Positions 1 through 38,733 of a DNA stretch of 38,733 nt are shown here, piece by piece. Below the pieces are notes generated by a model that did no database searches, was not told the DNA's origin, and saw only the letters and a program-made list of their open reading frames with translations. Position 1 is the stretch's first letter. Each line of letters begins with the position of its first letter. The stretch spans positions 1 through 38,733 of the forward strand of contig JAJEPU010000030.1 of NCBI GenBank assembly GCA_020686985.1, given 5' to 3'. A program made the translations under genes and the position numbers. This DNA comes from Brotaphodocola catenula. GTDB taxonomy: Bacteria > Bacillota > Clostridia > Lachnospirales > Lachnospiraceae.

Positions 1-23
1 AAAAGCAATATGCAATTAAAATA

Positions 24-67
24 CAGTAACTATGTGGCTTTCAGCCACACTCACGGCTTTGCTGTGA
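24..67. repeat. Two tandem small hairpins at the left edge
   Basis: Two adjacent stem-loops are visible: TGTGGCT/AGCCACA (33-39 with 43-49) and TCACGGC/GCTGTGA (51-57 with 61-67, one G-U pair). They follow the heptamer CAGTAAC at 24-30, which also occurs inside and at the end of the structured element at 21883-22015. This may be the end of a dispersed element that is cut off by the window edge. The function is unknown. Confidence 0.35.
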
Positions 68-492
68 ATAATTCAGGTTAATATTGTGATCCATGATGAG
101 TAAATGACAGATAGATGTATATGCAACTAATTTAGATGATAATACAACTAATTTGTAATGTCAAGAGTGGGAAGGAGGTTTTAAAAATGTTATTTGGCTT
201 TTCAAGTTGATTAATTTGGTGGTAGTTAGGTTGTTGTTTTGGGGAGATTTTGGGATGATTTGTAGTAGTAATGTGAGGAAGGGTGGAGTGTGTTGGATTG
301 GTTTATGTTATTTACATAGAACGTAATATAAATACATTTAATCATTTTTGGAAATATTATCGCTTGTTATCGCCACTATTCGTTACTACTTTTATTTTAT
401 TTTTTATCAATCCAATTCTAAGCAATTTCTACTTCTACACAATAACCCCCATCATGAATATAGTCACAATATTGAAAATATTCGAAAATATA
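68..492. other. AT-rich gap without a convincing gene
   Basis: This stretch is AT-rich and carries only short open frames with biased, low-complexity translations and no good ribosome binding site. No tRNA, riboswitch or transposase fragment was recognised in it. Confidence 0.5.
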
Positions 493-549
493 AAAACAGG
501 ATCAAAACAAAAGTGCTTCTCTTTCACTCTCTTATTTTGATCCTGTTTT
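493..549 (-). terminator. Bidirectional rho-independent terminator
   Basis: A perfect 15-bp inverted repeat (AAAACAGGATCAAAA at 493-507, TTTTGATCCTGTTTT at 535-549) brackets a 27-nt loop, with A/T tracts on both sides. It lies 87 nt after the stop codon of the lactonase gene and probably ends that transcript. It could also work in the opposite direction. Confidence 0.75.
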
Positions 550-635
550 CTTTTCGTTCTGTTTTTGTCTCTCTTTATTCTTTATTTTACTGCTCTTCTC
601 GCCTTGTAAAACTTCAAAAAATTTTAGAAAAGCAT

Positions 636-1706
636 TTATTTGGATTCTGCGTTGGTTTTAAAAATCACGCAGACAGGACTTTCTGCCTGAATCTCGCTTC
701 CACTGTAAGAGAGCAGACCCGTTTTCGGATCAATATCCATCAGGCAGATCGTATCGGTGAGTTCATTCGCCGCCAAAAGCTGGGTTCCATCTGGATTTCT
801 CGTGATAAAGCGTGGCTGTTCTCCGCGTGTCTTGATATTTTGCAGGTAAGTCATGCGACCAGTCTCCTGATCCAGCCCAAAGACGGTCACACTGTCATGT
901 TTTCGGTTGGAGAGATAGAGAAATCTGCCATCTACGCCGATCTCGATCGCACTCGCCCAGCCATCGCCTGGGAAATCCTCAGGAAGTGTCGTTAAAATCT
1001 GCTTCGGTTCCAGATGACCACTCTTCTCATCAAAATAGTAGCAAGTTACCGTGCTGTCCTTCTCATTCAGGCAATAGCAAAATTGGTTATTTGGATGAAA
1101 GACGCAGTGTCTAGGCTCTGATCCACTTCTTCCCTTTACAAGAAACGTCTCTTTCAAATCGCCCGCCTCAGAGTCAATGCAAAATACTGTTATTTTCCCC
1201 ACTTCCTGAAGGCGACCCTGAGATGGGACGAGAAGCCATTTTCCACTCTTATCCTGACAAACCTGATGCGGATGAGAGATATAGCCCGGACCGCCATTTC
1301 CGGAAATAAACTTTAATTCCTTAATCTTTCCGAGTGATCCATCCGCCTCAATCGGAATCACAGATACTCCACCAGTCTGCAGATTTGCCACAAACAGCCA
1401 CTTTCCCGTCTGATCAAGCGTCAAATGAACCGGATTTGTCCCATAAGTTTCGGTTGTGTTCTGGTAAGTGAGCGTTCCGTCCTCTCCCACCACATAGGCA
1501 CTGACCTCCGAGAAATCGCCGTGAATCGCATACAGTCGATCCTGCTTTTTATTGAGACAGAGATAAGACGGATTTACCTGTCCCTCTGCAATCTGCAATA
1601 ATTTCCACACTCCACGTTCAACACGGTACACACGAATTCCTTTTCCTCTCGCCTTGCGCTCTTTCGTTGTCCGACATCCAACATATGCATAATAGCTATC
1701 GCTCAT
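636..1706 (-). CDS. Lactonase family protein, 7-bladed beta-propeller (6-phosphogluconolactonase-like)
   Basis: This 356-residue cytoplasmic protein matches the length and repeat pattern of the Pgl/YbhE lactonase family, whose characterised members hydrolyse 6-phosphogluconolactone. Typical propeller-blade motifs recur, including a GGPGYISHPHQV segment near the middle, EPRHCVFHP, and EQPRFITRNPDG near the C-terminus. There is no signal peptide. It is the second gene after a MatC-like transporter on the same strand, 19 nt downstream; its AAAGGAG ribosome binding site begins just after the transporter stop codon, so the two are probably co-transcribed. A divergent LysR gene is the likely regulator. 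The pairing suggests uptake and processing of an organic or sugar acid lactone. The true substrate cannot be read from sequence, since the family has several activities. Confidence 0.85.
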   Translation of the reverse strand: MSDSYYAYVGCRTTKERKARGKGIRVYRVERGVWKLLQIAEGQVNPSYLCLNKKQDRLYAIHGDFSEVSAYVVGEDGTLTYQNTTETYGTNPVHLTLDQTGKWLFVANLQTGGVSVIPIEADGSLGKIKELKFISGNGGPGYISHPHQVCQDKSGKWLLVPSQGRLQEVGKITVFCIDSEAGDLKETFLVKGRSGSEPRHCVFHPNNQFCYCLNEKDSTVTCYYFDEKSGHLEPKQILTTLPEDFPGDGWASAIEIGVDGRFLYLSNRKHDSVTVFGLDQETGRMTYLQNIKTRGEQPRFITRNPDGTQLLAANELTDTICLMDIDPKTGLLSYSGSEIQAESPVCVIFKTNAESK

Positions 1707-1725
1707 CGTATCTTAAATCTCCTTT

Positions 1726-2400
1726 CTACCTGTTTCCTGATAAATCCCTTTTTCCTGCAAAATGATCGTTCGCCTTATCTGAAGTTTTCGACACTGTCGC
1801 ACGAATCTTGTAACCGCCAAGCACAATGTACATCACAATCGCACAGATCAGATTTGAGATTGACACACCGAGAAAGATCTGATTGCTAAGTCCCTCAATT
1901 CCCATTTCCGTCAGCAAATCTCCCACAATGATTCCGGTGAGAGCAATCGGAGAAGCCGTTCCCCCAACCGCTCCAAGGATTGCCATGACACCCATCAGAA
2001 TCGGGTTGACATTCATCTGGACAGACAGCGAAACTGCAAAGATGACGGTTACTGACTGTACACTGATTGCGCCTGGTCCCGCTGCCGACAGCACAAAGCT
2101 GACCACATACACAATAATCGGAACAAGGAAGGTGTTTTTTCCGCAAAGTCCAATCAGACGCTTCGATATTTTTTCCAATGTACCATTCTGCTGAAGTAAA
2201 CTGAAAAACATCATCGTTCCCAACAAGGTTGCAAACAGTTTATACGGAAATCCTTTGTAAATATCCCCTGCGTTCATTCCCCCTAATGTTCCAAGAACAA
2301 GTGCAAGACCAAAACACACAATTCCCACATTCATTTTTTTCGTAAACCCAAGAACAATCGCCCCAACAAGGAATAACAATGCAACGACCTGTAAACCCAT
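1726..2400 (-). CDS. Half-length MatC/SLC13-like carboxylate transporter, probably truncated
   Basis: The product has 224 residues from the ATG at 2400, chosen because AGGAGAGG lies about 5 nt upstream; an in-frame ATG at 2421 lacks a ribosome binding site. It is very hydrophobic, with about six membrane segments, and carries conserved stretches such as VLSAAGPGAISVQSVT and GAVGGTASPIALTG. These resemble the N-terminal half of MatC-type dicarboxylate/SLC13 permeases, which are normally about 420-440 residues. The second half is absent: after a last helix ending in VLGGYKIR the frame closes with a polar tail and a stop. The lactonase gene follows after 19 nt, so sequence was probably lost here. 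A homodimerising half-transporter is possible but less likely. Confidence 0.6.
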   Translation of the reverse strand: MGLQVVALLFLVGAIVLGFTKKMNVGIVCFGLALVLGTLGGMNAGDIYKGFPYKLFATLLGTMMFFSLLQQNGTLEKISKRLIGLCGKNTFLVPIIVYVVSFVLSAAGPGAISVQSVTVIFAVSLSVQMNVNPILMGVMAILGAVGGTASPIALTGIIVGDLLTEMGIEGLSNQIFLGVSISNLICAIVMYIVLGGYKIRATVSKTSDKANDHFAGKRDLSGNR

Positions 2401-2543
2401 ATACTTTCCTCTCCTTTTCATATTTCATTTGCGTTTATCTGTAATTTATTCGATTTGGTGTCATCCCGCCAAACACAAAATTCACCCGTACATTTTTTAC
2501 AACTCCTCCCCTTATTTTTTCTCCGTTTTTTGTTATCTTTACT

Positions 2544-2579
2544 ATACATCTTGTGTATTATAAAGTAAAATGGTATAAT
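2544..2579 (+). promoter_or_regulatory. LysR-type operator overlapping the lysR promoter
   Basis: ATAC-N7-GTAT (2544-2558) is a T-N11-A dyad, the classic LysR-family binding motif. It overlaps a plus-strand promoter, TTGTGT at 2551-2556 and TATAAT at 2574-2579 with 17-bp spacing, that would drive the LysR gene. A weaker minus-strand promoter, TTTACT-17-TATAGT, overlaps the same site and could serve the transporter. This layout fits divergent autoregulation. Confidence 0.6.
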
Positions 2580-2671
2580 TTTATCGTTATCAATAACTAT
2601 CTGGAATAAAAGAAAAGGAAACAACAAAAAAGGAAATAAAAGAAAAGAAAAAGAAAGAACGGTAAGATTTT

Positions 2672-3544
2672 ATGGACGAAAAAGACTATGAACTTCTCTT
2701 AGACTTAAATGAGACAAAAAACATCACAAAAACGGCACAGAAACTCTATATGACCCAACCAGCGATCACCAAGCGCATTCAAAAAATGGAGGAGGAATTG
2801 CAGTGTACCCTGTTTCTCCGCTCAAAAAAGGGAATTCTGTTCACCCCCGCCGGTGAGCAGATTCTCCCCTACGCGAAAGAAATCCTTGTGAACAGCCGAA
2901 AATTAAAGGGGCAGGTTCTAATGTCTCAGAATCAGATCTGTGGAACCATCCGCCTCGGATCTTCTCTGAACATCGCCCACTACTACCTTCCACGCATTTT
3001 AAAACTCTACACCGACAACTATCCCCTTGTCGATGTGCAGATTACGACGGGACAAAGCAAACATCTCTTTCAGCTCTTAACCCGGGATGAGATCTCGATC
3101 GCGATTATCCGCGGTCACTATGCCTGGGATGAAGCCTGCCAGCTGATCTCCACAGAACCGATGTGCTTGGTATGCAGCAAAGAGAACCAGGGCAGACCAC
3201 TCACCAACTATCCCTATATCGGGCGTCACACCGACTCCGATTTAAGCACCCGCATCGACCGTTGGCTTCTTGCACACAATCTGGCCAATCTGCGCCCGCA
3301 CATGTGGATCGACAGCATTGATGCCTGCAAGGAGATGGCAAGGTACGGTCTTGGCTGGTGTATCTTGCCCAAAATTTGTCTGAATGATTTCGACGGTTAC
3401 ACCGAGGATCTCTATATGGAAGATGGATCTCCGTTTCTTCGCAGTACCTATGTGCTTTACAAGCACCTCTATGCCAAACTTCCGCAGGTACAGCTGTTTC
3501 TCGATATGCTGACCAATGACGCCAAACAACCTCTCATGACGTAA
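2672..3544 (+). CDS. LysR family transcriptional regulator
   Basis: The 290-residue protein has an N-terminal winged helix-turn-helix (about residues 1-62: NITKTAQKLYMTQPAITKRI, then FLRSKKGILFTPAGEQ) and a C-terminal substrate-binding domain with the usual IRLGSSLNIAHYYLP start. The length is normal for the family. It is divergently transcribed from the transporter-lactonase pair across a 271-bp spacer that holds a LysR-type dyad, so it most likely controls those genes and itself. The co-inducer is unknown, though a carboxylate would fit the neighbouring transporter. The ribosome binding site is weak. Confidence 0.9.
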   Translation: MDEKDYELLLDLNETKNITKTAQKLYMTQPAITKRIQKMEEELQCTLFLRSKKGILFTPAGEQILPYAKEILVNSRKLKGQVLMSQNQICGTIRLGSSLNIAHYYLPRILKLYTDNYPLVDVQITTGQSKHLFQLLTRDEISIAIIRGHYAWDEACQLISTEPMCLVCSKENQGRPLTNYPYIGRHTDSDLSTRIDRWLLAHNLANLRPHMWIDSIDACKEMARYGLGWCILPKICLNDFDGYTEDLYMEDGSPFLRSTYVLYKHLYAKLPQVQLFLDMLTNDAKQPLMT

Positions 3545-3600
3545 ATAACCCGGAACTTTTTCCAGAATTCCGATGGCATAATCTCTAGTTTCCTATAAAA

Positions 3601-3645
3601 CAATAAAAGAACGGCTGACCAGAGTGATCAACCGTTCTTTTATTG
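3601..3645 (+). terminator. Bidirectional rho-independent terminator
   Basis: CAATAAAAGAACGG (3601-3614) pairs perfectly with CCGTTCTTTTATTG (3632-3645), and TGA/TCA pairs extend the stem inward. It lies 56 nt after the LysR stop codon and ends in a T-rich tract on either strand. Confidence 0.8.
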
Positions 3646-3673
3646 AATACTTTTATTTTACCAGTTTTTCTTT

Positions 3674-3770
3674 TCCTTGCTACTGCCGAGAAGAGAGAAG
3701 CCCTGCTCTAATCCATCAACGAGCTGCAAAAGTCCGTCGCCTACATCGACTGGAAACAGGGATCTTACTT
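3674..3770 (+). pseudogene. Remnant of a MerR-type regulator C-terminus
   Basis: In one frame this stretch reads AEKREALL, an in-frame TAA, then SINELQKSVAYIDWKQGSYF. That matches the C-terminal coiled coil and the I/L-D-x-K-x-x-Y-Y ending of MerR-family regulators. No helix-turn-helix or start is present upstream, where the terminator lies. It appears to be a decayed gene tail. The match is short, so this is tentative. Confidence 0.35.
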
Positions 3771-3830
3771 TTTTACAATGAATGCGCGAAAAGCTCACGC
3801 CTTTAGGTGTGGGATGGATAGCATAGATGT

Positions 3831-4580
3831 TTATTTTTGTGATTCTTCGTCGTCTTTTTTCTGTGTAGAAGTCCAGTCCGGGATATTTCCATTTACGATC
3901 GCATGAAAGATGCGCTTTTTTGCACCGCGGTTTTCGTGGTCGATGCCGATCAGAAGCTGTTTGACATACTCTCTGCGCGTGTGACCGTCGGCTGGACAGG
4001 GATTCTTGCAGACAGGAAGCTGCATGAGATTGCGGAAACCCCTGACATCCCCTTCTTTGACGAGCATCAGCGGGCGGATGACCGTGAGATTCGTCTTCTC
4101 AAGATGAGTGACTGGTGGGAAAGCATAGAATCGTCCCTCGTAGATCAGAGACATCATGGCAGTCTCGATCAGATCATCCTGATGATGAGCATAGGCGATC
4201 TTGTTACAGCCGAGTCGCAGTGCCTCATCGTTTAATGCGCCCTTTCGCATTTTGGCGCAGAGTGAGCAGGGATTGGACTCTTTTCGGATATCGAAGAGGA
4301 TCTTGCCGATCTGGGTGGAGACGACGGAGTAGGGAATACCAAAGTCTTCACAGAGTTTTCGGATCGGTTCAAGATTCATCGTATCAATTCCCATGTCGAC
4401 GGTGCTTGCGGAGAGGGAAAATTTGCGGGGATAGAATTTTTGAAGACCGTGCAGGGCATAGAGCAAAGTCAGGCTGTCTTTTCCACCTGAGATGCCGATT
4501 GCGATGTGGTCTCCGTCCTGAATCATATCATAAGTATCAACTGCCTGGCGCACCAGACTCAAAAGTCGCTGTAATTGCAT
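3831..4580 (-). CDS. TtcA-like tRNA 2-thiocytidine biosynthesis protein (PP-loop ATPase)
   Basis: This 249-residue cytoplasmic protein belongs to the TtcA/TtuA group of PP-loop ATPases that adenylate and thiolate tRNA bases. The PP-loop SGGKDS sits at residues 31-36. The cysteines expected to hold the Fe-S cluster are visible: C105 and C108 in NPCSLCAKMR, and a third near residue 195 in NPCPADG. AHHQDDLIET lies near residue 131. The charged C-terminal tail is divergent. An AAGG ribosome binding site precedes the ATG. The gene stands alone, upstream of two tRNA-Leu genes on the same strand. The exact modification (2-thiocytidine or another thiolation) cannot be fixed from sequence. Confidence 0.85.
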   Translation of the reverse strand: MQLQRLLSLVRQAVDTYDMIQDGDHIAIGISGGKDSLTLLYALHGLQKFYPRKFSLSASTVDMGIDTMNLEPIRKLCEDFGIPYSVVSTQIGKILFDIRKESNPCSLCAKMRKGALNDEALRLGCNKIAYAHHQDDLIETAMMSLIYEGRFYAFPPVTHLEKTNLTVIRPLMLVKEGDVRGFRNLMQLPVCKNPCPADGHTRREYVKQLLIGIDHENRGAKKRIFHAIVNGNIPDWTSTQKKDDEESQK

Positions 4581-4733
4581 AAAAAGTACCTTCGGATTTC
4601 ATATTTTCATATTATATCGTAATTTTCATAAAGTGGCGCGATGCCCCGACTTCTCTGTTTTGCCTTCAAACATTCGAGGATAGGTTCTAATTTTTCTTCA
4701 GGAATTCGTTGTCAATCCACTGCAGTCGGTGCA

Positions 4734-4774
4734 TTTTTTGTTTCATAGAACGCAATTTCCTATGAAACAAAAAA
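4734..4774. repeat. Palindromic repeat, copy A
   Basis: A perfect 15-bp stem (TTTTTTGTTTCATAG, 4734-4748, with its complement at 4760-4774) encloses a loop containing AACGCAATTT. The loop and stem top are shared with copies at 5308-5348 and 6318-6367. It follows the tRNA terminator and shares its T-run. Confidence 0.7.
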
Positions 4775-4802
4775 GCGACTTCGCAAAATCACGAAATCGC
4801 TT
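4771..4802 (-). terminator. Terminator of the tRNA-Leu pair
   Basis: On the minus strand AAGCGATTTCG and CGAAGTCGCTT form an 11-bp stem (one U-G pair) followed by a T-run, 9 nt after the end of the promoter-distal tRNA. Confidence 0.75.
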
Positions 4803-4811
4803 TATAAAAAA

Positions 4812-4895
4812 TGCAGAAGAAGGGAGTCGAACCCTCAAGGTATTGCTACCACACGGACCTGAACCGTGCGCGTCTGCCAATTCCGCCACTTCTGC
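4812..4895 (-). tRNA. tRNA-Leu (CAG)
   Basis: The acceptor stem GCAGAAG/CTTCTGC, D-arm, anticodon stem CACGG/CCGTG with loop TTCAGGT (anticodon CAG), class II long variable arm and T-loop TTCGACT are all present. The length is 84 nt with discriminator A and no encoded CCA. It is the second tRNA of a tandem pair, 4 nt downstream of the other. Confidence 0.95.
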
Positions 4896-4899
4896 ATGG

Positions 4900-4983
4900 T
4901 GCGGAAGATGGGACTTGAACCCACACGACATTGCTGCCACTAGATCCTTAGTCTAGCCTGTCTGCCAATTCCAGCACTTCCGC
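4900..4983 (-). tRNA. tRNA-Leu (AAG)
   Basis: Acceptor stem GCGGAAG/CTTCCGC, anticodon stem CTAGA/TCTAG with loop CTAAGGA (anticodon AAG), long variable arm and T-loop TTCAAGT are present. It is 84 nt with no encoded CCA. It is the first tRNA of the pair, just downstream of a clear promoter. Confidence 0.95.
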
Positions 4984-4995
4984 TCACAGGTATGT

Positions 4996-5024
4996 ATTCT
5001 ACTACAAGTGTTTCCAAAATGCAA
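4996..5024 (-). promoter_or_regulatory. Promoter of the tRNA-Leu pair
   Basis: The minus strand carries TTGCAT, a 17-bp spacer and TAGAAT, placing the transcription start a few nucleotides before the first tRNA. Confidence 0.7.
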
Positions 5025-5075
5025 GTGTTTTTTCAAAAAAAATAAAATTTTTTAATTTTGATTTTTACAGGTGTA

Positions 5076-5269
5076 ATGAAAGCAAGATATTTTGAAAAAG
5101 AAGGGTATGAGATTGTTGTGGATACCCGTGGAACTCTGCTCTGGGAGGATTCTGCCAAGGCGGGCGCCCACTGTTGATTCTGATGAGTGAGAAAGCCAAC
5201 AAGGAGTATTTGGATTATTTGGATGGCAAGCATATTTCATGGCTGATCAACTCCTACAAACAGCAGTAA
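5076..5269 (+). pseudogene. Frameshifted remnant of a RibD_C/dihydrofolate-reductase-like protein
   Basis: The first frame reads FEKEGYEIVVDTRGTLLWE and then runs into a stop near 5172-5176. The next frame picks up at PLLILMSEKANKEYLDYLDG, then KHISWLI, and ends at TAA 5267-5269. Together these match the middle of small RibD_C-like reductase-family proteins (pattern: EGY-I-VDT-G, then PLL-I-SE, then EYLDYL-ISWI). Both the N-terminal nucleotide-binding part and the C-terminus are missing, and at least one frameshift is needed. The ATG at 5076 is probably incidental. The identification is by memory of the family pattern and has moderate certainty. Confidence 0.5.
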
Positions 5270-5307
5270 AGTGAGGGTAAATGCCAAGTGCACATCCCTC
5301 CGGAGCA

Positions 5308-5348
5308 TTTTTTGTATGATAGGACGCAATTCCCTATCATGCAAAAAA
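5308..5348. repeat. Palindromic repeat, copy B
   Basis: TTTTTTGTATGATAGG (5308-5323) pairs with CCTATCATGCAAAAAA (5333-5348) around the loop ACGCAATTC. It is preceded by CCTCCGGAGCA, which resembles the flank of copy C (CCTCGCGGAGCG). It could also act as a terminator, and it lies 10 nt before the first SOS box of lexA. Confidence 0.7.
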
Positions 5349-5357
5349 ATATGTTTT

Positions 5358-5432
5358 CGAACATTCGTTCGTTAACAAGATGGTCAAAAAAACGAACAAA
5401 GGTTTGCTTTTATCAGAAACATATGATAAGAT
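5358..5432 (+). promoter_or_regulatory. Two LexA (SOS) boxes and the lexA promoter
   Basis: CGAACATTCGTTCG (5358-5371) and CGAACAAAGGTTTG (5393-5406) both fit the Gram-positive LexA/DinR box. The second overlaps a plausible -35, TTGCTT (5404-5409), which stands 17 bp before TAAGAT (5427-5432). LexA binding here would repress its own gene. Confidence 0.75.
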
Positions 5433-5517
5433 AAATTTACAAACATTTGAAAATAAATTTTCAGAAAAAACATAAATATCCTGCTGAAATATGCAGGCAA
5501 AACAGGAGGGCGGACAG

Positions 5518-6138
5518 ATGGCCAGAAAAAAAATCTCTCAGAAACAACAGGAAATTCTTGATTATATCAAGGCGTGCATTCTCAAAAAAGGATACCCACC
5601 AGCAGTTCGCGAAATCTGCGAAGCCGTTCATTTGAAATCAACCTCTTCCGTTCACTCTCACTTGGAGACGCTTGAGCGAAACGGATACATCAGACGTGAC
5701 CCTACAAAACCACGTGCAATCGAGGTTCTTGACAACCAGTTTTCCACTCAGCGCCGTGAAGCTGTTCAGGTTCCGATCATTGGAACCGTCGCTGCCGGAC
5801 AGCCGATTCTCGCCGAGCAGAATATCGAAGAATATTTTCCGATCCCTTCCGAGTATCTTCCAGCAGGCAGAGAAGTCTTCATTCTGCGTGTCAAAGGCGA
5901 GAGCATGATCAATGCCGGTATTTTCAATGGTGATCAGGTCATCGTTCAACAGATGAATATTGCCGAGAATGGAGACATCGTTGTCGCACTGCTTGACGAC
6001 TCTGCGACAGTCAAGCGCTTCTACCGCGAGAACGGTCACTATCGCCTGCAACCGGAGAATGACACGATGGAACCGATCATCGTCTCAGATGTTCAGATTC
6101 TCGGAAAAGTAGTTGGACTGTTCCGAAGAATGTCTTGA
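5518..6138 (+). CDS. lexA: LexA repressor
   Basis: This 206-residue protein is the SOS transcriptional repressor and is self-cleaved when RecA filaments form. The winged helix-turn-helix fills residues 1-65 (PPAVREICEAVHLKS). The Ala-Gly cleavage site is A93-G94 in GTVAAGQP. The catalytic Ser-Lys dyad is S129 in KGESM and K166 in TVKRF. The ATG at 5518 is preferred because AGGAGG stands 8 nt upstream; an ATG at 5491 in the same frame has no ribosome binding site. Two LexA boxes upstream support autoregulation. The gene is monocistronic, with a terminator about 80 nt downstream. Confidence 0.96.
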   Translation: MARKKISQKQQEILDYIKACILKKGYPPAVREICEAVHLKSTSSVHSHLETLERNGYIRRDPTKPRAIEVLDNQFSTQRREAVQVPIIGTVAAGQPILAEQNIEEYFPIPSEYLPAGREVFILRVKGESMINAGIFNGDQVIVQQMNIAENGDIVVALLDDSATVKRFYRENGHYRLQPENDTMEPIIVSDVQILGKVVGLFRRMS

Positions 6139-6215
6139 TCTCGAGATCTTAACCAGATTCCGTTAAACCTGGCAGAACACATTTGCGAATCGAAACCAGC
6201 GAATCTAACATGTAC

Positions 6216-6278
6216 GAAAAATCCCATGTCTGAAGGCATCGAAATGGAAACTCGCACGCCTAAAACATGGGATTTTTC
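6216..6278 (+). terminator. Long-loop terminator after lexA
   Basis: GAAAAATCCCATG (6216-6228) pairs perfectly with CATGGGATTTTTC (6266-6278). The 37-nt loop contains a smaller AGGC/GCCT pairing. A T-run at the end fits termination of lexA. Confidence 0.65.
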
Positions 6279-6283
6279 ATAAC

Positions 6284-6367
6284 AAGCGCCACTGGCGCTT
6301 TGCACCCTCGCGGAGCGTTTTTGTACGATAGAACGCAATTTCCTATCATAATTTCCTATCATACAAA
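6284..6367. repeat. Palindromic repeat, copy C, with an internal 13-bp duplication
   Basis: A short hairpin AAGCGCC/GGCGCTT (6284-6300) is followed by CCTCGCGGAGCG and then the shared palindrome starting TTTTTGTACGATAG (6318-6331). The right arm is duplicated: AATTTCCTATCAT occurs back to back at 6337-6349 and 6350-6362. The core GAACGCAATTTCCTAT is shared with copy A. Confidence 0.7.
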
Positions 6368-6462
6368 GAAAAACAGCCGGTTGGGGGACCGACTGTTTTA
6401 AGGAGAAGGTATTTCGTTTCTTATGGGATGTTGCAAAAAACTATATTTTGTATTGGGGGGTT
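6366..6462 (-). ncRNA. Candidate C-rich small RNA or leader
   Basis: A perfect TATAAT on the minus strand (6469-6474) lies about 100 nt upstream of the terminator at 6370-6399, though its -35 is poor. The RNA between would carry CCCCCC and CUUCUCCUU, sequences able to pair with Shine-Dalgarno regions as in several Gram-positive small RNAs. A better promoter, TTGTAT-17-TATAAT (6448-6476), points the other way. That reading gives only a short transcript with a weak ATCAAA/TTTGAT hairpin and T-run near 6485-6520. No known RNA family was recognised. Confidence 0.25.
6370..6399 (-). terminator. Bidirectional terminator (end of the btu operon side)
   Basis: AAAACAGCCGGT (6370-6381) pairs with ACCGACTGTTTT (6388-6399) with one mismatch, which is a G-U pair in RNA. 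A T-run follows on the minus strand. It may end the btuFCD transcript or the candidate small RNA just upstream of it. Confidence 0.65.
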
Positions 6463-6556
6463 ACGTCTATTATAATAGCATGAGCCATCAAAAAAGTGTG
6501 CACAAAGTTTGATTTTTTTTGAAAAAGTTTTTTTGCATCTTCCACAATGTGTATCG

Positions 6557-7303
6557 TTATAAAAACATAGCAAAGTCTTTTTCCCCGTTTTCGTTCTGAT
6601 ACGCTTCTCCCTCGATATCAAAGACCTGCTTAACTCTCGGACGATTAAGCGCCTCGATCGGTGTTCCCTGCGCAATCACTTTTCCCTCATTCATCAGAAA
6701 AATATAATCGCAATAATGCGTTGCCAGACGCAGATCATGAATCACAATCAGTACCGTCTTCTTACACGCCTTCAGATAATCAAGAAGAAAGAGCTGGTGA
6801 CGAATATCTAAATGGTTCGTCGGCTCGTCCAAAATCAACGTGTCCGCTCCCTGCGCAACCGCTCGCGCGATAAATGCCATCTTCCGCTCTCCTCCAGACA
6901 GCGAAAGGATACTGCGATCCCTCAAGTGCAAGATCCCAAGTTCCTCCATCGCCAGCTCCATGACCTCTCTGTCCGGACGAGAATGGTCAGCTCGCGCATA
7001 TAGTCCCATTGCGACGACTTCCTGCACCGTAAAATCAAAGACACTCGCCATATCCTGACCGACATAGCCGATCATCGATGCCAGCTGCTTCGGCTTATAG
7101 GAAGAAACCGGCTTTCCATCCACAAGAATCTCTCCCTGGGACGGTGTCGTGATCCCAAACGTCGTCTTAATCAAGGTTGATTTTCCGCATCCGTTCGGTC
7201 CGATAATCCCGGTCAGACAGCCCTCCCGATTTTCCAGATCAACTCCCTTTAAGATTTCTTTTCCACCAAGCCGGACATGGATATCCTGATATTGAATTTT
7301 CAT
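6557..7303 (-). CDS. btuD: Corrinoid ABC transporter ATP-binding protein (BtuD-like)
   Basis: This 248-residue ATPase energises the BtuC permease at the inner face of the membrane. Walker A GPNGCGKST lies at residues 35-43, the signature LSGGE at 135-139 and Walker B LILDEP at 156-161, followed by the H-loop region VIHDLRLATHYC. By sequence alone it is of the FecE/BtuD type used for siderophores, haem or cobalamin. The cobalamin riboswitch at the head of the operon points to B12 or another corrinoid. It follows btuC by 50 nt and is the last gene, with a terminator about 160 nt downstream. The ribosome binding site is weak and distant. Confidence 0.88.
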   Translation of the reverse strand: MKIQYQDIHVRLGGKEILKGVDLENREGCLTGIIGPNGCGKSTLIKTTFGITTPSQGEILVDGKPVSSYKPKQLASMIGYVGQDMASVFDFTVQEVVAMGLYARADHSRPDREVMELAMEELGILHLRDRSILSLSGGERKMAFIARAVAQGADTLILDEPTNHLDIRHQLFLLDYLKACKKTVLIVIHDLRLATHYCDYIFLMNEGKVIAQGTPIEALNRPRVKQVFDIEGEAYQNENGEKDFAMFL

Positions 7304-7353
7304 ACTTTAAGAAAAATCCTTTCCTATCCTTACTGCCTTACTTTTCGCAACCT

Positions 7354-8430
7354 TTAATGTCCACCATATCCGCTTCGAATCATCAGAAACAGGAAAAACG
7401 GTGCTCCGACAAAGGCTGTGATGATTCCAAGTGGAAGTTCCGCGACTCCAAATCCTCCTCTCGCAAGCGCATCCGCCCACGCAAGATAGATTCCTCCAAA
7501 AAGAGCAGAAAATGGCAGTACAATCCGGTTGTCACTCGTCCCGGCAAGGAAACGCACCGTGTGAGGCACAACGAGTCCCACAAATCCAATGATACCCGTC
7601 ACGGAGACAAGTGATGCGACCATCACCGAACAGAGAATAAAGACGGAATTTCGGAACAACCGCACCCTCATTCCCATCGCCATCGCATCATCATCGCCCA
7701 TCATCATCATGTTAAACTGCCTTCCGGCTATCGTACAGATTATACTTCCCGCAATCACGCACACCGTCGGAAGCGCAAGGCTCTTCCACTGTGCAGACGC
7801 AATGCTTCCCATCTGCCAGTTATAGACCGAAGCGATGCTCTCCGGACTCTTTGCAAGGAAAATCAGAAAACTCGTCACTGCACTCATCACCGCATTGACT
7901 GCCGTTCCCGATAAGAGAAGTGTCACCGGCTGAAGTTTTCCACCTCCTGCACTTTTTGCCATCAGATAAACCACTCCTGCAGAGAGAAGTGCTCCGAGAA
8001 ATGCAGACACGGTCGTCTGGTATTGTCCCGCAAAAAGCGGAAACGGCATCAGAAGTGCCCACGCTGCCCCCGCGGAAGCTCCGGACGAAATGCCAAGAAT
8101 ATACGGGTCTGCAATCGGGTTCAGCACAATCGCCTGCATCGCAGATCCACAGACAGCCAGTCCCGCTCCACAGACCACCGCAAAGATTACTCTCGGCAAA
8201 CGGATGTTCCAGATAATCTGAAAATGTGGAACAGAGTAGACTCCCTGCGCAAGTTTCTCGCTCCCGCCAAAAATCTTATCGACGATGATTCCGGCTGTCT
8301 CCGAAAACGAAATTCCGGTCGAACCAATACTCACCGTTGCAACCATAGAGATGAGAAGTCCCACCAGAAGCAGAAGAAAGAGCAGGAACTCTCTCCCGCT
8401 CTTTCCCTGCTTCCCGTTTACTCGAAACAT
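7354..8430 (-). CDS. btuC: Corrinoid ABC transporter permease (BtuC-like, FecCD family)
   Basis: The 358-residue integral membrane protein has the ten or so helices of the FecCD/BtuC family and its hallmarks: RLPRVIFAVVCGAGLAVCGS after the first helix, QAIVLNPIADPYILGISSGA, and the C-terminal GFVGLVVPHTVR. The start is placed at the ATG at 8430, 13 nt inside the end of btuF, which suggests translational coupling; an upstream in-frame codon at 8463 would overlap btuF more deeply. No strong ribosome binding site is seen. The riboswitch context assigns corrinoid transport. Confidence 0.9.
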   Translation of the reverse strand: MFRVNGKQGKSGREFLLFLLLLVGLLISMVATVSIGSTGISFSETAGIIVDKIFGGSEKLAQGVYSVPHFQIIWNIRLPRVIFAVVCGAGLAVCGSAMQAIVLNPIADPYILGISSGASAGAAWALLMPFPLFAGQYQTTVSAFLGALLSAGVVYLMAKSAGGGKLQPVTLLLSGTAVNAVMSAVTSFLIFLAKSPESIASVYNWQMGSIASAQWKSLALPTVCVIAGSIICTIAGRQFNMMMMGDDDAMAMGMRVRLFRNSVFILCSVMVASLVSVTGIIGFVGLVVPHTVRFLAGTSDNRIVLPFSALFGGIYLAWADALARGGFGVAELPLGIITAFVGAPFFLFLMIRSGYGGH

Positions 8431-9500
8431 TCCGGGTAGAAGTGCTGTGCAAACTTCTTGCACGCACTTGCCGCACGCACATCCTGCATCACTTCTACCA
8501 GCGGAATAATCAGGTAATTCTCATTTTTTACTGCCGGAACTTCAGACAGAGCCGGATTGCTCTTTAAGAAATCGAGCTTCTCCTCCACGGTCTGAGTGCC
8601 GTAATCGTTGATGATAATCACATCCGGATTCGTCTCCACAAGAGTCTCCACGCTCGTGTTGAACCAGCGGGAATCTGCCATGTTGCGGGTACAGTTGACT
8701 CCACCTGCAAGTTCAATCAAGTTGCTCTCAAGACCTTTTGAGGTCGTGTAGATCTCATTCCCCTTGAAGGTGTCCAGAACGAAAGCCTTCACCTTTGTAT
8801 CCTCCGGAACGTCCTTAACTGCCGTCTCAACCTCTGCAATCTGATCCTGAATCTCTGTCACGAGTTCCTCTGCCTTGTCCTCAACCTTAAAGATCTTTCC
8901 AAGATTGCGAATATCCGTATATACATCCTCAACCGTCTCATCCTGCACGATCGTTCCCGTGATCGTCAGACAGTTGATGCCCTCATTTTCAAACTGCTCA
9001 TAGCTTCCCCAGGAACCATCTTTAAATGCGCTGATCTGTCCGATCACAAGATCCGTTCCAAGTGCAACTGCATTCTCATTTGATTTCTCGATCTGCGGAA
9101 TCTTCTCAAACTGTGCCTCAAGCTCCAGAAGCGGTTTATCTGCCGCGCTCGTCGATACATTTCTTCCGACAACTCGGTCTCCAAGTCCAAGCATCACCAT
9201 ATTCTCGGCAGCATAAAGGTTTGCACACAGTACCTTCTCCGGCATTTTCGTGAAGGTAACGGTACGCTCTCCATTCTGAATCTCAACTGTGCCATAATCT
9301 GCCGGATCCTGCTGATCCTTGCTCTCCGCCTCGCTCTGATCCGCAGATGCCTCAGATGCTTTGCTCTCCTCTGCCACGGACGATTCTGCTGTGGTCTCCT
9401 GCGCACTTGTCGTATCTGCGTTCTTTGGAGCACATCCGGTTGCTAACGCCATTCCGAGAAAAAGCGCCATTGCCTGTACAACTACCTGTTTCTTTTTCAT
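8418..9500 (-). CDS. btuF: Corrinoid-binding lipoprotein of the ABC transporter (BtuF-like)
   Basis: This 360-residue extracellular lipoprotein captures the ligand for BtuCD. A signal peptide ends in the lipobox LATGC, with the lipidated cysteine at residue 23. An acidic Ser/Ala/Glu linker follows to about residue 66, then a PeripBP/BtuF-like fold with VLCANLYAAENMVMLGLGDR and TNPDVIIIN. It is the first gene of the operon, with GAGGAG upstream of the ATG. The operon leader is a cobalamin riboswitch, so expression should fall when adenosylcobalamin is plentiful. Without the riboswitch the fold would equally fit iron-siderophore or haem binding. Confidence 0.88.
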   Translation of the reverse strand: MKKKQVVVQAMALFLGMALATGCAPKNADTTSAQETTAESSVAEESKASEASADQSEAESKDQQDPADYGTVEIQNGERTVTFTKMPEKVLCANLYAAENMVMLGLGDRVVGRNVSTSAADKPLLELEAQFEKIPQIEKSNENAVALGTDLVIGQISAFKDGSWGSYEQFENEGINCLTITGTIVQDETVEDVYTDIRNLGKIFKVEDKAEELVTEIQDQIAEVETAVKDVPEDTKVKAFVLDTFKGNEIYTTSKGLESNLIELAGGVNCTRNMADSRWFNTSVETLVETNPDVIIINDYGTQTVEEKLDFLKSNPALSEVPAVKNENYLIIPLVEVMQDVRAASACKKFAQHFYPECFE

Positions 9501-9741
9501 GTTTTTCTCCTCTTTTTCTTCTGCATCATGTCCGCACTTCTCTTACGGGAATATGGGAAGCAAACATGAGCGATGATCGTTGAACTGATAAAAAGATAGT
9601 GCTTTGATGCATTTTTCGCTGAAATAAAATCTGAAACAAAAAAATGCCCTCTTTATCGCCTTGACCCTGATTTTCAAAACATCTCAGGTGCAAATGGCGA
9701 CTCTAAGCGCACATCATAGCATGGGGAGAAGAATACTCATC
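9501..9741 (-). other. Untranslated leader between the riboswitch terminator and btuF
   Basis: About 240 nt separate the terminator at 9742-9771 from the btuF start. Apart from the ribosome binding site at its end, no gene, second aptamer or strong hairpin was recognised, although T-rich stretches are present. Confidence 0.5.
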
Positions 9742-9771
9742 AAAAAGACGCTGTTCCTTTCTCCAGCGTCT
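9742..9771 (-). terminator. Intrinsic terminator, expression platform of the cobalamin riboswitch
   Basis: On the minus strand AGACGCTG and CAGCGTCT form a perfect 8-bp stem with a 10-nt loop followed by TTTT. It lies about 40 nt after the aptamer, as expected for ligand-dependent transcription termination before btuF. Confidence 0.85.
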
Positions 9772-9808
9772 CATATCCAACCTTCCCTCCGAAAGCGGAT
9801 AATCCCAC

Positions 9809-10008
9809 ATGACAGCAGGTCTCCTGGCTTGGAATCATCCTCCGTCTTCGTCTTCCCGGCATTTTTTATCTTTCTGCCAGTGACTTTTCTTCAACGTGTG
9901 GTAAAAGACTTCGTCCTCCAGTACAGTAGCGGGGGCTGCGCTGTTTGCCAAATGATTTGGGACAGCTTCCCTGTCAGGCCTTTCGGCACTGTCACGCCTA
10001 TTTGATTT
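9809..10008 (-). promoter_or_regulatory. Cobalamin riboswitch
   Basis: The minus-strand RNA contains the conserved aptamer pieces in order: GTGCCGAAAGGCCTGACAGG near the 5' end, then GGGAAGCTGTCCC, then the B12-box core CAGCGCAGCCCCCGCTACTGT, then CACTGG, and at the 3' end GATTCCAAGCCAGGAGACC. This is the adenosylcobalamin class. It starts within a few nucleotides of the predicted transcription start and precedes btuFCD. It is expected to repress corrinoid uptake when the cofactor is abundant. Confidence 0.95.
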
Positions 10009-10020
10009 CAGTTCATCCGT

Positions 10021-10049
10021 ATTATAAGAGGTTTTTTGTTCTTTGTAAA
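10021..10049 (-). promoter_or_regulatory. Promoter of the cobalamin riboswitch-btuFCD operon
   Basis: TTTACA (10044-10049 on the minus strand), a 17-bp spacer and a perfect TATAAT (10021-10026) put the transcription start near 10014, just before the aptamer. Confidence 0.85.
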
Positions 10050-10054
10050 GGTTT

Positions 10055-10246
10055 TTATTTACTCTGATTTGCTCTGTCTTCCTGATCTCCCGCCTGTGTC
10101 AGGGAGAGCGGACTCGCCCTCCTGTCAAAGATCTTTGCACCCAGTTTCTCCTCGATCTTTGCGAGGAAACTGCAAAACGCCGGTTTGGACACAAGGAGCT
10201 GTTCCGCTGCCTTCGTGATATTTCGGCATTCCGACACAGACTCTAT
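10055..10246 (-). pseudogene. Remnant of a LysR-type regulator helix-turn-helix
   Basis: The frame reads SECRNITKAAEQLLVSKPAF and then IEEKLGAKIFDRRASPLSLT, a typical LysR winged helix-turn-helix. It lacks the first helix (a TAG lies in frame just upstream) and the entire effector domain. The frame ends in an unrelated tail at the btu promoter. Both ends are missing, so this is a decayed fragment, perhaps of a regulator that once stood between yitT and the btu operon. Confidence 0.6.
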
Positions 10247-10305
10247 CTATGATCCTCGCCCGATCTGCACATGGTCTGATTCTCTTTTCAATATCCTCAT
10301 CACAC

Positions 10306-11142
10306 TCATCGTGGCAGGGAAAATCCCTTTCCGAGTACCTCCTCCGTCGAATCCACAAGCACAAAGCCTTCCGGATCGAGTTCGCGAATCAGGCGCTTGA
10401 TCTTTGGCAGACGACGCGGAGAGATCGCGCACAAGATCGCCTTCTGGTTCTGTCCTGTGTATCCGGTCTCAATCGGAAACAGCGTCACGCCCACATCGTT
10501 TCCGAGCAGAGTCTTTTGGATCTGTCGGTATTTCGGGCTGATGATCCAGAGCTTGACCTGTGTGCTTCCTGTCATCAGAACCTTATCCAGAATCACGGAC
10601 ATCACCATAATCTGAATCATGCCGTATAAAATCTGATTGATGTTGGAAAACGGAATCTGAAGTCCCACAACAAGAATGCTGATTCCCATCATCGCTGTGC
10701 CGACCGGTACCCCAAAAATCCGGTTGACAATCAATGGTGGAATATCAAGACCACCCGTCGAAGCATGGGCCCGCATCACAAGTCCAATCCCAATGCCATA
10801 CAAAATTCCCGCAAACACCGCGCAGAGCACCAGATCATCCGTCAATGCTTTTCCGTCAAACACAATCTCTAAGACGCGCAACATTAGCGGAAAAATCACA
10901 GTCGACAACAGTGTCGTCACCGCGAATTCCTTTCCCAAAATCCAGAGTCCAAGCAAAAAGCAGACTCCATTCACAACCGCATACGTCGCGGAGACAGGAA
11001 GAGAGGTAAAGACATACACAACCTTTCCGACACCTGTCGTTCCCCCCGTAATCAATCCTGTACTCTCCAAAAATGCTGCCGTCGCAAACGCGACAATCAG
11101 ATTTCCCACAAGCACCATCAAAAGATTTTTTAATTTTTCCAT
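10306..11142 (-). CDS. YitT family membrane protein (DUF161-DUF2179)
   Basis: The 278-residue protein has about six membrane segments in the first 190 residues (TGLITGGTTGVGKVVY, ASTGGLDIPPLIVNRIFG) and a soluble C-terminal domain of about 80 residues, the DUF2179 region, beginning VKLWIISPKYRQIQ. This is the usual YitT/YqfU layout. The family is abundant in Firmicutes but has no settled biochemical role. The ATG at 11142 is chosen because GGGGG lies 5 nt upstream; an ATG at 11154 would have its ribosome binding site too close. It appears monocistronic. Its 5' region holds a 7-bp hairpin (CTGCGTT/AACGCAG, 11238-11253) and GTTAACAGTTAAC (11178-11190). Confidence 0.88.
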   Translation of the reverse strand: MEKLKNLLMVLVGNLIVAFATAAFLESTGLITGGTTGVGKVVYVFTSLPVSATYAVVNGVCFLLGLWILGKEFAVTTLLSTVIFPLMLRVLEIVFDGKALTDDLVLCAVFAGILYGIGIGLVMRAHASTGGLDIPPLIVNRIFGVPVGTAMMGISILVVGLQIPFSNINQILYGMIQIMVMSVILDKVLMTGSTQVKLWIISPKYRQIQKTLLGNDVGVTLFPIETGYTGQNQKAILCAISPRRLPKIKRLIRELDPEGFVLVDSTEEVLGKGFSLPR

Positions 11143-11292
11143 GTGAACCCCCATTCCCTTCTCTGACTTTTCCCCTCGTTAACAGTTAACACTACTTACT
11201 CCATCAAACAACCGCAAACTCGTGCTGATGCAGACATCTGCGTTCTAACGCAGGCGCTTATTTTTCTATTGCGCTCATTTCATTATAGCACA

Positions 11293-11338
11293 AAAAAGCA
11301 GTTTCTGTCTGCATGATTCACAGACAAAAACTGCTTTT
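11293..11338 (-). terminator. Rho-independent terminator
   Basis: AAAAGCAGTTT and its complement, with an inner TGTCTG/CAGACA pairing, form a long imperfect stem followed by TTTTTT on the minus strand. It follows the small hydrophobic coding remnant at 11353-11421. A minus-strand TATAAT at 11282-11287 stands just beyond it and may serve yitT. Confidence 0.65.
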
Positions 11339-11352
11339 CCATGATCCAACAA

Positions 11353-11421
11353 TCAACCGCAGATCAGCGAGTAGACTCCAAGTCCCGCAAACGCAGTGCT
11401 GATGATCATTGCAAGGAAAAT
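11353..11421 (-). pseudogene. Short C-terminal remnant of a membrane protein
   Basis: One frame reads LIFLAMIISTAFAGLGVYSL, then ICG and a stop, a single hydrophobic helix, with a stop codon just upstream of the readable part. No start with a ribosome binding site is visible. It resembles the tail of a lost permease gene and sits directly before a terminator. The family cannot be named. Confidence 0.25.
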
Positions 11422-11520
11422 CAACCTTCAACCTTGAGAGAATCTTCCTGTAAGTGTAAGTATTCTTATAAAACGAACAAAACTTTTATCAAGCGTCTCT
11501 TTAAAGTGATAAAGTAAACA

Positions 11521-11570
11521 AAAAAAGGCGAACGAAAGAGTCTATCATCTCTCTTTCGCTCGCCTTTTTT
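11521..11570 (-). terminator. Bidirectional rho-independent terminator
   Basis: AAAAAAGGCGAACGAAAGAG (11521-11540) pairs with CTCTTTCGCTCGCCTTTTTT (11551-11570) with one mismatch around a 10-nt loop. It ends the AraC-type regulator transcript about 100 nt after its stop codon. Confidence 0.85.
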
Positions 11571-11666
11571 CGATCATATAAATCATACGATCACACACTC
11601 ACGCAATTTATTAAACTTATCAAATAATCAAACAAATCTGTTAAATGATCTGAACCACATAAATTC

Positions 11667-12653
11667 CTAGTGAAACGTCTCACTCTTCCGATTTCCAAAG
11701 CTCTGACTGTGAACCACCCGATACTGACGTGGGGTCATTCCGTAACGCTTCTTAAACTGTCGGTAAAAATAGCTTACATTCTCATATCCGACGCTCACTG
11801 CAACTTCTTCAACCTGAAGATCTGTCTCCACAAGATATTTCGTCGCCTTCTGAAACCGCTTGCGCATCAAAAGCTCCTGAAATGTACATCCAGTTCCCTG
11901 CTTAATGATCTTACTAAGTCCGGATAACGACTGATGGAAATCCTCTGCGACCTGGCTCAAACTCGCATTCTTATACTGTGTATCAATATATTTTAAAGTT
12001 TCTTTCACGATCACATCTTTATGATTCTGTGAGGAATTCTGAATCAGATTTCCGGAGCTTCCCAGAATATGAAGGAAAATCAATCCCATCGTATACTGGC
12101 TGATGATGCTGTCATTTCCGTCATCCCGATACGTCGTAACGATCAGGTTGTCCATCAGATTGCGAATATCCGTCTGTCCCCGCTTCTGGAACAGAAGGTA
12201 CTGCGCGGATGGATTGTTCTTTCTGAGGAAATTCACCATGAAATTGCGGATCTCACTCGGTTCCTGAAGCATCTGGAACGGAATATCAAAGAATTCTGGG
12301 CGCACAATCAAAAACAATGCCAGATCCCCTGGTTTTCCCAGTTTCACTTCATGCTCCACATACTGATTCATCATGAGAAGATCGCCCTCATGCTGAATCA
12401 GTTCTTCTCCATCGATCCGATGAATGACACCTCCATGGATTGCGTACACCATCTCAATATAATTATGGCGATGCAGAGGAATCGGCTCCTCATCTCCATA
12501 AGCTCTTGCGGTAATCAGCTGACGGTCTTTCAGAAATAGTCCTGCATCCATAACGGCTGCTCCATTTCCTTTTGCCTGCTGAAATATCGTTCTCAACTGT
12601 GATTTTTCCTCTGCTGTCACTCCCAGCTGCTTTTTTATTTGTTGTTCGTTCAT
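11667..12653 (-). CDS. AraC family transcriptional regulator with cupin sensor
   Basis: The 328-residue protein has an N-terminal cupin-like sensor (about residues 40-130: PLHRHNYIEMVYAIHGG, HEGDLLMMNQYVEH) and a C-terminal AraC/XylS DNA-binding domain (about 220-320: NASLSQVAEDFHQSLSGLSK, then EEVAVSVGYENVSYFYRQFK). This is typical of sugar-responsive regulators in gut Clostridia. It lies on the same strand and downstream of the damaged GH3/GPH/GH2 cluster, across a 571-bp AT-rich gap. It may once have controlled that cluster; this is inference from position only. Confidence 0.92.
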   Translation of the reverse strand: MNEQQIKKQLGVTAEEKSQLRTIFQQAKGNGAAVMDAGLFLKDRQLITARAYGDEEPIPLHRHNYIEMVYAIHGGVIHRIDGEELIQHEGDLLMMNQYVEHEVKLGKPGDLALFLIVRPEFFDIPFQMLQEPSEIRNFMVNFLRKNNPSAQYLLFQKRGQTDIRNLMDNLIVTTYRDDGNDSIISQYTMGLIFLHILGSSGNLIQNSSQNHKDVIVKETLKYIDTQYKNASLSQVAEDFHQSLSGLSKIIKQGTGCTFQELLMRKRFQKATKYLVETDLQVEEVAVSVGYENVSYFYRQFKKRYGMTPRQYRVVHSQSFGNRKSETFH

Positions 12654-13073
12654 GAAAAAACCGTCACTTCCTTAAAATGTATATGTTTTTTAAAAACACA
12701 GGTATCCTTGACAGAATTTTAACTTTATTTCTATCCCCTTAATAATCCCCGGTTTATAATATAACAGAAAGTTTCGAGAACGTTCAGATTCTTAATTAAC
12801 AAATAGCTGTCCTGATTTTCCTGTTTTTTTATATTTTGCTCAATTTTCTCCAATATTAGTTAAAAAAACGAGTCATTTTTACTCAATTTTTCAAATATCG
12901 TTAAACAAAATACGCGCAGATTCGAGTATTTCTTTCGCAAATCCAGGCTTCTACACTCCATTGCCTGCTATTATAGCATTCTTCGTTTCAAAACAAAATA
13001 ACACTCATTATATCGAATCTCTTTATTTTTCAAAAAAGTAAAAAACTGTTATTCATTTTTTTCTTTTCGCAGC
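12654..13073. other. AT-rich spacer
   Basis: This gap between the AraC gene and the GH3 fragment is rich in A/T runs. Apart from possible minus-strand promoter elements (TATATT near 12757-12765) nothing specific was recognised. Confidence 0.45.
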
Positions 13074-13113
13074 AAAAAAGCGGGGAAATATCCTGTTTTT
13101 CGGATACTTCCCC
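13074..13113 (-). terminator. Terminator of the glycoside cluster
   Basis: GGGGAAATATCC (13082-13093) pairs with GGATACTTCCCC (13102-13113), one mismatch, and on the minus strand is followed by GCTTTTTTG. It lies about 110 nt after the GH3 fragment. Confidence 0.75.
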
Positions 13114-13224
13114 ATCTTTGCATTTTTTCGCTCCTATCGATTTCTGTTTTTTACACATTTCGATTTTCGCTTTTTATTTTTCTAAATTTCAAATTTCTCC
13201 ATTTTTAGTTTTGTTTTTTATTTC

Positions 13225-14094
13225 TCAATCTTCCATCGAGCTTTCATAGTTCAAGCCGAAATCCAGCTCATAATAATTTCCCGCCTGATCACGGTACGCA
13301 TAGGCTTTTCCGTTCTCATCCTTCAACTCATCCGGAAGATACTGATCCTTGTCGTATCCAGGCACATCGTTCGGGCTTATGCAGACTCCATCTGCATTGA
13401 CCGCGAGAACCTCATCCCCTCTTGGCAGAGTCACCGGCAGTTTTCCGGTCGGTGCAAAACGTCCGAAGATCACATCGAGAGTCGCCGACACATAGGTATC
13501 AAATCCCGCAAGGAAGGCATCACAGTGCGGTTCTACGTTTCCAACTTCCCATGCAAGCGTAATGTTGACGTTCGCGATCACCTTTCCACCGTGGCTGTGC
13601 AGAATCTCTGCGATCTGTGCAATCCGTTTTACACCACTGAGTGTCGTCTCCAAATGCGTCTCTGCGGTCGGTCTTCCCTCCTCATCGACGTTGCAGACTT
13701 CCTTGTCTTCACACAGATCCAGTTCCAGATAGCCCGGTGTCGCACTGAAGTACGCGCCCGATGACGGCTGAAGCAGAAGGATTGCAAGATCAGCCTCCTC
13801 GACGTTGTTTGTCAGAGTCACGCCCATCGCGTTCTCTGCGACCTGTTTTTCGAGGGATTCCGTCGCTTTTTCTGCCATTTTCGGGTCCTTGTGGAAACAC
13901 TCCACATACACTTTTTTTCCATTGCACTTTTCTGCGGTGAGTGGCAAAATTCCATCATTTTTCAATAGAACGACACTCTTTCTGTGTGCCTCCATCGCAT
14001 GATCCCAGTCAGTCTGATTATAAATAACTTTCTCCGCCCGCTTCGGATCGCGGTACGGATTCTCAAACATGCCGAGCGCAAACATCTCCGTCAT
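13225..14094 (-). pseudogene. GH3 beta-glucosidase C-terminal part, catalytic N-terminal domain deleted
   Basis: The 289 codons cover only the end of the GH3 N-domain (TEMFALGMFENPYRDP) and the GH3 C-terminal alpha/beta sandwich (SVVLLKNDGILPLT, VIANVNITLAWEVG, GKLPVTLP, ending YELDFGLNYESS). Family members of this type are about 600 residues or more, and the missing roughly 300-350 residues hold the TIM barrel with the catalytic aspartate, so the product cannot be a normal glucosidase. Codons upstream of the ATG (AVTRT) are also GH3-like and run straight into the truncated permease gene. The ATG overlaps the permease stop as ATGA, so the fragment could still be translated by coupling. Confidence 0.85.
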
Positions 14095-14375
14095 TGTGCG
14101 GGTAACTGCGCGGGTTTGAACTTTCCATCCTTCGTCGGTGCAGATCGGTCTACAATCTGTCCCATTGTCACATCGGTCACTGCATCTACAAAACGCGCCG
14201 CCATCATCAGAAGTCCCACGATTCCGGCTGAAACCCCCATTACATCCGTGTAGAACTTCATCATAAACATCGATGACAACATAAACGTGAAATCATTTCC
14301 GAAATCTCCAAAGAAATATCCCACTTTGTCTGCAAAACCAAATGGTTTTACATTTTTCCTTGCCTGTCCTGCCAT
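14091..14375 (-). pseudogene. GPH-type sugar:cation symporter, N-terminal fragment only
   Basis: From an ATG at 14375, preceded by AGGAGAAG, the frame encodes 94 residues. GFADKVGYFFGDFGNDFTFM and MGQIVDRSAPTKDGKFKP are hallmarks of glycoside-pentoside-hexuronide symporters (MelB/UidB/XynB group), which normally have about 450 residues and 12 helices. The match ends at GKFKP and is followed by six foreign residues and a stop. The sequence at the join continues as GH3, so one deletion removed most of both genes. With only the first two or three helices it should be inactive. Confidence 0.85.
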
Positions 14376-14475
14376 TTTTCTTCTCCTATTCTTGACCAAT
14401 TCTCGAGTCAGAGCCCACACAGGGCGCAAACCCTGATTCTCTTGTATTTTTAGGTTCTTTCGATTCCTGCAACGT

Positions 14476-16746
14476 TTACACCCGGTCGATTTTGATCAGC
14501 TTGGCGTTTAAGCTCTCAAGAAATCCCTCCGGCATCGTGCCACTCGCCAGACCTGCCATTGATTCCGGTGTCATCTTTTTCATCATATCCCACATGCCAA
14601 CTCCCGGTTTCACAATGAAATTCGTTGCCAGCTTGACTGCATGTGCCGTGATCTCAAATGCCTCCGGAGACTTTGCAAGTTCCTCCATCGTATCACGAAT
14701 ACTGTATTTGCCCTCCGGGAATTCCATCGGCGCTTTCAGATCCATATCTCCGATGCTTGAGAACCAGTTTGCCACTCCCTCTGCTCTCTCATTGACTTCC
14801 GGAAGTACGTAGATTTCAGGCTCCTTCTCCACTTTCTCAAGAGAGATCGAATCTTTCACGCTTCCTGCCTCTGCAACGAGAATGTTGTTTCCTTCTTTCA
14901 GAGATACCGTGAAAACAAATACCTTATCGGCTTCCTTCTCCGCAACGAGACTTCCATTTACAAACAGCTTAACGCTCGGCTGATTCGAGTAAACGCGAAC
15001 CTCAGTCGTCTCACCGGCACGCTGTGCATAGCGTCGTCCACAGATGTGAACCATCGGTTTCTCGCTCCAGTATGACTGATAAATATAAAAGCTGTCTTTC
15101 TTTACCTTTCGGTCGATCGTCACAAGTCCCTTGTTGTTTCTGCCTGCAACTCCGCCCTCATTTCGCGCTGCACAACCGAAGTCAAACATGTTCCATGCAT
15201 GGCTCGACCACATCCACGGTCTGTCGTTCAAAACTTTCGCCATATGCTCGTGATACAGCGCCTGATACTCCTCAGAATAGTCCTTACAAGCCGGGTTCGG
15301 TCCGTGGTTTATGATCACGCCCTCACAGCCGTACTCGCTCAGTCCCAGACAGAGATCCGGGTGAAGCTCATGGAAACGGTCAAGCCATGGTCCGTTGTCC
15401 TCCATCTTTCCGCCGTACCATCCAAAATAGTGGTTGTAGCTGATCACATCGGTGATATGGTGCATCGGACTTTCAAGCGGAGTCATGCTCACATGGGCGA
15501 TTGTCGTCAGTCTTGTCGGATCAAGCTCCTTTGCAAGCGCATTCAGTTCCTTATGATTCTCAACGAGTTTCTCTGAAATGCCACCGATCAGGATCTCATT
15601 TGAGATGCCCCAGAAGCAGATTGACGGGTGATTGTAATTCTGGATAATCAGTTCCTTGAGCTGTTGGATGCAGTTCTGATGAGCCTCCGGGTCTTTGTTG
15701 AACACGCTGATAAACGGGATCTCTGCCCAGACCACAAATCCAAGTTCGTCACAGGCATCGTAGAAATCCTGCGCATGCTGGTAATGTGCGAGACGAATCG
15801 TGTTTGCGCCGAGTTCCTTGATGATGCGTGCGTCCTCGTAGTGATCTTCCTTTGTCAGTGCATTTCCCTTATAGAACTTATCCTGATGACGGCTCACACC
15901 GCGAAGAGGAGTCGGCACCCCATTCAGGATAAATCCCTGATTTGGATCACAGGAAAAACTACGCACACCTGTCTGAACCGTAAGCTCATCATAAACTTCA
16001 TTTCGTCTGAGTAAGGAAGCCTTTACCTTGTATAAGTATGGGGTTTTGGGGCTCCAGAGAGAGATATTGTTTACATAGAGCGTAATTGAATTACTATCAG
16101 CCGGTCTCAAACCACCTGCAACCTCAGAGCCATCCGCATCTTCGATGCTGTAAAGCACCGTGAAATTCTCATCTGCTCCGCTCACAAAGCTCTTGATCTC
16201 AAACATCGCTCCGCCACACTCATCGGGCTTCGGTGTCACCATGATACCCGGACCACCGTAATAATCCAAATCAAAGTGAACAGACGGAACGCTGATCAGC
16301 TTCACTCCACGGTACAGACCGCCGTAAAACGTAAAGTCAGCAGACTGCGGATACACACTGTCCTTATACTTATTGGAGCAGTTGATCACAAGCAGATTCT
16401 CCGTTCCATCTATGTGGCACAGGTCTGTGACATCTGCACGGAATGTCGAGTACCCGCCCTCATGATAAATCGCTTTTTTGCCGTTGACATAGACCGTTGC
16501 CTGCTGTCCCGCTCCTAAGACCTCCACATAAGTGCGCCCTCCCCCAAGCGGCTGCACCGGTGTCTCAAACATTCTCGCATACCAGTAACTTCCTCTGTCA
16601 TAACTTCCGTTTCCATCCTGACCATCCACAGCATTCCAGGTGTGCGGAAGATCAACCTGCTTCCAGTCTGCCGGCAATGTTTCCGGTAATCCTGCATCCT
16701 GCTGAATGAATTTCCATCCCGCATTGAGATTGATTACTTCTCTCAT
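14476..16746 (-). CDS. Glycoside hydrolase family 2 protein (beta-galactosidase/glucuronidase type)
   Basis: This 756-residue protein has no signal peptide, so it acts in the cytoplasm. An N-terminal jelly-roll sugar-binding domain (about 1-155; NAGWKFIQ, VDLPHTWNA, RGSYWYARMF) is followed by an Ig-like domain (160-265), a TIM barrel (about 265-565) and a C-terminal region with a second beta-sandwich. The acid/base is E384 in WGISNE and the nucleophile E471 in LSEYG. The ATG at 16746 is preferred because GGAGGGG lies 5 nt upstream; an upstream in-frame start at 16821 lacks one. It was probably the first gene of a GH2-permease-GH3 operon whose other two genes are now broken. Exact specificity (galactoside, glucuronide or other) is unresolved. 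Confidence 0.92.
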   Translation of the reverse strand: MREVINLNAGWKFIQQDAGLPETLPADWKQVDLPHTWNAVDGQDGNGSYDRGSYWYARMFETPVQPLGGGRTYVEVLGAGQQATVYVNGKKAIYHEGGYSTFRADVTDLCHIDGTENLLVINCSNKYKDSVYPQSADFTFYGGLYRGVKLISVPSVHFDLDYYGGPGIMVTPKPDECGGAMFEIKSFVSGADENFTVLYSIEDADGSEVAGGLRPADSNSITLYVNNISLWSPKTPYLYKVKASLLRRNEVYDELTVQTGVRSFSCDPNQGFILNGVPTPLRGVSRHQDKFYKGNALTKEDHYEDARIIKELGANTIRLAHYQHAQDFYDACDELGFVVWAEIPFISVFNKDPEAHQNCIQQLKELIIQNYNHPSICFWGISNEILIGGISEKLVENHKELNALAKELDPTRLTTIAHVSMTPLESPMHHITDVISYNHYFGWYGGKMEDNGPWLDRFHELHPDLCLGLSEYGCEGVIINHGPNPACKDYSEEYQALYHEHMAKVLNDRPWMWSSHAWNMFDFGCAARNEGGVAGRNNKGLVTIDRKVKKDSFYIYQSYWSEKPMVHICGRRYAQRAGETTEVRVYSNQPSVKLFVNGSLVAEKEADKVFVFTVSLKEGNNILVAEAGSVKDSISLEKVEKEPEIYVLPEVNERAEGVANWFSSIGDMDLKAPMEFPEGKYSIRDTMEELAKSPEAFEITAHAVKLATNFIVKPGVGMWDMMKKMTPESMAGLASGTMPEGFLESLNAKLIKIDRV

Positions 16747-16977
16747 TCTTTCCCCTCCGATTTTATTAAGATACCCTCGCTGAGTTATGTCCCTCATAAG
16801 TGATGACTTAACTATACTCATATTTTTCTCTTTTTCATAGGACGATTTTCGTTGATATTAGCATTATTTTTTGTTAATATAATAAATGAGATTATTTTTG
16901 TACGAAATCAAAAGGAGCGTGCGAAAAAGGAAGTGCACGAAAAGAAAAATATAAGCTAACTAAGAAAGGATCTGTCT

Positions 16978-18435
16978 ATGAACGAGACGAAAGAAACGAG
17001 GAACATAAAGGAATCAACAGAAAAATCAAAAACAAAACTCACAAAAAAACATGCAGAAATCCTGACTCTGATGAACGAGCTCTATGAACACTGGGGACTT
17101 CATGTCCTCCTGATCACCGATCCCTCTACCCAGTGCGAGTCGGTTGACCTCGGTTTTCGCAAGCGCATGTATATAAGCCCTCAATACAATCAGATCGCTG
17201 ATCTTCTCCGCTCCCACCTTGAGGAAAATACCTTCTATCTCTATGAGGATGAGCTTTTGATGAACTACTCCCTCTTCCGCCTGCCCCCAGAACTGTCAGA
17301 GAGTCTGTCTCTCTCTTTTGATTGTTCCGACTGTTCTGATCGTCATTTGACTTTCTCCTCTGATACGGATACTTCTGATATTGATACTTCCGCTTCCAGC
17401 TCGAATTCCAGCTCAAATTCCGGCTCAGAGCCGTTTTCTCCGGTTCTCTGTGTCGGACCAATACTCTTTCAGTCTCTGAGCACAGCAGAAATCTCAGAAC
17501 GCATCAACACGCTTAAGATCAATCCGCTCTATCAACAGGACCTCATCGAATTTTACAATTACATCCCAATTGTGTCTTCCAGAGAACTGTGGATTCACAC
17601 GCTAATGTTCTTCCTGCGAAAACTCAGTGAGAATCCGATCACCTTTCGCGAACTCTCCTTTAGTGAGAAAGCATGGGGATTTGTCACACGAGATGAGGAC
17701 AACTACTCTCTGCCAAGCCAGCCGGATGTCGCTCTGACTGCAATCGAGGATCGCTACAAGGCAGAACACGATCTGATGGAGGCTGTCGCTTCAGGAAATA
17801 CGCAGGAGGCAATGCTTCGCTGTCAGCGTTTTCTCTCCTACCGATTAAGTCCTCGCGTTTCCTCCCCGCTCCGGGATCGAAAAAATATCCTGTTCACCTT
17901 CAACACCCTGCTTCGAAAATCGGCAGAAGCCGGCGGTGTGCATCCACTCCACATTGACAATCTCTCACGCACCTTGGCAATTCAGATTGAATCTGCGATG
18001 ACTGTGGATCAGCTCAACCAGATCCGAAGTGGAATGGTTCGCAAATACTGTATTCTTGTTCAGAACTACTCAAGACGTGCCTACTCCCAGCTCGTCCAGA
18101 CCTGCATGAATAACATTGACTTTTACTACAATACGGAGCTTTCCCTCTCCTGGCTTGCCAGACAGTGCGCCGTCTCGGAAAGTCACCTCTCCACTGCATT
18201 CCGAAAAGAGACCGGAATGACCGTCACCGACTATATAAATAAAACCCGCATCCGACAGGCACTGATTCTCTTAAACACGACAAGTCTGCCGGTCGGAGAA
18301 ATCTCCTCTCGATGCGGGTTCTTTGATGCAAATTATTTTTCCAGAGTTTTTCGGAAATTTCAAGGGCAATCCCCGAAGCAGTATCGCAGCATGATTCACC
18401 AGAAAACTCGGGACTCTGAATCATCCTTATCTTAA
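16978..18435 (+). CDS. AraC family transcriptional regulator with a Ser/Asp-rich insert
   Basis: The 485-residue protein ends in an AraC/XylS DNA-binding domain (about 385-475: LSLSWLARQCAVSESHLSTA, then GEISSRCGFFDANYFSRVFR). The N-terminal roughly 110 residues and a central helical region (about 165-380) form an unidentified sensor related to other large AraC regulators of Lachnospiraceae sugar loci. Residues about 105-152 are an insert made almost wholly of Ser, Asp, Thr and Asn, encoded by degenerate tandem DNA repeats. It is divergent from the GH2 gene across 231 bp and is the likely activator of that cluster. AAAGGA stands 7 nt before the ATG. Confidence 0.88.
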   Translation: MNETKETRNIKESTEKSKTKLTKKHAEILTLMNELYEHWGLHVLLITDPSTQCESVDLGFRKRMYISPQYNQIADLLRSHLEENTFYLYEDELLMNYSLFRLPPELSESLSLSFDCSDCSDRHLTFSSDTDTSDIDTSASSSNSSSNSGSEPFSPVLCVGPILFQSLSTAEISERINTLKINPLYQQDLIEFYNYIPIVSSRELWIHTLMFFLRKLSENPITFRELSFSEKAWGFVTRDEDNYSLPSQPDVALTAIEDRYKAEHDLMEAVASGNTQEAMLRCQRFLSYRLSPRVSSPLRDRKNILFTFNTLLRKSAEAGGVHPLHIDNLSRTLAIQIESAMTVDQLNQIRSGMVRKYCILVQNYSRRAYSQLVQTCMNNIDFYYNTELSLSWLARQCAVSESHLSTAFRKETGMTVTDYINKTRIRQALILLNTTSLPVGEISSRCGFFDANYFSRVFRKFQGQSPKQYRSMIHQKTRDSESSLS

Positions 18436-18453
18436 CATACTTTTACAAGTTTT

Positions 18454-19005
18454 TTAGCAATGCTCTTCCAACTGATGAAGTTCGCCAGTCACAGAATCCA
18501 TGATAAATCCGCCGATTTTCACGTTCTTCGGCATAAGCGGGTGATTGCGGAGCACATAAACGGTATCGCTGACGGAAACCTCAACCGACTCAAATCCACC
18601 GAGCCAGTCTTCCAGATCGATTCCACTGTGACGGATAATGTCAATGTGCTCCTGAGAGATTCCTCGCTCCACGAGCTTTTTGAGCATTTCTGCTCCATCC
18701 ATTCCCTGAACTCCACAGTCGGTATGACCAATGACCATGATCTCCTCCACTCCAAGTTCAAGAATTGCAACGAGAAGGCTTCGCATTGCACTTCCGTAAG
18801 GATGGTTGACAACACCACCTGCATTCTTGATCACCTTGGCATCTCCATTTCTGATTCCTAAAGCTGCCGGAAGCAGTTCAATCAGACGCGTATCCATACA
18901 GGTCAGAATTGCGAGCTTCTTATCCGGATATTTGCTCGTCAGATACGGCTCATACCCACGGTTCTCAACAAATTTGTGATTGTACTCCATAATCTCTTCG
19001 ATCAT
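18454..19005 (-). CDS. Beta-class carbonic anhydrase
   Basis: This 183-residue cytoplasmic zinc enzyme interconverts CO2 and bicarbonate. The zinc ligands C36 (in TCMDTR), H94 and C97 (in GHTDCG) and the D38/R40 dyad are all present, and KNAGG follows at about residues 60-64. The length and motifs fit the short, Clostridial type of beta-carbonic anhydrase. GAGGGG stands 8 nt before the ATG. It is convergent with the AraC gene, with only 18 nt between the stop codons and no obvious terminator, and appears monocistronic. Confidence 0.93.
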   Translation of the reverse strand: MIEEIMEYNHKFVENRGYEPYLTSKYPDKKLAILTCMDTRLIELLPAALGIRNGDAKVIKNAGGVVNHPYGSAMRSLLVAILELGVEEIMVIGHTDCGVQGMDGAEMLKKLVERGISQEHIDIIRHSGIDLEDWLGGFESVEVSVSDTVYVLRNHPLMPKNVKIGGFIMDSVTGELHQLEEHC

Positions 19006-19370
19006 AAAAAAGTCCCCTCTTTCTGATTATAATCGTTATGTTATCATACCTCAAATCCTCTGCTCCACTCACTCCATCGCAGAGGACAAACCCCGTGAAA
19101 GCTCAGCAGATTTTTTGAAACAGAATGCACAAAAGATATGCTCTGACACATTCAAAATTGCTGGATTTCTTGTGCAACATTATAAAACAAAAAGAAGAGA
19201 CTTTGCAAGATTTTTCAGCTATCTTAATATTTTTTAAGTAAACGGAATCTCATTTCATCTTAAGTGAACTGGAATGACCAGATTTTGGAAAATATCGGAC
19301 ACATCAGCATTCTCTCGGATCTTTTTAAATATCCAGTCCTGCGTGACAGCCCTGATAAACCGCATTCGTA
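19006..19370. other. Gap between carbonic anhydrase and malQ
   Basis: This 365-bp stretch has only short, unsupported open frames. No terminator, RNA or operator was recognised with confidence. It should contain the carbonic anhydrase promoter and the 3' end of the malQ transcript. Confidence 0.4.
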
Positions 19371-20930
19371 TTAGTTATCCTCAGAAGCCACAGCAGTCGC
19401 AGTCTTTGGCTGGTCAAGCTCATCCTGCCACTGCCAGCCAATTCTTCCGTAGCGTCTTGCAATGCCTCGAATCTCCGTCTGAAGCGCAGTGCTGAGATCT
19501 TCCTCTTTTACTCGCCACTTCCAGTTGATTCCAACCGTGGACGGGCGATTCATACGGCTCTTGTTGTCCCGTCCGAGATAATCCTGCATCGGAATGACGC
19601 ACAGAGACGCACGGGAACGCATAATCAGTGCAATGAAACTGCGATAAAGATATTTCTTTGGCGTATAGGTGTCGCAGAGATACTCTCTCGCAAGTTGCTG
19701 TTCTGCCGGAGTGATGCTGTTTAACCATCCCGCAATCGTCTCATTGTCATGCGTTCCGGTGTAGGCAACACAGTTTTCCGTGTAATTGTGTGGCAGATAA
19801 TCATTCGCACAGCCTGAATCGCGGGAGTCAAATGCAAACTCGAGAACCTTCATACCCGGGAATCCACTGTCAGATACCAGTTTTCTCACGGAATCCGTCA
19901 CATATCCAAGATCTTCCGCAATCACTTCTTTTTCTCCAAGTGCCTCTCTCACACGAGCAAACAGATCCATTCCCGGTCCCTTCTCCCAGTGACCGCCAAC
20001 GGCTGATTTTGCTCCATACGGGATCGAGAAATACTCATCAAATCCTCTGAAATGATCGATTCTCACGACATCATAGAGCTTGAAACAGTAATTCAGACGC
20101 TGAATCCACCACGCGTAACCGGTCTGGCGATGGTAATCCCAGCGGTAGAGCGGATTGCCCCAGAGCTGTCCATCCGCGGAAAATCCGTCTGGCGGGCATC
20201 CTGCGACTGCAAGCGGAACGTTGGCTGCATCGAGCTGGAAGAGCTGTGGATTTGCCCATGCATCTGCACTGTCCATTGCCACATAGATCGGAATATCACC
20301 GATAATGCGGATTCCCTGACTATTTGCATAGGATTTGAGCTTCATCCACTGCTTATAAAACGTGAACTGAAGATACTGCTGAAATTCAATGTCGAAGTAC
20401 AGCTCTCTGCGATAATAATCCATCGCATTGTTCCAGCGAAGGCGAATATCCTCTGCCCACTCTGTCCACGGCTTTCCCTCAAATCGATCTTTCACCGCCA
20501 TGAACAGCGCATAGTCTGAAAGCCACCAGGACTGTTCGCGCACAAACTGCTGGTACTCCTCGTTCTCGCTGATCTTACTGCGCTCATATGCCTTGCGAAG
20601 AACCGGATAACGGTGTTTGTACAGCTTCTCATAATTGATTGTTCCGTCTACCGCATCCTTCTCGAGAATTGCACACTCCTTCTTGGTCAGAAATCCTTCC
20701 TCAATCAGCTCCTCGAGACTGATAAAATACGGATTTCCCGCATAGGTGGAGAAAGACTGATACGGAGAATCCCCGTAGCTCGTCGGTCCAAGTGGCAAAA
20801 TCTGCCAATAGCTCTGACCTGCCTTTTTCAGCCAGTCTACAAACTCATATGCACTCTTTGAAAAACAGCCGATTCCATACTTGGACGGCAGGCTACTGAT
20901 TGATAAAAGAATTCCCGCTCCTCTATTCAC
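19371..20930 (-). CDS. malQ: 4-alpha-glucanotransferase (amylomaltase, GH77)
   Basis: This 519-residue cytoplasmic enzyme transfers alpha-1,4-glucan segments between malto-oligosaccharides, releasing glucose. All catalytic residues are visible at the canonical numbering: nucleophile D292 in RIDHFRG, acid/base E339 in AEDLG, and D395 in GTHDNET. The 250s loop, GCPPDGFSADGQLWGNP, is intact. It starts at a GTG (20930), with AGAGGAAG 6 nt upstream. It is the last gene of a run PTS-EEP-malQ on the minus strand, opposite a MalR-like repressor, which ties it to maltose or maltodextrin use. Confidence 0.95.
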   Translation of the reverse strand: MNRGAGILLSISSLPSKYGIGCFSKSAYEFVDWLKKAGQSYWQILPLGPTSYGDSPYQSFSTYAGNPYFISLEELIEEGFLTKKECAILEKDAVDGTINYEKLYKHRYPVLRKAYERSKISENEEYQQFVREQSWWLSDYALFMAVKDRFEGKPWTEWAEDIRLRWNNAMDYYRRELYFDIEFQQYLQFTFYKQWMKLKSYANSQGIRIIGDIPIYVAMDSADAWANPQLFQLDAANVPLAVAGCPPDGFSADGQLWGNPLYRWDYHRQTGYAWWIQRLNYCFKLYDVVRIDHFRGFDEYFSIPYGAKSAVGGHWEKGPGMDLFARVREALGEKEVIAEDLGYVTDSVRKLVSDSGFPGMKVLEFAFDSRDSGCANDYLPHNYTENCVAYTGTHDNETIAGWLNSITPAEQQLAREYLCDTYTPKKYLYRSFIALIMRSRASLCVIPMQDYLGRDNKSRMNRPSTVGINWKWRVKEEDLSTALQTEIRGIARRYGRIGWQWQDELDQPKTATAVASEDN

Positions 20931-21003
20931 CTTAATCTTCCTCTCTCTTCCTCATTTTCCCGATCTCAATTCATCGTTATTATCGTTGTTATCGTTTCTT
21001 TTT

Positions 21004-21861
21004 CTATCCCTGTGCGCCAGATTCTGTCTCAATCATTACCCCACAGTGATCAGACACCTGCGGATATTTCTTTCCATCACAGATCACCTGAGAGGATGCA
21101 ATCGAAACCTCCCCTGCATGCCAGATATAATCAATGCGCATTCCGCTCTCCGATTCCCCATCTTTCCAGCCATCAATTCCACCGGAAGCTGTGCTCCCCT
21201 TGTCCCGGTGTTTTGCAAGCAGATAGGTGTCTGACCATCCGCTCTCGCAAACCAGATCATATCCCTCTCCTCGCACAGAAGCCGGGCTGTTGAAATCTCC
21301 CATCAGCCACAGTCCCTGTCTCTCCGTTAACTGATTTTTCTTGCGCGCAAGGCGCTCAGCCACACACTTCCACTGTGCAGAAAACGGCTCTTCCTCATCC
21401 TTCCACCAGCCCATATGAACACTGTAAAACCAGCCATCCTCATTTCTCAGACCGACAATCTTTCGCGTTTTCCAGTTGTGATAATCATCAACGGCGCTGA
21501 TTGTAAACTGGTCCGTCTCCATCACCGGTTTCCTCGTAAAAATTGCGAGTCCCTCCTCGTAAATGTCGTATCCCAGTTTTGCCGGAACCCAGGTCCAAAA
21601 GTAATCGAGACCGAAGTTTTTGAGCAGACCTGCGAGATTTGCCCCGTAATTATCTCTGTGAAGTCTTCCCTCGTATCCGGCAACCGGCTGGTAGCCCACA
21701 GCCTCCTCATCCGGCAGAGGCGAGCCAGCTAAACTCTGGCTTGCCTCCTGAAATGCCATGATATCCGGTTTTTCTCTCCATACGACCTGTGCAAACAGCG
21801 CCAGCTTCTTCTCATAGTCCGGTTCTACCAGACTATGAGCATTGAGTGTCAGAATTTTCAT
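21004..21861 (-). CDS. Endonuclease/exonuclease/phosphatase family protein
   Basis: The 285-residue protein has the metal-dependent EEP fold: LNAHSLVEP near the start, metal-binding E39 in FQEAS, the catalytic GDFNSP, RIDYIWH, and the terminal SDH (VSDHCGV). It lacks a signal peptide. The start at 21861 (MKILTLN) matches where the fold begins, with AGGAG about 11 nt upstream. It lies between the PTS gene and malQ, 73 nt upstream of malQ. Similar EEP proteins recur beside malQ/PTS maltose genes in Firmicutes, but their substrate (nucleic acid, phospholipid or sugar phosphate) is not established. Confidence 0.85.
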   Translation of the reverse strand: MKILTLNAHSLVEPDYEKKLALFAQVVWREKPDIMAFQEASQSLAGSPLPDEEAVGYQPVAGYEGRLHRDNYGANLAGLLKNFGLDYFWTWVPAKLGYDIYEEGLAIFTRKPVMETDQFTISAVDDYHNWKTRKIVGLRNEDGWFYSVHMGWWKDEEEPFSAQWKCVAERLARKKNQLTERQGLWLMGDFNSPASVRGEGYDLVCESGWSDTYLLAKHRDKGSTASGGIDGWKDGESESGMRIDYIWHAGEVSIASSQVICDGKKYPQVSDHCGVMIETESGAQG

Positions 21862-21882
21862 TTCCCTGTCATCTCCTAAATT

Positions 21883-22015
21883 GTTACTGTTCACGCGCAC
21901 GTGCCCAGTAACGGAATTTGCCGTGGCTTCGCATTTAAATACGGCAAATTCCCACTACCAGCACGTTATCTTACAGCACTTTCGATTCCAAAAGTGCCTA
22001 CCGCTGAACAGTAAC
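21883..22015. repeat. 133-bp structured element with 11-bp terminal inverted repeats
   Basis: GTTACTGTTCA (21883-21893) and TGAACAGTAAC (22005-22015) are perfect inverted repeats. Inside are a perfect 12-bp stem GGAATTTGCCGT/ACGGCAAATTCC (21913-21924 with 21941-21952) and a 7-bp stem GCACTTT/AAAGTGC (21976-21982 with 21991-21997). CAGTAAC also recurs at 21906-21912. It lies between the PTS gene and the EEP gene, ending 22 nt before the EEP start codon. It has no coding capacity and looks like a MITE or palindromic repeat unit. Confidence 0.6.
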
Positions 22016-22107
22016 CCTAAATTTCCAAATGAACCACAAAATGAATATATGTATCTACAAAGCAAATTTACACAAAAATTTTCATAAATTCTATAAACTA
22101 TAAATTT

Positions 22108-22139
22108 CAAGTCGACGCATGCATCAACTTGGCGCATGC
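22108..22139. repeat. CAAGTCGA/TCAACTTG hairpin after the PTS gene
   Basis: CAAGTCGA (22108-22115) pairs with TCAACTTG (22124-22131), one G-U pair in RNA, around CGCATGCA. CGCATGC repeats at 22116-22122 and 22133-22139. The same AAGTCGAC...CAACTTG pattern occurs at 29355-29382, also in a 3' flank. There is no clear T-run, so it may stabilise the 3' end rather than terminate. Confidence 0.45.
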
Positions 22140-22146
22140 TTCTGAA

Positions 22147-24396
22147 TTATAAGATATCATTGATATCAGATTTCAGAACATCTGCCTTCGGTCCGTATAC
22201 TGCCTGAATTCCATTGTCCTTCTTGAGCAATCCAAGTGCGCCCTCTGCCTTCCATGCCGGAAGATCTGCAACCTTGTTCGGATCTTTCACCGTCACTCTC
22301 AAACGGGTCATGCATGCATCAACAAGTGTGATGTTCTCACGACCTCCGAGAAGAACGATGATGCGCTCTGCCTGACTGCCATTTCCACCTGCACTCTGGC
22401 TGTTCCCGGCAGATGCAGATGCATCCGCACTCTCATCACCATTCTCATCCGTGTAATTTCCGAGACGACCCGGAGTTGCAAATCCAAACTTGCCAATCAT
22501 AAAGTATGCCACAAAGTATCCAAGCACAAAGAAGACAAGCACGCAGATCACAAAGTTAACCAAATCTCCCGCAAGTCCTGCTTTTAAGGACATCGGCACA
22601 CGGGTCAGGAACTCCAGATTTCCGAACGAGTGCAGACGCAGATGAATCACTCCTGCCATTGCAAATGCACATCCCTGTAACACTGCATAAACCACATAGA
22701 GCGGAAGAGCACAGAACATAAACATAAACTCAAGCGGTTCGGTTACACCGGTTAAGAAAACGGCGAGAACCGTAGATACAAACATCGAGCGATAATTTTG
22801 ACGCTTATCCGGATCAACTCTGCGGTACATTGCAAGTGCGATGCCGAGCAGGAGTCCGGTTGCACCGATCATCTGTCCAACCTTGAAACGAGCCGGAGTT
22901 ACCGTTGTCAGAAGGTTGACATAGGAATTCATATCGCCTGCATTCTTAAAGTTGATCAGATCCGTTGCCCATGCAAGCCAGAGCGGGTCCTGACCAAATA
23001 CCTGAGTTCCTGCGTTGATTCCTGTCTGAATCGTGTAAGTGCCACCGAAAGATGTGTAGTTCATCGGAATCGTCAGCATGTGATGCAGACCAAACGGCAG
23101 TAAGAGACGCTCCAAAGTTCCGTAGATAAACGGTGCCAGAATCGGGGAGGTGGAGGAAGAATTTGCAATCCACACACCAAATGCATTGATTCCAGACTGA
23201 ACAACCGGCCACACAACTGCAAGAACAAGAGAAATCACAACCGACCATGCAATGCAGACCATCGGCACAAAACGCTTACCGTTAAAGAATGCGAGTGCGT
23301 CCGGAAGTTTGCGGAAATTGTAGTACTTATTATAAATCACACCACCTGCGAAACCGGAAATAATACCGACAAACACACCCATATTCAATGCCGGTGCTCC
23401 GAGAACCGAGGTGAAATATCCGTTTACGAGAATCTCTTTTCCAAAAAGCGTGTGCGTCACAGCATCTGCGTCACTGAGCATTGCGGAGGTCACACCGAAA
23501 ATGGAACCCGTGATCTGGTTAATCAAGATAAATGTGATGATCGCTGCAAATGCACCGCCTGCTCTCTCCTTTGCCCAGGAGCCGCCGATTGCGATTGCAA
23601 ACAGAATGTGCAGGTTGTTGATAACTGCCCATCCGATATTCTCCATCGTGCTTCCGATCGTTCCGATCATCGAAACATCTGCGCCTGCCATCTGAACCAG
23701 CTTTCCAAGGCTGATCATCAGTCCCGCTGCCGGCATAACCGCGATAACCGTCATCAGCACCTTGCCGAGTTTCTGAAGGAAATCAAAGTTGATTGCTGGT
23801 TTCTTGGATACCTTTGCGCTCGCCTTTGCTTCTGCCTTGTCTCCATTTTCGGACTTATCTGCATTTACAGACTTGCCTGCATTGTCGGCTTCTGCCTGTG
23901 TGCCCGCCTGCTCACATCTCTCAAGAACCGTGAGAAGTACGCTCTCTCCTGCTTTCATCTCACCCTCACCGTAGTTTAAGCTCTTTCCTTCCATTCCTCC
24001 GCAGACCAGAACCGGTGTCACTGCGCTGATGTTTTTCTCTTTCAAAAATTCCAGGTCAACTTTTGCGAGCTTCTGTCCGGCTTTCACCTTGTCTCCCGGT
24101 TTCACAAATACCTCAAAACACTCTCCCTTTAAGGATACCGTCTCAAGTCCCACATGAATCAGAAGCTCAAGTCCATCCTCTGTTTTCAGACCAAATGCAT
24201 GCTTAGTCTCTGCAACGGATACCACCTCTGCATCCACCGGACTCACAATCGTTCCATTTGACGGAATGACCGCCATTCCATCTCCGATTACTTTCTGTGA
24301 AAATACCGGATCATCGACCTGCTCAAGCGGAATTGCTTTTCCTGTCACCGGAGATAAAATCCGGATTCCCGTACAGAATTCTTCTCTGTTCTCCAT
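22147..24396 (-). CDS. PTS glucose/maltose-type transporter, IIA-IIC-IIB fusion
   Basis: This 749-residue membrane protein imports and phosphorylates a glucoside. The order is unusual: an N-terminal IIA domain (about 1-165, phospho-histidine H81 in LLIHVGLETV), a linker rich in Ala, Lys and Asp, IIC (about 205-610, with LLPFGLHHMLTIPMNY and GVTEPLEFMFMF), a short Ser/Ala/Gly linker, and IIB (about 670-749, phospho-cysteine C695 in VDACMTRLRV). All three domains look intact. The ATG at 24396 has GGAGG 7 nt upstream; the in-frame ATG at 24417 lacks one. The MalR-like neighbour and MalQ argue for maltose, but glucose is possible. Its promoter carries palindromic operators. Confidence 0.9.
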   Translation of the reverse strand: MENREEFCTGIRILSPVTGKAIPLEQVDDPVFSQKVIGDGMAVIPSNGTIVSPVDAEVVSVAETKHAFGLKTEDGLELLIHVGLETVSLKGECFEVFVKPGDKVKAGQKLAKVDLEFLKEKNISAVTPVLVCGGMEGKSLNYGEGEMKAGESVLLTVLERCEQAGTQAEADNAGKSVNADKSENGDKAEAKASAKVSKKPAINFDFLQKLGKVLMTVIAVMPAAGLMISLGKLVQMAGADVSMIGTIGSTMENIGWAVINNLHILFAIAIGGSWAKERAGGAFAAIITFILINQITGSIFGVTSAMLSDADAVTHTLFGKEILVNGYFTSVLGAPALNMGVFVGIISGFAGGVIYNKYYNFRKLPDALAFFNGKRFVPMVCIAWSVVISLVLAVVWPVVQSGINAFGVWIANSSSTSPILAPFIYGTLERLLLPFGLHHMLTIPMNYTSFGGTYTIQTGINAGTQVFGQDPLWLAWATDLINFKNAGDMNSYVNLLTTVTPARFKVGQMIGATGLLLGIALAMYRRVDPDKRQNYRSMFVSTVLAVFLTGVTEPLEFMFMFCALPLYVVYAVLQGCAFAMAGVIHLRLHSFGNLEFLTRVPMSLKAGLAGDLVNFVICVLVFFVLGYFVAYFMIGKFGFATPGRLGNYTDENGDESADASASAGNSQSAGGNGSQAERIIVLLGGRENITLVDACMTRLRVTVKDPNKVADLPAWKAEGALGLLKKDNGIQAVYGPKADVLKSDINDIL

Positions 24397-24602
24397 TTTG
24401 TAACCTCCCTCATACATACATTGAATTTCTTTTACCTGACGCTCCCCCTGCTGTCCCCTATTGCTGTCTCAATCTTTCTTTGCGGTTCACCGTTCTCGTC
24501 TCTGCAAGTTTCCCTGCACTGACTCGATCTGCATTTGCGCAATTCGCAATCACTTTTGTCTACTCATTCTCTCTGCCCGTGCATGTTGTTGCGCTTGTTT
24601 TA

Positions 24603-24648
24603 TGCAACCGCTTGCATTAAATATAATGCGTTTGCACAGATTTTTCAA
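24603..24648 (-). promoter_or_regulatory. PTS operon promoter with LacI-type operators
   Basis: On the minus strand TTGAAA (24643-24648), a 17-bp spacer and TATATT (24620-24625) form the promoter. The palindrome TGCAACCGCTTGCA (24603-24616), with the central CG of LacI-family operators, lies just downstream of the -10. A half site TGCGTTTGCA (24627-24636) lies within the spacer. Bound repressor would block RNA polymerase directly. Confidence 0.7.
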
Positions 24649-24806
24649 GTATTTTCTTCACTCATTTTTTATTTTCCACGTTTTTCACAATTTTCCGCAC
24701 GGTTTTTATGCACTTTTCCCATATATCAAAAGGCTGTTTCAAACAAGCTCCTGCGTGCTTTATGCAAATGCATTTTTTATGCATGCAATTTTCACGCAAA
24801 CACAAA

Positions 24807-24835
24807 TTGACAATTCTGCAATTTTCCTCTAAAAT
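24807..24835 (+). promoter_or_regulatory. Promoter of the MalR-like gene
   Basis: TTGACA (24807-24812), a 17-bp spacer and TAAAAT (24830-24835) form a near-consensus promoter. Several TGCA-containing part-palindromes just upstream (24761-24787, around TATGCATGCA) may be further repressor sites. The transcript would have a long, very A-rich 5' region of about 220 nt before the start codon. Confidence 0.75.
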
Positions 24836-25063
24836 AAAGATCAGAATCCGAAATAGACATAGAAAACATAGGAAAATAAAATAGAAGAATTAAAAATAGA
24901 ACGAATCAAATCAAAACAAAAATAAAAGAATTAAAAATAACAGAAATAATCATAGCAAAGAAATAAAAAGATCAGAAATGAAGAAATGATCGAAATTCGA
25001 AATGATGGATCAAAAGCAAGGATCCGATTAAAAGAAAGAAAAAGAAACAGGAGGTTCTTGATT

Positions 25064-26098
25064 ATGGCAGTTACAATCAAAGATGTTGCAGCTCTGGCAG
25101 GCGTGTCCCCTTCGACCGTCTCCCGCACCTGCAAGAATAACCCATCCATCAGTGCGGAGACAAAGGAAAAGGTTCGCAAAGCAATGAGTGAGCTCGGCTA
25201 TGAGCCGAATTTTCAGGCGAGCAACCTTGCCACACAGAATTCCCGCACGATTGGGATCATTCTCCCACCATCCGTAAGGGAGGCCTATGAAAACTCGTTT
25301 TACCTCGAAGCAATCCGCGGAATCAGCCAGTTTTGCAACCAGAGACAATATATCAACACAATCATCACCGGAGACAGCACGGAGGAAATACTTCAGGCGA
25401 TTCGCTCGATGACGCGCAGTGGACAGGTCGATGGCTTTATTGTGCTTTATTCGATGCGTCAGGATCCTGTCACAGATTTCCTCTACAATGAGGGGCTGCT
25501 CTATGTTCTGATCGGAAAAGCCTATCAGTTTGCCAACCAGACGATCTATATTGACAATGACAACCTCCTCGCCGGTCAGGACGCGACCGAATATCTCTAT
25601 CAGCTCGGTCACAGAAAGATTGGCTATATCGGTAGCGACAGTACCATGATGTTTTCCTCTGACCGACGCACCGGCTATGAAAATGCCCTGCTTCGCCACC
25701 AGATCCCGTTAAATTCCACTTACTGCATCGAGATGAAATCTGCGAATGAAGAAGATCGTCAGCCCCTTCTTGAACTTCTCAAGCGCCCGGATCGTCCGAC
25801 TGCTCTCGTCGTGAGTGACGACATCCTTGCCGTTGCCTTAGAGCGCGTCTGCCTTGAGATCGGTCTGTCCATCCCCGATGACCTCTCGATCATCTCGTTC
25901 AACAATTCCTTGTTCGCGCGCCTGACCTCGCCCCAGCTGACATCGGTGGACATCAACTCCTTCCAGCTCGGTATTGAGTCGGCATCCCAGATGATCAACC
26001 ACATCGAAAATCCGAATCTGCTTGCAACAAAGATTCTCGTCCCACATCACATCGTTGAGCGCGACAGCTGTGCAAGCCCCAAAGCTGTAAATCCATAA
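25064..26098 (+). CDS. malR: LacI family repressor, MalR-like
   Basis: The 344-residue protein has an N-terminal LacI helix-turn-helix (TIKDVAALAGVSPSTVSR), hinge, and a periplasmic-binding-protein-like sensor domain. The C-terminal stretch SFNNSLFARLTSPQLTSVDI followed by NSFQLGIES is the pattern seen in MalR maltose-operon repressors of Firmicutes. The ATG at 25064 is preferred because AGGAGG lies 9 nt upstream; an upstream in-frame ATG at 24986 would add 26 Lys/Arg-rich residues. It is divergent from the PTS-EEP-malQ genes, and LacI-type palindromes lie in the shared 667-bp control region. The symbol is assigned from motif and context, and a glucose or sucrose regulator remains possible. 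Confidence 0.85.
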   Translation: MAVTIKDVAALAGVSPSTVSRTCKNNPSISAETKEKVRKAMSELGYEPNFQASNLATQNSRTIGIILPPSVREAYENSFYLEAIRGISQFCNQRQYINTIITGDSTEEILQAIRSMTRSGQVDGFIVLYSMRQDPVTDFLYNEGLLYVLIGKAYQFANQTIYIDNDNLLAGQDATEYLYQLGHRKIGYIGSDSTMMFSSDRRTGYENALLRHQIPLNSTYCIEMKSANEEDRQPLLELLKRPDRPTALVVSDDILAVALERVCLEIGLSIPDDLSIISFNNSLFARLTSPQLTSVDINSFQLGIESASQMINHIENPNLLATKILVPHHIVERDSCASPKAVNP

Positions 26099-26171
26099 AA
26101 ACAGATACACCAAATGTAGCTTCTTTGCTTCTTCGCTTTTCAGATCACAAAACAACTGTAAAACAGAAAAG

Positions 26172-26248
26172 CTCCTGCGATCCGATACAGATTTGGAATT
26201 TCGATTTTCTTCTCTTCCAAATTGTCTTCCGATCACAGGAGTTTTTTT
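26172..26248 (+). terminator. Extended-stem terminator after malR
   Basis: CTCCTG (26172-26177) pairs with CAGGAG (26236-26241) with further GATC pairing. A nested ATTTGGAA/TTCCAAAT stem fills the loop, and TTTTTTT follows. It ends the malR transcript ahead of the convergent glycosyltransferase gene. Confidence 0.75.
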
Positions 26249-26298
26249 ATTTCCGTTTTCTGTTCTATTCCGGCAACCCGGATTTTTCTTCGTTCATC

Positions 26299-27450
26299 TC
26301 ATCCCATTTTTTGTGACACTGCGCACTTTCTCACCTTACGGATCGCAATCTTATAGCTATCCAGCGTGCTGTCCACAACCGGCTCCCAGCTAAATTTCTC
26401 CTTGATGTAGGCAATCTCTCGCTCTCCATCCGCATTCTTCTCAGACTCACGAAGGGAAATTGCAAGTTTTAAACGCTCGCGAAGTGCCTTCACATCTCCG
26501 ACAGGAAAATATCGGGCATAATCTCCGGCGACCTCCCTGTTCTCCGGAATATCACTGAAAATACAATGTGTGCCGTAGCTCATCGCCTCAAGCATCGTGA
26601 TCGCCATTCCCTCGACATCACTCGGAAGCACATAGGCAATGCAGTTGCTGTAAAGTTCCTCAAGCATTTGTCCCTCAACAAATCCAGGCATAATAATCCG
26701 ATCATCCTTCTCTGCCTTCTCACAGATCGACATAGCATAAGGGTTCGTCTTGTCCGCATTTCCCGCGATGACGAGCTTGACATCTGTGTCAATTCCACAG
26801 AATGCCTCAATCAGATAGTGGATTCCCTTCTCCGGAACAATTCTTCCGAGATACAGGATATAATTTTGTTCTTTTAAGCCAAATTTTCGGATCTTATCCG
26901 GGGCAACCGGATCATTCACCTGAATTCCATTGTTCAGATAATGTGTTTTCCTCCCATAAGTCTCCAAAAAATAGTGTTGCATATCCTTGGAAAGCACAAT
27001 GATCTCATCGGCATGACGCGCTGCGACACGCTCGCCAAAGAGCAGATACTTCGTCGCGAACCTGCCCCACTTGGCACGCTTCCAGTCCAATCCATGGATT
27101 GTTGCCACAACCGGAATCTTAAAAAGCTTCGGCAGCCAGATCATCGCACAGCTTCCCTCTGCATGATAATGGAGCACATCGTGCCCGCCAAAAAGAGCCC
27201 TGCCTGTCGCCAGAACAGAATAAATAAATGCATTTAAAGAAGACTTATGCGAAGTCAGAATCTTATGAAGCCTCACATTCTTATACTCTTTTGGGATCTT
27301 TGGAAGATCCTTATTGAAAGGCTCCCAACGATTGTAGGCCTCTACCTGATTTCCCCGTCTTTCCATTCTCACCGCAAGCTCTGTGACAACGGTCTCAATT
27401 CCTCCTTCTCTCGACGGGATTCTCTTATGACCAAGCATTGCTATTTTCAT
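26299..27450 (-). CDS. Glycosyltransferase family 4 (GT-B fold)
   Basis: This 383-residue cytoplasmic or membrane-associated enzyme resembles GT4 transferases that add sugars to polysaccharide or lipid-linked acceptors. The N-terminal GHKRIPSREGGIETVVTELA is the acceptor-side Rossmann start. LYLGRIVPEKGIHYLIEAF opens the donor-binding domain, and the E-x7-E motif is E280/E288 in DVEGMAITMLEAM. GGGGG stands 6 nt before the ATG. It has its own promoter and no polysaccharide genes around it, so its acceptor is unknown; a wall or exopolysaccharide role is only a family-based guess. Confidence 0.9.
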   Translation of the reverse strand: MKIAMLGHKRIPSREGGIETVVTELAVRMERRGNQVEAYNRWEPFNKDLPKIPKEYKNVRLHKILTSHKSSLNAFIYSVLATGRALFGGHDVLHYHAEGSCAMIWLPKLFKIPVVATIHGLDWKRAKWGRFATKYLLFGERVAARHADEIIVLSKDMQHYFLETYGRKTHYLNNGIQVNDPVAPDKIRKFGLKEQNYILYLGRIVPEKGIHYLIEAFCGIDTDVKLVIAGNADKTNPYAMSICEKAEKDDRIIMPGFVEGQMLEELYSNCIAYVLPSDVEGMAITMLEAMSYGTHCIFSDIPENREVAGDYARYFPVGDVKALRERLKLAISLRESEKNADGEREIAYIKEKFSWEPVVDSTLDSYKIAIRKVRKCAVSQKMG

Positions 27451-27610
27451 ACTTGTCCCCCTGTTTCCATGTAGATTCTATACCAGATCATTCTATTTCC
27501 GATTATTCTTCTGTATCGGATCATTCACGCTCTGATCCGGGTTCCATTTCTACTCTTCACTTTATTTCTATGTTTTCTGAATTTTCTGTTTTTACTGTTA
27601 TATAAGAAAA

Positions 27611-27639
27611 ATATTAACACTATCTTTATATGCTGTCAA
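27611..27639 (-). promoter_or_regulatory. Promoter of the glycosyltransferase gene
   Basis: TTGACA (27634-27639 on the minus strand), a 17-bp spacer and TAATAT (27611-27616). The transcript would have a leader of about 150 nt with no recognised structure. Confidence 0.7.
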
Positions 27640-27698
27640 TCACAGCTGCGAGATCTCGTGTATTTTTTCAGATAATTATGTGTTTACTTCCTATTTTC

Positions 27699-29205
27699 CT
27701 ATTCCGTCAGAATTCTGCCAATGCTTCCGTTGCACTGTGGCAAAGCCTCATTCGACCAGATCACCCTGCTGACAATCCTGCAATCCCGAAACGTTCCATC
27801 AACCCGGATCCGATAAGTGTTCTCAATCTCCGGATTTTCCGGTGTCGTCTCAAATAAGCTCTCCTTGAGCCGTTCGATCTCCTCCAACGGAAATGCTTCC
27901 AGCAGCTTCTCATTCTTTTCCGGCTCGAGCGTCACCTCATCAATCCCAAGTGTCTTTGCGCCCCACTCCGAAAACGTCAGCATCATCGGCTGAGTCGTGT
28001 ACTCGTAGCGGATCTCCTTCGAGAGTGACGAATAGAACTTGTCCTTCATTCTCTCATACTCAAGCTGCTGCTGGGTTCGCTCCGCAATCGAGAACTCCGG
28101 TCTCTGAAGCAACTCATCCGCAACATTTCTCATCTGACGAACATTCTGGTCACCGACAGAACGCAGTTCCAGTTCCTTTGTGATACGATCCTGAGACTCC
28201 ATAAGACCTTCGAGAAGCAGGGGATTGAATGCTCCGCACTCCCCATTTAAAATCATCTGAACCGCCTGCTCGTGGGAATAGGCAGGCTTGTAAACACGCT
28301 CACTCACAAGGGCATCGTACACATCCGCAAGCGCAACGACCTGAGCGGAAATCGGGATATCCTCACCTTTTAAGCCGTCCGGATACCCCTTCCCGTCATA
28401 GCGCTCATGATGCCACCTGCAAATCTCATGTGCGACCTTTACAAGCTTCTCATTCTTATAGAAATCAATCTGACTCAGCATCGACGCACCAATCTCCGCG
28501 TGCGTCTTCATGATCTCATACTCTTCTTTTGTCAGCTTTCCCGGTTTATTTAAAATTTTATCATCAATTCCGATCTTTCCGATATCATGAAGCGACGACG
28601 CAAGCGTAATCATCGAACGATCCGTCCACGAAAGTCCATACTTGTCCGTCTTTTTCGCCAGACATTCCAATAAAATTCCCGTGATTGAATTGATGTGCAT
28701 CACACTCGCCATTTCTAAATTCAACGATATGGCTGAGAATGCTGACCAGGATCCAGTTGCCCTTCGCCCGGTCATAGACCTGATCCGTCACAAGACCGAT
28801 CAGATGCTTCTGCTTGGCGTAGAGCATAATCGTATTCTGGGCACGTCTCTGCACCACCTTCGCATCAAATGGTCGACTGATGTAATCGGTCGCTCCAAGT
28901 TCATAAGCCCAGTCCACATAGGCGGATCCATTCTCTGCGGAAATCATAATAACCGGAATATTTTCAATCCAATGGTTCTTGTTCATAATCGCCAGCAATT
29001 CAAATCCATCCATCACCGGCATCATAATATCCAAGAGAATTAAGGAGATTCCGGTTTCATATTTTTGGATCAGCTTTAACGCCTCCGCTCCGTTTCCCGC
29101 TTCAAGAATTTCAAATTGTCCCGCCAGAATTTCTGCTAGCATTGCCCGATTTAACTGCGAATCGTCCACCAACAGAACTCTTTCCTTCCTTATCTCCTTC
29201 CTCAT
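27699..29205 (-). pseudogene. Response regulator with HD-GYP domain, disrupted by a frameshift
   Basis: The first frame (29205 to about 28725) encodes a receiver domain: phospho-acceptor D59 in LLDIMMP, MISAE, and a switch region SRPFD where Arg replaces the usual Lys. It continues as a linker ending VSILSHIVEFRNGE. The HD-GYP domain then continues in another frame from about 28718 (VMHINSITGILLECLAKKTD, LHDIGKIGI, HHERYDGKGYP) to 27699. Intact relatives read FRNGESGLHV at the join, so about 11 nt including the codon for a conserved metal-ligand histidine appear to be lost. HD-GYP domains hydrolyse cyclic di-GMP or related dinucleotides. Without that histidine and with the frame broken it is probably inactive. 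Confidence 0.8.
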
Positions 29206-29354
29206 TTCTACCTTTTCCTCTGCACAAAAAGATTTTTATCCTCACTCAATTTTTCTTTCTCAAGAATCTAAAATTCACTGCTATTTTATCACAAAAAAGA
29301 AAAACTGACCATCCTTCTTTCCAGATTCTCCCTCCCATTTATGCATTACACAAA

Positions 29355-29382
29355 TTCAAGTCGACACAATCGTCAACTTGAA
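29355..29382. repeat. TTCAAGTCGAC/GTCAACTTGAA hairpin after the TatD gene
   Basis: An 11-bp inverted repeat (29355-29365 with 29372-29382, one G-U pair in RNA) with a 6-nt loop lies 45 nt after the TatD stop codon. Its core AAGTCGAC...CAACTTG recurs at 22108-22131 after the PTS gene. The following T-content is modest, so it may be a weak terminator or an mRNA 3'-end stabiliser. Confidence 0.5.
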
Positions 29383-29426
29383 TCTATCAAACGGTAAAGT
29401 CAGCCGGTCGTCTCCATGCAGAGAAA

Positions 29427-30233
29427 TCATGTCTCTTGCAGATAATCGGAAAAATTTTTTACGCTCTGCGCCCTCAACACTTCCGGATCACAGCCCCGAA
29501 GCTCTGCGGTCTTCTGAACCGTCTGCGAGAGTGATGCCCTGACAGATTCCGGCAGCGCCAAGTTCAAAAAACTGTCATCTTCACGCTCTGAGGCGATGCG
29601 TTCTCCCTCGTCAAACGCCCATTTGACCGCCTCCATCCCATCTGTCTCGACAAGAATCCGCTCCGGACGAACCACTCTTGCGACTTCCTGCACAATCGGA
29701 TTCCAGATCACATCCGGTCCGACCGAAAAAAAACAGTCGAGATCGAGATAACGCTCCAAATCATGATCCGCGGAATACCAGTGCACAAGATACTGATTCG
29801 GATACTGGCGGATCAGTTCAGCAATCTCCCTCTCCTGATCCTTTGTGTGAAGCACAACCGGTTTCTTCTTTTGACAGGCAAACAAAAGCTGCTCCTCGAA
29901 GACTTCCCGCTGGTGCTTCAACGGCACATCACACCATAAGCTGTCCATGCCGATCTCCCCGACGACCCTGCAAGTCTCCAGATATGAGAGTAGATCCTGC
30001 ACTGAATACTCCGCACTGTGCCAGGGATGAAGCCCGAATGTTGGAATCAACACGCCCTCTGCACCCGGAATTTTGCAAAACTCTGTCAGGCACTGTGCCT
30101 CAGCCGGAGTTCCCGCAGATGCCAGCGTAAGAATCCGGTTCTCTATTCTCTGACAAGCCTCCTGCATCGTTGGAACATGGGCATGTGCATCTGCATAGCT
30201 CAACCTGTTGTTCTTTTCCTCATCTGCTCTCAT
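29427..30233 (-). CDS. TatD-family metal-dependent hydrolase in a thiamine-regulated operon
   Basis: The 268-residue protein is a TIM-barrel amidohydrolase of the TatD group. The metal ligands are in place: H17 and H19 in DAHAH, E93 in GEIGMD, H129 in VVLHT, H151 in LVHWYS, and D198 in ETDG. GLHPW lies at about residue 67. Compared with housekeeping TatD, the HCFSG and ETDAP motifs are altered to HWYSA and ETDGM. Its ATG overlaps the thiZ stop as ATGA, so it is translationally coupled and shares the TPP riboswitch. Housekeeping TatD is a nuclease/hydrolase, but the operon suggests a role in salvage of a thiamine-related compound. That role is inference. Confidence 0.88.
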   Translation of the reverse strand: MRADEEKNNRLSYADAHAHVPTMQEACQRIENRILTLASAGTPAEAQCLTEFCKIPGAEGVLIPTFGLHPWHSAEYSVQDLLSYLETCRVVGEIGMDSLWCDVPLKHQREVFEEQLLFACQKKKPVVLHTKDQEREIAELIRQYPNQYLVHWYSADHDLERYLDLDCFFSVGPDVIWNPIVQEVARVVRPERILVETDGMEAVKWAFDEGERIASEREDDSFLNLALPESVRASLSQTVQKTAELRGCDPEVLRAQSVKNFSDYLQET

Positions 30234-30976
30234 CCCTTTGCATTCCTCTCACCCATGATCTCCTGATAAATCTCCCTGCGCAGATCTCCCTGCTGATAGA
30301 GCCAGTCACGGGAGCGATTTTTTTCGGTGATGCAAAGTTCTCGTCGAACCTTCCCTGACTTGCGATCGAGAATCAGAATCCGGTCGGACAGATAAATCGC
30401 CTCATCCATATCGTGTGTCACGAGAAGCACGGTGCGGTTCATCTTTTTTCGGACACCAAGAAGCCAGTCCTGCATCTCTCCGCGCGTGATGACATCGAGC
30501 GCGCCAAACGGCTCATCAAGAAGCAGGATGTCCGCATGGCACAGAAGCGTCCGAAGGAAGGCAGCTCTCTGGCGCATTCCACCGGAAAGTGCAGACGGAT
30601 ACTCATTCTCATAGCCTCTCAAACCAAACGCCTCGATCTGACGCTCTGCCTCCTGCTTCACCTGAGCTGAGGTTCCATGAATTCGTCCATAGAGACAGAC
30701 ATTTTCCAAAATTGTCTTCCAAGGGAACAGAAGGTCATTTTGTGGCATGTAGGCAAAATGTTCGGTAATTCCCTGAATCGACTCTCCATCCACCCGGATT
30801 TCTCCGCTTTCCGGAGCAAGCACCCCTGTCATCAGTTTCAAGAGCGTCGACTTTCCGCAACCGGAGGGACCGAGAATGCTCACAAACTCGCCCTCCTCGA
30901 CAGAAAAATCAAGCTGATTCAAAATTTTTCGATTCTCATAGGAAAATACCAGTCCGGATACTTCCAGTTTTCTCAT
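30230..30976 (-). CDS. thiZ: Thiamine-precursor ABC transporter ATP-binding protein (ThiZ-like)
   Basis: This 248-residue ATPase is of the SsuB/TauB/ThiZ type. Walker A GPSGCGKST lies at residues 36-44, the signature LSGGM at 130-134 and Walker B LLLDEP at 151-156, with the family-typical FGALD after it. AGGAGG is 5 nt before the ATG. It follows thiY by 21 nt and overlaps the TatD gene by 4 nt. By sequence alone it could serve nitrate, taurine or sulfonate transporters; the TPP riboswitch and the THI5-like binding protein point to a thiamine pyrimidine precursor. Confidence 0.88.
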   Translation of the reverse strand: MRKLEVSGLVFSYENRKILNQLDFSVEEGEFVSILGPSGCGKSTLLKLMTGVLAPESGEIRVDGESIQGITEHFAYMPQNDLLFPWKTILENVCLYGRIHGTSAQVKQEAERQIEAFGLRGYENEYPSALSGGMRQRAAFLRTLLCHADILLLDEPFGALDVITRGEMQDWLLGVRKKMNRTVLLVTHDMDEAIYLSDRILILDRKSGKVRRELCITEKNRSRDWLYQQGDLRREIYQEIMGERNAKG

Positions 30977-30997
30977 TGCGTCCTCCTGCTCATCTCC

Positions 30998-32080
30998 TTA
31001 CTCCGGAAGAAACTCGTTTGTATAGCAATCTCCAGCTGGAATCTTGTGATCAATCACACCATACTCTGCCATAAAGTCGGTATAGTTATCCCACACGCTG
31101 TCCTTCATCTCGCCCCAACGGTCGGTATCCTCCATATACTTTCCAGACAGATACTCCTGAGACATCTTCAGCATCTCAAGATCATAATCCGGCGCATACT
31201 TCTGAAGAATCTCTGCACTCTCATCCGGATTCTCAATCGCATAGCGGTAACCCTTCTCGGTCGCCGAGAGGAATTTCTTCACCATTTCCGGCTTATTTTT
31301 CAGTGTATCGTCGTTTGCGATGATAACCGGAGTGTAATAGTCAAGACGCTCATCAAGCTGGCGAAGCTCCATATAGTTGATCGGGAAATCATTGAGCTTA
31401 CACTTTACATTATCCCAGCCTTCAAAAAACCACATGATGTCCACCTTATCTTTCAGTGCCTCAAAGCCGGAACCGTCAGAGATTACCATGTTTAACTTGG
31501 AAAAATCTGCACCAGCCTGCGTCATCACTGCTTTCAGGACAGCTTCCTCTCCAGGACCGCCCCAACCTGCATAAGTCTTTCCCTCAAAGTCCTTCGGTGA
31601 GGTAATCTCCTTGTCTGCGTAGGTCACAAAGCCGGAAGTATTGTGCTGAATCAGTGTCGCAATTGCCTTGATCGGAAGAGCTTCCTTGGAAGTCAGTGCC
31701 ACAGTCACATCCTCCTGATAGCTGATGCCGAAATCTCCCTTTCCGACAGCGACAAGTGTAGCAGTTGCACCCTCAGTCGGCTCCACGATGTTGACGTTTA
31801 ATCCCTCTTCCTCATAATATCCCTGATCCAGTGCGACATACATGCCCGTGTGGTTTGTGTTTGCCACATAGTCAAGAATCACTGTCACATCTTCTTTCTC
31901 GCCGGTATCTGAAGAAACGCTGGAAGCCTCTGCCTTGCTCTCCTCGGCAGACTCTGCACTTGCAGACTCCGAAGTCTTCGTCTCACCCGTCTCATTTGAT
32001 GCGCCACATCCTGAAAGGCTTGCCGTCAGCAAAGCAACTGCCATCAGCATACTTCCTGCTGTTTTCCATGTTTTTCTCAT
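30998..32080 (-). CDS. thiY: Thiamine-precursor-binding lipoprotein (NMT1/THI5-like, ThiY)
   Basis: This 360-residue extracellular lipoprotein carries the lipobox LSGC, with the lipidated C25. A Ser/Glu-rich linker runs to about residue 62. The NMT1/THI5-like domain opens with [20 protein letters not shown], very close to the consensus of ThiY proteins that bind formylaminopyrimidine. The ATG at 32080 has GAGGAG about 6 nt upstream; an earlier in-frame start at 32140 would place a Lys/Arg-rich stretch before the signal peptide. It stands 117 nt downstream of the permease gene. Confidence 0.9.
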
Positions 32081-32197
32081 AATGTTCTCCTCTTTTCTGC
32101 GTTTCTGTTTTCTGTGTTTCGGTTTTTTGCATTTCTGCATATTTTTGATCCTGCTCTGATTTTGAGCGCTTGATCTCTTAGAAATTTTCCCAACTCT

Positions 32198-32971
32198 TTA
32201 TTTTCCGGCTCTGACTCCGGTTTTCTTTCGCTCATACGGCATTGTCACCCAGGCAATCAGGCGCGTAAGCCCATTCATGCACAGACTCAGCACAATGATA
32301 AAGACCACGCACGCAAAAACTTTGTCGAGCATATAGCTGTTTTTTACGCGGAGCAAATAATATCCAAGTCCTTTCTGGGAACCAAGCCACTCTCCGACCA
32401 CTGCACCGCTGATGCTGTATGTCGCTGCCACCTTCATTCCAGAAAGAAGCTCCGGAATTGCGGCCGGAATCTTCACGAGCCAGTATGCCTTCCACTTTCC
32501 TGCCCCATAAGAGCGTACAAGATGGACATACTCCTCATTCACCCGCGCCAGACCATCCGCAAAGCTGACAGCAACCGGGAAAAAGCACATCAGCACAACC
32601 GTCAAAATCTTCGGTGCCATTCCAAATCCCATATAAATGATCAGAATCGGCGCCATCACAATCATCGGAACCGTCTGTGTCACAACAAGGATCGGATAGA
32701 GACTGCTCCGAATCGCCGGAAACGAATCCATCAAAGTTCCAAGCACCAGTGACAACACAAAGGCAATCACAATTCCGAGAAGTGCCTCCCCCGTCGTCAC
32801 GAGTGCATGTCCGCAAAGCTCTGAACTCTCTGAAATCAGCGCCTGAACCACTGCAATCGGCGATGGCAGGACGTAGAGCGGAATCTGAAGTACCCGAACC
32901 GCTCCCTCCCAGAACACCAACACCGCCAGAATAAAAAAAACCGGCGTGAGTTTTTCTCTTGTATTTTTCAT
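32198..32971 (-). CDS. thiX: Thiamine-precursor ABC transporter permease (ThiX-like)
   Basis: The 257-residue integral membrane protein is of the binding-protein-dependent permease family, with about six helices and the EAA-type loop DGLARVNEEYVHLVRSYGAG followed by IPAAIPELLSGM. It is the first gene after the TPP riboswitch. The start is uncertain: the ATG at 32971 has no good ribosome binding site, while TTG (32983) and GTG (32986) lie close behind GGGAG. The substrate is assigned from the riboswitch and from ThiY. Confidence 0.87.
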   Translation of the reverse strand: MKNTREKLTPVFFILAVLVFWEGAVRVLQIPLYVLPSPIAVVQALISESSELCGHALVTTGEALLGIVIAFVLSLVLGTLMDSFPAIRSSLYPILVVTQTVPMIVMAPILIIYMGFGMAPKILTVVLMCFFPVAVSFADGLARVNEEYVHLVRSYGAGKWKAYWLVKIPAAIPELLSGMKVAATYSISGAVVGEWLGSQKGLGYYLLRVKNSYMLDKVFACVVFIIVLSLCMNGLTRLIAWVTMPYERKKTGVRAGK

Positions 32972-33053
32972 CTTTGTCCACAACACTCCCTTTTATTTTC
33001 TCAACAGATGCGTCACCACAACGAAATATCAAAAAACAGAAAAATATAAAACA

Positions 33054-33086
33054 GAAAAACCGCCATCACGGGACAGCGGTTTTTCT
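33054..33086 (-). terminator. Intrinsic terminator, expression platform of the TPP riboswitch
   Basis: On the minus strand GAAAAACCGC and GCGGTTTTTC form a perfect 10-bp stem with a 12-nt loop and T-rich tail. It lies about 50 nt after the aptamer and about 80 nt before thiX, as expected for control by premature termination. Confidence 0.85.
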
Positions 33087-33137
33087 TAGAACGATCAGAA
33101 TCCTATTATTTCCAGATTTCTTTATTCTTCTTATTTT

Positions 33138-33214
33138 CCTACACTGGCATGATCCAGATCAGGTCATGGGTCGAAATCCTTTATTTCCTCTCAGCCTGTA
33201 TGCAGACTCCCCTT
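33138..33214 (-). promoter_or_regulatory. TPP (thiamine pyrophosphate) riboswitch
   Basis: The minus-strand RNA shows the thi-box signature in order: GGGGAGTCTGC at the 5' side, CAGGCTGAGAGG, CGACCC, then GACCTGATCTGGATCATGCC and GTGTAGGAAA at the 3' side. Ligand binding should promote the downstream terminator and shut off the thiX-thiY-thiZ-TatD operon. Confidence 0.95.
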
Positions 33215-33260
33215 TTTGTATTTATATTCATCACTCTTATTTTTCTTGTTGCGCCCGTTA

Positions 33261-33289
33261 ATTATAGCACATCTTTTTGGCAATGACAA
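33261..33289 (-). promoter_or_regulatory. Promoter of the TPP-regulated operon
   Basis: TTGTCA (33284-33289 on the minus strand), a 17-bp spacer and a perfect TATAAT (33261-33266). It starts just 15 nt after the Hsp70 stop codon, leaving little room for a terminator of the upstream operon. Confidence 0.8.
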
Positions 33290-33304
33290 TGACAAATGCG
33301 CACC

Positions 33305-35971
33305 TCATCCCGCCTTGAAGATTGCGCCAGTCGCCTGGATCTCCTTTTCGTTGAGTTCTTCATCATTCCAGATCTTCTCCACCGCCGAAACAAAATCTGT
33401 CCGCTCATCCCCGGCAAGATACGTTTTCACAGCCTGCCATACCGGTTTAACGGTGTACTTATCGTTTTGCAGTGGGTTCTCTCCGTTCCTGCTACAAAGC
33501 TCTGCAATTACCAGCACCGCATAATCCTGTACCAGCTCCCTCTCCTTTGTGCGAAGACCCGCAGATAGATTTTTCACAAATTTTGCAAATTTCTGCTGAT
33601 TTTCTTTCTCGGTTCCTCTTCCGTAACGCTGAATCATCAGATTTGCCACCCATTTGTTCATGTCCGCCATTCTGAAAAAGTGCTCAAAGAAGTTTGCAAT
33701 TTTTGCATCATCCTTTTCATATCGGAGCACAAACTGGAAAATCGCAAGTTTCTGATACTCCGCCTCTCCCGGCATCTTCGTCATATATTCAACATAAAAA
33801 TCAACGAAATTCGGGTCCATAGACGCAATCATTTCGAGCGCATTTCTTAAAACATAACTCGACTGCCTGATTGCGGTTGCATAGGGATTGAAATGCTGTT
33901 TTGCCCTCTGCAAAATCGTTCTTTTCTGCGACTCGCTCCAACCGTCCCTGAGCAAAATTCCGATTGCGTAGACGTAACCCACCATCAAATCGGCCTGATT
34001 GCAGGAATTGATCAGATCCATGCACGGCTCAAAAAAGTCTTCTGGATTGGATGCCTGTCCAATCGCCTCCAAGGCTTTCTTGACCTCTCCGTTAAGTTTA
34101 AATCCAAGTCTCTCATTCTTCTCTGCGAGAAGTTTGAGACCGTTTATCTCACTCTTTGCATTGAGCTTCATCTTGCCAATCGCACTGATTCCCCGTGCAC
34201 TTTTCGCCGTCGTCTTCAAGGATGCCATGTCCATCTCCATGATCGTCTTTGTCTTCGGGCGGTCGGTGATCCATGCCTCCATCGTCATCATTCTCATTGA
34301 ATTGATATAAATCTGGAAACTGATCGGCGTGTTGGCCGGATAAGGATTCTGAAATTTCACAACTCTCGTCGCAATGCGCCGGTTCGGAAGATTCTTTGTC
34401 GTTCCCCTTCCAAGGTAAAGCTCAATTCCAATCGCATCTGTCGTCTTGTCGAGTTTATAGCAATCCCTAATTTCTTCTGATCGATAGGGCAGTTGAGTTC
34501 CGGCAGGAATCAACAGACTGACATACTCATTTCTCAGACCGAGATTGATTGAGTCATTTAAAATCGTTCCGGTGTGGAAAACAGGTGTGTTTGTCTCACG
34601 ATTTTCCTGCATCGGATTTCCAACTAATTCCGCAGTCGCTGTGAGCGTCCGATTTCCATTGTTCTCCGCCCCAATTCTCTGTACATGGTATTTGTGAAGG
34701 CAATAATGATAATAGACAGCTCCTCGCGCAACTGCGAGATCCGGATCACTCGTCGTAAGCGGTTCAAATCCGAAAAATTCTTTCAGTCTCTGGCGAATCA
34801 GATAGCATTTCGTCATTCCGCCGTTTAAAATAACCGCGTCAATCTTCACTCCTTTTCCGGCCTTGTCGAGCACATCGAGAATCGGATAAATGATGTTATT
34901 GACATCGCGCTCATCCATCTTCTGAATTCTTCCGACATCCTCCATCTTATATGCATATCCCATCAAAGGCGCAAGGATGCTCTCCATCTCCGCCTTTGTG
35001 TAGGTCGTCTCAAACGAGTAAGCGTCGTAGAGATTGATGTCCATGACTTCCTCGCTGTAATCATCTGGAAGCTGTACGCCCGACATATCCGCGTCGTCAT
35101 ATGCCATTGAAATCTTCACTTTCAGCTCTTCCGCCAGCTTTCTGAGCTTGCACATCACTTCTTCCCTGCGTTTGGTCGGAACGACAATCTCATACATTTC
35201 CTGAAATCTCTTGAGCATATCCTCCGCGAGAAGCTCATCAAAATTGTCTCCGCCGAGAAGCGTGTAACGGCTGATCGCAAGATCTCGAATGTCGATCAAG
35301 CCCTCCGGGGTACTGCTGACTCTGTGAAGCGTCACATCGAGAGTTCCTCCGCCGAGATCAAAGACCATGACATTTTTCTCTGTCTCAAGGGAGAGCAAAT
35401 CCGACGGAATCTCGCCATCTTCCTGCATCCGCATGAAATCATAGATGACTGCCTTCGGCTCATACAGCAGAATTTCATGCATATTTTCGACATTGATTCC
35501 TGCTTTTCTCGCCGCATCGATCGTCGCCTGACACTGATCGGAATCAAACGATGCCGGAACGGTGATCACGACATCGCGGATTTCTTCCTGAAACAGTCGC
35601 TTTTTTGCGACATTGATCATGTAAGAGAGAATCCGGGCGGACACATCTGCCGGGATCTTGTCCGGGATCTCATCCGCAAGATTGACCTGATCACTGACTC
35701 CCATCAGCGACTTCACAGACTTGCACACATATCCGGCTCTCGTCCCGTATCGACTCTTCGCATAATCGCCGACATCGGTGACAATCTTGCCTTCCTGATT
35801 CTTATAATAAAAGACAACAGAAGGGAGCAGAGGTGCCCTCGACGTGCTTCCCGTATCATTTTTTCTCTCCAGATTCAGGACAACCGGCTTCATTTTATCC
35901 CGAACAATATTGGCATATGCGATCACGGAGTTTGTCGTTCCGAGATCAATCGCTGTGTACATTTCTGACAT
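33305..35971 (-). CDS. Large divergent Hsp70-family protein
   Basis: This 888-residue cytoplasmic protein has a complete actin-like ATPase domain: phosphate-1 motif AIDLGTTNSV (7-16), VVITVPASFDSDQ (134-146), LYEPKAVIYDF (169-179), phosphate-2 motif VFDLGGGTLDV (203-213), and adenosine motif VILNGGMTKCYLIRQRL (380-396) with DPDLAVARGAVYY. It is much longer than DnaK (about 610-640). The substrate-binding part is barely recognisable, and about 270 residues of helical C-terminus follow, lacking the DnaK EEVD-like tail. Its ATG follows the stop of the MBL-GrpE-like gene directly (TAAATG), with AGGAGG 8 nt upstream, so the two are co-translated. The clients are unknown. Confidence 0.92.
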   Translation of the reverse strand: MSEMYTAIDLGTTNSVIAYANIVRDKMKPVVLNLERKNDTGSTSRAPLLPSVVFYYKNQEGKIVTDVGDYAKSRYGTRAGYVCKSVKSLMGVSDQVNLADEIPDKIPADVSARILSYMINVAKKRLFQEEIRDVVITVPASFDSDQCQATIDAARKAGINVENMHEILLYEPKAVIYDFMRMQEDGEIPSDLLSLETEKNVMVFDLGGGTLDVTLHRVSSTPEGLIDIRDLAISRYTLLGGDNFDELLAEDMLKRFQEMYEIVVPTKRREEVMCKLRKLAEELKVKISMAYDDADMSGVQLPDDYSEEVMDINLYDAYSFETTYTKAEMESILAPLMGYAYKMEDVGRIQKMDERDVNNIIYPILDVLDKAGKGVKIDAVILNGGMTKCYLIRQRLKEFFGFEPLTTSDPDLAVARGAVYYHYCLHKYHVQRIGAENNGNRTLTATAELVGNPMQENRETNTPVFHTGTILNDSINLGLRNEYVSLLIPAGTQLPYRSEEIRDCYKLDKTTDAIGIELYLGRGTTKNLPNRRIATRVVKFQNPYPANTPISFQIYINSMRMMTMEAWITDRPKTKTIMEMDMASLKTTAKSARGISAIGKMKLNAKSEINGLKLLAEKNERLGFKLNGEVKKALEAIGQASNPEDFFEPCMDLINSCNQADLMVGYVYAIGILLRDGWSESQKRTILQRAKQHFNPYATAIRQSSYVLRNALEMIASMDPNFVDFYVEYMTKMPGEAEYQKLAIFQFVLRYEKDDAKIANFFEHFFRMADMNKWVANLMIQRYGRGTEKENQQKFAKFVKNLSAGLRTKERELVQDYAVLVIAELCSRNGENPLQNDKYTVKPVWQAVKTYLAGDERTDFVSAVEKIWNDEELNEKEIQATGAIFKAG

Positions 35972-38323
35972 TTACTCCACCTCCTCTTCCTTCTCCCTCA
36001 CCGTCGGCAGGGAAATCACCGTAGATCCAAACTTCCATCCCGGATGTTCCACCACAACCGTCTTCTTCTGATTCAGCTCCGTGTAAGACTCTCCAATATA
36101 GGTGTATTCCGCAAGTCCCTCGACTTCCGTCTCAAACTCTCGTCCTGTGCAGTCAATCGGCGTCACTCCGCAGTCCTTGATGAACCGAAGCATCTGCTTA
36201 AACACGATCGTGAGCGGGAGAAGCTGGGGCGGAGTCTTTACCTTCTGCTCCTTGAGCGTCGTGAGTCTCTTCTCAACCATCTCCATACTATCTAAGAGAT
36301 GACCATATTTTTCAGAATTCATCATCGAATAGAACGAGGCGATCGCCGTATTCTTTGCATCCTCTGTCGCCTCATCAATCGTCTCATTCAACTCATCAAA
36401 CATTGCCTGCACAAGCTCGAGAGAATTCTTGTAATTGTCCTTCATAAAGCGAAGCTGTTCAAGTTCATTCCCCGACTGGTATTCGGCAACCGCCTCAGAG
36501 GACTCAGTCAGCACACGCTCCGTCTGCCTGAGAACATCCCTCGCACTCTTTTTTTGTCTCTTCATTCCATACTGCTCAAACAACGCACCACGAATGTTGC
36601 GAAGAAGACGATCGCAGTATCTCGACCGAAATGTATATAAGATCGGACTGTATGTTTCATTTTTCAGATCCGGATCAATCATAACCAGGAAAATCACCAT
36701 GTATTTTCCAAGGAAAAAGATTTTGTGATTTTTTCTGTCTCTCCGTTCCAGATTTTCCGTAAATTCTGCATACTTCTGCATCGCTTCGCGATCTCCGTCT
36801 AAAGCCTGCTTAAGCCAAGAGATTCCCTGTTCCACAATTCCAAGAATATATTTACGTCTTTCTTCCTGATCCAGATTGACACTTTCGAGTGCTTCCATAT
36901 ATGTCTCATACGAAACCCTGTTTTCTTTCAAAACCTCCTGACTCATCCGGTAGGCATCTCTCGGATGGCAGTTTGGATAACGAAGACTTCCATAGACTGC
37001 GACCCATTCACCCATCAGCTTTGCGCGGATCGTTGCTGTGGAAGGGTCCTCCTGCAATTCCTGTGCCTTTGAAAGTTCTTTCTGCATCACATCCTGAAAT
37101 ATCTGATCATATTTCATAGCTTTCTCCCTCTTTATATAATATTTAAACCCATTCTTTGTCTGAGTCACAGAGAGATTCGGATGATTTTCTTTCATGACAT
37201 CCCCCAGCGACTTTTTCCGAAACCTCGGATACACATGAAGCAAATAGATCTGCTCGACTCCCAGATTTTCTGCAAACTGATATATTTCTGCCGGTCCTGC
37301 ATGCAAACTGTACAGATCAAATAAAACCGAGACACAGCCCTCTCTTGCGGAGTCCTGACCGACAACGATGTATCCGCCCTGATTTTCTGGAATTTCCTGA
37401 TCGGACTGGATATGATTCCCATAAACAAAATAGCCCATGTCTGCAAGCGTATCCGCAATCTTCCTGCTCTTTGGCTCTAAAAATACGGGCGTATCCGGAA
37501 ATACCTCGTTCAAGAAATACAAGAGATCGAGATGTTTGGGAATGCTCTTTGAAATCAGGTAGACCCTTTTATTCTGAGCTAAGTTTCTCTTGATAATGGG
37601 CTCCAGTCCACTTTGCTCTGCGCCCTCTGTAAACCCAGCCCCCTCACGCTGTGCACTTTGCACGAGTATGAGCTCTTTCTGCCACTCATCGGCATCAAGA
37701 TATGTATTTGGGGCATTTAAGAGAAGGACTTTCGGGAAAATCCCACCTGGAATCCTCATTCCGTTGAGTCCGAACCTCGTCTTGACACTGAAATCTCCGG
37801 AGTAGAGAATCCGGTGACTGCCTGTCTCTAAATAAATCATCACCGCACCGATCATATGTCCTGCCGGCAAAAGAGTAATCTTGCACCCCTTCATCTGAAA
37901 TGTCTTCATGACCGGTCTGACCTGAATCCGCGACAACAGTGTTTGTGCCTGACGATACCGTTCATTCTTTACCCGCTCGGACTCCTCTCTCCCCGAAATT
38001 CTTCCAAACTCCAGAAGTTGCACCTCGATCAGACGTTTCGTGTCCTGAGTCGCCAGAATCTCCGCATGTGGCGCCAGTGTGGCAATCTTAGCAAAAGAAC
38101 CGATATGGTCATAATGAGCATGGCTGATCAAGATGAGATCCAGATCGGAGTAATCCGATACTTCCTGCAAAAGACGCTCATAATCCGGATAGAGTTCCTC
38201 GATATCGGGGCGTTGCAGGCGTGCCCCACAGTCAAGCAAAATCCGAATTCCATCTATAAAAAGAAAATAGGCAGACGCTCCCACCTCATCTCCGCCTCCG
38301 AGCGGAATCAAATAATCACTCAT
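35972..38323 (-). CDS. MBL-fold (beta-CASP-like) hydrolase fused to a GrpE-like C-terminal domain
   Basis: The 783-residue protein begins with a metallo-beta-lactamase domain (about 1-400). Metal ligands are intact: HAHYDH at 68-73, H156 in LLPAGHMIG, D177 in YSGDFS, and H341 in SLHAG, with H363 in LLHVYP. The layout follows RNA-processing beta-CASP enzymes, but their E-S/T-T motif reads NAPNTY and SxHAD reads SLHAG. Residues about 404-610 are helical and unidentified. A coiled coil (about 610-700) leads to an end domain (708-783: CGVTPIDCTGREF, VVVEHPGWKFGSTVISLPTV) that follows the GrpE beta-domain pattern. The next gene is an Hsp70. The ATG at 38323 is chosen because the fold starts there; in-frame TTG 38362 and ATG 38341 are alternatives. 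Confidence 0.8.
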   Translation of the reverse strand: MSDYLIPLGGGDEVGASAYFLFIDGIRILLDCGARLQRPDIEELYPDYERLLQEVSDYSDLDLILISHAHYDHIGSFAKIATLAPHAEILATQDTKRLIEVQLLEFGRISGREESERVKNERYRQAQTLLSRIQVRPVMKTFQMKGCKITLLPAGHMIGAVMIYLETGSHRILYSGDFSVKTRFGLNGMRIPGGIFPKVLLLNAPNTYLDADEWQKELILVQSAQREGAGFTEGAEQSGLEPIIKRNLAQNKRVYLISKSIPKHLDLLYFLNEVFPDTPVFLEPKSRKIADTLADMGYFVYGNHIQSDQEIPENQGGYIVVGQDSAREGCVSVLFDLYSLHAGPAEIYQFAENLGVEQIYLLHVYPRFRKKSLGDVMKENHPNLSVTQTKNGFKYYIKREKAMKYDQIFQDVMQKELSKAQELQEDPSTATIRAKLMGEWVAVYGSLRYPNCHPRDAYRMSQEVLKENRVSYETYMEALESVNLDQEERRKYILGIVEQGISWLKQALDGDREAMQKYAEFTENLERRDRKNHKIFFLGKYMVIFLVMIDPDLKNETYSPILYTFRSRYCDRLLRNIRGALFEQYGMKRQKKSARDVLRQTERVLTESSEAVAEYQSGNELEQLRFMKDNYKNSLELVQAMFDELNETIDEATEDAKNTAIASFYSMMNSEKYGHLLDSMEMVEKRLTTLKEQKVKTPPQLLPLTIVFKQMLRFIKDCGVTPIDCTGREFETEVEGLAEYTYIGESYTELNQKKTVVVEHPGWKFGSTVISLPTVREKEEEVE

Positions 38324-38408
38324 AGGTTCTTTCACTTCCATTTCATTCTGAACTATTCTCAATTATGACAGGAAAGAATGTTCCAAACCTCCCATCCTAC
38401 GAAAAAGA

Positions 38409-38424
38409 ATGTGCCAAGGCACAT
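38409..38424. promoter_or_regulatory. Inverted repeat in the leader of the MBL-GrpE/Hsp70 operon
   Basis: ATGTGCC-AA-GGCACAT is a perfect 7-bp inverted repeat about 20 nt downstream of the predicted -10 and about 85 nt before the start codon. It is positioned like a repressor operator or a small 5' hairpin. It does not match a CIRCE or other heat-shock element that I recognise. Confidence 0.4.
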
Positions 38425-38444
38425 ATAAAAAAGCGTTTAACAGT

Positions 38445-38473
38445 ATTATACACAATCCTGAAGTTTTTGTAAC
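38445..38473 (-). promoter_or_regulatory. Promoter of the MBL-GrpE/Hsp70 operon
   Basis: GTTACA (38468-38473 on the minus strand), a 17-bp spacer and a perfect TATAAT (38445-38450). The start would be near 38438, giving a leader of about 115 nt. Confidence 0.7.
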
Positions 38474-38549
38474 GATTTGTGTGAATATTATTGATTGAAA
38501 GAAATATTTGAATGTCTGGAATAAATGGATAATAAATGAATGTTTAAAC

Positions 38550-38597
38550 AATACAAAGAAACTGCATTCCAAAAATGGAACACAGTTTCTTTGTATT
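38550..38597 (-). terminator. Terminator after the 23S rRNA gene
   Basis: AATACAAAGAAACTG (38550-38564) pairs perfectly with CAGTTTCTTTGTATT (38583-38597), and TTCC/GGAA extends the stem to a short loop. It lies about 75 nt beyond the end of the 23S gene on the minus strand and closes the rRNA transcript. Confidence 0.75.
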
Positions 38598-38670
38598 TAT
38601 TATATCTCTTATTCATATACCTTCAAAACTGCACATTGAATCATCCGTTTTCTGTATTTTCCTAAACCGT

Positions 38671-38733
38671 CTTGGTTAAGCCCTCGACCTATTAGTGACA
38701 GTCAGCTCCACACATTACTGTGCTTCCACCTCT
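38671..38733 (-). rRNA. 23S ribosomal RNA, 3' end (partial)
   Basis: The reverse complement contains GTGTGGAGCTGACTGTCACT and AATAGGTCGAGGGCTTAACC, the conserved 3' terminus of bacterial 23S rRNA. The gene enters from the right edge of the window. The exact 3' end is set approximately at CTTAACCAAG. No 5S gene lies in the 347-bp interval between this end and the next coding gene. Confidence 0.92.

Follow-up and report, generated by a model that had tools for sequence, protein, structure and literature searches.

The usual picture of an Hsp70 system is that of a general machine with a shared exchange factor, and ordinary GrpE is a protein of about 200 aa without further domains. Beta-CASP ribonucleases, with which the locus reported here shares a metallo-beta-lactamase (MBL) core and ligands, include RNase J, TTHA0252, CPSF73/Integrator 11, aCPSF1/FttA, and Cas14. 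Two conflict-type systems come closest otherwise. In the part of the source used here, type III CoCoNuT systems are described as having CnuD, an Hsp70-like protein followed by a HEAT-like helical part and tied to an RNA-targeting nuclease, with an Hsp70-like ATPase that is probably near-inactive (PMC11090510). GAP1-N2 GTPase-centred conflict systems of Firmicutes and Actinobacteria include HSP70 and GrpE, again in the portion of the source consulted (PMC7159879). The word GrpE does not occur in the CoCoNuT paper (PMC11090510), nor do the terms MBL and metallo-beta-lactamase occur in the main text of the GAP1-N2 paper (PMC7159879).

We analysed a 38,733-nucleotide stretch of Brotaphodocola catenula (the window) containing a beta-CASP-type MBL, a GrpE-like protein, and an Hsp70, a set referred to below as the trio. 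As in canonical DnaK–GrpE(–DnaJ), the Hsp70 has an ATPase and a substrate-binding beta-domain, and a partner of GrpE fold is encoded next to it. The trio differs from that system in having a nuclease-type gene first, no J-protein, valine or isoleucine at the place of DnaK Arg167, an Hsp70 helical C-terminus of about 280 aa, an extra helical domain of about 180 aa in the GrpE-like protein, and no CIRCE box (0/55 upstream regions). With type III CoCoNuT it shares an Hsp70-like protein with a helical part and a link to a nuclease; however, the catalytic positions of the trio ATPase are invariant whereas that of CoCoNuT is degenerate, and the nuclease type is beta-CASP rather than HEPN with McrB/McrC partners, as far as the part of PMC11090510 used here describes them. 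No McrB-type GTPase or McrC was recognised by eye among up to two neighbours per side in 38 of 67 loci. An Hsp70 gene and a GrpE gene outside the dnaK operon are common to the trio and, in the portion of PMC7159879 consulted, the GAP1-N2 systems, but reading the trio's neighbours by eye revealed no GTPase of that type. Unlike the beta-CASP ribonucleases above, the trio MBL is short (~385 aa) and tied to an Hsp70 system, either within an operon or as a fusion. We found no description of the trio or of the fusion in the full-text literature searched, which left preprints and most subscription journals outside its scope.

Organization of the locus

All operon features lie on the (−) strand. A fused gene of 783 aa, starting with the ATG at 38323, precedes the gene of an 888-aa Hsp70 (33305..35971), and the two abut as TAAATG, as the initial annotation had read them. 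The fused protein consists of a beta-CASP-type MBL half (residues 1–402; 37118..38323; Pfam Lactamase_B/Lactamase_B_6) and a GrpE-like half of 381 aa (35975..37117). A sigma-70-like site at 38445..38473 (−), about 120 bases upstream of the operon, was found by consensus scan only, and promoter-like sites in the window were no more frequent than in shuffled sequences. The same type of scan placed a terminator-like hairpin of 15 pairs after the Hsp70 gene (33053..33086, −). The genome also has a complete hrcA-grpE-dnaK-dnaJ operon, so the trio is not the cell's sole such system.

Several further signals were recorded in the window. A strong promoter-like site (33261–33289, −; 11/12, with TG before the second hexamer) lies just past the Hsp70 gene, and the 15-pair hairpin follows about 175 bases beyond it; the two could form the leader of the next operon, which by eye is ABC-transporter-like, and no Rfam family matched. 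Rfam returned for the window one cobalamin riboswitch (9797–10008, −; 86 bits) and two tRNAs only, all far from the gene pair. The right end of the window, presumably resembling the 3' end of 23S rRNA, was unmatched by Rfam and is followed by a 20-pair hairpin in the scan.

Conservation of a three-gene unit

Scanning named genomes with the GrpE-like family yielded 65 loci, or 66 distinct loci with the window; the rows number 67 because L029 and L055 are one contig. The MBL, GrpE-like, and Hsp70 proteins were all present, in that order and on one strand, in 59 of the 66, and the remaining seven lay at contig ends. Adjacency of the Hsp70 in homologues thus held in 59/59 complete distinct loci, a count that covers loci containing the GrpE-like protein, with which the survey was seeded. 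The GrpE-like protein was encoded by its own gene in 54 of the complete loci (the separate-gene trio was also seen in G105, G016, and G170) and fused to the MBL in five. The two-gene system that had been proposed is therefore correct for the window, but the basic unit is one of three genes. The MBL and GrpE-like genes were separated by at most 60 bases, or overlapped, in 42 of 55 separate-gene rows, and pairwise distances of the three proteins correlated with r 0.96–0.98 over 33 loci (raw values, shared ancestry included). The large alignments omitted L065, the truncated L070, L076, L089, L090, and L094, and the copies L033 and L055, and dropping near-copies (>80%) reduced 58 loci to 38. The unit is an Hsp70 system of three genes that is conserved yet accessory.

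Two loci counted as complete depart from the common arrangement of the GrpE-like gene. In L079 (1179–3164) two GrpE-like frames stand in tandem between MBL and Hsp70, and L065 (7361–8435) has a trio that is complete except that this gene is split into two frames, which overlap.

Among the 524 neighbour frames in the loci, nine of which were scanned with Pfam, no conserved fourth gene was seen; clusters with Lachnospiraceae loci were either generic (ABC-ATPase-like and sensor-like, named by eye, seven loci each) or limited to near relatives such as L063, L074, and L095. Surroundings recurred in Selenomonad loci and mostly did not in Lachnospiraceae loci; one cluster, of 17 loci that are Selenomonad as far as listed, is headed by a gene that looks TatC-like by eye. 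In L049 (Lachnospiraceae SIG304), a 776-aa frame with a PIN nuclease domain (Pfam PIN_4) and an Hsp70 (446–2776) lies 27 bp upstream of the trio, and another Hsp70 of 495 aa (8753–10240) lies downstream; judged by its predicted domains, the PIN-domain-plus-Hsp70 protein is a second nuclease–Hsp70 coupling.

Origin of the fusion

The fused loci were the window, Cand. Fusicatenibacter intestinigallinarum (L031), a Lachnospiraceae MAG (L032), a Blautia MAG (L035), and Hominifimenecus microfluidus (L036). These five formed one clade in the GrpE-like tree (SH-aLRT 96, quick tree), and the three with a complete Hsp70 formed one clade in the Hsp70 tree (support 96/96); the sisters of the fused clade were the separate-gene G105 and L034. 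The fusion is a derived state with a single origin. The covalent tie between exchange factor and hydrolase proposed at the outset is thus real, but it occurs in 5/59 complete loci, and what is conserved is the set of three genes. We rejected an assembly error since five lineages join at the same point and form one clade. As the fusion shows, cells tolerate an exchange factor joined to the nuclease.

At the former gene boundary an internal in-frame ATG (37115..37117, −) was found in the same place in 5/5 fused genes, with GGGAG (four genes) or AGGAGG (one) shortly ahead; in the window the element is AGGGAG at 37129–37124 (−). The arginine codon before the ATG was AGG in all five, against a usage of 17%, which hints at a retained ribosome-binding site, the five being of one origin and not independent. 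The internal ATG may act as a second start giving free GrpE-like protein from the fused gene. This stays a suggestion because a strict Shine–Dalgarno scan (at least 5 bases, 3–12 nt away) passed L036 alone at the join, and passed seven of the 123 in-frame ATGs of the fused genes.

The GrpE-like protein

In the AlphaFold2 model, residues 1–183 of the GrpE-like half form an N-terminal helical domain (36569..37117, −) that matched no Pfam family. The GrpE core follows (35975..36550, −), comprising long helices, a helical bundle, and a C-terminal beta-domain, and was recognised by Pfam, the model, Foldseek, and a profile match. Separate-gene relatives were mostly 354–397 aa and carried the same kind of N-terminal extension (~180 aa), and the protein is thus neither of about 200 aa nor free of further domains.

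The proposal of a GrpE-like C-terminal domain was upheld, although the similarity is weak in most family members. Pfam GrpE scored 26.1 bits against a curated cut-off of 25.8 (28.6 bits in the genome search) and reached E ≤ 0.01 in 8/40 family members only. The model has the GrpE topology, a helical core and then a C-terminal beta-domain, and the highest Foldseek probabilities went to GrpE structures, with no E ≤ 0.001 and with two NrdB chains first when ranked by E-value. The profile of the family matched that of canonical GrpE colinearly (canonical alignment from 28 of 30 loci, L122 and L127 left out). Single-sequence hhalign missed the similarity, searching solved structures with a profile built from the GrpE-like alignment returned no GrpE, and NCBIfam gave no GrpE match. 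The C-terminal G-W-x-[YF] and I-x-x-P of the family align with the canonical GrpE end G-Y ... R-P-x-M-V; G360, W361, and P371 were present in 40/40 sequences, and this C-terminal part is among the best conserved stretches. A chance coiled-coil match was rejected because the similarity includes the beta-domain, the top Foldseek probabilities belong to GrpE, and the profile match is colinear.

The Hsp70

Pfam HSP70 was found in 35/35 aligned sequences. The predicted model of the window Hsp70 (pLDDT 82) aligned with DnaK 5nro over 472 residues (rmsd 3.6), up to residue 585, covering the ATPase and the substrate-binding beta-domain. The nucleotide-binding domain spans residues 1–430 (34682..35971, −) and the substrate-binding beta-domain residues 474–585 (34217..34552, −), with modelled strands at 474–580. 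Residues 605–886 (33314..34159, −) form 16 helices in the model, in place of the short DnaK lid. Identical ATPase residues in 35/35 sequences and this helical stretch bear out the reading of an Hsp70 with a full ATPase and a divergent C-terminus. The place of DnaK Arg167, the J-domain-docking arginine, was V or I in 35/35 Hsp70s; the equivalence was set by counting from E171, and the sequences differ in length close by. The absence of an adjacent J-protein gene also held beyond the window: a single J-domain frame turned up in all the scanned loci taken together, a DnaJ-type frame in L041 (315–1310) that lies 320 bp upstream of its trio.

The GrpE-like core might keep its fold while serving as a structural scaffold or dimeriser instead of an exchange factor, as the weak sequence similarity and the large extra domain could suggest. 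An Hsp70 nevertheless adjoins it in every complete locus, with ATPase residues intact wherever aligned, and its C-terminal part, including the three invariant residues, aligns with the canonical GrpE end; we regard the scaffold role as very unlikely.

The beta-CASP-type metallo-beta-lactamase

Pfam, NCBIfam, and a sequence search of solved structures assigned the MBL half to the beta-CASP metallo-beta-lactamases. NCBIfam scored aCPSF1 at 74 bits and Cas14 at 65 bits, both under the equivalog cut-offs, and the closest solved sequences were Integrator 11, CPSF73, archaeal aCPSF1, and Cas14. Eight ligand and motif positions (HxHxDH, a later His and Asp, and the C-terminal His motifs) were identical in 38/38 aligned sequences, in agreement with the intact metal ligands and beta-CASP-like character first noted. 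RMMBL, the RNA-specificity domain, was detected in 21/38 MBL sequences and not in 17/38 at E ≤ 0.001, and one family member matched the DNA-repair model DRMBL (Pfam); as a sign of RNA nuclease activity, RMMBL is only suggestive.

Such a gene set might be explained without any part of the chaperone in cutting: the Hsp70 and GrpE-like protein would be a private folding or storage system that keeps a harmful nuclease inactive or helps it to load metals. The fixed gene order, the tight spacing, and the correlated distances suit a client–chaperone set equally well, and a general DnaK system is already present in the host. Against this stand the ordinary beta-CASP genes of the relatives G024, G051, and G171, where the stretch inspected contains neither a GrpE-like gene nor an Hsp70 gene; the enzyme kind thus needs no such partners in general. 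G024 and G051 were among six matches from a search of the window's family, in which G069 matched the MBL part only. Fusing the exchange factor to a mere client would also be an odd solution. We consider a private folding system rather unlikely.

Distribution and genomic context

The trio was present in 3/150 sampled genomes of the window's family and 2/24 of its genus. The GrpE-like protein occurred in 2/391 genomes of the class, both with the trio (G531 is among the trio carriers of the class), in 1/299 of the phylum, this being the window's own, and in 10/101 of the family of a Selenomonad carrier, where the other two genes were not looked for. Judged by record titles, carriers were mostly Lachnospiraceae and Selenomonadaceae/Selenomonadales, with further Ruminococcus, Eubacterium, Butyricicoccus, and Clostridium entries and single carriers in Synergistaceae, Riflebacteria (truncated), and Phascolarctobacterium; they include some gut and rumen bacteria. 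The two carriers in the genus have trios that fall far apart, on opposing sides of both the Hsp70 tree and the GrpE-like tree, so the trio has been transferred or often lost. Canonical GrpE was also found in five of six tested carriers, and the sixth (the genome of L092) gave none.

A profile of 40 GrpE-like sequences gave no confirmed match in viral contigs, and the window GrpE-like protein gave none at E ≤ 0.001 among phages and plasmids, a search that could miss distant copies; on these results we rejected phage or plasmid cargo. Control by HrcA/CIRCE was likewise rejected: the 55 upstream regions without a box came from 60 rows with all three genes (the other five were too short), and a perfect box at the host hrcA operon served as positive control.

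Very large proteins are encoded immediately before the trio, and on its strand, in L029 (1946–6328; a 1460-aa kinase-AAA-TPR protein by Pfam) and L056 (2341–6612; 1423 aa, resembling the former by eye), and DNA-methylase-like and HNH-like genes (by eye) lie downstream in L044. Together with the patchy spread, such neighbours would fit an anti-phage or other conflict system: on detecting a sign of phage or of damage, the Hsp70 and its exchange factor would set the nuclease free. The parts of the two sources cited above lend this some precedent, with Hsp70 and GrpE in GAP1-N2 GTPase conflict systems (PMC7159879) and Hsp70-like proteins in RNA-targeting CoCoNuT systems (PMC11090510). However, PADLOC gave no close match to the window proteins (best E 0.013 and 0.0057), Lachnospiraceae loci have no widely shared neighbour family except generic ones, the chromosomal place beside the TatC-like gene recurs, and viral contigs, phages, and plasmids gave no match in the searches just described. 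A defence role appears quite unlikely to us.

Proposed function

The likeliest function, to which we give an even chance, is a machine for chaperone-coupled RNA cutting, with the nuclease substrate presented or released through the Hsp70 cycle. Its parts would be a beta-CASP MBL nuclease, a GrpE-like exchange factor extended by a helical domain, and a large Hsp70 that hydrolyses ATP and has a long helical arm replacing the lid. The GrpE-like core would dock on the ATPase domain of the trio Hsp70 and drive ADP release, and its helical domain, or the peptide bond in the fusion, would keep the nuclease beside the chaperone. With its binding groove and helical arm the Hsp70 would grip a substrate, probably either an RNA-bound misfolded protein or a ribonucleoprotein, and would offer the RNA to the nuclease, which would couple cutting to the chaperone cycle. 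In one Lachnospiraceae clade the fusion would make the link permanent, the internal start perhaps still yielding some free exchange factor. We favour the machine because the exchange factor occurs with the Hsp70 and the nuclease in every complete locus, the active-site residues are intact where aligned, and the fusion is tolerated; folding or storage of the nuclease would account for the gene set as such equally well. More tentatively, the trio may represent a new class of bacterial RNA-decay or RNP-remodelling machine, in which an Hsp70 with its own exchange factor, working without a J-protein, would drive a beta-CASP RNase and select its substrates.

The trio Hsp70 appears dedicated to a nuclease; it retains its ATPase, seemingly without the J-protein docking arginine, and bears a large new arm. 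The divergent GrpE clade offers a way to ask what is essential in an exchange factor, and the natural fusion singles out two of the parts as the first to study. Should the parts work jointly, a protein-folding cycle would be linked directly to nucleic-acid cutting.
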